Shown in pieces: positions 1 through 64,000 of a stretch of DNA of 64,000 nucleotides. A program made the position numbers and the translations under genes. The notes beneath the pieces are model-generated. The model saw only the letters and a list, made by a program, of their open reading frames with translations, was not told where the DNA came from and did not search any database. The first letter of the stretch is position 1; every line of letters starts with the position of its first letter. The DNA comes from Armillaria gallica (Eukaryota > Basidiomycota > Agaricomycetes > Agaricales > Physalacriaceae). The stretch spans positions 7,068,001-7,132,000 of the forward strand of contig JBANDB010000001.1 in the NCBI GenBank assembly GCA_037576215.1. The letters run 5' to 3'.

Positions 1-685
1 CCCCGTAATACATTAATGTAAGAGGTCAAAGCTTGGTCCAAGACGCGACAAGACAACTGAAAATGTGGCCGGACAGCACGTGGCAAGACGCGTGTCACGA
101 CACTGTCACGTGACTAACGCGTACAATGAACTTGGAGTCGAACAGTGAAGCAACAACGGCGATTCTGAGAATGACTATGTACAAGGACAACGGTACGCTT
201 CATGCCACTTACTTTGGGATTCGGAAGAACTTTCATGCGTATATTGCCTAGGAGGAAGTAGTGGAGCGGCAGCTCCTGACTAAATATTCCTACTTGCTCT
301 CTGGCAACCAAATCTTTACCCCTACTACGCGGATCCTGCGGACCAGAATTCAGACCTCTGCACACTGGAGACGATACTCCAGGACTTTAAGATCAATGAA
401 TCTATTCATGGCACATGCATGTCTCTTGGCGGCGTCGCTACCCTGACCACCCAGCCATTGAGCCACTCGAAAGACAAACAACAGAGGCGTTGCTATGCCC
501 CGATTTCCCCAAGCGGCTATTCTCACGATTGGTGCTCGCGCCCTTCTCCTTATATAACAGTTGTCGGCGCAACCCTGCAAATTGGTCTTTCGAACTTGCT
601 TATTCGAGGAACTGTTTTCTTTTGCCACGCGTTTCGTCCTTTATATGGGAAAAAACCACCAACCAATTCACCCATTGCCTGAATC

Positions 686-694
686 CAATATAAG
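686..694 (+). promoter_or_regulatory. TATA-like element upstream of the 809 gene
   Basis: AATATAAGG lies about 120 bp before the ATG at 809, followed by a GC-rich then C/T-rich stretch typical of fungal core promoters. Position and motif only. Confidence 0.35.
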
Positions 695-808
695 GCGGGG
701 AGAAGGCAATGTTGTCCTCAGTTCCCTCTCATCTCTTTGCCCCCTCCAGCAAAGACAGTCCTGTACATTGCCCCTCCCTGCTTCTATCAACTTTGAGCGC
801 ATATCGTC

Positions 809-2078
809 ATGCCTGCCGCGAGACAAAAGGTGCGTCTTCTAGCCACCGTTATTGTTTCCTCACTGATGTAAACTCGGACCCCGTCAGAAAACAGCCGGTG
901 GCAACAAGGACACAGTGTAAGATATTTGGCCGTTGATACTCTGATGCATATTCTGATATCTAACATAGGCGGTACTGTCACATTCCCGAGTGCAACTTTT
1001 CATCAAAGACGAAATCTGGTCTGGACATTCACTTAAATATCCAGTACGTCTCTTTATTTTATACGTCTCCCACCTCAAACTGATCGGAACCTGTAGCTAC
1101 GGCTTGAAGCCGTACTGCTGTGACGGAATCACAAAGGAAGGAGAACCTTGCGACTACATCGGCGGCGATCCTGCCAACTTCTACAGGCATCGCGTGCGTC
1201 ATCATGGCTACGTCCGAAAGTCTTCGTCACCAAGAAAGAGGAAAGGTACCGCCTCCAAGGGCTCATCAAGGACCAGCGCGAATGCCGTGAACGCCGAACT
1301 TGAAAGCGACGCAAACTCTGTATCGCAGCCGAAGCCCGCTGCTAGGCCTCCTTCAACCGCCACCCTCGATGATCTACGAGCGTACTTCGACGTCGAAGTC
1401 AATGCGTACGGTAAAACCTACTTTGCTGACGCGTGCGACCTCCGAAGCGACCCACACCCCGATGCGAAGGAGCTTATCCCAGCCGTTCATTCCAGCCCTC
1501 TACTCGAAGACCAGTGGCAGCAACCACTGCCAGTGGGCACGCTATCCAATGCCCAGCCGGCGAACCTCCCGTTCCCTCTCGTGCACATTTCCCAGGCAGA
1601 CGCGCCTTTCGCGGAGCTCGCCTCGTCGGAACCCAGTCCCACTCTCGAGTCGCTTCGGATTGCGATGGATTCTATGATTTTCTACCCCGGCTTGACTGCG
1701 GAATTTGATTTGGATTCGACGACGTTGGCCGACGGGCCGCAGTCCATCTACCCGGCTTCCCTGACCGCAAGACAGGAATATACTGGTGCCTACAGTGTCG
1801 ATAACATTGCTTTTTCGCCTCTATCCGAGACTCAATCAGTGGAGACTTCCTCGCATGAAGATCACGACGTACCTTCCATTGACCGGGACGTAGCCTTGGA
1901 TACGTTCCTTGATTCGCTAGAGCTGGAGTCCGAGCCTCCGTCGCAGCAGGTCCCCAGCGCTCAAGTTCTCTCCGACTCATCCCACGAAAGTTGCGACGTA
2001 CCTTCCATTGACCGGGACGTCGCCTTGGATACGTTCCTCGATTCGTTGGAACTGGAGTTCGAACCGTCGTCGCAATAG
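809..2078 (+). CDS. Possible zinc-finger-like regulator with duplicated acidic C-terminal motif
   Basis: Two-exon model: ATG at 809, a 21-nt first exon ending AAG before a GTGCGT donor, then 969-2078 in the same frame, giving about 376 aa. A Cys/His cluster about 50-85 residues in (CCDGITKEGEPCDY followed by FYRHRVRHH) resembles a fungal C2H2-like finger, followed by a basic Ser/Lys/Arg stretch and then a long Pro/Ser-rich, acidic tail. The last about 80 residues hold two copies of a DVPSIDRDVALDTFLDSLEL-type motif, acidic with spaced hydrophobics as in activation domains. A TATA-like AATATAAGG at 686 lies about 120 bp upstream of the ATG. The frame stays open for 33 codons beyond the TAG (to 2178-2180), and the copy homology crosses the stop. 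A transcription-regulator role is inferred from composition only; no family was recognised. Confidence 0.5.
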
Positions 2079-2112
2079 GTCCCTTCCCCAAGTGTTCTCT
2101 CAGACTACTTCA
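1854..2112 (+). repeat. Tandem duplication of about 125 bp within the 809 gene
   Basis: Copy 1 begins near 1856 and copy 2 near 1982. Both encode the VPSIDRDVALDTFLDSLELE core. Matching DNA continues past the stop: CAGCAGGTCCC in copy 1 against CAATAGGTCCC in copy 2, then (C)AAGT(T/G)TTCTCTC(C/A)GACT in both. The stop therefore sits where copy 1 has a Gln codon. Confidence 0.8.
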
Positions 2113-2180
2113 ACTCGTCATCGTACAGGCCGTCTGACTCGGGGACCCTCGGAGTATCGACGTTCAACTTTGGAGGTTAG

Positions 2181-2496
2181 TTTACGAGGGTATATGCACC
2201 AGGCTGTCTGATATCCTTTCTGTTGGCGTTGTTTCTTATTGTTCTTTATCCGGCATTTTATCTATTGTTTCCTCAGACTCACATCGTCTCTGTGGCCTGT
2301 TCAACCGTCATCGTCAGGTGTTACACTTTTTTAATACCTTCATTTATTGTTAGACCATTTTTAGGACCTTGGTTATTGTCCTTCTCGGGACCTTGACTTG
2401 TTTTCATTTCACCTCTATTCACGCATTTTTAGTTACATTTGGACTCGTTACAACACAGCATGTATTTACCTCGTTTGACTTCCGCTTCCGCGCTAC
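2181..2496. other. Intergenic space between convergent genes
   Basis: About 315 bp, T-rich, lying between the 3' ends of the 809 gene (+) and the DUF6535 gene (-). Presumably holds both 3' UTRs. No other signal seen. Confidence 0.4.
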
Positions 2497-5414
2497 TTAA
2501 AGACGTTGGATACTCTGAACCAACAATGTGTACGGACTCTCATAAGGTAGACTAGCGAGAGGTAATCGGGCAACAACATCCTTCCACTGTCGCCAAGAAT
2601 CTCGACCCTCGTAGGTATTGTAATCGTTCAGGAATTGTACCATCAATGCTATCAGCTCCTTCATGTCGTCAGCGACGGGAGTCTGGCAGCCTAGTTCTAG
2701 CGCGACGGCGGATGAAGATATAAATTCCTCCGTTATACCCTGGGCAGAATGATAATTCCATTCCGCGTAGCGAATCAGAATAGGGAGAACCTTCGGTACT
2801 GAAACCTAGAGTCAGCAGCGGCAAAATGAACACGAATGAAAGAATGGACGTACCAAGTGCCAACCGCAAATCGACTGTCTCAGAATACGACAAAATCCGA
2901 AGTAGGGATTGCGACCAGGAGTGGATATCCCCACGAATAGCTTCTCTAGTGCCGGGATACGTATTCGAAGAGAGACATTCATTAATCCGTGTCGCGAGGA
3001 GAAATTCGGTTCTGTCAACAATTTCCTCGTCCACTGTGTGCAGCGTAAGAAGCGCGCATAGCATGTCGAAGTAGTTTCTGCCTGGCGGCGGCAATGCCGT
3101 TGAAGCGAGCAAAGCGTCGACTAGGGCATGCATCACGGCACAAATTTCTGACGGCGTCAATCTCTCCTTCCACCACCGAGCACCCGCCGGAGTATAATAG
3201 TCGTCAATGGGAATGTTAGCGAGTGAAGTAGCATGGTGATACACCGAAAATATTTTCTGCGAATATTATGAGTCTCGAAACGAGATACCTACGAGTGGAG
3301 CTCACGTCTGGACGGCCGTAAAGCATATACAGCACGAGGATATCCGCATGATCGTCGGGATCGTAAATATTCAGCGGAAGGTCGTCAAACGCAGCTATAA
3401 GTGATTTCATAGACAAATGCATCTGTTGACGATCCTTCCAGATCTCCCAAACGGACTTGCCGCAGTATCGAAGTAGAGTGGGAGCCCAGAGCTCCAGGAT
3501 ATCCTGCCTTTCGGAGGGCTGGAGGTCTGAAGACGCTATGAACGCCTCCATTGCGTCAAACAGTCTAAGCAGCTGCTTGTCGCTCGCTAATCCAGGCTTG
3601 TCGAGCTGCACTACTATGAAATGAGCGGCTTTTATTGTTACTGCTGCTAACAAAGGGAATAGAGTCCGTTCATTCATAGCAGTTTTTCGCACTGTTTCGC
3701 ATGTTGCATCGATTAATGTCGTCAGAAAACAAGATGCTTTGGGACGACTGATCAGAACAACCGACGTACGCTGTGTGTATAATCACTACTTACCTAGAAT
3801 GGACGTACTCTCATCAATGGAAGGAGTTCCGGACCAGCGCGAGGTCATGGTGAAATCGATGGTATAAACAATTCCTTCGGCAACGGACGTTGGACTACTC
3901 TCTTCATCTCTGGGTAGGTTGGATAGCCTGTTGTCTGATGGCGATAGCAAATCGGCAAGCTTTGACAGCCCGTTTAAGATTTGGTGCGCATCACTGTACT
4001 GGTATACGATCCCAAAATGCAGGGAGCAGAATGCATCTAAGTGATTGGCGTTATTGTTCGGGCTCCTGGTCGCCCAAGAATCGTCGGGAAAGGTGCGGAG
4101 CAATAGGTCGTACGTCTCCTTGATCTCTTCGCCGCCTATCCAGGTCCGCCAGACGTCTGTGTAAGCTTTGGATAGAATGGGCTCCCCGGATTCCGAAGGG
4201 TCGTCCAAGTAGACGTCACAAAGCACCTGTGGCGCTGCTGCGTCATCAAGGCTTCTAGCGCATTTCCATACGGACCGTACGCGAGAAAAATCCCAGGCGA
4301 CAGCATGGTTGTGTACCCATAAAAGCGCGCGCGCGGGGTGTTCGTTTTTTCCCTTTAGATACTCCAGGGATATATCTATCCACGTATCAATAGAGGGTTT
4401 TCTTCCTCCTGTAACGATGAAACGGACAAGGAGTACAACCCGGCGGAAGCTCCAGGCTTGTATAGAACGGCACATGGAATTGGGGTCAAATGAGGGCGCG
4501 ATAGTAGTGGCGAGGAAGTAAATGGTTGTAAACCCGATTAACGCGGTGGTTATTCCTGCGACGACGGAATTGAGGTTCCAAAGAAGGATAGCCAGTCCTG
4601 CGAAGAACAGAAACAGTGCTATGATGAGAAGAAGGGGAGCGTATGCCATACTTCCTTCGATGAATGGGCTATTGAGGCTGGTGAAATGCAGCTGGCGTAG
4701 CCCTACAGCCAGGCGGGGAGGTGGAACAAATCTACCATTCGTCCAAGAGTACTGGACCAGCCACTGTTTAACGAGTATGGCCATGAGAACCGCCGTTAAT
4801 GCGAGAATCAGGCTGGAGAACCAGGCGACATTGATGACGACGTTAGAGCTTGAGGGAGTAAATGGTGCGTTTATGGAAGAGGCGTTTGACGCTGGGTCTA
4901 GCTGAGAGGAAATTCGAGTTAAAAGGGCTTCGATGGGGTCCTCGCTAAGCCATTGATAGGATTCGATGAGAAAAGCGGTAACGACAGCAGAGTAAAGACC
5001 AGCCTATGTCTCATATATTAACAACAAGGGTAGATACTGAACAGCAAAAGAACGCACAAAAATAAGTATTGTATTCATTTCTTCCGTCCATGAAGAAATG
5101 ATCTTGGAGTCGAATTCGGAAATAGCGTCGTAGCACTTCCTCCAATGAACGGACAAATCTTCTTGAATCAGAGTGAGGGACTCTCCTTCTTTTGTACTAG
5201 AGCTGCTGGAGCTTTTTGTTTCCGATCCGTCTACAGAAGGTTCTGCCTTGCCAGAAACGGCTTGAACGTGTGATGCATTGGTGATTGCGGGATCTTCAAG
5301 CACCGAATACAAATTGCCGGAAGTTGCAGAACCTGTCCTCTGCGAGTATTTCTCACTGGCCCAGGGCTGCGACGGCGAACAGTCGGCACCGTTGTCCATA
5401 CCAATAAAAGTCAA
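2497..5414 (-). CDS. DUF6535 domain membrane protein (copy 1)
   Basis: Five-exon model on the minus strand: 5414-5058, 5003-3794, 3736-3306, 3256-2854, 2798-2497. The sum is 2703 nt (900 aa), and all introns are 48-57 bp with GT-AG ends. The N-terminal part is Ser-rich and hydrophilic. It is followed by the WRKCYDAISEFDSKIISSW block and then by hydrophobic segments (YSAVVTAFLIESY, NVAWFSSLILALTAVLMAIL, APLLLIIALFLFFAGLAILL, GITTALIGFTTIYFL). This order is characteristic of the basidiomycete DUF6535 family. The long remainder is soluble and helical. The function of the family is unknown; membrane location is inferred from the hydrophobic segments. A paralogue lies at the other end of the window in the same orientation. 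The start at 5414 was chosen because it is the first ATG in the exon; an internal Met (about 15 bp in) is equally possible. Confidence 0.85.
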
Positions 5415-6408
5415 TTGAATGGTAAGAATGCACCAATATCGCGACGAATCAAGTTCCTGTCATCTTCTTTGTTCTAAAAAGAGAAAACAGGTGTGTTAGA
5501 GCTGTGACGGGCCTTGGAAAGTAACTTACAGATGACAGTTGGGTACAAAAACGTGCCGTCAAACATCAAACATTGCGTGAAGAATATGCCGGGCCGGCAA
5601 CACACTCTTTACCCTGAAGGCTGTGAATCGCGTGCTGATGGGGAACAGCCTCCGTCACCGAGCACTCGATACTTAAGCGTGGCTGGCCGTGCCATTCCTT
5701 TCGCTCTTTGATCAAAACACCCCAAAATGGGTCGCGTGATGCCCCCTCCTGAAGGTGGCTATCGAAGAAGAAACCCTCGTGTACGCATGCCACAGAAATC
5801 TTCACCGCCATCCTCTCTGTTACGAAGAGATGACGCACCTGTCGAAAGGAAGAGCAGCGGTAGTGGAGGAAAGAAGAGAACTAAATCACGGAAGAATTGA
5901 TGGTGCACAGTCAGCCTGTGCACAGACTGGCCCATTTGTGTCGTGTGTAAAGTGGTGAGTGTTTGCTTCATAGAGAGCAGCATAACGTTCTGATAGTGAA
6001 TGCTAAGACTGTGCATATAGAAACGAGATCCATCTCTATCCTAACCGTAGCATCGCAATTCGTGAAATGTTCCATTGGGACTGGCGACCGTTTACTACAG
6101 GGTACTAGGGCACATTATGCGCGTGGATGAGCTTTCATGAGGGACCAAGAGCTTCCTATGACGAACGATGTCAGTAGAACTTTGAATATACCAAAGAGGA
6201 ATTTTTACATACTTAAAGCATCTCGCTACTACACGCTTCACTGAGAGGGAACCAAATACTTCCTTCGCAAAGATACTGGCGATTTAGTTGCAGCAGATCA
6301 GATGCACTGTGTACATGATACCGTAGGAGAGATTACGACCTTACTATATTCACGTTCCTTCTCGAAAGGATCCTCGATAGCAGCTAAAAGCGGCCACAGA
6401 GCCTTGCG
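5415..6408. other. No gene recognised
   Basis: About 1 kb upstream of DUF6535 gene 1. Contains only short ORFs with no family resemblance. Probably holds the promoter and 5' UTR of that gene. Confidence 0.3.
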
Positions 6409-6890
6409 CTTCGGTTTGAGGAAAGCAGGGACTGTTCGTTACAAGAGAGAACGTTCGACAGAGGCGCATATATCCTGCTAGGCAGGCAGACGATGACAAT
6501 AAAGAAGAAGGAGAACAACGATACTCAAGGGAACAGCGAACATGGTGGTCCGAAACAAGAATTGATGACTTCCCAAATTGGAATTTGGCACGACTCTTCC
6601 TCTTACCACCACCACCTGCCCATATCTCGACGCGCTGCTCGCGCCATTCATCCTATCCAAGCTACCGCAGGCACTCTGCATATATCAGTAACCCTTAAAG
6701 CCGACCGGCTCGACTGGCCACAGTACAAGTGACGCGACATCGGACGATGCACTCGTGGATTGGCTGTACGCTGTCTTTCTGGACAGCCCTAGCCTGAGGC
6801 TGGCTTGCGTGCTTGCTTGAAGAATGTGGTGCGATATTCTCTCCGTTTTGAGAGGCCTGGGTTGACCCGTTCTGCTGTCAAGGGTTGAGA
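6409..6890 (+). repeat. Dispersed repeat family R1, copy A
   Basis: One of five related copies in the window. Shared landmarks in order: a CTTCGGTT... block, GGCGCATATATCCTGCT (here near 6464-6480), a purine-rich stretch, (GGTGGT/TAGTT)CGGAAACAAGAATTGATG, CCCAAATTGG, CCACCTGCCC, CGCGCTGCTCGCG, CCGACCGGCT and a final GCTGTCTT(T/C)(C/T)TGGA block. No coding relic was recognised downstream. Confidence 0.6.
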
Positions 6891-7704
6891 CTGGCCTAGG
6901 CCAACAATATCTAGGCGGAAGTATATGCTCCGTTCACAGTCAGTTTTGACTGATTCTTCTTTTGAATGGAACTAAAAATATGCTGGTTTCCGGGGTGCTG
7001 CACATTCATATTCCAACACCACTCTACAAGAGTTACTCTCTCGCCTTTAGCTCCTCGATCTGCTGCCCCGACGTCTCATCTGCATCCAAGAACAACGGCT
7101 TTCTTAGCTGAGTTGAGACGCTCTGTTTTCCAAGCGGAGCCGTGTAAGAAAGGCTAAACATTCTTTGTTAATGTGAGCGTCTGGTCCTCGCCTTATTCTA
7201 GTTTCTGAAATTCTGGGTTTGGGCAAGCAAGAGAGAGAATGATGGGTCGACGGTGATGTCTTTCTTGGAGAGAGAAATTAGGCCGGCGAGTTCTTTAACA
7301 AAGGTCAACGTTGGAGAACGAGACTGCAAGCGGTAGAAATGTGCGATCGTTCCACGAATGTGCTCGTTTAAAGAGTGTCGCCTACTTATAGCTCACTATA
7401 CCTATACAGAACCCCAGTTTTAAGATTTTTATGCGCGGAAGTCAAATTACGTCTGGCTAAACTCATGGGTTTTCTTTATTCGGGAGGCACTATTTGGATG
7501 TCCTAGGTCTTCATACTACAAGCTAGCAGGCGGTATTATTGACGGTGTTTATCTTCAACCCTTATTAGCACTCTCGACAGTGTCACATCCAGGCTGTCCT
7601 TGTGCCCCTTTAAAATGATATGAGTTATTCTTCGCGTATATAATGAGCAAATTTGCAAGTTACATATGTAAATCTACCCTCCGCAAAACACTCGCCTCTT
7701 AGAA
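6891..7704. other. No gene recognised
   Basis: About 800 bp between repeat copy A and the 3' end of the first NLR. Only short ORFs without recognisable content. Confidence 0.3.
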
Positions 7705-10127
7705 TCAATCGTCAACTATTTTAAGCGAATTCAAAGCCTTCTGCTTCTGTTCATCGTCAATGTACCATTCGTCACCGCATTGATCAAGATCCTGTAAAAA
7801 ATCGTAAAAAGACTGATGGACAGGCAGGATCATATTTTCGGAAATTTGTACAACGCTCCGCAGTTTGTTCAAAACATAGGATACTGAAAGGCCTCCTGGT
7901 CGACGAACCGCCTTGTTGAGCCTGTTGATGTGTATCGGACCACCTGCAGCAATGATAGCAGCTAGTACATTGCGAATGTGCTCCCTCAAATCCATGTCTT
8001 TTCGAGAGTTCTCGGAGACAATGGCCCCCAGGGCAGTACGATAGAGGGTGCTGAGGGAGTCTATGGCAATCGCTCGATCATCCAAGAGCATTTTCAGCCT
8101 GGATTCACAAGGAAACTCGGAGATGAAGTCGCATACGGTTACTGCCCAGATGAATAACCCTTTCGCTTGGTCGGTGAGCCTGTCCACAACATGGAGCGCT
8201 TCACACTGATGCCTGAATTCGCTGGAGTCATCCGAAGGCAACGCTTCGTGTATGTCATTGAATCGAGAATCAATGTAAAATTGGATGTCCCGATCGGCGT
8301 CAACGTCAGTTGATGGATCTAGGTTGATACTAGGAATCGGCGGTTTTGTAGCATTGAACACATTCTGGATATGTTCAAGAGGACGGCTGGCTATGATAAG
8401 CCGCACAAAGCACAAATCTTCTCCGAATCCCTCCGCAAGAACTGGAAGAATATCCCTCGGTACGGCGCATTCATCTAAGCCATCGATGATGACAACAAGA
8501 GGACCCCGATCGGCCAATTCATGTATACTCCGTAGTGGTTCTTGAAGAAGGAGTCGGAACTGTTCCTTCGCAGATGTTGTCGACATTTTCAGCACCCACG
8601 GTTTCTCTTCAATGACCTGAGAGATGGCGCGTCTGAGATCATAGCTCGACTTGCAGAGCGAGTACGCGATATTAATGATGAGGCCGGAGGACTCTGCGGG
8701 AATATTGCGATCGTAGCGGAGAAAGGCAGCAAAGGAGCAGGGAATGATCGCTCGACTAGTCAGGTCTCCGTACAGGGTCGCCATGAGAGAACTTTTCCCT
8801 GTTCCTGCCATGCCCCTACACCATAAAGTGTTGCTGATCCCGGTGTCAATCCAAGTGCGCAGAAATTTTATGGCTTGTATGCGCGTGCCTGGCATGCATT
8901 CTCTCTTCGGATCCAGCTTTACGTCAGGTGCAAGCTCGAGAAGAGTTTGGTCTATTCCTGAAAGTCCTCGTCAACCTCTGGTGTCAAAGACGACGTAACG
9001 ACATACTGTACTGTTCCCTGTGACCGTGAATTTCTCTATGATTTTCCTTTAACACCTGCGCCTGGATTTTTTGGGTCAGATCCTCAAACCCTCTGCGGAA
9101 CTCCTCTATGTCGTCGGCTAATCTGGTGTTGAGTACCCGTCCTAAATTGAGAAGTGATATATGGTTTGTTTTATGGTCCTACTAAGCCAGACTAGGCTGA
9201 TACCCACCCATTATTCCCTGTTTCGCATAACGTTCCAGAAACTTGGCGCAGTGAATCGTCTGTTTGAAAAGGGACTCATAAAGCGGCTCTAGGCTAGCTA
9301 TTTTCCGCAACCATTCGTCGTTGCTCGCTTGTTGATAAGCAGACAACATAGCGGAGTAGAGTTTTACTACTTGGGCATCCATATCCTGTTGTCTCTTCAA
9401 TATCTACTGGCTCAATGAGACTTCAAAAGTCGTCAAAAGCTAGAGGCAGATATTTACATCGACACCCATAGATACGATATTCCAAGCGAACTTGGCCGCA
9501 GGATGACTCTATGCACCGGCACATCAAAAGTTGAGCAGGCATTAAAGGTACATACGCACCTCCGTAACTATATCTATCATTCGTTTCACGGCAGCCACGC
9601 GGTCGAGTCCTGAACTGATTCTCTTCAGAGGCTCGGTAGGTTTCAAGGCATCTTGGACGAGGCCAGCTGCAGTTTCTTTGCAATCTTCGGAGCACATTAT
9701 GTTGAGCCTTACGATTGGCATCGAGGTACGACTAAAGAGAAAGAGAGGGTCATCTAAAGGATATTATGAGTTTGTATGCTATGGAAGTTGTGGTGCCATT
9801 CACGCACGATCTCGGTCGCTGTTAAATATTTGGGTTATCGGTATCTGGGCGCGACCAATACACTTCGAAAATAGCAATCTACGGGGAGTGTAAAGCTTGA
9901 ATTCGATCATCGTCGACGAAGCAGTCCTATCATGCAGATTATTAGACAGGATCCTTAATATATCACCACACCGACCCACACAGGCAATTTAAGGGACCAC
10001 ACAGTCTTGGATTCTGGATTGAGAGCATCGACGTCCATCGTTCCCCCCCTATAGATTACTTTGCCGGTGGCACAGAATAGACGGAGCCGCGTAACGTTCC
10101 TGAACATGATCCATTGCACCTCTACGT
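7705..10127 (-). CDS. NLR-A: C2-helical-NACHT protein, short form without propeller
   Basis: STAND-class NTPase of the NLR type. The main exon begins near 8956 and ends at 7705. It carries a Walker A GMAGTGKSS, Walker B LVVIIDGLDE and an ASRPLE sensor-like motif. Upstream exons read in order: first half of a C2-like domain (FSDVEVQWIMFRNVTRLRL, near 10130-9970), second half (STMIEFKLYTPRR, near 9930-9810), a CSEDCKETAAGLVQDAL linker helix, HPAAKFAWNIVSMGVD and an alpha-helical region (YSAMLSAYQQASND). The same order occurs in the three sister genes. The ORF stops about 25 residues after CGDEWYID, where full-length sisters continue for about 100 residues and then a propeller. The N-terminus is unresolved. 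A role in recognition and signalling is known for the class, not shown here. Confidence 0.7.
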
Positions 10128-10591
10128 CTGAAAACGGGCGTGATGCCGGGACTCTCGAAAGATACAGCATACACGAACCTTCGATATAGTAAAACCCTGA
10201 TCTAGGGCAAATGAGCGTTATCAAGGAGAGAATGGAAGAGCGATGTACCTTTCTTCTAACATGAGAATAAGTTGGAGGTTTTGATGGTCGTACACTTGGG
10301 AGAAGGAAAAGATATCCAACGTTCCCAACACGAGGAGAGCACGACTTGATTACACCTAGGGACAGGAGCCTGAATGCGATCTTCGGAAGTGGCCGAACGT
10401 ATCCTGATGGGGAAAAGGGCAAGACGCGTCGTTGATGGGGCGCTAATGCCGGGAAACCCCGGAATTCTTTCTCGTCCTTAGAAGAAGCTCCATAGTCGTA
10501 TTGTCGCAGAGTATATATAACACAAGATTGCGGTACCCTACCAGTTACGGCTGACTTAAGCAATTATTATTCTCCTATACACATACCACCG

Positions 10592-12961
10592 TTAGTTCGG
10601 AGCGCTCAAAAGTCCCCTTCTGCGCTGATGAAGTCGAGTTCTATGCTCATTGAGATCAATATACCACTGATCGCCGCATTGAGACTGGTTCTGTAGAAAG
10701 TCATAGAAGGAGACGTGAAAGAGTTTGTAGAATCCTGTGGGAGTCTCGCGCACAACACTGCCCAATTTTGCCAAGATCCGGTGCGCGGGGGGGTCTTCAG
10801 GAAGAAGAGCGAGTGCATCAAGCGCCTTGGCAGTCATCCCTTCTGGTGCTCCTGATACCAGGATGACACCTAGCACGTCACGAAACATCCGCGTGGCAAC
10901 CTCCTTGTCTGTAGCTTCGGATGCCGCGGTGTCCATGACTGTGCGGTAGAGAGCCCTCAAGGCATCTGTTGCGTTTTCACAAACCGGAATCCCAAGTAAT
11001 GCCAGTAATCTCGTCGGACTCGGCATTTCGCGAATGAATCTGCATACAGTGGCAGCCCAGATGAACGAGCCCTTTGCCCGTTTACTGAGCACTTCTGCCG
11101 CGTGAAGTGCCTCAAACATTTCCCGCAAGTTGTTAGGTTCGTTCCGTTCCGACATGTCGGCAAACATGGCAGAGACGTGATAATCGACATAGCAGCGGAT
11201 GTCATGGGTTGCTAGTTCCGACGTGTCCAAGGAGATCGATTCAACATCGGACTGAGATGCTTCTTGGAATTCTTTTGTTATGCGCTCTAGAGGTCGGCTC
11301 GAGACGAGGAGTCTCAGGAAAGGTAGACACGTTCCAAATTCTTTTGCGAGGACAGTGAGCACCTCTCTAGACGGATCGTAAGCATCCAAGCCGTCAATGA
11401 TGATAATAATGGGACCCTCGTCGGCCAAATCCGGTATACTCTGTAACGGCTGCTGAATGAAGAGCTGGAATTGCTCCTTTGCAGATGACGGGAGCATTTC
11501 GTGACTTCGAAGAGCCCGCAAAATAACTTCACCGATCCGGTTGTCAAACGTCGCTAGTGAGTACGCGATGGTGGTGAACAGGGTCGATGAGTCAGAAGAT
11601 TCCATATGGTTGTAGGAAATGAAGGCACCCAGACGGTTACGTCCACTCGCATGGATAGCGAGCTCACGCAAAGTGCACATCAACGATGTTTTGCCTGATC
11701 CGGATATGCCGTAGCACAAGAAGATGCGGCCACTGCACTCTGCGATCCAAGTCATAATAGCGTTGATGGCTTCCCTTCGCGTCCCTAGCAAGCACGTCGC
11801 CTGAGGAGCAGTTTCAATGGATATGTGTAGGCGATCAAGAAGCTCTCGCTTGACTAGACACTCCGATTAACGATCTATTTCGGCGTTAAGCAAAACGACA
11901 TACCAAAGGGGTTGACAGGTTTTTGAACTCCCAAGGTCACAACATCAGGTTTCTTCGTAGCACTGTTCATGTCTCGGAATGCTCTCTTAAATTCTGCAGC
12001 CTTATCGATATAAATCGCGCTCAAGGGATGCCCTAGAGTGACATTCAATTCAAGCATCAGAAAATAGTCTGTGTATACCTACCTTCACCATTCTTCCTTA
12101 CGTATCCTTCAATGAAGAGAGAGCATTCGATCGTCTGCTTCAGCAGGGATTCAAAGAAGGATCGTGGTCGTTTGCAGATTTCTTCATGGCTTGCTGTAAC
12201 ATATGCCGAAAACATGACATTGTAGAGATCAACGATGAACCTGTCTGCATCCGGCCTCTTTCTTAAAACCTGGGGGCTCATAAATACAGTTTCAGAGCAG
12301 TCGACAAGAGACAGCTTACGTCGATTCCCTTTGACAAGAAACTCCAGGCGACATCAGCAACACCGTCGACCTAGAAGCAGTGTCTGCTCTATGTAATTAG
12401 ATGAGATTTTATTACACGCACTTCTGCAAGGGTTTTGATCATGTTTCGCACCGACAGCACGCGAGTATCCTCGGAGCACGATAATTTAAGGGACGCTACG
12501 ACCGATGACCGGGTGTCGTAGAGTGGGACCGTTTGACCTGGTGATCAGGGTAGTTAGAGCCAGGTGCAACTTTACCGCGTTCAAGGCAGTCTTACAGTCA
12601 GGCACTTCACCAAACAAGTCTGAAACTGTCTTCGTAGTACGCCCGAATACGCCTGCGCGACTCCACATGATACGCCTGTAAAGTTTCAGTTCAACTTCTG
12701 CTGTCGCTTCCAGATATCCTCTAGTGTCATGAAACAATGGTCAGAGGACTGACGAGCTCCTATGAAGCTCTTAACTCACAAATCGAGATTGACTGTCCAC
12801 GTTGGTACCGCATGATCAAGACTGATCGTGGGATACGAATGCGCAACACCTGCAGCTACAATGTCCAGTTGCAGTCTGAAGTTTTTCATCGATGGCGCAA
12901 AGCCCTGTACTTCGACGTCTGTAGGATTGTCAGAAGTAATTAACACTTGTATTACCGGCAA
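10592..12961 (-). CDS. NLR-B: C2-helical-NACHT protein, short form, altered Walker B
   Basis: Second short NLR, head-to-tail with NLR-A. C2-like exons are at 12961-12778 (TDVEVQGFAPSMKNFRLQL, ending TWTVNLDL) and 12737-12540 (YLEATAEVELKLYRRIMW). They are followed by a shortened SCSEDTRV linker, VDGVADVAWSFLSKGID near 12350, helical exons (YNVMFSAYVTASHEE) and the NACHT exon from about 11860 to 10592. Walker A is GISGSGKTS. Walker B is IIIIIDGLDAYD, with Ala where the sisters have Glu after the second Asp. It ends shortly after CGDQWYID, like NLR-A. A further β-rich segment at 13559-13353 could be an upstream exon, so the start is uncertain. Confidence 0.65.
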
Positions 12962-13589
12962 GGGGGACTAACCCTTTATGAGGCGCGATCCAAGACTGTC
13001 AGATGTTAGAAGCGATGACAGTGGTTTGCATCAGATAGACTCACGTTATATCTTCCATCATGATGAACTGACTTTGCAATACTACTGGAAAGGGCGGGTC
13101 CAAACACGCGGTTAAGGCGAGGCACTGATCACGTAAGCCTAGAGAGAACGTCCTTGCGACTTGCCGTGTTCGGCAAGACCTAAGTTGCATCATGGCTGGT
13201 TACCAGAATCCATTTCTGGTGACAAGAAACTGGATTATGCTTCCGCAAACGATGAATTTCTGATAGCTGGGCCTGAGGTATTTCTGAACTCTTGAATCTC
13301 AAGAGATCATTGATGAGCGGTTCAATGTTACGTTGACATGTCAAGGCGCACCTCACATTTGAGAGTTGTTGGCAACGCAGCCATCACGGGTTACGACGGC
13401 TGCAAGACACGTAAGATCCTCAAAGTCAAGAAACAGTAGGATGAGCCTCGTGTCTGTGGTAGTATTGGTCACCTGTAAGGATGTCAGATAACAAAGTCTC
13501 TGTGCTGTGACTGTCGAGAAAACAGGTACACGAGAACTCAGATATCTTCCGTTCACCACTGGTCCCTCCTCTTTACATGTCCATCCTGA

Positions 13590-13970
13590 AAACTGGTCCT
13601 CAATACCGGTTGTGTGGTTCCAAAGCGAAAGGCTAACGTTGGCCCGGGATTGGGCTGCTTCGGTTCAACGATACAGGGATTGATTATAGCCAGAGAGTGC
13701 ATAGGCGCATATATCCTGCTCGGCAAACAGACGACCAGTGAAGGCGAAGAAGGATCAAAACGCCCCAGGGAGGCCGAGCGTGGTAGTTCGGAAACAAGAA
13801 TTGATGGCATCCCAAAATGGCAACACAGCTGAGGGCTCTCCCTCTTTTTATTACCTGCCCCTGCCACTACGCGCTGCTCACGCGTATTCGCCCCTATACA
13901 AGCTACTACGGGTGCTCAGCGCATATTAGCATTTCTTAGGACGACCGGCTTGACTGTCGTCGCAGAACAG
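13590..13970 (+). repeat. Dispersed repeat family R1, copy B
   Basis: Starts at CCTCAATACCGGTTGTGTGG (shared with copy D) and contains GGCGCATATATCCTGCTCGG near 13704. It lies upstream of the F-box relic at 14051 just as copy C lies upstream of the intact F-box gene, suggesting this repeat is, or derives from, an F-box gene 5' region. Confidence 0.65.
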
Positions 13971-14050
13971 ACAACGAATTGACGCGACTCCCAATGTGTT
14001 TGCAATTGATCACCAGGATTATGTAACGGCTGACTAACTCTTTCTTAGAC

Positions 14051-14950
14051 ATGCAATCACCGGCTGCAGTGAACCGTATTGACCCAACAATGTTACGTAG
14101 CACGTGACCCGGTAAAGCGTTTCCGGATATCCGGCACTGCCACGGTGTTGCAAGTCCACTCGCTCCGTATTTTCGCAGCTCGTATTCCTTCTTCCACCGT
14201 TATAGTACTCACTTACAACTTTATTATAACAATATTTTATGCCTGAATACATGTATATTAATAGCGACTATCAATTTGATAATGGCATCAAATGATCAAA
14301 TAAGGACGGACCTTTTGACAGTTTCTATAAGTTTGATATCTTCCTGACTTCGGGTTAATAAACGAAAGAATATTTAGACATGCTTTTCTGATAGTTACAC
14401 GGTGTTTTAGGGATTCTATGTGCCACTACTCCTTAATTTCTCCCCCAAAAAGGCTGCAAACCCTGATTCCATGCTCAAATGTCATAAAGATATGCATTTT
14501 CACACAAATGAAAAGAGCTACAGTTAACTACCGAGTACCATAATGGTTGAAGAAGGAATACGAGCTGCGAAAATACGGAGCGAGTGCAAAGCGAGTGGAC
14601 TTGCAACACCGTGGCAGTGCCGGATATCCGGAAACGCTTTACCGGGTCACGTGCTACGTAACATTGTTGGGTCAATACGGTTCACTGACCGGCTGCAACG
14701 CCCCGCAAATGGTGACCATCCTACTGCCCTACCGCCGATATCACCTCCCTTCTGTGCATGTGGCTCGCCGGGACGCATCGATAAGATAACGATGGCACAC
14801 GTACGGCGCGATGTGATTGCCGTCGACAGCCTCGTCCAACACCGTCTGGATATCATCAAGGAGCTCAAATCAGAGATCATGCGCCTTCGTGCACAAGTCG
14901 CGCATTTGATACAGTCGTTCGCGATGCGCGCAGGATTTCTTCTGAATACC
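14051..14950 (+). pseudogene. F-box gene relic split by a MITE
   Basis: ATG at 14051 follows CTAACTCTTTCTTAGAC, matching the CTAACCCTTACTTAGATATACG that precedes the intact F-box gene start at 20094. Homology resumes after the MITE at 14688, covering the equivalent of residues 4 to about 75 (DEITMAQIRLDMMAVDSL becomes an out-of-frame DKITMAHVRRDVIAVDSL). It fades near 14930 before the F-box itself. Without the MITE the frame still meets a stop soon after the ATG (CGCAAATGGTGA), so the copy was probably already dead or truncated. Confidence 0.7.
14067..14687. mobile_element. Non-autonomous hAT-type MITE with about 145-155 bp terminal inverted repeats
   Basis: The element begins CAGTGAACCGTATTGACC and ends with the exact inverse. 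It is flanked by a perfect 8-bp target duplication ACCGGCTG (14059-14066 and 14688-14695). The left repeat (14067-14210) and right repeat (14533-14687) differ mainly by an 11-bp deletion between two CTCGCT motifs in the left arm. The 320-bp AT-rich interior has no transposase. A CA(G)TG terminus with 8-bp duplications is the hAT signature. It sits 16 bp after the relic ATG. Confidence 0.9.
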
Positions 14951-17474
14951 TGGAATCTTGGTGGTAGATTAACCCCCTGAGATCAATTCAAATTCAAGCT
15001 GGCACTGCCACGCGTCGACCACGTGACCTTTTTCAAAGTCCAGAGAAACCTCCCAGGCAATTGCGTCTAGTATCGAGAGGCTTCAGAATGATACTTTGTA
15101 TTGCCAAATATCGCCCCTCTGTGCATGCAAATGACTCCTTGCTGCTCAGTAAAATATGGCGGCCCTTGATACTTTCGCTGTTCTTAGATCTCACAAGGGA
15201 CTAGTTTTGATGGTTGAAGACCAGCGAAGAGAGAAGAATCGGAGAGACTTGCAACAAAGAGTGGACAGACTCAAACCCGCGCTTTTATAACAGCATTGCG
15301 CAGTGATAGGCTCTGACGAAATTCTTAGTCTTCGAAAGGATACACGAGCAGCGACTCTGGATTCCATGACGAACGCTGGACGACAGTGTGCCTTCTAGTC
15401 TGCACTTTGTACGTCCAAGTCATCGCGTACTTATTCAGAACTCCGTCTAAGCAATATTGAATGCGACAAGCATTTACAATAATGGAAACCTATGGAAACC
15501 TAAGTAAAATTACACCGTAGTTTTGTTCACATGCCCAGTTGGCTCATGATTTGTGTCCTTTTCCATCGCCATGGCCCTGTAATGTACGACAGTATTTTGC
15601 TCATGACGTACTGTCTAGTCACGTCCGTCGAGCTCATTGCCGAACGTGCCCTTTTCTACCGAGTCTACTGTGTCAGCTCAATAATCTACGTCGCTCGCCC
15701 TGAGTGGAAACACTACCTCGAGCTGGTAGCTGAGATTAAAGGAGTACATTTCCGGCCATCTTTTTAACCTATACTAATGGAATTCTGTCGTTAGGGTGTT
15801 GTCCCGATCCTTCTTTGGGCACGCATCTTGACGGGCATTGTGATCCCAGGTAAGGATATGTCCCAGCTACAAAGGAGCAGCCTCCTCAAGTTCCGCCTAA
15901 CTGAATTAGCTATGTTACGCATACTGTCTTGTTCACTGACGAACTTCACACTCCAGCTCCAGCTCCGACTAAGAGCCTGACACTAGCCATTTGACGAATT
16001 ATCTAGTTAGCTCACAGGGGTTTGTTGATCTCCGTGATCTCCGTGGTGTTGGCCGCACATGTACGGCTTGTCATGGATTAGAGTCGCTGGAATAATAAGC
16101 CCGTCTGTGATGCACTCAGTTCTTCGTCACTCGACGAGCCAAGGGGAGGCGGGCTTCAAAAAACGCACATGACGTACATTTTCGCGTTTAAGGATGAGTT
16201 GGACCCCCCCTCCCCCCCTCACCTGCCATATACGGTATTAATATGTACATATTAGGGCAGCTTAGTAACATGATCTTAGCTACCGGAAAGATGCCGGTAC
16301 GTGCCGGTCAGTTGCCGAGAGTTGCCGGTTGGCTACCCACCACACTTTGGCGAGGAATACGGCCAAGATGAGTATTTTGACATGAAATGAACTGCATTCA
16401 TATGAATGCATTGAAATAATGATAATTTGAACTACTAGGTAAGTCCTACAGTGCTATATAGCCTAAAATAGGACACGCAAAGTGCATGTCACTTTCGTGT
16501 TTAAGGCTTGGACCCCTACCCTATGTGCCGGATTTTAGCCGTGCCTCCCCCTTGCGACGAGCAAGCAGCTCCCCTCGGTCGCCAACTTCTAACATCAGCT
16601 TGATGCGCTCGGATGTTTGATTTTATGACCGTCAGTCTATTCCTTCAGCTCTCAGTATTGGACTGCGTCACCACCTTTGCTGATCTCAGCGCCTAAGTGA
16701 CGGGTAATGAAGAACCAATGACGCAAACAAGGATAGGTCGCCTCAGATATGTTTCGCAATGCCCATCCTTCGAGGATATACCAAGTATCATAAAGGAAAA
16801 CAGCCTTTAGAAGAGATCGGAGTTATGGGGTACGTGTTGTAGTTGCTCTTCCCTTACTTTCCTGATAGATGCGTTATTTCCAAAGGTAACTTTCCTTCAT
16901 CCTATATGGCCGTGCAGCTGGTTCTCGCCATACAACTTACAAAAACTGGTGCCCCTCTGAAAACTTTTACAATGCCTCAAGTATCTGGGATGCGTCAGCG
17001 TAGTAACGATCGCAACTCGCACCGAAAATTTCCTACTTTTTTCCTGTTGATTTGGGAGAAATATCTAAAAGTATCCATGCCATGACAGTATAAGCTCAAA
17101 TTGGTAGATTACGGAAATCGCGGCCGGAAAGAGGATCAAGATACGCATCGAGGTGAAATCTCTGCGCGCCTAATTCAACAAAACATATATCAGAGAAGCT
17201 AGCAGTTCGTATAACTATATTCCCCGAATTTCTCTAACAATATCGCACTTCGAGTCATGTCGCACTTGCGCGGGTTGAAAATGTCAATGTACACGATTGT
17301 CTATTGAGTGGCCGAACACTTTTGGTACGTAAAGATCCTAGTTCGCCTGGATACTGATGATCATCTTCTTTGCTGCAGTCGATGAGCATAGCCATGAGCT
17401 ACGCACTGTTTATAACGGAGGGTCGATATATGCTATTCTCTTAACCCACTACCCCGTTTCTTTTGCTTTTCCTC
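14951..17474. other. Gene-poor stretch
   Basis: No gene could be supported in 2.5 kb. A 78-aa hydrophobic ORF at 15531-15767 is the only coding-like item and matches nothing I recognise. At 16165-16215 and 16480-16520 there are two similar blocks (TTTCG(C/T)GTTTAAGG followed by TTGGACCCC), the first next to a C-run of about 17 bases. Looks like decayed repeat DNA. Confidence 0.3.
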
Positions 17475-18755
17475 ATGACGATTCAGGCAGATATTCCACC
17501 TGATCTTACCGACGAAGACAAAGCTTCCATGCTTCTATTTCTCGACGCTGAACTGAACACCGCAATTCTCCTCGTATTATTGCACGGTAGGCAATGACAT
17601 TCAACACCTTGATATGTAAGTGTCGATTGACGATAGGCATATACACCGGAATTGTTGCTATTACATTGTGGAATATATGTGAGCCAGGAGCATCTCTACT
17701 ACGGCATCCAAGCTGACATGAGTGACCCAGTTACCGACAAATGCCGGCCGTTCCGACGGGCCATGATTGTCGTCATTATTCTCCTTCATGCCCTGATTAC
17801 TATCGGCATTGCTGTCCAATGGTCATTCATATGCTCTGCATTCATCGAAAATGGGCAAAGCTTTTGGACCATATTCTGGAAGCTTAACAGTGTGAACCAA
17901 GCAGCCTATTTGGAGATGGGTATTACATCCTCCATGAGTACCATTCTCGCAGACTCATATATCGTATGCGCCACTTCGCTGGTGATTATCCATGTTAGCT
18001 TACCATTTTATCGGCTTTAGATTTGGTGCTGTTGGATGGTCTCGGGGCGCCGCTGGCTTATTGTTCTGCTTCCAATGATTTCCCTAATTTCCGCAGTGGG
18101 TAAAGTGTCTGCTGTTCTCATCTACCTTTTCATATATTCAACTTTACGTGTAGTGGCGAAAAGTATGGAGATGTATCATGAGTACCTCAGTGCATCTGAT
18201 TCAGTATTCATGACGATCTACATGGTCTTCATCCTTGCAACGACACTATGGTGCACGCTGTTTATCATATTCCACATTTTGAGTGTTACCGGGGTTAGAC
18301 ACAGTGAAGGACTGAGTGCTTTCCGCCGTTTTATCGAAGTGCTAGTGGAATCCTACGCTCTCTATTCAATAGCTCTGATCCTAGCCTTGGCTTTCTTCAA
18401 TACCAATGATTTTGGATTTTATTATATTAATGGAATCGTCGCCATTGCGAAGGTGTGTTGAACGTTCACAATCTTTGAGTTTGATTCATTATATATCAAA
18501 CACATTGTGTAGGGAGTTGCACCCACGCTCCTTATTGGCAGAGCAGCAGCAGGACACACACGCCCAACCGAAGAACATGATGGAAGTTCGTTGGTGTCTA
18601 CCATTCATTTCCAGACGCCTTCGCAGTCTTCTCGACTTTCGCAATCGTCCACTTCAAGCTTTCAGGAATCCACCCTGAAGAACGCAGTCCTTGAAGTGGA
18701 CGTTGAATCGCAGACGCAGCAGCCGGATGAGTTTTTTGTATCCGTTGTAAATTGA
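17475..18755 (+). CDS. Fungal seven-helix membrane protein (7TM copy 1)
   Basis: Five exons: 17475-17586, 17637-17678, 17731-17963, 18021-18452, 18513-18755. The sum is 1062 nt (353 aa), and all junctions are GT-AG and in frame. Hydrophobic segments appear in the order NTAILLVLLHGIYTGIVAITLW, RAMIVVIILLHALITIGIAV, SMSTILADSYIIW, RRWLIVLLPMISLISAVGKV, FMTIYMVFILATTLWCTLFI and YALYSIALILALAFF, then GVAPTLLIGRAAAG and a Ser/Gln-rich hydrophilic tail. The DSYIIWCCWM / GxAPTLLxGR pattern is typical of a large Agaricomycete family of unknown ligand. A distant relative of the pair at 33.9 and 42.5 kb. The start at 17475 gives an N-terminus of normal length; an ATG at 17385 would need an extra intron. 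Confidence 0.8.
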
Positions 18756-19439
18756 CAATCATGGTCACGATAAACAACTGGGCGTCGGGTTCGAACCGTT
18801 CAGAGACTTTGACCCCTTTTTTTTGCCGTAGGATCCTTTTTTATTATTCTGCTTTTCCCCATCTACTTTTGATCATTTATATAATTACATACCTCTGTAT
18901 AACGTCCCTTTAAATTTTATCACGCCGTCTTCACATTTATGTCGTCTTCGGCGGTGATTTCCAATTTTGGAGGCACACAGTATTCAGATTCACCCGGCTG
19001 GTCAGCTCCTTGTTCTTCCATCTGATCCTCATCCGTCGGCCAATTGAATGACATCCCTTTCACTGGTCATGCGACCTCTTCCGAGCTTGTACCCCCATTT
19101 TCAACACCGGAGAATCAAACGGTGACATCCAACATGCTGTCGGCAGTCCACCACTCCTTTCCCCGCTTTCTACACGTGTTGCCATCACCCATTCCCAGGT
19201 CTTCGGCCTGCATGGCACTGAGAATCGGAAGCAGTAACGAATCATGCCTTGTCGTCTTAGGTCCTGACGGCTCTGGGAGGAATGGAGGATTAGCAGATGC
19301 ACGTCAGGACATATGGTATAGATTCTATGAAACGACAATTAGATTTGGGCGTTTCGCACTATTACTCAGGCTAAAGGTTGAGCTCCGGATGTCGCTGGTA
19401 GAAAAATCTGCACCGGAGAATGCTTTAATGCATAGTGCA
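18756..19439. other. Intergenic region
   Basis: Begins with a T-rich 3' flank of the 7TM gene (near 18830-18850). No gene recognised before repeat copy C. Confidence 0.3.
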
Positions 19440-19810
19440 GGTTCACCCTGGAACTGAGGGATTGATGTAGCGAGAGTGTGTGAATAGAGGGGCATATATC
19501 CTGCTCGACAAACAGATGACAAGATGGATGACAGTATTGCAAGGGATGGTGGTTCGGAAACAACAGCTGATGGCATCCCGAAATGGCAACATGACACTGC
19601 CCTCTTACCGCCACCTGCCCGCGCTGGTCACGCGTATTCGCCCATATACAAGCTACTACGGGTGCTCAACGCGTATTAGGATTTCTTACGGCGACCAGCT
19701 TGACTGTCGTCGCGACGAATTGGCGCGACGGCAAATCTGTTCAGAGTCCAAATTCTCGTGGACACGTCTTGATGCTGGCTTCTTGGATGGCCCTAATACG
19801 AGGGCCTACC
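19440..19810 (+). repeat. Dispersed repeat family R1, copy C (5' region of the F-box gene)
   Basis: Contains GGGGCATATATCCTGCTCG near 19487, GGTGGTTCGGAAACAACAGCTGATGGCATCCCGAAATGGCAAC, and the ACGCGTATTCGCCC...CAAGCTACTACGGGTGCTCA block shared almost word for word with copy B. It ends about 280 bp before the intact F-box gene. Confidence 0.65.
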
Positions 19811-20093
19811 CTGATTAATCAGACACTGTCACACGGTAATTCATGAGAATTTTCGCGCATGAGTACTATTTCTTTTTGGTAGCTGTCGGTACTTGTGTTT
19901 GGCACCCGAATATGGTCGTCATCTACCCTCATGACCATCGATTCTACCGCGGCGTCGCCGAGTTCTTGCCTGAAGGAGACAAAGTCACCAGTTTCAAAAC
20001 GGAGAAAAGCCCAGCACGGCTTGTTTTCTGCCTTGGCCAACGTACGTCGCCAGGATTTTGCAAGAGCCCGACTAACCCTTACTTAGATATACG

Positions 20094-21527
20094 ATGACCA
20101 GCTACAACGCCACCCAAATGCCCTCTTATTCCCCTACCATCGATATCACCTCCCATCTGCGCTCATGGTGCCCGGCGGAACGTATCGATGAGATAACGAT
20201 GGCGCAGATACGGCTCGATATGATGGCCGTCGACAGCCTCGTCCAACCCCGGCTGGATCGCATCAAGGAGCTCGAAGCAGAGATCGCCCGCCTGCGCGCA
20301 GAAGTCGCCGTCATCAGCCCCACCCTTGACAAGTACCACTCTTTGCATGCGCCCATCCGCCGCCTCCCGCCAGAATTGCTCCTATCCGTATTCGGCCACC
20401 TCGAACCAGGTCCGATGCCGCTCAAAGATGACGCACCGTGGCTTCTCACAAGAGTCTGTTCATCGTGGCGTGAACTTGTAACGCATACGCCGACGCTGTG
20501 GTCGACAATAAAGATGGACTGTCCATATGGTTGGTGGAATCTTCCCAAGAATTCGGCCCTGTCAACCCTACTCACTTGCTCGCTTCGGTATTCGAACAAC
20601 GCGCCCTTGGATGTCACTCTAGCCTCCCACGGAAAGATACCCGCTACTGATCACATAGTCGTCCTGCTGAGGCAGCATTCCACCAGATGGCGCTCTCTTG
20701 TAGCTGATTCTGGTGAGTTCATACCAAATAATCTCCCTACACTGGAGAAACTCGATTTACGAATATCCTCGGTGCGGTTCAACGCTCTCCAGGCGCCTCG
20801 ACTACATACCCTTATCCTCGGCGAACTCAGCAGCATCCCTTTTGGCAGGTTCCCTTCCCTCCGCTGCCTCGAATGCTCCATCATCGACAGTGCACAGCTT
20901 ATCACTCTCCTCGAAGACGCCAAGCAGCTCACCTCTCTTCGAGTCAATTGTCGGGAGCGTTTGATTCCTAAAAACTTACCTGGTTCCTCCATAATCAGCA
21001 GCCTCCTTGAACTCCATCTCCCTGCGAAAGTGCCCAAAGCCCTCTCATGCATATCCTTCCCCATGCTTCATTCTCTCACTCTGGGCCTCCCGCTCTGTTG
21101 TTCCCCCGCCTACACCCAAATGGACGTTGATATCCTGAATAACCTTCACTGTCCGCATCTGCGCACGCTCATCCTCAACGAACCCATCAGCATTCTGTCT
21201 CTGGACAAACTCCTCTCGTACCCCATCACCCGCTTGCATATGGTCGTTAGAGCGAAGAGCATGTACTATGCGCTCAACTCGACACCTCTGCTCCATCTTG
21301 AGGACCTGCGTATCACAGATGATATGCCATCGGCGTCCGGGGAGATACTTATGGTAGTCAAGGCGAAGAGGAGCTTGAGGCACGTGGAGGTAAAGTCGGC
21401 GTCATTCGCGAGGATCAAGGAGCTGTTTCGGACGGAGAGTTTCCCCGAGGAGTTGACAGTAAGATGTTGGAACGCACTGGCACAAACAGTGTTGCCCAGA
21501 ATCCGCCCAGATGGAAGTTCAAACTAA
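20094..21527 (+). CDS. F-box protein with N-terminal coiled coil and leucine-rich C-terminal half
   Basis: Single exon, 477 aa. Residues about 45-75 form an acidic/basic heptad-like coiled coil (LDRIKELEAEIARLRAEV). Residues about 85-135 match the F-box pattern of Agaricomycetes (IRRLPPELLLSVFGHL ... LLTRVCSSWRELVTHTPTLW). The C-terminal half is a series of Leu-rich segments (LPTLEKLDLRI, PRLHTLILGEL, FPSLRCLECSI, LTSLRVNCRE, HLRTLILNEP), an irregular LRR-like solenoid. F-box proteins of this type recruit substrates to SCF ubiquitin ligases through Skp1; the substrate is unknown. A 3' splice-like CTTACTTAG lies just before the ATG, so a 5' UTR intron is possible. A dead paralogue lies at 14 kb. 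Confidence 0.85.
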   Translation: MTSYNATQMPSYSPTIDITSHLRSWCPAERIDEITMAQIRLDMMAVDSLVQPRLDRIKELEAEIARLRAEVAVISPTLDKYHSLHAPIRRLPPELLLSVFGHLEPGPMPLKDDAPWLLTRVCSSWRELVTHTPTLWSTIKMDCPYGWWNLPKNSALSTLLTCSLRYSNNAPLDVTLASHGKIPATDHIVVLLRQHSTRWRSLVADSGEFIPNNLPTLEKLDLRISSVRFNALQAPRLHTLILGELSSIPFGRFPSLRCLECSIIDSAQLITLLEDAKQLTSLRVNCRERLIPKNLPGSSIISSLLELHLPAKVPKALSCISFPMLHSLTLGLPLCCSPAYTQMDVDILNNLHCPHLRTLILNEPISILSLDKLLSYPITRLHMVVRAKSMYYALNSTPLLHLEDLRITDDMPSASGEILMVVKAKRSLRHVEVKSASFARIKELFRTESFPEELTVRCWNALAQTVLPRIRPDGSSN

Positions 21528-21539
21528 GAGATGCTTTAG

Positions 21540-22260
21540 TGGTATGGTTTTTAACAAGCCGTTTCGAGAGTGGCTTTTAAACTCTGTGATTTATAATTGA
21601 GATCCTTTTTCTAGATACGGAACCATCTTTGATTCATTCCCCTCCGTATTCCCTATACGGGGCAAAGATCTTTTAGTCTTTTCGGATCTGTTGAGGGTGC
21701 AAAGGATTGGATGCCTTTATTGTTGTTGAATTATCAGGCTAACTACTTGTGCCAGTAGCACTTGCCTGTTTTTTTAACCCGTCGTTCTTGAATAACTTTG
21801 TACGAGCCGTTTGGCGTGCACTGCGATGGGGAATGCATTGTGTCGCCTAACTAAAACCCGGGACTCTAAAATCAAACCATGTGTGGATGTAGAAGCTGCG
21901 TGTTAATTTCTGGTTCAAGGTATCTTTCCCGACGAATTCAACGGGGACAGTTCTATTTCCTGGATATATTTGGTTTGAGTTTATGCAGGATGGGAATCAG
22001 AGGTTGGGAGTTTTCTTACGTCGCGGGGCATTCGCTGTAAGGAGACTGTTTGATATTCGTTAAAAGCAATGCGGAATCGGTACGCCTCCCGAGTGTTCTC
22101 CTCTCCCTACCTTGCTTATCGATCCTTTCGCCAGCAGGACGGCTCGACTCTCCATTGTCCAATAATGTTACAGTTTTAGGGATGACCTTGGGACTTGTAT
22201 TTTACACTGAGTGGTTGATGGTGTTCTTATTTCGGTGGGCCCCGTAACTCGTGCTAATGA
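21540..22260 (+). repeat. Direct repeat block A1 (F-box 3' flank)
   Basis: Starts at AACAAGCCGTTTCGAGAG just after the F-box stop and includes TTTTCGGATCTGTTGAGGGT and ACTACTTGTGCCAGTAGCAC. The same landmarks recur in block A2 at about 24.8-25.6 kb in the same orientation. Noncoding. Confidence 0.6.
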
Positions 22261-22599
22261 TCCTTTACTCAGACTCGCATTCGGGTAGGAGTTTTCGATG
22301 TTCGGTCAAAAGTATGCTAACAAAAACAAAACAAAAAGTAGTGTGCATTATCTCGGCTGGGTAAATGATGCAATCGTGTATGATTGACTTTCCTGCGTCG
22401 TCCGCCTGGATCAGGGGTAAATTCCTAAAGAATCATTCGAGTCGATTATAAAATGTAAAGAGCAGAGCACAGCTTCCCGATGTTAATGCGTAGCGAACGG
22501 CGCTGGTGGATGACCGTTTTGACCATCGGGTTTCCCACGGCCTGGGAAGCCAAGGCTAGTGTCAGCTGTTAAAACAGTAGGTACTTTACTGAAAGCAAT

Positions 22600-23345
22600 A
22601 TTTCCACATTGAAGCGGCATGGCCTCTCTTTTCCCCCTGATTTGTATTCATCCTAAACAGATCTTTGCTATAAGACTCGATGAACAAAGTTCGACACGAC
22701 CTGGTAGCCTGCTGAGATGTGCGGTGTTGATGATCATGGTTCGAATCCATTGGTTCGCAATCTGGATAGATGAGAAGTGCCTTTTGGGTTCCAAACAACG
22801 TTTCAATGATTTAAGGTCATGGTCAAATAGTAAGTTCATAGATACTCACGAATCATATTCCTTCGTCTTGGCTTTTTGCAGTCGTCACTTTAAGTCTGTT
22901 TTTGAAGACAGGAAACAGGAAACAGGATAGGTTTGTCAGGATTGTGGTAGGCTGTTCACAGGCATGGTTCTAGTTCGTGCAGCGATGTTATCTTGTGCCA
23001 TATTTTCATGGCACCGTGTCAGGAAACTGCCCTTGCGACATGGCACTTAGCGTGACGGCGTCGACTGAGTAAGTAGGGTAAATAGCCGGTGCCGTTGAGG
23101 GCCGGGACTACGGGCATCTGATTGCCGATATTCGTAAATTCGAATTTCAACGGTCGTCCGCTTCTCATGAGTCGTGGTGAGTCCCTCCCAGAATCTACCC
23201 TGTCTACTGACGACTTGATCCACATCGGCTTGAGATATGATATCGAGAGAATTCATTCTCTGTCCGATTTTATGGCGAAAAGATTCCTGGTGAAACACAC
23301 CCTCCACTTGCGGTCAACACAACGGATGACTGCGACGGTGAGCTA
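22600..23345 (+). repeat. Direct repeat block B1 with tRNA-like B box
   Basis: Shares with block B2 the landmarks CGACACGACCTGGTAGCC, GGTTCGAATCCATTGGTTCGC, CATGGTTCTAGTTC, AGGAAACTGCCCTTGCGACATGG and TGATTGCCGATATTCGTAAATTC. GGTTCGAATCC (22738-22748) is a perfect tRNA B-box. Confidence 0.6.
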
Positions 23346-24099
23346 TTGAAATGCATCGGCATAGATGATATGCGTGGTTTTGGTGTGCTGTCTGTGCTTA
23401 TACGGGTCACTGTACGGTAGCGATTGATCTTTGAAAGCTCAGCTATTATTTTATCTCTGCTTTCGAAAGCGAATGGAGATCAATCTATTCGTTCGTTGTC
23501 TCACCCATATTCCCAGTCTTCTGGCACCCTGATTAAGTCCGCCTTCAGGCATTTTTTTTACGGAGCGAGCGGTTTGTATGGAACTCTCTGTTGTCGGCTT
23601 CTTAGTTCACTATATATTCCGCTGCATACAAGACGACAAGGGGAGACGATAAAATCTCGATCATGCAATGAGGTCGATGTTCGTGGGCGTGCTCTTGCCA
23701 TATGGGAATGGTTGGCCCCGTCGTCCGGCATCCCCCAGTGAGGTAAGTCTTCGTTCCTTTGGTTTGTCCAGCGTAAGCCGAGATGGCCAGTCAATTCAGT
23801 TTTCCAGTGCGGCGGACTCGCAGCCAGATGGCATCGCTGTTCTTTACTCGGAGTCGGTGGATCTTCTAAATTCTAATACTCAGGCTCTAAGAACTTGATA
23901 GCAACTGCGACCCTTTTTCTGCTACGTCCATAGTATCTGTTGTTCCACCCATTTCTTTAATGCATCAAAACCTCACTTGTAGTGTCTATCTATTATTTCT
24001 CAAATTCGCACAGCCTCTAGTAGACTGTTCTCTCGTCCAATATAATCAGTCAAATCGAAGGGCACCTTTTTGTACATCAATCTGTCTGATTTGTTCACA

Positions 24100-24745
24100 G
24101 GTTTCTTGCTGCAACCGACACGACCTGGTAACCTAATGGACTAGGGCAGATAGGTACGCAGTGTAAATGGTTCGAATCCATTGGTTCGCAATCAGGACTG
24201 GAGAATGCATTTTCTTGGGCTCCGAGCAACGTTTAAATGGTTTTAATGTTAGTGTCAAGTAATTTCGTAGATGCTCACGAATTATATTCCTTCAAGTTTG
24301 TTTTTGCTTTCTACAGCCGTAAAGTCTGTTTTCCGAATCAGGAAAGCAGGACAGGTCGCCAGAAATATAGTAGACTGTTCACAATGATGGTTCTAGTTCC
24401 TGCATTGATTTTATCATATGCCATATTTTTTTGGCCACCGTGGTCAGGAAACTGCCCTTGCGACATGGTCGACGAAGCGACGTGATCTTGAGGAAGGTAA
24501 GTGGCCGGGCCGGGACTCCGGGCGTCTGATTGCCGATATTCGTAAATTCAAATTTCAAGACCTCTTCTCGTAAGTATTGTCTCCCAGAATAGAACGTGTC
24601 CACTGGCGACTTGATTTACATCGGCTGGGGAGATGATATCTAGAGAATTCCTTCTCTTCCCGAATTTATGGTGAAAATATTTCCAACTTAACTTGGTTAC
24701 CGAGACGCTCAACCCTCCCCTGCATTTTTGGTTAAAATAGTGAAG
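24100..24745 (+). repeat. Direct repeat block B2 with tRNA-like segment
   Basis: Second copy of block B. From 24110 to 24190 an 81-nt tRNA-sized segment has TGCAACC at its 5' end, GGTTCGCA at its 3' end (partly complementary) and the B box GGTTCGAATCC at 24169-24179. No convincing anticodon arm was seen, so a decayed tRNA or SINE head is more likely than a functional tRNA. Confidence 0.5.
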
Positions 24746-24824
24746 GACTGTGGCGGTGAGATACCGGCAGAGAAAATGTGACACTGAATACGGCAAGGTA
24801 GGGTTCAAGAAATGCTGCGGTGCT

Positions 24825-25600
24825 ATAATTTTTATCAAGCCGTTTCGAGAGCGAATTCCAAGCTATGTGGTGTAATGACTGGGAGCTGTCCTTGATTCTT
24901 TCGCCTCTGTATTCCATATATGTGTCATTCATATCTAACATATGGAAGTGCTAAGCATTCCTCAGGCTCGCTCCTCTCGCTCCGTCCCTCTCACTCTTGA
25001 GCTCTTAAAGCGGCGAGATCTCTAACACCGCCAGAGCTTCCCTGATGGTTGCGTGGTTGCCGACCCAGACTTCTTCGCGTATCACCAACCCTGAGATCTC
25101 GTGGAATCTGGACGGTTTATACATTGAAATCTGTACTCGCCCGCCTATTTTTCTTTGCATGCGTTATTGGCGAGCGTTTCGGAAGCGATGAAAATTCGTG
25201 GCTGAGCAGGATGGGGAATTCGTGACTGAGGCGTTTATCCTTCGAAGGCATCAAAGATCCTTCGGTCTTTTCGGATCTGTTGATGGTACGAAGGATTGGG
25301 TGATCGCTGTTGTGGTGGTTGAATTTTCAGGTTGACTACTTGTGCCAGCAGCACTTAGCTTTTCTTCAACACGTCGTTCTTGAAATTTTTGCAGAGCCGT
25401 TGTGAGCTAACATATGTTACCCTCAGGAACACCGCTCGTATGTACCTTGTTCATTTTCACAATTTGTCTCTCCCGCCATCTAGACCAGGGTATCTTGATA
25501 ACTTTATTTTTCGCCTGCTGACCTCTTTACATGCGTTGAACATTCTCGGTAGCGGCTTTCGTGCATGTAGACTTCCAGAATTAGTTATCCCATCTAGTCA
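24825..25600 (+). repeat. Direct repeat block A2
   Basis: Landmarks TATCAAGCCGTTTCGAGAG (about 24834), TCTTTTCGGATCTGTTGATGG (about 25256) and ACTACTTGTGCCAGCAGCAC (about 25336) match block A1 with scattered changes. Here the block follows B2 directly; in the first unit it precedes B1. Confidence 0.6.
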
Positions 25601-26509
25601 GTCCGAGGCGATTCGTTTTCGGAGGCCGTGAATTTTTTTCGTATTCCTTGAATCCTTTCTTTTACCGACTTTTCATTTAACACTGAAGACCGTTTCCCTC
25701 AGGGAAGGTATGAGATCATATCGACCTTACCAGGGCTTCGAATTTTATGGTTTAGCCATCCGGAACGCAGGTGTGGATAACATCTGATAGGCGTTGATTT
25801 ACATAACGCTACACATGATTGAGAAAACAATTGGCGCGTAGTTCTAGGGATTCGGCTAGTATAGTCTTGAGTGGAAATGAGGCTCAGCAGCCCATATCGT
25901 CCCTACAGTGGAGTCTTGGCTGCACAGGGACCGTGCATACAACTGCGATTCGGGTTATATCGAGTCCAGGGACAGATCATCAATTGATTCGTCCACACTA
26001 CCTGACCATCAAAGCTTGATGATTACTTCGTAGGATTGTATTGCGGCGTCCTCGGACAAACCACGGAGCGCCCAGAATCCGATTGAGAAGGTGCCGAATT
26101 TTTATCGAGCTATGGTCGACACCCAGTCTAAGTAGTCGGCGCGCCGCCTGAGATAAGCAATGTGGTCCTGAAACGGGATGATCATGATTTGTTGGACGGA
26201 GTTCTACGGCGTGATGTGACGTCGAAAGTCACCGACCTCGTGCAGTGACGTAATTTGATCGGCAATTTTCCCAAAACAATTGGAGAAGCTATGTCAACAA
26301 CATCCTTCCTTGAAATAACCACCACGACTACTCCGGTTTTCGTTCTGCTCTTTTCTTGCTTTGTATTTTGTACATCTCTTTCTTTTTCGTTGTCTACTTC
26401 GGATTATTCCCTCTTGGTGCCGAATTGCGGAAGCTAGGAGGTTCATCGGAACCTACGCTCGGTTTTGTTGCGCCCTTTCGCCAGCGTTACCCCCTCTCAA
26501 CTCTACAGC
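25601..26509. other. Upstream region of the G-alpha gene
   Basis: No gene recognised. A T/C-rich stretch at 26330-26420 and CTCTCAACTCTACAGC just before the ATG at 26510 resemble a fungal promoter and start region. Confidence 0.35.
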
Positions 26510-28183
26510 ATGGGTGCATGTTTTTCTTCTCGAGGCTTTGAGGTTACGGATACGGAGAAGGCTTTGCATAGGAAAGCTGAGAAGGAGCTCAAGGAGGTGC
26601 GTTTTCTCTCGAGTTGAGGGTATCTGTAGTACTGACAGGCTACACCACTAGGCCAAGGCAAAAATGACGACGCAAATCAAGGTGCGTATACTGTATCGTA
26701 TCCTGAGGAGTACTCTGCTTATATCGCGCGTAGGTTTTACTTTTGGGGTCGGGGGATTCTGGAAAATCAACGGTGCTAAAGGTACGTTTCCATCCTTCAC
26801 GCTACACGATGCTCACCCTCTACAATAGCAAATGCGTCTCATCCATAAAATTCCGTTTACGCCCCAAGAAATCGAGTCGTACAGGCAGCTAACGTTTGAC
26901 AATCTCACCGGTGGCTTGAGATGTATCCTCGATGCGATGGAAGACATGGACCTCAAGGTTTCGGAGGACAACATTGGATATATCGATGTCATCGACAATG
27001 CGCGGTACTTGAAGGATGGAGAACCATACCCGGTGGAGTACTTGGAGCCACTCAAGGCGTTATGGCGTGATCCGGGGATTCATAAAGCGTGGCAGAGGGG
27101 GAACGAAGCAGCATTGCCAGAAAAGTACGTCTCCTCTTATCTTCCTGTTGTTCTTTATGTTCTTATGCAGCGTAGCTTGGAATATTTCTTCTCGGATCTT
27201 GATCGGCTATTTGATCCCCAGTATCTGCCCACTGAACAGGACATCATTCACTGCCGCGTACGAACGACTGGTATTAAGGAAACCGTCTTTTATCTACGGG
27301 AACGTGAGCTCACTATGGTCGATGTGGGCGGCCAAAAGTCCGAACGGCGAAAATGGATACACTGCTTCCAGGATGTGACAAGTATCCTGTTCCTTGTCAG
27401 CTTGAGTGGATATGACCAGTGTCTGGTCGAAGATAAGGATGCGGTATGTGATTAGCATTGATGTCCCGGTAGATCACCGCTCTGATGCCGTCTGATAGAA
27501 TCAAATGCAAGACGCGATGACCATATGGGACTCGATATGCCACTCGCAGTGGTTCAAGTACACTTCGATTGTACGTAGCACCCTCTTATAATCGCGCAAT
27601 CCCTTACGTCAAGATCCGTCTTCCCTTCAGATCTTGTTTTTGAACAAGAACGACCTCTTCGAAAAGAAGATACCCCATTCTGATATCAAGAACTTTTTTC
27701 CGGTGTGTGATATTCTCCTGGGCGTCTATAAAAATTTTCGCTCACCAATCCTTAGGATTTTGATGGTGAGCCAGGTGATGTCCGTGCAGGTCGCGATTAC
27801 TTCAAGCGTCGCTTTTCGAAACTCGCCACTAAGGCGGGCCGACACAAGGAGAGGGAGATATATATTCAGTGAGTTTAGTGATGCGTTCAATGGGATGTGC
27901 TGATGAGCGATTTCCTAGCATAACAACGGCGACTGATACCGCAATGCTCCGGGTTGTGATGGCCGCCGTGGAAGGTATGTTGTGCTCAATTTAATTATCA
28001 TAATACCGTGGATTTTTGACTTGCCCATTTAGAGTGAGTGCCTTTTCCCCTGTTCCATTACCCCCCTCCACTTTCTTCCTGATCATTCCCGACGAACACT
28101 CAACCTTGTCCTATCACCTCTCTCCCCCTTCTCTGTCTAGTATCATCCTTCGGTCCAGCCTTACGAATGCGACGCTATTATGA
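26510..28183 (+). CDS. Heterotrimeric G-protein alpha subunit
   Basis: Eleven-exon model: 26510-26596, 26652-26681, 26734-26781, 26829-27124, 27176-27443, 27499-27570, 27631-27702, 27756-27868, 27919-27974, 28033 alone, 28141-28183. The sum is 1086 nt (361 aa, usual length). The N-terminus MGACFSS offers Gly2 and Cys4 for myristoylation and palmitoylation. P-loop GSGDSGKST; switch I RVRTTGI with the catalytic Arg; switch II DVGGQKSERRKW (Lys where many have Arg, Gln present); FLNKNDLF guanine-specificity motif; TTATDT motif; receptor-contact end IILRSSLTNATLL. It couples seven-helix receptors to effectors at the plasma membrane. No Cys is present four residues from the end, so it is not a pertussis-toxin-type Gi tail. 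The single-base exon is needed to join VE to DIILRSS in frame. Confidence 0.95.
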
Positions 28184-29084
28184 ACTTCCGCTTTTCTTCC
28201 ATTCTTCTGCTTGTGCATGATCTGACTGTTTTCCTCCCCTCCTTTTCTTCTTCTTTACGTCTCAGTTCCGTTTTGTCTAGTAACGTATGTACATCTTTTT
28301 TTTTTCTTGTGCCTTGTCATGATCTGATCTTTGTGAACAGATCCGCGCTGCTCTGCTTTGATTGCTGTCCTATATCCATTTTTTGCGTTTTGTAACATAT
28401 CATGTACTTTCATGATCCTACGACTATCATTACTTCCGGACCTCCCTTACATTATTTTAATCATTATTCGAGATGGACGTGTACATGCAGGTGTGAGAAA
28501 CCAAGTCCAGCTTTGGTCGTCTCCATTATAGTGCTGTGAACGTTATATTTTTACGCGTCGGGTTTCATGGCATATCTTTTACCAGAGCGAGCGCTTAACG
28601 AATACCCGTTGGTGATTCGCTTTCCCCGGGAGGATCTTGACGTGCGCTCTCGACCTATCTCGCTTCACATAGCCGTTGTTTGTGAGGTCATTCGTCAGGC
28701 CAATTTCCTCTACATGAGCCGATAGCAATGTGGCGGAGATCCTTCATCGGCGCGACAACTTAGCGATCGTTCCCGTTTGCATTCTACGATTTTCTTCCAT
28801 TGTCATCAGGTTTTGGAGATCTGACTGATAATGTTGGGATGAATTCAATGACATGCTGTGATGCTCTATCTTGGTATCATAGCACTTTATATATAGAAGC
28901 TGTTCCCGGGCGCACAATCTGGAGGTTTTACGTTGGATTAGAATCGTGTCGCATTGTCAAGGGTTATTATCCTCCACTACCAAAGCGCAAGAAAGCGAGA
29001 AATAAAGGGATTACTGTCGTATTTAGGAAATCTCTGCGCACACTATCCCCAAGGCGATAGTTTTCATCCCGAAAGCTGATTTCC
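28184..29084. other. 3' flank of the G-alpha gene and intergenic DNA
   Basis: Pyrimidine-rich 3' flank up to about 28400. No gene recognised beyond it. Confidence 0.3.
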
Positions 29085-29565
29085 TCAATACCGGCTAGGT
29101 GGTCCTAAGGCGAGGGTCCAACATTAGATTGAGGTACTTCGGTTTAACAAAACAGGGACCGATTGTAGCTTGGGAAAGCGTTGGACAGAGGCGTATATAT
29201 CCTGCTCGGCAAGCAGACGAAGAAGGATGAGTGTGCGGGAACGGCCGGTCGGAAGCAATCCAGAAATGGCAACACGGCTTTTCCTCTTACCACCACTTGC
29301 CCGTACCTTTACGCGTTGCTCGCGCCTATGTTCCCTATTTAAACCAGTACAGGCGCTCTATGCGTGTTAGGAATCTCCTAGGTCAACCGGCTTGGCTGTC
29401 GTCTAGGTCTCAGACGACCAACTGGCGCGACAGTTCGAATCACAATTCATGGATACGGTTGTATGCTGTCTTCTTGGATAGCACTAGGTTACTTTGCGAC
29501 GATAGAGGATGCTGGTGCGATATCTTCTCCTTTTTTCTTGATCTTGGCTGACCCCTCTTTTCTCA
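29085..29565 (+). repeat. Dispersed repeat family R1, copy D
   Basis: CCTCAATACCGGCTAGGTGG start (as in copy B), GGCGTATATATCCTGCTCGG near 29186, CCAGAAATGGCAACACGG, CGCGTTGCTCGCG and the TGTATGCTGTCTTCTTGGATAG block (as in copy A). No coding relic seen next to it. Confidence 0.6.
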
Positions 29566-30632
29566 GAAACGTCGTCTAGAGGTTCGCAAGCAATTTTATG
29601 TGTCGTTGGAGTCGTGATCCTTTGATAGTACGTTCACGGTCTGCTTGGATTAATGCTTCTGCTCATTGGAATAGAACAGCATCTCCTTAGTATGGCTTAG
29701 TATGGGCATCCTTCGGGTGCAGTGTAGCATATAAGCTCCACGAATGTTCACAGTCGGACAGGAAGTCGCAGGGAGTTCCGGAGACTTCGTCACAAATTAA
29801 TGTCCTCACGCAAATGATGTACGTTTGTGATCTTGGCTCACATCGTCATGGCCCATAACCTCTTTCGCATCAGTCAGACGTAGACCACCGTGGGTTTTCA
29901 GTGTGAATGCAGTTTCAAATTTATGAACGATTACCCGAGCCATCGCCAGCCTACGACTCCTGCAGCAGCAGGGGCACTGTGTAGGTCTTGCGTCTTTCAG
30001 TCTTTCAGTTGCGCTGACGCTTCCTTACAGGTTGCAGCGCTGAAGCTCGCTGAAGACGCAAACGTCGGGCCAACACGAAGTGCAGTTTTGAGAGGATGGA
30101 ATTGTCATGAAGAAGGACCGGACTCTCAGAATCGTTGACAGATGTTCTCGAAACATTTGCGGGGGAGTCGTAGACTGAAGCTTATCAACATGGTCCTGCG
30201 TATGGGAAGTAGGCAGACGAACGAAGTCTCCATGGCGAGAGCAGATAGGGTTAGGGTTGCACAGGCGTCGGAACGTGCGCAGATCCCGTTGTCCATCTAA
30301 CGGGTTACTAATTGGTTCCTTGCAGACACCGTAGATCAATGTTTTTAGTCTCGTCCGGTGGGGTTTGGTGGACTTCATGTGAAACACCCAGACATCGGTC
30401 TCTTCGCTTGGAATTTCAGCGTTTGAATTGATGCAGTTAGCGATCGTCCTGACAATGGCGCCCATGATCACGGGGAGAGGCCGCCTCTGGGGATAATGGG
30501 ATTGAATGACTAACCTTGTCATGCGTACGTCTGCCGTTACGCCTTGTCATAGGATTAGTGAGTACAACTATTGACCTTCAATCTAACATTATTGTTGATC
30601 TTCCCTCATCGTCATTGCAGGACAATCTTCAA
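29566..30632. other. No gene recognised
   Basis: About 1 kb upstream of the HET gene. A 165-codon minus-strand ORF at 30025-30522 has no recognisable features. Confidence 0.3.
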
Positions 30633-32405
30633 ATGGCCTCACCGGCGAAAGTCCAAAAGGAGCTGCTCCATTGGTTTAGCCTTCAAGATGGAATTTCAAA
30701 GTCGGACCAGGAAAAGATAGTGAGTTGGTAGAAATCGCACAAAAGAGCGCCCAATAACAGCATTACAGGCAGAAGATGCGCATCGCCGATATCAGAGCCT
30801 CCCCGAGGGCATCATTTCCGCCATTAATGAGACCAGCTCAACAGACTTGCACGTCCAAGTGCCGGACCAGCGTGTTTACACCGGTAGAAAGCCGGTCATC
30901 ACATCGTCCCTCGCAGACACCCCCTGTGCCAGCCTCGGAGCTGACGGGCTCTTAGAGAAGCTCAATACCACTCTCGGCACCTCATATACGCTGGACTCTC
31001 CATCTTTACCCTCTCGCCTCTCCCAGAAGCTGTGCTGCACCTTCGAATACCTCACACCTCATCGCTATCCTTGATCCTGAGGTCTTGCATCTCTAACAAC
31101 CACGACTTTGGCACCGCATACGCCCGTCTGCGGTCTAGATGGTACAATGACATGACCCGTATCGAAGGTACATGGCGTAGCCATGAAGCCCAGGTCAACA
31201 AACGCATAACGAACTCCTTCGTTCCTCCTCGGCGCCTCTGGGACCTATACAGCAACCGGGTCGTGCCATGGTGGGTTGTGTACGAATGGCACTGGAGCGT
31301 ATCGCACGCTTGGATGGACGAGAAAGATCGCGTCAGCGTGTGGTCCCCCATCAATGGACGAGCATGGCCCGTGCCTCTGCCGAAAGATTCCAATCTGAAC
31401 CTCCTCCGCATCGAACTGCTCAATCTTGGGGCAGAATATGTATGGCTGGACGTGCTCTATTTGAGGCAGGCGGGTGGACCGAATGAGGGTCCTCGGACGA
31501 AGGAGTGGGAGCTGGACGTTCCTACCATTGGGAATGTGTATCGGATGTCCAGGCAGGTGGTGTGCTACTTTAGCGGGCTGGGGCGGCCGCTGAGTTCCGA
31601 CGTTGACCTGCAGGGCGATCGGAGCTGGTTTAGGCGCGCATGGACGTTGCAGGAGATGAAGGAAGACTATATCATTGGTGGGAAGATAGGCGACGAGAGA
31701 AGCGAAGAGGAGTATAGGCGGGTAATACTTCAGCAGCTGTCGGTACTCAAGACTGTGACTGGTACAGGCAACAAAAGTATGCTGGACGTTCTGGCGCATA
31801 TGCAGAAACGGGTCTCGACCAATGCGGTGGATAGAATTGCGGGGATGGCGTACCTTGTATCCACGACTCGGATACCTGCATACTACGAGAAACGGACTGA
31901 AGAGGACGTATGGACGGCGTTGGTGGACGGACTGCATGCGCAGCTCCGGGCGGAGATGTTCTTCCTGTGTCCGAAGCCTGGGGACGGGAACGCCAAGTGG
32001 AGGCCGTCGTGGAGGCAGGCTATGGATGAAGCGCTCCCGTCGATGGATAATGGTGAGGACGAACTACGCGAGTGGGTTCCGTGGGATAATACGTATAAGG
32101 GGTATTGCATTGAGAAGTGCGAGGTGCGAGGATTGGCTACGGGAGGGCAGCACCTTCGAGAAGGAGAGCTAATCGTCGAAGGGGTCTCCCGGTCGGTCAA
32201 GATTGTCGCTAACCATCAGTATCCGATACCTGAGGAAGGATCGTACACGCTGATGGGGAGCGAAACTCCCAATATGATGTTTTGGGTGGTGGGGCGGCGC
32301 CGGGAGGGAAAGTTTGAGAAAGTGTCGGTGTTTCAGGTGCCTGATGCTGGGGAATTGGAGAGATCGGGGGTTGTGAAGGAGAAGGTCGAGGTGGATCTGT
32401 GGTGA
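30633..32405 (+). CDS. HET (heterokaryon-incompatibility) domain protein
   Basis: Three-exon model: 30633-30719, 30769-31031, 31082-32405. The sum is 1674 nt (557 aa). The HET signature lies in the middle: PWWVVYEWHWSVSHAW with DEKDR, then LLRIELLNLGAEYVWLDVLYLRQ, DVPTIGNVYRMSRQVVCYFSGLG and SWFRRAWTLQEM, matching the three conserved blocks of HET domains. The N-terminal part is Ser/Leu-rich and the C-terminal part forms a separate region ending in EKVEVDLW. HET proteins trigger cell death on allorecognition in ascomycetes; in Agaricomycetes most are of unknown role. The second intron (50 bp, weak donor GTGCTG) is inferred because the two halves are open in different frames and this splice joins them. 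Confidence 0.85.
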
Positions 32406-32732
32406 GAAGGGTCAGAGAGTGGTGAAACTCTTTCGCGAGTTGGCAACCAAGGCTCTTTCAATCGTTAAGGATGAGGTCGAAGTTTCAGCTCAGCGCGCGC
32501 GACGCCGTTCTCTAGACCAGCTCGGTCTCGATTCGTGGTGGGCCCTGATTGTACTGATATAATCGCCAGAAGAGCGATGCAGTCGTGTTTGTTCCTTGTT
32601 CCTCTCACATATCAATGGCTACATGATGACCAAAGGAGGATCACGACAATGATGATCACCGTTGACATCAGAGATATAATCATCTCTTACAGAACCGATA
32701 CGGGTCCCCGAAGTTCAGAGCTACCCCGAGCA

Positions 32733-32738
32733 TATAAA
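32733..32738 (+). promoter_or_regulatory. TATA box (TATAAA)
   Basis: Exact TATAAA 97 bp upstream of the ATG at 32830. Confidence 0.4.
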
Positions 32739-32829
32739 TGCAGACATGATATTCCTCGTTGCTCCATAATCTACGACCACCGGCTGGTCTCTTTCGAAGC
32801 CACTCTCACTCTCACTCTTTTGGAAAGAT

Positions 32830-33161
32830 ATGGGTTCATCGCCGAGCAAACCAAACTTCGTCGACGCCGGGCCAACCATTGCTCCTGGTGCCAACCCCCC
32901 CAATCTGAATCCACGGAGGGACATAAATGTTGCACGTTCTTGCGACATGGGCAACCTTCTTCAGTAAGTGACTGCAGACCGTTGTTTGTCTCTTCATTGG
33001 TACTGATTTATCTTCGCAGGGCAATGAAGCCGAATACTTATATCGACGCGTATTATTCCCAGAAACCTGGGATAGTCATGGCGGGGGGCGTATTCATTGC
33101 TGTTCTGCTGGTGATGGTGATGGTGATGATATACACGCTCATAAAGAGACGAAAGGTGTGA
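32830..33161 (+). CDS. Small single-pass membrane protein with myristoylation-like N-terminus
   Basis: Two exons, 32830-32963 and 33020-33161, 276 nt (91 aa). Donor GTAAGT, acceptor TTCGCAG, 56-bp intron, frames agree. The protein starts MGSSPSKPN, a plausible N-myristoylation site. It has a Pro/Asn-rich polar first half, then one hydrophobic segment (GIVMAGGVFIAVLLVMVMVM) and a basic end (IYTLIKRRKV). This suggests a small tail-anchored or single-pass protein. No family recognised; a TATA box lies 97 bp upstream. Confidence 0.45.
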
Positions 33162-33852
33162 ACGTATTATTGCGATTAAAAGGGAATGTTACTGAATTCT
33201 ACTGCGGGCAGCACTAAAAGATCGCGGGCAAATTGTCGTGCTCTCGCAATCGGGGAAAGAGCAGGAAAGATACCACGACGAGGTTATCTCGTCCTCGTAT
33301 GTGTGAAAGTTTGCCTTCGGGATCAGCAGTGTAACTTGTATTTTTTGTGTTCATTTAATCACTGGCTTGATAATACTTTTGCTTGGACTGACTGGGATCC
33401 GCGCCGGAACCCAGCCATCTCAATGATATGTAATGGATCTGAAGCTCTGGTGCTTGGCATCGCGGCCATAATTGAGCATCATTGATAGACGGAGAGTCGT
33501 CGGCAGATCATTCGCCTAAACAACGACCATTCTATTTTTGAGAGCGTGAAACGTCATTTCTGGAAGGAACCCTTCACGTTGCGCGGTCCTCACCAATCGC
33601 CCAAGGATGCTTTCGTCCTCCTACGGACCGAGCTTCGTTACCGGCCACGGCTCGAACAGAAATCAGACCGGTCTGACAAGGTCGTGTAAGTCCTATTGAG
33701 GGAAATAAGGGACGGAACAATGACTAGGATTCAAGTAATGGGTATCGCACCCATAATGCAAGGTGTTTTGGGGGCAGTATCATTGTAATACGATAGTAAG
33801 GAAGCGCGTAATTGTAAGTATAAGGAATAGTCAGTCTATAACTTGTAGGGGA
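33162..33852. other. Intergenic region
   Basis: Between the small membrane protein gene and the convergent 7TM gene. No gene recognised. Confidence 0.3.
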
Positions 33853-35203
33853 TTACGGTTTGTATGCCGTTGACTCATGATTCGTTTCTGTAGAGACTTT
33901 TCGGAAGTCCGGGTGCTGAGCTTCGACATCGTCGTTGCGCACGTCGGCAATTATAATAGGTCTGATCTCCGTATTTGCGGGAGTTTCTTCAGCGGTGGAA
34001 TGCTGCCATGTAATATCGACAGTGCTTATTCCTCCGCTATCTCCATGGGATTGTCCTTGACTAACGCGAATGATGATCATGGAGAACTAAGCAATGGAGT
34101 TAACTTCGTAGTGCAAAGAAGCGGCCGAAGGATACATACGACAATGCCAATGATAGGAGACTGAATGTCAAATAGTACGAAGGAAATGTAGCTTTCGAGA
34201 CCCAGAGTGATTATTTGGGTTATAAGGACAGCGGTGTAAACGGCGGCTATGGAACAGTTCATTGAGCATCAAGGAAAGGACATCCACGCGTGGAGGAAAC
34301 TTACCAGATTCTACGATGAGCGTTATGACACCATTCAAGGGGTCGAAACCTTGTCTTGTCTCTGATATGTGGCGGCGTACCCTCCAGATGCGAAAGGATA
34401 TAAGTGCTGTTCCAAGGGTGAACGTGAGAATGGCATTGGTATACCGACTGGTGATGCTTACCGGTGCAAATGATATTAGCAGCCAGGGTCACAGCGGCGA
34501 AGGCAGTGGTAACATGTATCAACTTCTGACGAGTCGTGGTGGGATCCGCCATGTCGACCAAGAAGAAAATTCCCATTGCTACCCAAGGGTACAGGTTAGA
34601 CAAATGCGTAGGGTTCGACACTGTTACTCACCAATGTCCGCGGCAAAGAGGAACAGAGGAATAGCTATTATGAGGCATTTCTGCATCCAGACGATGTACG
34701 TGCGATAAACCTGTTTCAGAGAGAATCAGCCCCTTGCAGGAGACGAAGAACAGGCTGGAGAGCCCTACAATGAACGCATCGGCGACGATTGTGACCATAA
34801 CCCATGGCGAATTCTCAACGAGGCTCCAGGTGGACCAAGCGGGATGTAGATTGATAGTTCCATCCGGCTCTACATGCGTTGTGCCATGCAGAGTGCGGGC
34901 TATGGTTGCTGTACAGCGCTGAAACAATTTCAGGGACACATAGACGAGGTGAGACATGGAACAAACCCAGGTTATCAGGAGAAAAAGAGCAATATGGGTT
35001 CCCAGGAGGTACTTGTGCAGTCGCTTTGTCTTGTAGCGGTGATACAAAACAAGGCTACAATGATAGGCGATCACAACATACGCGCCTAGAGGATACATTT
35101 AATTAAACATGAAGCATTGAAGGCAAAGATAAAGAAGCATACCATACAGAAACGTCGAAAGGTAGGCTGCAACGTAGGCAGAATCGATAGCGATGTTACC
35201 CAT
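33853..35203 (-). CDS. Fungal seven-helix membrane protein (7TM copy 2, intact)
   Basis: Seven exons on the minus strand: 35203-35143, 35085-34769, 34710-34632, 34578-34462, 34406-34305, 34246-34140, 34086-33853. The sum is 1017 nt (338 aa); all introns have GT-AG ends and keep frame. Hydrophobic segments include YVVIAYHCSLVLYH, YLLGTHIALFLLITWVCSMS, WVMVTIVADAFIVYRTYIVW, CLIIAIPLFLFAADIG, LIHVTTAFAAVTLAANIICTAL and AVYTAVLITQIITLGL, then SPIIGIVFSMIIIRV and a hydrophilic tail. The VADAFIVYRTYIVW block and the IGIVFSMIIIRV block are hallmarks of this Agaricomycete 7TM family. Function unknown. It lies immediately outside the inverted NLR arm; a damaged copy lies on the other side of the arm. 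Confidence 0.85.
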
Positions 35204-35749
35204 CGTTCATCGCTGAGAGCTGTTGTCTCGCATTGCTAAATTTTATGCGGTTGAGCGCAGTCATGTGCCATGATCGGTGATCTTCGATCGGGCATACCGC
35301 CAAGCTCACGCGAGATTAAATGGGGATGGGCCGCAGGCGGTAGGTTCCACAAAGGTCAAGAGTCTTTCGCGCGGTCTGGAAGCAGAAGATCGAGTCTACC
35401 ACTTAATATTGTGCCAGAGCCTCTGGGAGCTCCAAGATATTATAGACGTAATGATGGGGGAAGACTCGATGTAACCGTATCGCTGGGTACAAGGGGATGG
35501 CATGGTGATAGTCGCAGAACAGGCTACAAATCTGCCGCCTGAAATCGCACGTGGCATCGGAAGGACCGGACCGAGCCCAAGACAGCAACCGTCATTTCAA
35601 CCACTTCCTTTTATCCTCAATTATTTGCTCTGGCTTCCCATGCACCGCATACAACACTCCATATCGTTCAATAGAAAACCAAGTGGCGACAGTCACTACA
35701 TCATGACCACCACGGACAACCACCTCAACCACCATGATTGCTTCCCTAC
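35204..35749. other. Upstream region of 7TM copy 2
   Basis: Between divergent units. No gene recognised. Confidence 0.3.
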
Positions 35750-36062
35750 AAATCACCGTTTTATTACGTTTTTGGCTGACAAATTCTCGGGACATGCGGT
35801 CAACCTGTCGTCAATGAGCGTACTGGAAAATATTAGGTTGCTTGACTAGGAGCCTTGTATCGACCTCGATTTTTGGGCTATCAAGGAATTCTCTATCTCA
35901 AATAGGTTTAACTAGACGTCACCGGTACTGCTTTGGTTCAGGGCAAGGTGAATAATCTGGCGACGGATCCATCTTGAATTTTTATCTACAGTTATTGGAG
36001 CTTACGAGAGTACCAGGAACTACGGTAAAAGTTAACATGATTGGCCCTTAATTCACGTCAAC
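35750..36062 (+). pseudogene. Relic of the unrecognised gene preserved at 56.6-57.4 kb
   Basis: GGTTGCTTGACTAGGAGCCTTGTA, GGGCTATC...GGAATTC, TAGGTTTAACTAG and GGAGCTTACGAGAG follow the same order as in the minus-strand segment at 57118-56850. The relic then jumps (near 35995-36015) to the last codons, so about 200 bp are missing. Several splice sites are lost. Confidence 0.5.
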
Positions 36063-36860
36063 AAATTGAATGGGTACGCAGGGAAGCCAATGGTAAAAGT
36101 GCTTCGGTGCTCATGCCATTGTCCGAGTCGTAGCGGGGACCGCATGTGAGTGATCCCATCATCCGATTTGTTAGCACTGTCACTAACACTGGGTTTTTGC
36201 AGGTCGGTGATGGCGAAGGAATGAACGGCTACATCGGTGGAGAATGTACAGAAAACAACTGCCAATATGCAATGTTTTTCGTAATGGAAAAAGATGCTTT
36301 TGTGTATTGATAGTCCACCCCTCGGACACGTTCTATTGGTCGCGGGAGATAGTGCAAAATTGTCCCAAAACAGTCTGTGAGTTAACATCACCGATATGAA
36401 AGATTGCCGATGCTTACTTCCCAGGATACGGTACATGTCGACGAACAAAACAATGCTCTGAACCCTGTGTCAGGCACTGGCGACTTAGCGAGATCAATGC
36501 TTACGGGGCAGACAACGACCACCCGTTTATACGACAGAACTATGATACCATTTCTGAGCACCCGTGTATTCCGCACTGACAAGGCATGCTTACCGTGGAG
36601 ATTGAGAATAGGTTCTCGAGGCTTTGCAGACCGAAGGAAACGATTCTTGCTGCGTATCTTGGTAGAATGCACCCGTAACTCTGCATGTTGACAATGGCCG
36701 AGGAAAGGGCTGATATGACACGCGGTACGGTTCCTGCCTGGACTTTATGCGCTGTCTCACGAAGGATCTCCCCATTCAGTCAAGGCTATATGGTGGTCGT
36801 TGGGCTGGAGACGCCGCAATAACAAGTCACTTCCAAACAATTACCGTGAACAGTCCTGCA

Positions 36861-39800
36861 ATGGCAGAGCAGAAACAGTGAGCATTCTTCGCCTCGCTCT
36901 CTAGTGACCCTCACCGTCACAACTCTAGAGTATTTCGTTATTTGCAAAGTCTGTGGCGACTTCTCAGTTTGAATACTGAGCTGATTTTCATATATTTCGT
37001 TATACAGAGGTGGAGATTGACGACTTCCAGACGCTTGCCAGAAATGCTTCCCACATATACATGAAGATTATCGCCGGAAGTACTGTTCACACGTCGCGCA
37101 CCTATGAAATTAACCCTCAGTCGGTATTCATTTGGCCTATGAGTCCTGACTGGTAGGCGACGCGCCGTGTGTTTGATGTATTGTCTTCTAATTATGCTCC
37201 CACGTAGGGTTGACCTCGGTGCTTCCACATTCGTTGAATTCCAGGTTTATAGGCGTAGTAGAGTGCCGCTGAAGCCAGGAAGGCTGTTGGGGTATGTCAA
37301 GAAATCGATATCCGAAGTAGCGGGTAACAGCTGTACGTCATATTTCGTATTAGTCGCACCTACTCAAAGTGTCTCCAGACACTACGTTCTCCCTTATCAG
37401 CAGCACGTCAGCTGCATCAGATATATGTTCGCTCAAAATATTCTGTTCTGACGATCCGAAAGGGCCTTCGCCCACAATTGGGAAGGCGTTCAAGGCGATG
37501 GAGCCCATAAGGTCGATTCCTATTACGCTAGGCGAGGTACACATTCAGTGTGATCAATTCGTTGCATCTCCACTGATGCGCTCTACCAAAATATAAAGGC
37601 TGCTGCTACAATACAGCATGATAACGAGAACATCCGGTCTGACTCGGAACTACTTCATCAGATGGAACCTGCGAGGCTGACGTCCGGTCTCATCGTAGAG
37701 GCGTGTTTTCAGAATTATACTAATTATACATTCTAATGAATACGAACTGGATATAGGCAGTTGCGTCGGCTCAGATTGTGACCACGAGGTCCGAAGGTAT
37801 ACCTCCCGCCGCTAGGACATCAAACAAGATACAGTAAGTGCTCGTGGTCAATTTCTATTACCGTCTCTGCTCACATACATGTTCGCCTAGTTACCTTCAA
37901 AGTTAGTAGCAATCCGGTATCGAGTTCATGGACGGAATTTCTGATTCTCGTATATCTCCTCTATCGAAGTGGAAGTTCACGGTCTTGTGGCGCTACCTGT
38001 CAAACATCGATTATACCTTGAGATAACGGTAGGGACAACATCCCACATGACGTTCGCATGCAAGATACCATCGCAAACTGTCCCGAACTGGACATACCCT
38101 ATCAATTTGTGAGTTTCGATTCACATCGTTGTCCGGGATTTCATTTAGTTTGCCCTTCTACGACAGAGGCGCTTATGACGGTTCAACAATTGTGAAGTTC
38201 GAGCTCTTCATCAATCCTAAAACGCCCTTGATGCGCAAGGAAAGCTTAGGTTGGGCAGAGCAGCGGAATTCAGCATTTCCTCTCAGCGGTGGTAGGTTCT
38301 TCGTACTGTCAGTGTCGGTCACTTTATGGCGAGCATGTCTTTAGATACGACCATATCCCTTCTGAAAAACGACAAACTCGTGTCATCGCTCAAAGTCTTT
38401 CTATCCGATGATATTTCTCAGGTCGCGGCGGGGCTCATGCAGGATACTCCAGTGCCTAAGACCTCTCTGGATGGAATCGGAAAATTCCTTGATGCTATGG
38501 ATCCCATCAAGGATATGATTGATATGATAGCGGATGTACGCTTTGAAATTTATTGTATACCTTGCAATACACGACGCTAACGGTGGATAGGCTCATCCTG
38601 CCGCTAAACTTGCATGGAGCGTAGTATCAATAGGAGCGAACGTATGTTCCCCCTTCATATATAATAATTCGTCTGACACATCATATCGCCTATAGCTACT
38701 ACGAGAGCAGATAGAAACCGACGAGATTGTCAGAAAGCTCTATGTTTCCATGTTATCGGCGTTCGAACAAGCAAGCCGTCACGAAATCTTACAGAATCGA
38801 GGGAACCTTAAACCCGTCTACGACGCTCTATTCCAGCACACTATCGAATGCTCTATATTCATAAAAGGTTATGTAGAGAATAAAAGTTGGGCAGGTGCGG
38901 CAGTTCATATTCTTGTACTCTTGACAGGAATTCACGCAGCCTACTTTAGGACGAATATCGCGCGCATTCCTTTCGGGGAAGGCCGAAGAGTTTTGTGACG
39001 ATTTCCAAGATTTGCGAGACCAGCTGCTGTCGAACGTTGTAGCGGAAAATCTTTCTGTGACACTAGCCGTGCTAGAAAAGGTTGATGAAATTGGTAGGCA
39101 TCTGAATATTTGCTTGGACGTGTGGACTCCATATCATATGTATAGACATGCATCAGCTACTTCAAGATCTCCGGCCATTCGTGAGTCTCAGACCCAAATC
39201 GAAGTGCATGGAGGGTACACGCATTGAAACCATCAACTATCTAATGGACTGGATTGCCGAATGTAATGGAGGAATGCTATGGTGTAGCGGCTTGGCCGGG
39301 ACAGGGAAGAGCTCACTCGTGGGTACGCTTTATCAACTTCTCACTGTCCACGCAGGCGGACGGAACCGTCCCGGAGCCTTCATTCGCTATGATCATATTG
39401 CATACCGCGACACATCACATCTGATCACGACCATCGCGTACTCATTGGGGATGTACGATACTCGGATCGGGACCACTATTTCGACGGTTCTCCGCAGAAA
39501 TAGAGCCGTTCTATCAATGGCGGCGTCTTCTGCGAGTGATCAGTTTCGCATACTCCTTCAAGAGCCCTTGGAGAGCCTTCATGACTTGGTTAACGAGGGC
39601 CCTTTGGTCATCATCATCGACGGCATGGATGAAGGTGATGCTTCCGAAGAGATGCTCGCTGTTTTATCCAGGGGTTTCGGTCGGAGACTCCCCTTCATCC
39701 GTCTCCTCGTGTTCAGTCGTCCCACTGAATCCATATCCCTGGCGTTCACTACGCCGAATCCAGCTGTAACCAGGTTCGCTTTGGATACGGAGTCGGAGCC

Positions 39801-41970
39801 AGTGAACAAGGATATCAGATATTATATCCAGGCGAAATTTAACGATCTTCCCAGCGATATTGATTTCGAAAAGGCATGCAAAGAATTGTATGCCGTTGAT
39901 GGGCTGACACGACGGGCTAATGGGCTGTTCCAATGGGCTGCTACCGTTTGCTCATTCATCAAGGAACTTCCATGTGTATCGAGACTCGAAGCGTTGCTAA
40001 GCAGCGATGTGCCGAAAGACGCCACGGATTCCCTGACAACCCTATACACGACGGCTCTTAACACCATAGTGTCCGAACTTCCGGGGAAGAACGAAGATCT
40101 CAGAAAGTGTGTGCTAGCTGTTCTTGGTGCAGTAATATTCGCCCAAACACGCCCCGGAATGACTCCTGAATCTCTCAGTATCGTTCTCTCTCCAAAAGAT
40201 CCCAAACCACGGGTCATCCTTGCTAAGCTTGGCAGTGTTTTGCAAATGACTGAACAGACGGGCAGTTTTATCCAGCTCATACACAAGTCATTCGCTGACT
40301 TCTTGACAAATCCTTTACATTGCGAGGAAAGGTGGTTTATTGACGTTGAAGACCAGAGAAGAAAATTTGCTAGGCAGTGCCTGTTGTCGCTGACGAACTT
40401 CCTGGCATCTTGGGAGCCCAATTTTGACATTCCTAGCCATATTCGAAACTATGCCGTGATTGCGCCGTTATGGCACATCAAGTGCTTCGATATCCATGAT
40501 TTCGATGCTATACGCGTCCTTTTTCAAGAGCAGTTATCCAAGTGGCTTCAAGTTACATTCATAGCTGGCAAACTTGATAATCTCCTTGGCGAGATAAGAA
40601 ATGTTCTGGTCTGGGTCAACCGCGTGAGTGATTAAGCGCCGTTTCGTGTGTTTTTTCTTCTCTGATTATCTACAAAGTTGGCAACAGACATGGATTGTAG
40701 CTTTCGTCGACTTACATTTCATGCATGTCAACATGCTGAGTTGGAGTTACTACTCAAGCTGCGGGAGAAGCCACCTATTGGGCCTTCTGAAGCACAGGTG
40801 CACTGGAATAACATCCTCCCATATGCACCCTATTGGGTGCCTGGCTGGACACCAAGGTTCAGCGTATCCACGGACTCTCAGATCCTTGTCGCCACACAGA
40901 GTGGAGGCAGTGATGCGATTGTCATGTCATGGCACATCAACGTTAGCGTTCAGGAGAGACCAACTCCGAAGCCAATATCTTCATTCTTCGATTTAGAAGA
41001 GTCGCTCAAGGATTCTCAGTACGATGCGTTGGGTTGCATTGTAACACGATCAGCCGTCGCGGACTACCGATCAGTGATTGATTCCGAGTCCCATTCCCAT
41101 GCTCATTGGGAGGTCATTCAGAGGTACTCTGATGCTGCGCTGGCAAACGAGTCTACTACATCTGCTTTCATATCCATCCACGATGTTCAAACATCTTGTT
41201 CGCATCACTACGTGTTCAGAGGTTTGAAGACCTACGACCTACTTTTATATGCAACTGGTATCATTATCATTGATACGCAAGCCTTGGTTTTGATGAGAAT
41301 CGACGTGAATACCACTGATCAAGGTGTCCCTCGCCTCTGGATCAGGGTTAACGAAGGGGATGCATCTCAGTCGGGATACACTTCGCTACGGTCAAGCGAT
41401 GACTCATGGCAGGAACCCGACCACTCTTCCGAGTTAGAATACCACTTTTACTACCACACTTCGTGGAAGAGTCATTTTGTAGTTTCCAAAGACGGATTGA
41501 CATTGGGACACCTTCAACAGCAGTCCTATAACGACCGTCGTACATTTCGCTGTTGGAGCACGACTACAGGAACGATCATTTTCACGCAAGAGATCACATC
41601 TTTACGGGAATTATCCGCCAACGCCACCACGTTCTCAATCATGGCGCCACAAAGTGACAAATTATTTCTCCACATCATCCCTTCCGAGACCGATAATATT
41701 CGTGGTAGCATGGCGCCCCTTCAGGTAGATTTTGCGCCTCGTCGTTTTGTGCCTCGTCTGGCGGTTTTCTCTGACGAAAGAAAAATCGCCTACGTGACGA
41801 CCGACGATATGTTCAATCTGGATGTACAAACGAGAAGAGAAATCTTTCGCTATCCCTTCCCATATGGCTATGCTGAGATGCCTTCGGACATCGTGGTAAC
41901 TCCGGATGGTAAAACATTGATCACGGTACATCCTTGGGCTATCAGGACCTGGCGTGTTGATGCTCTTTGA
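36861..41970 (+). CDS. NLR-C: C2-C2-helical-NACHT-propeller protein
   Basis: Full-length STAND protein. Module 1 (37018-37538): FQTLARNASHIYMKIIAGST, then VDLGASTFVEFQVYRRSR, a C2-like sandwich, and a CSLKIFCSDDPKG helical linker. Module 2 (about 37960-38535): IEVEVHGLVALPVKHRLYLE, STIVKFELFINPK and VSSLKVFLSDDIS. Then HPAAKLAWSVVSIGAN, a helical region (YVSMLSAFEQASRHE) and the NACHT exon 39157-40623 (Walker A GLAGTGKSS, Walker B LVIIIDGMDE). A 54-bp intron joins this in frame to 40678-41970, a degenerate WD-type beta-propeller ending TPDGKTLITVHPWAIRTW. Roughly 1,400 aa. N-terminal exons are less certain: exon 2 is 5 nt shorter than in NLR-D and falls out of frame, and the link between modules (37539-37960) is unresolved. 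Likely intracellular sensor; ligand unknown. Confidence 0.75.
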
Positions 41971-42453
41971 TATCCTTGTAATAAAAAGTTTCCGAACTTT
42001 AATAGTAGATATAAGACTTGGAAAAGTACTTAGGAACATGTTTTGGGACGAAATCAGTGACACATCAAGACCTATCACTAAGACGAACTTCTTAAAAGAT
42101 ATAACCATATTCTCGGGACACAATGCTACTACTCAAGGAAGTAAAAGCATGTCTCTCCTCTGGCATAGTTTCCCAGGCTGATATTTAGCTCGTCACGCCC
42201 CCTGCACAAACCGTAACATAACTCTACTTATTCTCCGACTTTCTTCGTCAGTCGTCGAATTTGTTCTTTTGATGCTATATTTTACTAGGTGCAGCACCGG
42301 GAAAGGAGAAGTACATTTATGATTAAACGTTTCTTCCAGTTACAGGCTGCGATTCAAACAAGAAGTTTAGTCCAGGGGAGCAACGTCATAAAACTATATT
42401 ACTTATACTATGCGGTCCCTTAGAATAATTATGGATATTAAACCTACAAGGAA

Positions 42454-43773
42454 TTACGATTTGAATCTTGTTGTCGTCTCGGTAGAGATTTTGGAGCTCT
42501 TTTGCTGAGCTCCAACATCATCGCTGTGCGTACCAATTTCCCGCAGCCTGGCCTCTATGTTTGTGGCGGTTTCCTCGGTAGTGGAACGGTGCCATACGAT
42601 ACTACCATCGGTGATTGCGCTGATGCTTCCTTGTACTTCTCCTCTACTGACTCGAATGATGATCATCGAGAACTATGACAATTGATCAACATCAGACTGC
42701 AGAAAAAATAGCGGAAGATACATACCACAATGCCGATGATAGGTGCTTGGATGTCAAAGAGCACATTGTGAATGGGGCTTCGGAGACCCAGGGTAATTAC
42801 TTGGGCTATAAGTAGAACAGTACAAACAGCAGCTGGGGAAGGGTTTATTGAGCTCGGAAGCATAAACGGTGGCATTGGAAGCTAACCAGATTCTACGACG
42901 AGTGCTATGACACCGCTCAAGGGGTCGAGACCTTGTCTTGTCTCAGATATATTGCGGCGTACCATCCAGATGCAAAAAGAAAGGAGTGCTGCTCGATGGA
43001 AAGGCATCAGGCGACCTCTGAGTAACAATTGCCATACTTACCGGTGCAAACGATGTTGGCGGCCAACGTCATAGCGGCGAAGATGGTCGTCGCATTCGTT
43101 AGCTGTACAAAAGTCGTAGTGGATGTACCTATACGGAATAAGAGGTAAATGGCCGCTCCTGCGTATGAAGATTAGACAAATGCATGCGATTCAATACTGT
43201 TACTCGCCAACGTCCGCCGCAAATAGCAATAAAGGAAGAACTATGACGAGGTATTTCTGCATCCAGACGACGTATGTGCGATATGTCTATTTCGCAGATA
43301 ATTAGTCCTCGTAGAAATCGAATAACATGGAACCCTACAAGGAACGCATCGGCGACGATTATGGTCAGGGCCCACGGCACATTTTCAACGAGACTCCAGG
43401 TGGACCACGGGTATAAATCGATAGTGCCATCTGGAGTTAAATGAAATACACCATACAGAGTGCGAGCTATGGTTGTCGTACTGTGCTGAAACAAACTTAG
43501 CAACTGGGAAATGAGGTAAGAGGTGGAACAAACCCAAGTAATAAGAATAAAAAGAGCAATATCAAAGCAATATGGGTTCCCAGGAGGTACATGTGCAGTC
43601 GCTTTGTTTTGTAGCGGTGATATAAAACAAGGCTACAATGATAAGCAATCACAATATATGCGCCTGTAGGATATATTCAACATGGACCACTCAGGGTAAG
43701 AGTAAAGAAACGTACCATACAGAAACGACGAAAGATAGGCTCCGACGTAAGCCGAATCGTTAGCAGTAGTCAT
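42454..43773 (-). pseudogene. 7TM copy 3, frameshifted duplicate of the 33.9-kb gene
   Basis: Same exon order as the gene at 33853-35203, starting ATGACTACTGC at 43773 and ending at 42454. Coding blocks are recognisable throughout (AYIVIAYHCSLVLYHRYK, WALTIIVADAF, YRTYVVWMQKYL, NIVCTG, IIIRVSRG). An extra 11 bp at 43556-43566 (GCAATATCAAA next to GCAATATGGG) relative to the sister shifts the frame within the third hydrophobic segment and leads to a stop about 20 codons later. The exon-3 donor is GCGAGT where the sister has GTGAGT. Without the 11 bp the frame would continue as in the sister. Confidence 0.8.
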
Positions 43774-43813
43774 CGTTCATGGGCAGAGCTAGTCTCGTTA
43801 CCATCCTGTATAT

Positions 43814-44148
43814 TAGGGATGCCCACCGTACCGTATACGGTTACGGCCGTATAAGTTACGGCCGTACACCGTAAGGTAAAAGAGCCTCGACGGTACGGTA
43901 CGGGTTTGGCCCGTATCCCGTACCGTACCCGTACCGTATTCCGTATACGGGGGTCATGGAGGAGAATGATGTCCTAGGGCAGGTGAGTTTTATAGCTAAA
44001 ACGATTCGTTTCATTAATCTAACTCATTACATACCGAAAAGAACAGATATTGGCCCAAATTTGGCCTACCCGTATGGTACCCGTACAAATACGGCCGTAA
44101 AATTTGGTTTTCAGACCGCCGACGGTACGGGTACGGTGGGCATCCCTA
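43814..44148. mobile_element. hAT-type MITE rich in CCGTA/TACGG motifs
   Basis: 335 bp, starting TAGGGATGCCCACCGTACC and ending with the inverse GGTGGGCATCCCTA. It is flanked by a perfect 8-bp target duplication CTGTATAT (43806-43813 and 44149-44156). Both subterminal regions are packed with CCGTA/TACGG and the palindrome TACGGCCGTA, the kind of repeat array hAT transposases bind. The interior has no transposase. Confidence 0.9.
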
Positions 44149-44179
44149 CTGTATATGAAGCAAGCTGTCGATTTACAGT

Positions 44180-44639
44180 CTGGTCTTTCTGAGTTTAAAT
44201 TTGGCAGGCGCTACAGTTTTCGCCCAAAAAGGTTATGATCGGGTTTCGCGTGGCATGGGCAAAGCATTATCTCGACGTTCGATGTGGTATTTACACGCCT
44301 GAGGTATCTGTATTCGCCGGAATGACCAATAAATACGCTAAACTCACTATCATAACTTTTTTTCGCGACATCTCTCTGTATTGTGAGAGATAACCATGAA
44401 GGCACCCAAAACCCTGAAATAAATGTTTATACCATGAATTGGGCCGATTTGAAGTGGGGAAATTTTTGATAAAATAGAAGTATGATTAATCAGCTACTCG
44501 ACATTATTTCTAGGTTCTTACACGCTCTGATATGAGTCTGAAGAGTGTCCGACGCTGTGAGCTTGCCACGCGAAACTTCGATCATAGCCTTTTCGAGCGA
44601 AAACTGTAGCGCCTGCCAAATTTAAACTCAGAAAGCCAG
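44180..44639. mobile_element. Foldback/MITE-like element with about 76-bp inverted repeats
   Basis: The left arm 44180-44255 (CTGG, CTTTCTGAGTTTAAATTTGG ... TTTCGCGTGGCA) is the near-exact inverse of 44564-44639. About 310 bp of AT-rich, noncoding interior. No clear target duplication was found, so the class is unassigned. It lies 24 bp from the target duplication of the MITE at 43814. Confidence 0.75.
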
Positions 44640-45264
44640 GACCTTCTATCGTCGGCTTGCCACATAGAAGGGACTGTCACAGGACTAGGGCAGAGCTAGT
44701 TAGGTGTTAGTAGCCGCGCGTCTTAGCCATGTCTCAGTAGTCCACGGATGAACGTCATGTGAGATGATCGGAGTAGATATGGATATTCCCCCCTTGGCAC
44801 ACTACGGTATGCTTTTGGTGGCGTTGTGTGTGAGGATACATGCTGAATGAAGCACAGACGTAAGAGAATGAGCCTGTTCTACGCAGTGTCTACGACGCGA
44901 GTTCGGTATGTTTGAAAAGGCACCGAGATCCGAGATCGAAAAGCGAAAGACCAGCAAGGTGAGTCTGGGCCCTGCAACCCAGTGAAACCGCAGATTCGAA
45001 GATAGGAGAAAATAGCTGAGAAAGAACATATTGAAACAATTGACAGAAACGAATGAGATGTGGAGGAAGGGAATTTGACGTGTAGATCCAAGCTACAACC
45101 TCCACGTGTCTTATCTACCCCTCTGTATTCGGACCGTGAGGCCGCGTCAGGAACAGACGCGTGTATCGACGGTATAAATATCAATGAAAATAAGGCATAT
45201 CCCAAGTACATAGTACGCGTTAAGCGCGTCGTTTTACTTCATATTAACGCGAATTCATCATACA
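44640..45264. other. Intergenic region
   Basis: Downstream of the GMC gene. Only short ORFs without recognisable content. Confidence 0.3.
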
Positions 45265-47517
45265 TCAATGCTTCTTCCCATAATCCCCCTTGATCAGATC
45301 CGCAGCTCTCTCAGCAAAAGCATACACCGGCGCCTGCGTGTTGGCTGCAGGTACATAAGGCTAGAGAAAGCAATTCTAATCAGCGGCTTGCTTTCCCCAT
45401 CTAAAAAGAGAGATCTCTCACGAAAACAGATGCGTCCACAATCCTCACACCCTTCAAGCCTTTCATCTTCAAATCCGGGTCGACGACGCCCCAGTCAGCG
45501 TGACGAGGAGCCATACTTGCTGTTCCAACAGGATGCCAGAGTGTGTCAGCGCCCTCGCGAATGACGACTTCGGTAGTGTTTGACGCGAACTCGAGAATAT
45601 AGTCATCCCAAGCAGGGGCGGTGACGAATCTCTGAGACGCGTTAATGGCGGCTTGCATTATAGTTAAGTCTTGGGGATGGCCGAGGAGATTGGGGTTGAT
45701 GAGCGGAGGGTCGAGAGGGTTCGTACTGTTGATGGTGATGTGGCCGCCTTGAATGTGTCCAGTCAGATCGGAGGAAGAAAAGAAGGAAGTGAGACATACG
45801 CGCTAGAGGGCAGACAACGATCGCTAGTATCGTGAAGTAGGTACCAGTAGGCGGGATGGGCTCTTGAGGAATACCGTTCTATACTCGTTGTCAACAAGAG
45901 AGTGTACGAAGGTTAAGGAAATAGATATTCACCGAAAATATCAGTTCAAAATGTGCCGTCTCATCTCCTGAACACGGTTCATCGTCTAGCAGACCTTCAG
46001 GTACCCTCAGGAAACCTAACTGATTTCCCGAAGTGCTGGCGATATAGCCAGTACGGCTTGCCTCCCATTCAGCTAGTGCCTCCTCCTGGAACGTCTCGTT
46101 CCGCAAATAAATGTTCTCGATGGTGTCTGTACTGTTGACGGTCCAAGCTAACGCGTACCTTGGATGATCAGTGAGGTTCTTGCCGACATCGGGGAGATGC
46201 ACAGTCGGGGTGATGCCAACGGAAGTTAGCTCATCAGCGTCGCCGATACCCGAGTACAGGAGGATATGTGGTGTCCCGATAGATCCAGCAGAGAGAATAA
46301 TTTCTTTGGTAGGTGAAAGGGTATATATCGTTTCTTGTGACGAAGATTAGACTTCGGTTAGAAGAGCATAGGGGACCGGTACTTACCTCCAGCATCCTGG
46401 GTGAATTCCACAGTATCAAAGGTCTTCACACTTTTAGTGGTGCTGTTGGATTCGAGGATTCGGGTGACGTAGGTGTGGATGAGGACGTGCAAGTTTGGCC
46501 TACTAAGATACTTCGGTCCAAGAAATGCGGTTTCTGAGCTGCTTCGAGTGCCGTTATGAACCGTTGATTGTTCCCAGCCTGTTAAGCATCAATATCAAAC
46601 GAAGGCGCGTTCAAGCGAGAATAAACACCCACCAATACCCAAATGGTAGCCAGAGTTATAATCCTCGTTGAAAGGAAATTCGTCCGGCAGATCTGCCGTT
46701 GCCTGAATCATACGCGAGTCCGTAGACCGAGGGTACCCTGGAAGCGTAACTGAGAGAAGCCCATCGAAACCATGATCCTTTGGGATAAACTCCCCGGTGA
46801 TGTTATGGTGATCGACCGGAGAAGTAAATCGCTCTGACTACGCCAATGATGGATTTAGGCATCAACTGACGGACCACGCGTAAGGCTAGACTGACCTTGA
46901 GAATATACGGTTCCAGCGCGTCCTAGCTCCACCCGTCGTCACCAGTAACTCGGGCATATCGGTCGTAATCTTGGTAAGAACCGCGCGTGTATAGCATATA
47001 GTCTTGACAGGTAAATTAGTGGAGTGTTCATCGATCAATTTCAAACTAAACCTACCGATGGCGCTGCTACCTCCCAATCCGAAGCCTCTCGCATATGCAA
47101 TGGAGCGTCCGTTCAGCCCAGATTGGGCAGTGGTAGTAAAGTTCCAGTCTATTGACGTGTTCCCTGCAGAGGCCAGTGGGCTGTAAAAAGGGACCTGGGA
47201 AATGAGAACATCGGCCGTGCTTAGCACAATGTTAGCTATTTTATATATGACTAAAATGCACACTACTTACGATGCGCCGGCTTCGAGAACCAATACAGAT
47301 ATGTTCGAATTCTCGGTCAGACGATTAGCCAGGACGTTCCCCGCTGTCCCTCCTGCGCGTCGGGTTAGTAGTTGTGGGACATACGCAGACGACCGAAACG
47401 CGTACCTCCGATGATGATGAAGTCAAAATATAACTTCGGGAGATCATCAAACTTCTCGTAAAGCGCACCAAGAACAGTCGTGCATCCTGCGAGGAGGAAG
47501 AGGAGGGAGAAACGCAT
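45265..47517 (-). pseudogene. GMC oxidoreductase (aryl-alcohol-oxidase-like) with an in-frame stop
   Basis: FAD-dependent GMC family, extracellular. The ATG at 47517 starts a signal peptide (MRFSLLFLLAGCTTVLGA), then FDFIIIGG, split by an intron from GTAGNVLANRL (FAD beta-alpha-beta motif), and RGFGLGGSSAI (GMC signature 1). Further on come IILSAGSIGTPHILLYSGIG (signature 2), LPDVGKNLTDHP and a C-terminal WHPVGTASMAP active-site His region, ending PYVPAANTQAPVYAF...DYGKKH. At least nine short introns. In the exon after signature 1 the frame reads YTRGSYQDYDRYARVTGDDGWS then TAG (46925-46923) then DALEPYILK; relatives have Trp there (TGG). Otherwise the gene looks intact, so this is a recent loss or a sequencing error. 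Such enzymes generate hydrogen peroxide in wood and litter decay. A TATATAAA lies about 40 bp upstream. Confidence 0.8.
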
Positions 47518-47555
47518 CGTGAGGATCGCTGGAGGCCCAGCCCGATGTATCGTCG

Positions 47556-47563
47556 TTTATATA
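47556..47563 (-). promoter_or_regulatory. TATA box of the GMC gene
   Basis: TATATAAA on the minus strand about 40 bp before the ATG at 47517. Confidence 0.4.
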
Positions 47564-49163
47564 ACAGCCAGTATCGAAATTAATCCCAGTTACCGGATAA
47601 CGGCTGCGATGGAAATATTCAAATATGTCATGCCCGAGTGTTCCTGGTTCCTCGGACGAAGTTTGACAATGAAGTTGAACGCCGGTTGAAAAGTTGTAAG
47701 TGACCAGGATTGCGACCAGCGACAAGAAGACCAAGCAGTAAAGACAGGAAGAAAATTCTCCAATGGAAATTGCCGCCATCGAGTGAAGGAATACAATGTG
47801 GGCATATACTGTCTTAGGCAGTTAGGAGGAGGAACGGAAGTTGAACTGATCAGAAAAATAGGGACCTTGATGTTGCGATGCCACGGTAGCTTAGGGTAGC
47901 TTCCTCTAACCATTAGCCGGGGAGGAACGTACGATAGCATGGTTGAGTCTGCTGTACACATAACATGACCAGCGATGTTAGCAAATAGCAGTGATGAGAG
48001 GCAGGAAGCAACGCTTGTTTAGAATAGCGTTCATATGGTCAAAGCTAATGCATCATGATCATGATGAACCTGATGTAAGGTTCGGACCGACGGCCGGCCG
48101 TTGTTCCTTATCGGACGTGCCGGGCCGTCTGCCGAGTTACTTGATTTTCACCCTACTACTATGACCATCAGAATCACTTACCTGCTGAACGTGTATTTTA
48201 CGTCTATCGTTCTCTTTTCACCAAAAATTTTTCAATCTATAGGTCTTTATAGGACGTGGTTTCTGTACAAGCGGCATGACGGGAAATTCTGACTTTTCCT
48301 CTTGGGTACGTTGACCAACGACATCGAGTCTTTCTTCGATCTGAGGCCTAAATAGAAACAAAACTTACCTCAGGAATACGCCACGTATCCTCAGGTAGCA
48401 GACGATCCATCGTTCTGCCGTGTGCAGCGAGGACGGCTCGGTCATCGCTCTCTGAGCGCAGCAACCTCTTGGGGAGTGTGATTGTTCACGCGTTCGGGCT
48501 TTCCTTATTGTAGTGACGAGCCGAACTCTCTGGGTAGGTGGCATGGAAAGTTCACTACAATTTCAAATCATCGGCACTCATTGTCACATGAATCTGAAGT
48601 ATTTTGCCAAGTATTGAGTGCTTTTGCGTATGATTATTTTCTGGTGCGGCATCGTGTGCTTGTTTTTCGGGCATCCTGTGATGTATCATTTCTTAACACT
48701 AATAGACGATTTGTCAGACAGAGATATTGCGAGAAAGTCTCTGAGCGAAGACACATATTAGGGAAACATCAGGTTCGTTGTGAGTTCCTTCTTTCAGGTT
48801 CTCATCTAAGAAAAGATTGCTCATCGCACCTTTCTCACTAATAACGGTCGCTGATGCAGAAGCAAAACTCGTCAGCCAACCGGTACCGTTCATACGTCAA
48901 CGTATCATCCGAGTCGTCAATGGCCATCGGACTGGTCTTCGCCTTGTATTGAATCTTTTGGTCACAAGGATTTTGCCAATACAAATCCCCGGAGAGAGGT
49001 AGCTTCATACATCCATTGGTTCGTTCTTCTCTGGTATCAGAGGTAACGACCGTTGGATAAAGCAGCCGCGGAATTTATCCGGCCGCTTGTTGATAACTCG
49101 GCACGCCACACGTCATGCGGCTGACGGCAGTATATGAGGCCATTATCAAGGTCTTCTCTCATC
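47564..49163. other. Divergent promoter region between GMC and SDR genes
   Basis: About 1.6 kb separating two divergently transcribed oxidoreductase genes. No further gene was recognised; short ORFs only. Confidence 0.35.
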
Positions 49164-50083
49164 ATGTCGTCACCTTCCAACAACCAGTACAAGCGCGTTA
49201 TCCTCGTCACCGGGTCCAACGATGGAATTGGCTACGAGCTTGTCAGGCTGCTAGCTGAGAAAGGCCACATAGTTTATTTGGCTTCCAGGAGCGAACCGTC
49301 TGGAAAAGCAGCACAGTAAGCAGGTTCCCATGGCTTTGACAGGTCCGCCATTAACTTTCTTTGGTAGAGCCAAATTGAAGGACGAATACAACCTCGACGT
49401 CAAATTGGTCCAGCTCGACGTAACAGACGCTGCCTCGATACAAGCAGCGAAGGATACCGTCGAGAAAGCTGAAGGAAGATTAGATACACTTGTAAACAAT
49501 GCGGGTATGATTTGAACCTATTATCACCTCTATCAATAATTATTGTTCACGAACAGGTATGAGCTATATGTCAGAGCCCCAAGGAGCTTGCACTGTCTCA
49601 ATCGACACGCTTCGGAAGACTTTCGAACCCAACTTTTTCGGGCTCGTTCAGACTACCCAGGCATTCGTTCCTCTCCTTCGGGCAGCATTGAAAGGCTATG
49701 CCTGTATTCTGAATGTCTCGATGGCATTGGCGTCGAACACGCGCCAAGCCGGTCCTGGAGCGAGACTGCACCTCGCTGCATACAACCCGAGCAAGGCGGC
49801 GATGAATTCGTACTCAATTATACTGGCAAAGGATCTCGAGGCGGAAGACATCAAGGTTAACATGGTCTGTCCCGGCTTTGTGACGACCAAGTTGAATGGG
49901 TATCGGCCCGGAGGCAAGACACCCGAGGACGGGGCAAAGACACTTCTTCCGTGGGCTTTGTTAGGCCCCGAGGATACAGGAAAGACTTGTAAGTTTGTCT
50001 CGATGATAGGTCTGGCCACGTCGCTTACTTTGTTTGAATGAACAGGTTTGTTTTGGGGAGATGATGGACATTTCCCTTGGTAG
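49164..50083 (+). CDS. Short-chain dehydrogenase/reductase (SDR)
   Basis: Four exons: 49164 to about 49317, 49369 to about 49503, about 49557-49988, and 50046-50083. The N-terminal Rossmann motif TGSNDGIG binds NAD(P). LDVTDAAS, NNAG (split by an intron) and an active-site YNPSK follow in order, with NVSMALAS supplying the Ser strand. The ending CLFWGDDGHFPW is typical of the classical fungal SDRs that end in a WGD(D)G motif. Cytosolic, substrate unknown. The start at 49164 is preferred over an ATG 30 nt upstream because it gives the usual short N-terminus (MSSPSNNQYKRVILVTG). Divergent from the GMC gene 1.6 kb away; a truncated copy lies 360 bp downstream. Confidence 0.9.
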
Positions 50084-50439
50084 TTTATGTCTACTAGGTT
50101 CATATCGATTGCTCGGGTGTCAATTGTCAGAGAAATCTGTCATTCCGGTGTAAATCAAGCATTGCAATAGATTCGTACCTCTGTGGCAAGAAATATGGCC
50201 CCAGCATATGCCCAATATGTGAGACAGTAGTAAGTAAGATCAGTGGCGTCATCTGTCGAGCACTCGTTCGTTCAGTTCATCCAGACCATGACCATCTTAT
50301 TCACTCTACGAATCCATGAAGCAAGCACAGGTATTCCTTAGGTACGATCGAGGTACCGTTGTAGGCACCGCCCTTAATCTTGACGTCGAGGAATGAGGCA
50401 GCTAAGTTTAGAGTTTAGAAAGCCGGTTTGCGATTCCAA

Positions 50440-50835
50440 AGTAGCCCAGTAAGTAGGTTCCCGAGGTTTTGGCAGGTCCGCCCTTAACCTTCTTTCTTAC
50501 GGCCAGGTTGGAGAACAAATACCGTCTCGACGTCGAATTGATCCACCTTGCTGCATGTAAAAGTCAGCGATGAATTTGCATTTAATCATTCTGGTGAAGG
50601 AAGCTGAGGGGGAAGGGGATCCTAGTTAATATGGTTGTGCGGGGTTCGTGGCGACCAAAGTCAAGTCAAGTATGCAGTGGCCTGAAGAGAAGACGCCAGA
50701 AGAGGTGACAGCGGGTCTACTTTCGTGGGGATATGCCGAGTTCTTCTTAGCCTGCGAGATCTGGTGGCTCACTGATTTTGTTCGAATGAACAGGTTTCCC
50801 GGTAGATTGTATCTACTACACGCAGTTGCGAAAAT
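50440..50835 (+). pseudogene. SDR fragment with internal deletion
   Basis: Copies the SDR gene in the same orientation: GTAAGTAGGTTCCCGAGG...GGCAGGTCCGCCCTTAACCTTCTTT (first intron), then AAATACCGTCTCGACGTCGAATTGATCCA (start of exon 2). It jumps near 50550 to GCTGCATG...AGCGATGAATT (the YNPSK region), and continues through GGTTCGTGGCGACCAA to GAATGAACAGGTTTCCCGG at the last intron. About 330 bp of middle sequence are missing and frames are broken. Confidence 0.75.
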
Positions 50836-50861
50836 CAACTATTCTACTATTACTATAAATA

Positions 50862-53800
50862 TCAGAGAGCTTCAACACGCCACGTCCTGATATACGAAGG
50901 ATGTACCGTAACCAATGTTTTCCCATCCGGGGTCACCACAATTGAACGAGCACCTTCTGCATGTGGGAATTGATGACGGAAAGTTTCTTTTTCAGCTCGT
51001 ATATCTCGAATGACCATATCCTTGTCCGTCACGTAGGCGATTTTTCTGTCATCTGGGAAAAATACCACGTCACATAATTTCTCCTCAAGAGGTATGATGT
51101 TGCCACTAGCATTATCGGTATTGGAAGAGACAATGATGTCGCGACGGAGTTTGTCTTCTTCTTTTGTGTAGATCAAGAACATGGTGCCATCGGTCGATAG
51201 TCCCAATAAATCCGCAGTCTTCCACTTACGCGATCCTGGTAAATAATCGGTGGAAAGAATTGTTCCTGTAGCCGTGTTCCAACGGCGAAGCATGATGTCT
51301 GGATCTGAACAATCGTCATCTGAGCAATGTTGAAGATGTGCCAATGTCATTCCGTCTTTGGAGACTTCAAACTGCCTGTTCCGCAATGGAGAGTGGCCCG
51401 GCTGTAATGCGTCCCCTTCGTTGATCCTGATCCAGATACGAGTTATGTGCTGATCTTTGGTATTCACATCGATTCTCATCAGGACCATAGCTTGTGTGTC
51501 AATGATAACGATGCCGGTTGCGTATAGAAGAAGCTTGTAGGTCTTCAAGCCTCTGAAAATGCAGTGGCAGGAACGAGATGATTGAATGTCATGGAGAGAT
51601 ATGAAAGCAGATGCAGATTGGTTTTTCGATTCAGAGTACGGATCAATGACCTCCCAATCCTGAGAATGAGAGTCCAATTGGTAGTCCATGACCGCCGACC
51701 GTGTTACAAGACAACCAAAAACATCATACACAGGATCCTTCAGCAACATGTCTGAATCGAAGAACGAAGGTATTGGCGTTTGAGCAGATTTCTCCTGAAC
51801 GCTAACATGGATATGCCAAAGCATGACAATGGCATCGTATTCAAGACGCCGGGATGTGCCGACAAGGGTTTGAGAGTCTGTGGATGCACTGAAATGACCC
51901 GACGCGTTCAAATAGGCGCAGTGATATGGGATGATGTCATGCCAATGGACCTCAGGCTCTGCTCCACAAGGTCCGAGTCTGGTAGACGGTTCATACGGTA
52001 TCCCGGGCCCGACGACAAGTCGCCATGCACGTGTTATGGGTCCAAATCTCAATTCGGCATGCTGACATGCATGATATGTGAGTAGACGAAAGCTACAATT
52101 CATATCTGTTACCAGCTTCGTAATAATTAGCGCAAAACAACCTAAGAACAGACATAAAGCTTACGCCGTTGATCCAGCACAGAACTTTGGTTGTCTCCTT
52201 AAGAATATCGTGGGCTTTGCGAGCTATGGCTGCAACTTGAAGCCACTTAGACAGATGGTCATCAAAAAGGACGCGTAAAACATCAAAATCCTGAATATCG
52301 AAGCACGTTATGTGCCACAGTGGCCCAACCACGGCATAATGTTGAATATGAGAGGGAATAGGAATGTCAGAATCGGGCTTCCAGGATCCCAGAAAACTGG
52401 TCAAAGATGACAGGCATTGTTTGGCAAATTTTGTTCTGCAGGCTTCGATGTCGATAAACCATCTTTCCTTGTGACGCAATGGATTTGTTAAGAAGTCGTA
52501 AAACGACTTATGTATGAGCTGGAAAAAACCACCGCCCTCTTCGCTCGTCTGTAAAACACTGCCGAGCTTCGTAAGGATGAAGCGTGGTCTGGCATCTTTC
52601 GGAGAGAGTACAATATTGAAAGTTTCCGGCATCATTCCGGGCGGTGTTCGTGCGACCATGATTGCACCAAGGACATCTAGTATACACCTTATGAGATCTT
52701 CATCACTCCCCAAAAGTTTGGACTCGGATACTATGGTGTCAAGAGCCGTCTTGTAGAGAGTTGTCAGGGAATCTGTAGCATCGTTCGGCACATCACTTCT
52801 CAGCAGTGCTTCGAGCCTCGATATGCTGGGACATTCCCCGATGAATCGGCAGACGGTGGCGGCCCATATGAATAGTCCACTGGCTCGTCGTGCCAGCTCA
52901 TCGATGGCATTCATTTCTTGACACGCCTCTTGAAAACATGCATCACGGCTCAGGGGGTCGTTGTGAATGGAGGTAAATTCCGCCCGAATGTAATGTCTGA
53001 TATCGCAGTTAACTTCCCGTGAAGCAGTGTCCAAAGCGAACCTGGTTACACCTGAGTTGGGCGCAGCGAACATGCGGGATATGGCTTCGATGGGACGACT
53101 GAATACAAGGAGGCGCATGAAAGGTAGTTTCGGACCGAATCCTCGGGATAAACAGGTGAGCATTTCTTTTGACGCATCACTTTCATCCAAACCGTCAATT
53201 ATGACGACCAAAGGCCCCTCATCGGCCAAGTCCGGGATGTTCTCCAAAGGCTCTTGAAGAAGTAAGCGAAATTGCTCACTTGCGGAAGACGCTGCCAATG
53301 ACAAAACAGCTCTATTTCTGCGTATCACCGTCGAAATAGCGGTCCCGATCCGGGTATCATACATCCCTAGCGAGTATGCGATCCTCGTGATGAAGTGCGA
53401 CGCGTCGGAGTATACGATACGATCATATCGAATGAAGGCACCGAGACGGTTCCGCCTGCCGACATGGACGGTGAGGACTTCATGGAGCGTACCCACGAGT
53501 GAGCTCTTTCCTGTCCCAGCCAAGCCGCTGCACCATAGCATACCTCCACTACATTTTGCGATCCAGGACATGAGATAATTGATGGTCTCAACACGTGTAC
53601 CCTTCATGCATGTAGATTTGGGTCTGAGTTCGGTACGTGGCCGAAGATCACGGAGCAACTCCCGCATAGCTAGAGACAGGTATGAGTGCCGGTGTATATA
53701 CATATGTTCCAAAACGTACCCAGCTCGTCAACCAGCTGTCGGGTTCCGAGAGTCACAAAAGTGTCTCTTTAGCAATGCCGGACTAAAGCTTCTCGCGCAA

Positions 53801-55732
53801 CGTCTCGAACCCTTTTTGAAAGTCGTTGGCCTTATCTGACAGGTTCGTAGTGAATATTTGTCCTATACGAAACGGAGGTCAAGCTTGGGACTTTCGAACA
53901 CAAATTCCGTCTACCATACCTATGAAGCCTTTTTTCGCATATCCTTCAATGAAATAGGAACACTCGATGGTTTGCTGAAACAGGCACTCATAGATGCCAT
54001 AAAGTCGGTCTCGCCTTCGCAGTATTTCATCCTCGCTAGCATCCCGATAAGCATTCAGCATGGAGACATAGAGGTCCAGGACAAGCTGGTTTTCTTCCTC
54101 CCGCTTCTTCAAAACCTGTTCATTGAACGACGAGTTAAACTAGCGGTTTGAAAATCATGTATGATGGGCCTACATTATATCCAATGGTCACAATATTGAA
54201 GGCAATTTTAGCGGCAGGGTGGACCTATATGCGTGTCAACTAAATTGACGTGCCATTATATTACAAGCACACCTCAGCTAGCATATCTATTACCACCTTC
54301 AAAGGCTCCAGAGAGTCAAGCACGGTCGTAATTGCATTCGGATGCTGATCGGGTTTGGTGGTCGCCTTCACCAGCTCTCCAGCGACCTCTTGAGAGTCCC
54401 CAGAGCAAGATATTCTGAGCGAGCACACCGTCAAGGCGGGAGATCCACTGCTGATAAGGGAAACCATCGTCTCTGAAGGCATTTTAAAGGGCACTGCAGG
54501 CTAGATACTGGAATGACGCTGACGTACCGACGCTGTGAAGCAGGTCTGAGCTTGGGATTTCCGCACACCCCAACAGTTTTCTTCGTGCCAACGTCTTTCC
54601 GTTAGCGTAGATCTCGAATTTCACGAAACTTGATGCCTCAAAGTCGTCTCTGTGATTTAAGGTCAGAGAGTATTATATTCAACACGACCACTAGACTCAC
54701 AATTCAATGCTAACAAACCACGAAGGCGTCAATCCAGATGACGTTTGAAATACGGGTGTTTGATGATCAACATCTCTCCCGAGAACCTTCAGGTAGATGC
54801 TGGTACGGTTACAGACTGACGCCTGAAGATCGCAAACCTCCACCTCTAGATAAAGTATATTAGATTTGCGGTGTTCATCTACCGATTCTATAACCAACTT
54901 TTGATATAACTGACAATCTGGACGTGAGAAAACAGTAATCTGAGAGATATTCATGGAATATAACCGTTTCCATTCTACGACTTGAGTAGCAGTTTTCATC
55001 TGTTGACGACAGACGTCAACACAGGTGCAAAATATCAATCATGCTGAGAGCGTACCTCTCCTAGCTTCACAACCATTAATGCCATAGGCTCAGTCGACTT
55101 CAACAGTGTCCCAACGGTAAGCGAGGGCGCTCTCGGACCCCTAGAACAGGATATTTGGAGCGAGCATACATCTTGGGCGGCTGATATGCTGCTAAGAGAG
55201 AAGGTGGTACCTGAACACATTTGAGCGGGAGCAATAAACACGATGGACGACATACAATTCTTGTCCACTACATCGGATATACGTTTCTTTGCACGCGCCA
55301 AAAGTATTCCTGGCTTCAGCGGTACTCTACTATGCCTGTAAACTTGGAATTCAACAACTGTCGAAGCGCCGAGATCAACCCTACGTGGAAGCATAATCAG
55401 AAGATAATACATCGAACGTGCGACCTGGAGCTCACCCGTCAGGACTCATAGGCCAGATGATTACCGACTGGGAGTTGATTTCGTAGATGCACGATGTGTG
55501 AACAGTACTTCCGGCGATAATCTTCATGTATATGTGGGAAGCATTTCTGGCAAGCGTCTGAAAGTCGTAAATCTGCACCTCTGTATAGCGAAATATATGA
55601 GAATCAGCTCAGTATTTGAACTGAGAATTCGCCACGAACTTTGCAAATAATGGAATACTCTAGAATTACAGAGGTGAGGTGAGGGTCACTAGAAAGCTAG
55701 GCGAAGAATGCTCACTGTTTCTGGTCTGTCAT
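50862..55732 (-). CDS. NLR-D: C2-C2-helical-NACHT-propeller protein, apparently intact
   Basis: ATG at 55732 (17-nt first exon), then small exons in a consistent frame. Module 1: SVILEYSIICKVRGEFS, VQIYDFQTLARNASHIY, VDLGASTVVEFQVYRHSR, CSLQISCSRGPRA. Module 2: LYLEVEVCDLQASVCNRTSI, SSFVKFEIYANGKTLARRKL, CSLRISCSGDSQE. Then HPAAKIAFNIVTIGYN and a helical region (YVSMLNAYRDASED). The NACHT exon (about 53700-52165) carries Walker A GLAGTGKSS and Walker B LVVIIDGLDE. A 49-bp intron leads to the propeller exon 52115-50862, ending TPDGKTLVTVHPSYIRTW. Each module reads as a C2-type beta-sandwich followed by a helix, with few acidic Ca-binding loop residues. About 1,400 aa. The architecture is that of a sensor-oligomeriser; ligand unknown. 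Confidence 0.85.
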
Positions 55733-57120
55733 TGCGGGACTGCTCGTGGTGGTAGTTTGGAAAGTGACTTGTTATTGCGCTGTCTCCAGCCTAACGACTA
55801 GATAGCCTTGACTGAATGGGGAGGTCTTTCATGAGACAGCGCATAAAGTCTAGGCAGGAACCATACCGCGTGTCAAGATCAGCCTTTCCTCGGTCATCCT
55901 CGATACTGATGCCATATGCCGTTAAGAATAGGTATCAGCGTACGGAACTGATGGGAGTATCCTACCGAGATACGCATCAAGTATTGCCCAGGAACGTCTC
56001 CTTCGAGAATCAAAATGCGAAACCTTGACAACCTCTTCCTACTATCCACAGTAAGTATGTGTTGTTACCGTAAAATGCACGGGTACTAAGAAACCGCATT
56101 GTAGTTCTGTAGTTCGACGCATTGTCGCTTGTCTGCCCCATAAACATTGACTTCGCCAAGTCGCCGGTGCCTGGAGTCAGGGTGCAAAGTATTGTCTTAT
56201 TCTTTCGTTGACTCGTCTACATGTATTCTGGGAAGTGAGCATCGGCAATCTTTCACACCGATTATGTTGACTCACTGGCTATTGAAACATCTTCTGCGTT
56301 GTCTCTCACAAGCCATAGAACATGTACGAGGGGGTGGTGTATCGATGAACAAATACCTCTTTACAATTGCGTAAACATCGTATATTGGCCATTGCTTTCT
56401 GTACATCCTTTACCGACGTGGCCGTCCATTCCCGTACAAATCCAACCTACAAACATGCAGTGTCAGTGAACGTTCCACCAAGCTGGGCCTGGATGACTCA
56501 CATGTTTTCAGGTCCTCGCTACGATTCGGACTGTGTAATAAGCACCGATGTACTTCTGCTGTTGGCTTCCCTGCACACTCATTCAATTTGCTGATGCGGA
56601 TTCAAGGTCCATCACGTCAACTTTAACATAGCCGTTCTCCCCTTCCTTCGTCCGTACAAAGGCAAGTTCACGGAGACTTCGGCCATGGTGTATGCGTACT
56701 GGAACCTAGGGAAGAACGGGCCAATATGTTCAAAACACGCACGTGGTTCATAGGCGATGCCCGGAGCAGAGAAAACAAGGTCTCCGTAGTCAAGATAAGA
56801 ATGTGAACGGCTATTCTGGATGATGCGTAGGATATGGGGTGCTCGCTTGCTGTGGTTCAGAAGTGTGACCTCTCGTAAGCTTCGATAACTAGAGCGAGAG
56901 TCGAGATGAACCCACGTTGTTTAGAGTCAGATTCACCTTTCCCCGAACTAAAATATCAGCGCCCCTAGCTAAACGCATTTGGCATAAAGAATTTTTCGAG
57001 CTTAGCCCTAGAAATGCAGTCAGTACAAGGCTCGTAGTCAAGCAACCCAATACTCACCGCACTTTCCAACTAGATCCTCGAAGACAGGTAAACCGAGACT
57101 GCGTCTGCCAAAAGCCTAAT
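50862..57120 (-). repeat. Inverted duplication, arm 2
   Basis: Reverse-complement counterpart of 35750-41975. Arms are about 6.2 kb each, about 8.9 kb apart. Similarity includes introns and noncoding DNA upstream of the NLR. Confidence 0.8.
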
Positions 57121-57358
57121 TAATCCGCACTCGGCTCAACGTCAACCTTGAGCACGTGGAAGTCTGAGGGTATCGGGCCGAGTCGCGATCCGCTTTTCCA
57201 AGCCCATCAAACAGTACATTGATCCTAACGTAGACTGGTTGGCGTGGGTCGTTGGCGGACAGGTAGCTTAGCCGAGGATTCCGGATATGAAGAATCAAGA
57301 GTGGACAGGTGATATCTAGATAAACATAGTCAGTAACTAAAGAATAGAGGGAACTCAC
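56583..57358 (-). CDS. Unrecognised small gene upstream of NLR-D
   Basis: Coding-like segments with no family I recognise. 57358-57116 encodes CPLLILHIRNPRLSYL and PVYVRINVLFDGLGK. Segments near 57110-56850 and 56870-56720 read GRRSLGLPVFEDLVGKC, then after an intron VTLLNHSKRAPHILRI and YLDYGDLVFSAPGIAYE. A last segment reads PVRIHHGRSLRELAFVRTKE and VKVDVMDL before a TGA at 56585-56583. Splice sites are only partly resolved, and two genes or exon duplicates are possible (PVYVRI against VPVRI, VLKVDVEP against YVKVDVMD). Beta-strand-rich. A deleted copy accompanies NLR-C. Confidence 0.35.
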
Positions 57359-59659
57359 AATGTGCTATAGCGGTGCTCAAGACTCAGTGATCAAAACTCA
57401 GGTGGTGGGCCAAAGCAAAGGTCTATATCCCAAGGTACAACTTGATAAGTACAGATAGGGGATAGCCGCACGCGTGCTTGTGCATCACCAGGGCCCCGCT
57501 ACGGTGTCCGATGGTGCGAATGATGAAGAAGAGATAATAGAACAGTCCATAGTAAAAGAGAAAATCCATAGCTAGTCTTCAGCATTGAACAACTGCCCCA
57601 CCCAGGAGTAGCGCAACTATGAATAGGGAGAGTACACTGCCGCCCTCAGTGTTGATAAACAGGCCGTCAATCCGTTGTCATCTCGGTCCCCAGCGCAGTC
57701 CGAGATGGTTACAGTTGCCGCATCCTTGTCCTCGCGTCTGGTGTGTACAGTAGGATGGGTAAGGGATAAGATTAGAGATAATGAAGTCGGCATAATGGCC
57801 AGGAGAGAATGAAACTGAGAAGAGTAAGTAATTACAGGGTATAACAGGACTATTAAACAACACCATGGCCCAAACTGCTATCGTCCTTCAGTTGCGAGGC
57901 TCGATTGTCACTGAGGAAAGCTACCCCTTATGCAATATTGTGCCTTGAATGTGACATTGTCTGCCTTGGAAACTTGAACTTGAGTTACTTGACATCCTTT
58001 GAGCGATGATGTTCCAAGTATCGTGTAGTGAAGAGAGATTATCCTGTAAAATGAGAGGGGAAGGAAACGTAGTACGCAGTTATGAGAGGAAGAAGAAAGA
58101 GACAAGGAATCGAAAAAGGAAGGATGCGTCAGCACGTCTCCACACCGCCAGTTCCCATTGTGCATTGCTTTGGATCATTGATATCCTTTCTAAATACATT
58201 TAGTTCTGCGGCATCTCCATGAAACAAAATCACCTTTCTGCGTACAATATACGAAACAGTTGTTCCACATGGAGGTTGACTACTGGTGTGCTCCGGATGA
58301 CAACACACATCTGAGCCAACGTAAGAATTCAGGGGCAGATTGTCTCGAAGATGTTTTATCGATAGTAGAAGGAGTATGGACATTAGGCTGAGAAACCTTA
58401 GGAGGCTTCATGCAAGAGGGGATACGCATACGCTGGCATGAACCTCCCATGTTGGAGCTCGTAGAAGTTGATGAATGGAATGGGTTGATGGGCCTGCTAC
58501 CTCCTGATATGAGACTGGACAGTGGTCCCGTGTGCCAGTGACGCGGGACGATATTGGGGGATAGCACTTTCCGTGCTGGGGTTGAAGTGCGTGGCATAAC
58601 GATGGAGGCCTACTTAAAGCACTTACTCAGGCTGTCACATGGCAATGCGGGAACCATGTAGGGATAACTCATCCGCAAGAAACTAAGAAGGGACAGCATG
58701 TCGAACATACATTTACGTGTTTGCATTGCCTCTATAACTCCAATATAATTGCTCTTTCTTGGCTTGCGCTCTTAATTCTGCACAACAGCCTCAGAGCTGT
58801 GGACTAAGACAGCTCGACAACACTATGTGAAGGTATTTTGGTGGTGCTGTACGCACAAGGCATACTTGAGAACCAATGACGGGTCGATAGACGCCGTGGA
58901 AAGTGTCGAGCTGGTGATTATGAAGACTCGTACATGTGAAAGTGCGAACGAAATTGGAACGGAACTGATGACTGGTCAGTGTCCTGAATTTCTTTGTAGC
59001 TCGAACACGAACCTAGACAGATGATGTGTGTTCCTAGAATGTACGCGCGACAACGTGCTTTTCTGATGTATGGGCGAGCTTATGGTACATCAACAGGCTC
59101 TACTACGGGAAAATCACGAGTGTAATCATCAATAATCAGGAAGCGGACTCAAGGCTGTCCTACCGAAGAGAGACATGAACCCAGGTTAATGATAGAATAA
59201 TGCACGATTTAACAGCAGCATTGTTCCACAACAAATGCACAGCAGTAACCTTAGTTGGCAGCTTAAGCAAGCGCTCAGGCCTCATGGCCTCATGGCCTCA
59301 TGTCTCAGGGTTATTATGGTCTTCGGAACATAGACCTTGCTTCAAAAGTGTCAACGTATTATGTGTTCACCTCACAGCTGTTTGCATACAGCTTGACAGT
59401 CATGGGAGTTTTCGTGGATTATGAAAGGGAGCTCGGATTTTCCGGCGTTCACTGTGTGGACACTGCCATGTAATGCTACCCACCTACCTACCAACCATAT
59501 TTTTGGGACTTCAAGCGTGCGAAATGGCCTCCGAGATCGCCGACACAGCCATAAACGACCCGCAAACGCATCATCACCTAGTGAGGAACCCGAGGCTTTG
59601 GAACCTTGTATTGAATTCACTGTCATTCCCGGCCTGTTCGCGTAGAGTATTTATCATGG
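57359..59659. other. No supported gene
   Basis: About 2.3 kb. A Ser/Pro-rich 105-aa minus-strand ORF (58597-58280) is possible but unsupported. A short CATGGCCT tandem repeat lies at 59277-59301. Confidence 0.3.
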
Positions 59660-59880
59660 ATTGTAGTCGAATACGCGTGAAAGTAGCACCCAGACAAGAA
59701 TAGATAAATGATGGGTAGAAGGCAGTAAAGTCCCAAGGCGATAACGTGGACAAATTGTGACTGCCATTTTGGGACGTCACCGATTCTTGCTCCTAGACCA
59801 CCATGTCCTTCAAAGGCTTCTGCGTCACCATCATTCTTTTTCTGCGGCTCGAACAAGATATATGCGCGCGCTCGTATTCC
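59660..59880 (-). repeat. Dispersed repeat family R1, copy E, at the 3' end of DUF6535 gene 2
   Basis: On the minus strand: GCGCGCATATATCTTGTTCG (about 59870-59851), then GAAGGACATGGTGGTCTAGGAGC, AAGAATCGGTGACGTCCCAAAATGGCAG, and a weaker tail to ACGCGTATTCG. Matches copies B and C in order. It replaces the C-terminal third seen in DUF6535 gene 1. Confidence 0.5.
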
Positions 59881-59883
59881 TTC

Positions 59884-61884
59884 TCACGTGGCCACCGTGT
59901 CCTGTGAAAAACCAGAGCAGCCGAGTTCGGGAATCTGATTCTTGGCATTGGATAAGTTGCTCAGAACATACCACTTCTTATCGGCGACTTCAACATCCGT
60001 TGATGCTGGGAATGCCTCCATCGCACCCAATACCTTCGACAGTTGCTCATCACTCACTCGCCCAGGCTCATCCAGCTGAACGGTGATAAAATGAGTGAGA
60101 TTCATCGCAGCGTTCACCAAAAAATAGAACGTGTCCCCGGTTGTATGAGTACCCGATGTCCGGCCTACTGCTGCATCGCACGAAGCTTCGATCAGGAGTT
60201 TTAGCAGACCAGATGCCGGGGAACAACTTATCAGGATAACGGCGAAATAGTTACAACACAACTGGCTTACCTGGAATCCCAACTGTATTCTCGGGCGAGA
60301 TGGAGTCACGAGTTCCAGACCAGTGCTTTGTCACGGCGAAATTAATGATATGCGCGATCCCCTCTGTAATGCTGGCCACAGACGCTGAGGTACCGTCTTC
60401 CTTGATGAAACTCGCCAATATGCCATCCGTTGGGGATAGAAGAACGGCGAGCTTGTTCAGCCCGGTATAGATGGTAAAGATGCGATCGTGATGATATTCG
60501 ATCCCGAAATGCAAGGAGCAGAATGCGTCTATGAGGTCTACGAGATTCTCATTACGCTTCGGACTCATGGGCGTGGAAGAATTATCAGGGAAGGTACGTA
60601 GCAATAGCTCATACAGTTCCTCGATCTCTTTATCACCTATCCAGGACCGCCAGATGTTCGTGTATTCCTTTGATAGAATTTCAGATTCGTAGGATGTCGG
60701 CATACTGTGTAAGTAGATGTCGCATAGCACTTGGAGTGCTGTTTCATCGTCCAGGCTTTTAGCGCATTTCCATACGGACTGTATGCAAGGGAAGTCCCAT
60801 GCGACTGCGTGATCGTGTACCCATAACAACGCGTATGAGAGATATTCACTGCTTCTGGAGTCCAGAAACTTCAACGACATTTCTGTCCATGTAGTGATGT
60901 CATTCTTGATGCATCCACCTGTGAATATATAGCGCCAGATAGATACAAGGTGGTAGAAGTACCATGCTTGAGACGAACGGCAGATGGAATTTGGATTGAA
61001 GGAAGGCGCAATAGTTGTGGCGAGGAAGTAAAGAGTCGTACAGCTTGTTAAAATGGTGATTAATCCTGCGACAATTGAATTCAAAGTCCAGAGAAGTATG
61101 ATAAGACCCGTGAAGAAAAGGAAAAGGGAAACGATAAGAAGGATGGAGGGATAACTTGCTGAATAATAGATCACCCCACTGGTCAGACTGGTATAGCTCA
61201 AATGACGCAGAGCCATCGCCACACGAGGAGGTTGCCCGGACACTGGGCTGTTCATCCAAGTGTAGTGGAAGAGCCATTGCTTGACGAGTATAGCTATGAG
61301 GACTGCCGATAGGGCGAGAACCAGGCTTGAGAACCAGGCAGCGTTTATGGCAACATCGGAACTCGAGGGAGTGTACGATGGTTTGAACGAGGAAGAGTTT
61401 GTACCCGAATCCAGCTGGGAGGAGATATGGGACAAAAGAGCTTCAACGGGGTCCTCACTAAGCTGCTTATACGATTCGACCAGGAATGCCGTAACAACTA
61501 AAGGCCAGCCTATAATACAACCGTCAGTGCCGACACAGAAGCAGTACTTAGAATCGAAGCACTCACAAAAATGAGGGTCGTATTCATCTCTTCTATCCAT
61601 GAGGAGACGACCTTGGAGTCATATTCAGACAAAGTGCTGTAACATTTCCTCCAGTGCACAGACAGGTCTTCTTGGCTCGGGGTACATGTCTCCCCTTCTT
61701 GGTGATGGCACCTACGAGTGGTCTGAGCTTCCGATGAGCCTACATTTTCCTGAGCTCGACTGTCCATGCCTGTCATTGGAGCCGTATCGCTCAGTCTGGT
61801 AGATAGAGAACGTGCAGTGGCGGTTGTAGCCGAATGTCCACGTGTCATCTGGTCGGCTGGCGTGCCGCATGCTCGCTGCCCCAA
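59884..61884 (-). CDS. DUF6535 domain membrane protein (copy 2), 3' truncated
   Basis: Paralogue of the 2.5-5.4 kb gene. Exon 1 is 61884 to about 61563 (EDLSVHWRKCYSTLSEYDSK). Exon 2 runs from 61509 with the same hydrophobic series (INAAWFSSLVLALSAVLIAI, SILLIVSLFLFFTGLIILL, LITILTSCTTLYFLATTIAP), then the soluble region to about 60255. A last recognisable block lies at about 60220-59965 (FYFLVNAAMNLTHFITVQLDEP). After VADKKW the sister's final about 300 residues are absent and repeat copy E follows. Exon 2 starts 7 nt shorter than in the sister: with the homologous donor the frame hits TAG at once, while a GTGCTT donor 4 nt downstream would keep it open. Splicing into the third block is also unclear. 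Probably decaying. Confidence 0.65.
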
Positions 61885-62887
61885 CGCTCCTATCGCAAAT
61901 CATGATCTAGGGTGGGTCGGATTGTGCTTGAACATGATTCATGAATCGTGATGGATTGCTTTTAAGTATTGTGCACACCAAGATGCATGAACACCCTGAT
62001 TAAAACCTGATCTACTTATTCGGAGGTCGGCCCTTGTCGGAACGACTGAAACTCAGGCAGGAAGGGCTGCCTAGCGCTGAACCGAGCTACAATGCCTATT
62101 GGAGCAGACAATGATATCCACGCATTTATATATACCCTGTCAAGTGGCGGGGTATCGTTAATATCGGCTCGTTGGTCGACAGTGATCACAGCTGAATCGC
62201 AACATATAATCTGTTACTGTCCGTGGTTACGTGAACGCCTGAAGGTCTCAACCAAACGCCGTGTGGAGACTTCATTTGTTCCATAATCATACTGACATCG
62301 TGCAATTTTCTACAATATAACAACGTCAATCAGTATATTTATGCGTGGAAGTAGACTACGTAGTACGTTGGACCGGGGACAACATGAAGATAAAAATCTA
62401 AGAAAAAGAAAAAAATATATACTGGAACTCCGATATCAAAAAATACCGCAGCTACAGGTGCATCTGTCTGCTCCCCAAGAAATTATTTGTCCCTTTATAT
62501 CCATGAGCCTGCTGTGATAGTATACATTGGCCAACCAAGGTGGGCTGTCCTCGCTAATTGTGACGCGTTCCGATTTATCACCGGCACAAGGATGTTCAGT
62601 AGGCAAACGGCTAGCTTTTCTTTGGTTCGTTGGTATCTTTTCTTTTTCGATCTGCAGGCCTCAGGCTTCAGGAGTAAAGAGTTAGAAGAACGGATTAGAG
62701 AATGTGTCATGCGTTCCGGTACGACTTCAACAACACCGTGGCATCTTCATACAAGGCGGCAAGACAAACTCTTTGGCTCGATCGTTGATTGATGGTAGGT
62801 TGATGGTGCAAATAATTCAAAGTCCGCGGCCGAACATAAACACTCACGCGCCTCTGCCACTCGCAATATATTACAACTTCTCTAGTA
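61885..62887. other. No gene recognised
   Basis: About 1 kb between divergent genes. A-rich near 62395-62425. Short ORFs only. Confidence 0.3.
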
Positions 62888-63660
62888 ATGCCCCCCTCGG
62901 AGAAACGACCCGCGCAGAGAACCACTCCCTACCAGGTCAATAGAAGAAAGGTTTCTCGTCGAATGCCGCCGCCTGAGGCCTCCGAGCTACCCAGCACCGA
63001 CGAAACTCCAGGCGGGGGAATCATGCTCCGTTACAAGAACGGGAACGGCAAAGTCTACAACGAAAGCTTGATCCCCCATGATCAGGAAGCTGTCGGGAGA
63101 AAATGGCTGCCCTTGATAATCCCTAGGCTATACGGGGGTATTAATGTGGACTACGATGGTCTTATGAGAATGGTTCAGGGATGCAAGAGATCTTGGGCAA
63201 GTCTTTACCGTGACTATATATGTTATAACATGTGCTGACAACTGAGACCTTTATGCAGGAGGCCCCCAAACCGAAAGATGACGCGCTGTTCCGAACATTT
63301 GACTTCACCCCGTCTCTTCAGATTCGGGTCTGGAATCCCAACGTATTTTATCCCGGCAAAATCGTTCGGGCTTTCGGCCTTGATTTCGTTAATTCGCTTG
63401 GTGAACCTCAAAGTGTTCATACCGTGGTGAAGATTGAAGCAGGGCCAAGGATCCCGGGTTCGGTTGAGAAGGAAGGAGACGTATTGAGAGCGTTGGATGA
63501 TCTGGGAGTTCAGGCGTTTGGTTTCGAAAAAATCCCTTCGCGCTATGCTGTTCTCACTGGATGCGAGTATACGTTTACTCTCGGCAAGGATTCCAGGAAA
63601 TACACTTTCCCACAAGACTTGCTATGTCCAAACGTGACGCGTCCGGGTGGTCATTCATAG
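62888..63660 (+). CDS. Hypothetical protein, two or more exons
   Basis: First part 62888 to about 63200: a basic, Pro-rich N-terminus (MPPSEKRPAQRTTPYQ, RRKVSRRMPPPEASE), then YNESLIPHDQEAVGRKWLPL and DGLMRMVQGCKRSW. A splice near 63195-63255 (acceptor TTTATGCAG) leads to a second part with beta-rich segments (SLQIRVWNPNVFYPGKIV, VVKIEAGPRIPG, GVQAFGFEKI, CEYTFTLGKDSRKYTF). The donor is not clear; candidates are weak. A GTACGT at about 63670 hints at a further exon. No family recognised. Confidence 0.45.
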
Positions 63661-64000
63661 TCATCAAAGTACGTTTCCTAGATGGCTCTGCTTTGTCTGA
63701 TCTGATGTGTCCAATCACTAGTCCTCTTCGTCGACGATGCCCTCTGTATGCCTCCATAGTAGACTTAGACTTGTTACCCATTTTTTAATCTTTTTTCCAT
63801 ACTGTTCTTTGTATCTGAACTCGCGCATCCATAAATCAATTCACTAGTACCCGCCTGCTCAAATAAGCAACATCCAGTGTGGCGAGATGAGGGCCATCGT
63901 AACTGCGTGGCATCACCAAGTCTTATTTTACATTATAATTGGGTTTGTCTGTATGTGAATGGTTCACAGGTTTCGCATGTTCATGTCGTCTATGCATCCT
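63661..64000. other. Window end, no gene recognised
   Basis: 340 bp downstream of the last gene; may contain further 3' exons or UTR. Confidence 0.25.

Follow-up and report, generated by a model that had tools for sequence, protein, structure and literature searches.

How can an exon that ends in phase 1 be joined to a terminal exon that begins in phase 2 without loss of the reading frame? The question is raised by a G-alpha gene at 26510-28183 on the plus strand of the window, that is, the whole 64,000-nucleotide stretch of DNA analysed, which corresponds to C1:7068001-7132000 in an assembly of 86 Mb and 28 contigs (G000). On the sequence evidence presented here, it is highly probable that a single base between the two exons, A28033, represents a real and routinely included exon of this Gpa4/GPA2-like G-alpha, and that its inclusion is followed by a choice between two tails.

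Gene model and reading frame

The elements of the gene up to the end of the first tail are the following.

26510-26596, 26652-26681, 26734-26781 and 26829-27124, plus strand: exons 1-4 of the G-alpha body, stop-free in the spliced model
27176-27443, 27499-27570, 27631-27702, 27756-27868 and 27919-27974, plus strand: exons 5-9 of the G-alpha body, stop-free in the spliced model
27975-28032, plus strand: intron 9, 58 nt, GTATGT...CATTTAG, phase 1; at the same position in six of six paralogs, with 54-60 nt
28033, plus strand: predicted one-nucleotide exon A, the middle base of the Asp codon G-A-T; A in six of six paralogs
28034-28140, plus strand: intron 10 to tail I, 107 nt, GTGAGT...TCTAG, phase 2
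28141-28183, plus strand: terminal exon of tail I, T-ATC..., encoding (D)IILRSSLTNATLL and a stop; intact in five of six paralogs

The spliced model that contains A28033 comprises 11 exons and encodes 361 amino acids. The PF00503 profile matches the predicted protein with 385.8 bits (residues 20-350, covering positions 4-333 of the 333 in the profile), as for a full-length G-alpha, and the top PDB matches are G-alpha-q (E 1.3e-83), aligned through residue 357. The model contains the sequences GSGDSGKST, DVGGQKSERRKW, NKND and ATDT; the motifs GxGxSGKS/T, DVGGQ, NKxD and a C-terminal ATDT with the alpha-5 helix are what we take to be the G-alpha GTPase signature. Among the matches listed, the nearest named protein is P0001 from Armillaria solidipes, with 340 of 347 body residues identical, which makes an Armillaria or a close relative the probable source of the DNA; named relatives bear the names GPA2-like or G-alpha subunit 4. 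The genome has a large G-alpha family: PF00503 has 60 matches at exon level, distributed over 25 places. The scores and spans of the matches at C8:3996712 and C13:346363 are identical, and C8:98357-98470 is an isolated fragment with 79% identity to residues 289-326 of the gene and no further exon listed nearby.

Exon 9 ends with GTG GAA G (phase 1), and the exon of tail I starts with T ATC ATC. The earlier note had placed the end of exon 9 before GTATGT at 27975 and the start of the final exon at 28141, and both coordinates are exact. Precisely as it had claimed, A28033 has a GT-AG intron of 58 nt on its 5' side and one of 107 nt on its 3' side, and is a single base flanked by complete AG and GT sites and needed for the frame. 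Inclusion of the base gives GAT (Asp) and the sequence VEDIIL, which restores the frame of the 361-residue protein, whose end reads MAAVE-D-IILRSSLTNATLL. Retention of intron 10, by contrast, gives GAG TGA and a protein that stops after VEE, an immediate stop that is found in five of six paralogs (the exception is L007).

The further assertion that no other GT-AG combination keeps the frame does not hold, as three others do so in the window. Single introns at 27979-28140 and 27982-28140 yield VEGIIIL and VEGMFIIL, respectively. The third combination uses an NAGNAG-like acceptor at 28034 (intron 27975-28034), with the remainder of intron 10 read as coding sequence, and its frame is open in the window. 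This candidate was rejected: it requires an intron-10 length of 2 mod 3, which among the five tail I loci is found only in the window gene, the lengths to tail I being 107 (window gene, L004), 94, 70, 129 and 88 nt.

Conservation among six paralogs and splice-site quality

The paralog set includes the window gene (L004, on C1) and five loci on C13, C8 (two), C18 and C1, four contigs in total. The succession GAAG-GTA...T(T/C)AG-A-GTG(A/G)GT, in which hyphens mark the exon borders, is present in all six. The 12-base block TTTAG-A-GTGAGT has a mean identity of 94.4% among them, against 52.7, 59.1, 50.5 and 48.7% for the bodies of intron 9, intron 10, the spacer and the tail II intron; the single-nucleotide exon is thus kept beyond neutral drift (block 94%, flanking bodies 49-59%). 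In L009 the last exon starts with C, and the resulting GAC retains the Asp. Enumeration of GT/GC-AG introns for each locus and tail, which in L008 covered tail II only, left two introns plus the A as the only VED solution with family spacing in six of six loci.

A search of the 86 Mb with the pattern GAAGGTA-N35-62-TYAGAGTGRGT returned seven matches, six of which are these genes and the seventh lies at C1:5007908, and the reversed control of the same pattern gave no match in 86 Mb. Seven other G-alpha genes (L001, L002, L003, L005, L012, L018 and L022) are uninterrupted at the corresponding place, encode Asp or Glu there and share the 14-residue end; they come from a set of 13 distinct G-alpha loci, in the remaining six of which the pattern detected no end of this kind. 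Exactly one base is needed by the frame and the family spacing, and the A supplies the Asp/Glu seen in the seven uninterrupted genes.

The bodies of L004, L006, L008 and L009 are open, and that of L007 (C8:524k) becomes so once a GC donor is assumed for intron 1. L015 (C8:10k), which is close to a contig end, has a frame break in exon 5. In L008 the tail I acceptor has changed from AG to TG and 11 nt are lost, with tail II kept; L007 retains tail I but lacks the tail II stop. The frame break in L015 indicates that indels can occur in the assembly or in the gene family, and a sequencing or assembly indel at 28033 would put a normal single intron out of phase. That explanation, however, retains almost no probability, as the arrangement recurs in six loci on four contigs and is implied by a VEE-stop end in 34 other named entries among the matches listed. 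Chance, like a sequencing slip, appears an unlikely origin of the A28033 arrangement.

Splice sites were scored with a matrix derived from a small set of 48 homologous introns (45-60 nt) that includes the window's own introns and one misplaced intron (L007 intron 1). The donors at 27975 and 28034 score 11.4 and 4.0, and those at 27979 and 27982 score -11.2 and -3.5, both below the lowest donor of the 48 introns (2.2). The donor at 28034 falls under the donor 10th percentile of this small homologous set (6.3), and the acceptors at 28032 (2.8), 28140 (2.5) and 28265 (2.4) all fall under the acceptor 10th percentile (4.0). The 107-nt intron 10 exceeds all 48 matrix introns in length. At the place of the 27979 donor, four bases downstream of the normal one, L008 and L015 have no GT.

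Homologous proteins and the alternatives to a one-base exon

Three protein searches gave 186 different proteins among the matches listed, 79 from short contigs (jgi, lgn and ena sources, contigs of 1.1-3.2 kb) and 107 named entries from genomes or nr. The first two queries held the Asp and one of the searches scored the tail region itself, so these lists favour complete tails. In 28 of 72 checked short contigs, less than 450 nt remain once the reading frame is subtracted. Ten introns of at least 45 nt would not fit into this space, so that those 28 at least should be cDNA. We infer that the short-contig homologues are cDNA-derived, and they are referred to here as transcript-like.

All 79 transcript-like proteins among the matches listed have Asp after VE and a complete tail, and none of them has Gly at the junction. 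The combination of Asp and family tail is found in none of the 107 named homologues listed: 34 end at VEE, 58 have Gly after VE, 12 have another letter or run on, two (P0142 and P0161) have Asp followed by unrelated residues, and one lacks the motif. Within the first search alone, the matches listed have Asp and tail in 51 of 51 short-contig entries versus 0 of 69 named ones. A family-like tail after the Gly is present in 24 named entries listed, 14 with normal spacing and six with one extra residue; examples are P0001, which ends in SILSSNIRAALL, P0002, P0021 and P0041. In sequence, the six entries with an extra residue fit an annotator's choice of the +4 donor.

These Gly entries, with the nearest protein P0001 among them, speak for a single intron from a cryptic donor at 27979 (GTTGTG) or 27982 (GTGCTC), the six with an extra residue being what the +4 donor would give; both donors are in frame in the window. 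The removal of one such intron would dispense with the one-base exon altogether. Nevertheless, we consider this a very remote prospect in view of the two donor scores, the missing +4 GT in two paralogs, the residues added relative to the family, and the Asp, never Gly, of the listed transcript-like proteins.

The earlier note had also envisaged skipping of the A as a regulatory switch to a frame-shifted tail. The skipped frame is open for 26 codons in the window (VSSFGPALRMRRYYELPLFFHSSACA and a stop), but skipped frames vary in sequence and length between paralogs, and none of the 79 listed transcript-like proteins shows one; the proposal is accordingly very unlikely, though slightly less so than the cryptic donors. 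Still another parse is a [D1,2] stwintron, in which an internal intron at 27975-28034 splits the donor G-TGAGT of an external intron that starts at 27974. Removal of 27975-28034 does bring G27974 next to TGAGTG and creates a good donor. Yet GTGGAA would then be joined to TATCATCC, out of frame, with loss of the Asp present in all 79 listed transcript-like proteins, and we assign this parse the same negligible probability as an indel. In a stwintron, an internal intron interrupts a splice signal of the external one and the frame is kept; in the [D1,2] parse the tail is out of frame. The G-alpha introns resemble stwintrons in that two introns are in immediate contact and probably removed successively, and differ from them in that each intron carries a full set of splice signals and a single base is left between the two.

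The single-nucleotide exon A28033 is thus strongly supported by its presence in six of six paralogs and by the Asp of 79 of 79 listed transcript-like proteins. Excision of intron 9 followed by read-through of A-GTGA, as GAG-TGA, yields a VEE-stop end; the genomes behind the 34 entries therefore very probably have an A adjoining a GTGA donor. Public annotation of this G-alpha clade appears, among the entries listed, to be systematically wrong at the C-terminus. The VEE-stop signatures reach Cantharellales (Tulasnella) and Auriculariales (Exidia), some transcript-like relatives group with Sebacinales (Serendipita), and the one-base exon is probably ancient in Agaricomycetes.

A probable second tail and the receptor-contacting end

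Downstream of tail I, a second set of terminal exons could be joined to the same base.

28034-28265, plus strand: predicted alternative form of intron 10 leading to tail II, 232 nt, with the shared donor GTGAGT and the acceptor CTCAG; skips tail I
28266-28284, plus strand: tail II exon b1, 19 nt, T-TCC-GTT-TTG-TCT-AGT-AAC, encoding (D)SVLSSN; in six of six paralogs
28285-28340, plus strand: internal intron of tail II, 56 nt, GTATGT...GAACAG; 48-56 nt in six of six paralogs
28341-28361, plus strand: tail II exon b2, 21 nt, ATC CGC GCT GCT CTG CTT TGA, encoding IRAALL and a stop; stop in five of six paralogs

Tail II begins 82 bases past the stop of tail I and starts, as tail I does, with T, which gives the same Asp codon G-A-T and a product that ends in DSVLSSNIRAALL. 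One donor is thereby faced with two acceptors, each with a conserved in-frame end, and both tails are intact in four of six paralogs. With five loci each, pN/pS is 0.260/0.507 for tail I and 0.141/0.383 for tail II. In both tails, silent differences are thus more numerous than their share. When drift was simulated from L015, amino-acid changes were as few as observed in 0 of 2000 runs for tail I and 1 of 2000 for tail II. Judged from these substitution patterns, both tails are constrained at the protein level. A branch-point-like motif, CTGAC, lies at 28222-28226, past the stop of tail I and ahead of the tail II acceptor, and also occurs in L006, L008 and L015; by eye, its place is taken by CCGAC in L007 and none was seen in L009. 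Tail II may thus be served by a separate branch point.

Among the 79 listed transcript-like proteins, 46 have tail I (14 residues) and 33 have tail II (32 with 13 residues and one with 12); the latter point to use of the intron 28034-28265. In the first 72 of them, the consensus is D-[IM]-[VI]-L-R-x-[NS]-L-x-x-A-A-L-I for tail I and D-[ATS]-[IV]-[IV]-S-K-N-I-R-x-[IV]-[ML]-L for tail II, to which the later proteins P0163 and P0180 fit loosely. On a tree of the 72 bodies, the tail labels need 18 changes, at least nine of them on well-supported branches; shuffled labels need a mean of 23.1, with 10 of 500 shuffles as low as 18, which indicates mild clustering of the tails. Such clustering is not needed by a model with both tails in each genome. 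Different tails are common among close relatives, which would be the case if each genome had both and the grouping of similar proteins showed one. The closest such pair among the matches listed is P0141 and P0131, with 96.4% identity over 390 body residues and different tails. The Serendipita group holds both types, P0163 being tail I-like and P0146 and P0151 having tail II; P0163 and P0151 are 79-82% identical to P0146, and the named Serendipita entries P0161 and P0162 are 83 and 77% identical to it.

If only tail I were used downstream of a real one-base exon, the tail II exons would be a relic. L007 has a tail II without a stop, and no same-gene pair with both tails was seen among the listed short-contig proteins, which are representatives of 90% identity clusters, so that a pair of isoforms from the same gene would collapse into one entry. 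Conversely, tail II and its splice sites are kept in five of six paralogs with constraint at the protein level, tail II ends 33 of the 79 listed transcript-like homologues, and L008 has lost tail I and retains tail II. On balance we regard a relic as improbable, although it is the most plausible of the alternatives considered. The suggestion in the earlier note of a switchable C-terminus survives in altered form: the end seems switchable through the second terminal exon set and not by skipping the A, and both tails need the A.

The preferred model, an included A28033 followed by two tails, would operate as follows. Removal of intron 9 would leave the A between GAAG and the donor GTGAGT, which would then join the acceptor at 28140 (tail I, DIILRSSLTNATLL) or that at 28265 (tail II, DSVLSSN followed by IRAALL). 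The expected junctions are GTGGAAGATATCATC for tail I and GTGGAAGATTCCGTT for tail II; the junction GTGGAAGTATC or a GGT codon would be contrary to a one-base exon. The A would complete the same Asp codon G-A-T before either tail. The two resulting G-alpha proteins would have a common GTPase body and would diverge over the final 12-13 residues of the alpha-5 helix. Independent recognition of an exon of one base is unlikely. Excision of intron 9 before intron 10 is a likely order, and the reverse order (intron 10 first, then TTTAG-AT...) would be equally compatible. Three ends would be possible: tail I, tail II, and VEE followed by a stop upon read-through of intron 10. A28033 looks like an obligatory step that precedes the selection of one of two receptor-contacting tails.

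The alpha-5 helix of G-alpha proteins inserts its final residues into the receptor. A change of tail would be expected to alter coupling. In mammalian GNAO1 (GoA/GoB), alternative exons change the C-terminal receptor-contact end, over a longer stretch and in an animal gene; we know of no one-base exon in GNAO1. Structure models of the two forms have a helix from residue 337 through either tail (to residue 361 in P0015 and 360 in P0018), with a pLDDT below 50 in the tails, too low for the models to decide between readings. We infer the splicing order, the origin of both tails from one locus, and the coupling of the tails to different receptors. A bolder reading, which we offer tentatively and would give rather less than an even chance, is that the A forms the constant centre of an ancient and regulated splicing switch with three outcomes (tail I, tail II, or VEE without the alpha-5 end) in Agaricomycete G-alpha, by which one body is coupled to different receptors or to none, with paralogs specialised by the loss of one tail each (tail I in L008, the stop of tail II in L007).

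Known one-nucleotide exons and implications

The earlier note had called single-base exons extremely rare. They are indeed very rare, but have already been described in plants, Fusarium and mitochondria. The closest case is CYP621A of Fusarium, which its authors call the first in a fungal gene, and which is kept over 20 orthologs with SRA read support (PMC12940212). According to the portions of that report covered, both are fungal nuclear genes in which a phase-1 end cannot join a phase-2 start, the single base is the middle of a conserved codon, and annotation is hard (PMC12940212). CYP621A is an ascomycete P450 whose base is G in AG-G-GT, with one downstream exon (PMC12940212), whereas the G-alpha exon is an A in six paralogs, lies in Agaricomycetes, precedes two downstream tails and is predicted here from sequence.

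The exon of Arabidopsis APC11 is likewise an A between AG and GT and essential for the frame; it is described as constitutive in a plant gene with one product, and was proved by cDNA and mutated GFP constructs (PMC4674806). The one-nucleotide microexon of plant VPS55 shares the GTRAGT donor after the base, absence from reference annotations and deep conservation, but in the portions covered it is N-terminal coding sequence, and in some plants its alternative form arises from intron retention rather than through terminal exons (PMC8831610). In mitochondria, one base lies between adjacent introns in placozoan cox1 (PMC5436844) and in Ophiostoma rnl, where it is also an A (PMC12308204); unlike the spliceosomal case here, these involve self-splicing group I/II introns in organelles (PMC5436844, PMC12308204).

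Among the open-licence papers listed, no title or abstract opening described a fungal G-alpha with a one-base exon or with alternative tails, and open-licence literature on mushroom G-alpha splicing, mutually exclusive exons and GNAO1 gave, in the parts covered, nothing bearing on the case. The term 'G protein' is absent from the main text of a paper on Schizophyllum splicing (PMC5034255). One-nucleotide exons as such are already known; the apparent novelty is the place of this one before two alternative G-alpha tails, together with its apparent age across Agaricomycetes.

If the model is correct, a G-protein signalling gene would join the very short list of genes with one-nucleotide exons, and this would be the first nuclear basidiomycete example among the open-licence reports found. 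In the public entries listed, this G-alpha clade would have an incorrect receptor-contact end or none, and an alternative receptor-contact tail would have been overlooked. With a single base followed by a choice of acceptor, the gene would be a natural test of how the spliceosome handles a one-base exon. The same gene would test whether mushrooms re-aim G-alpha by splicing.
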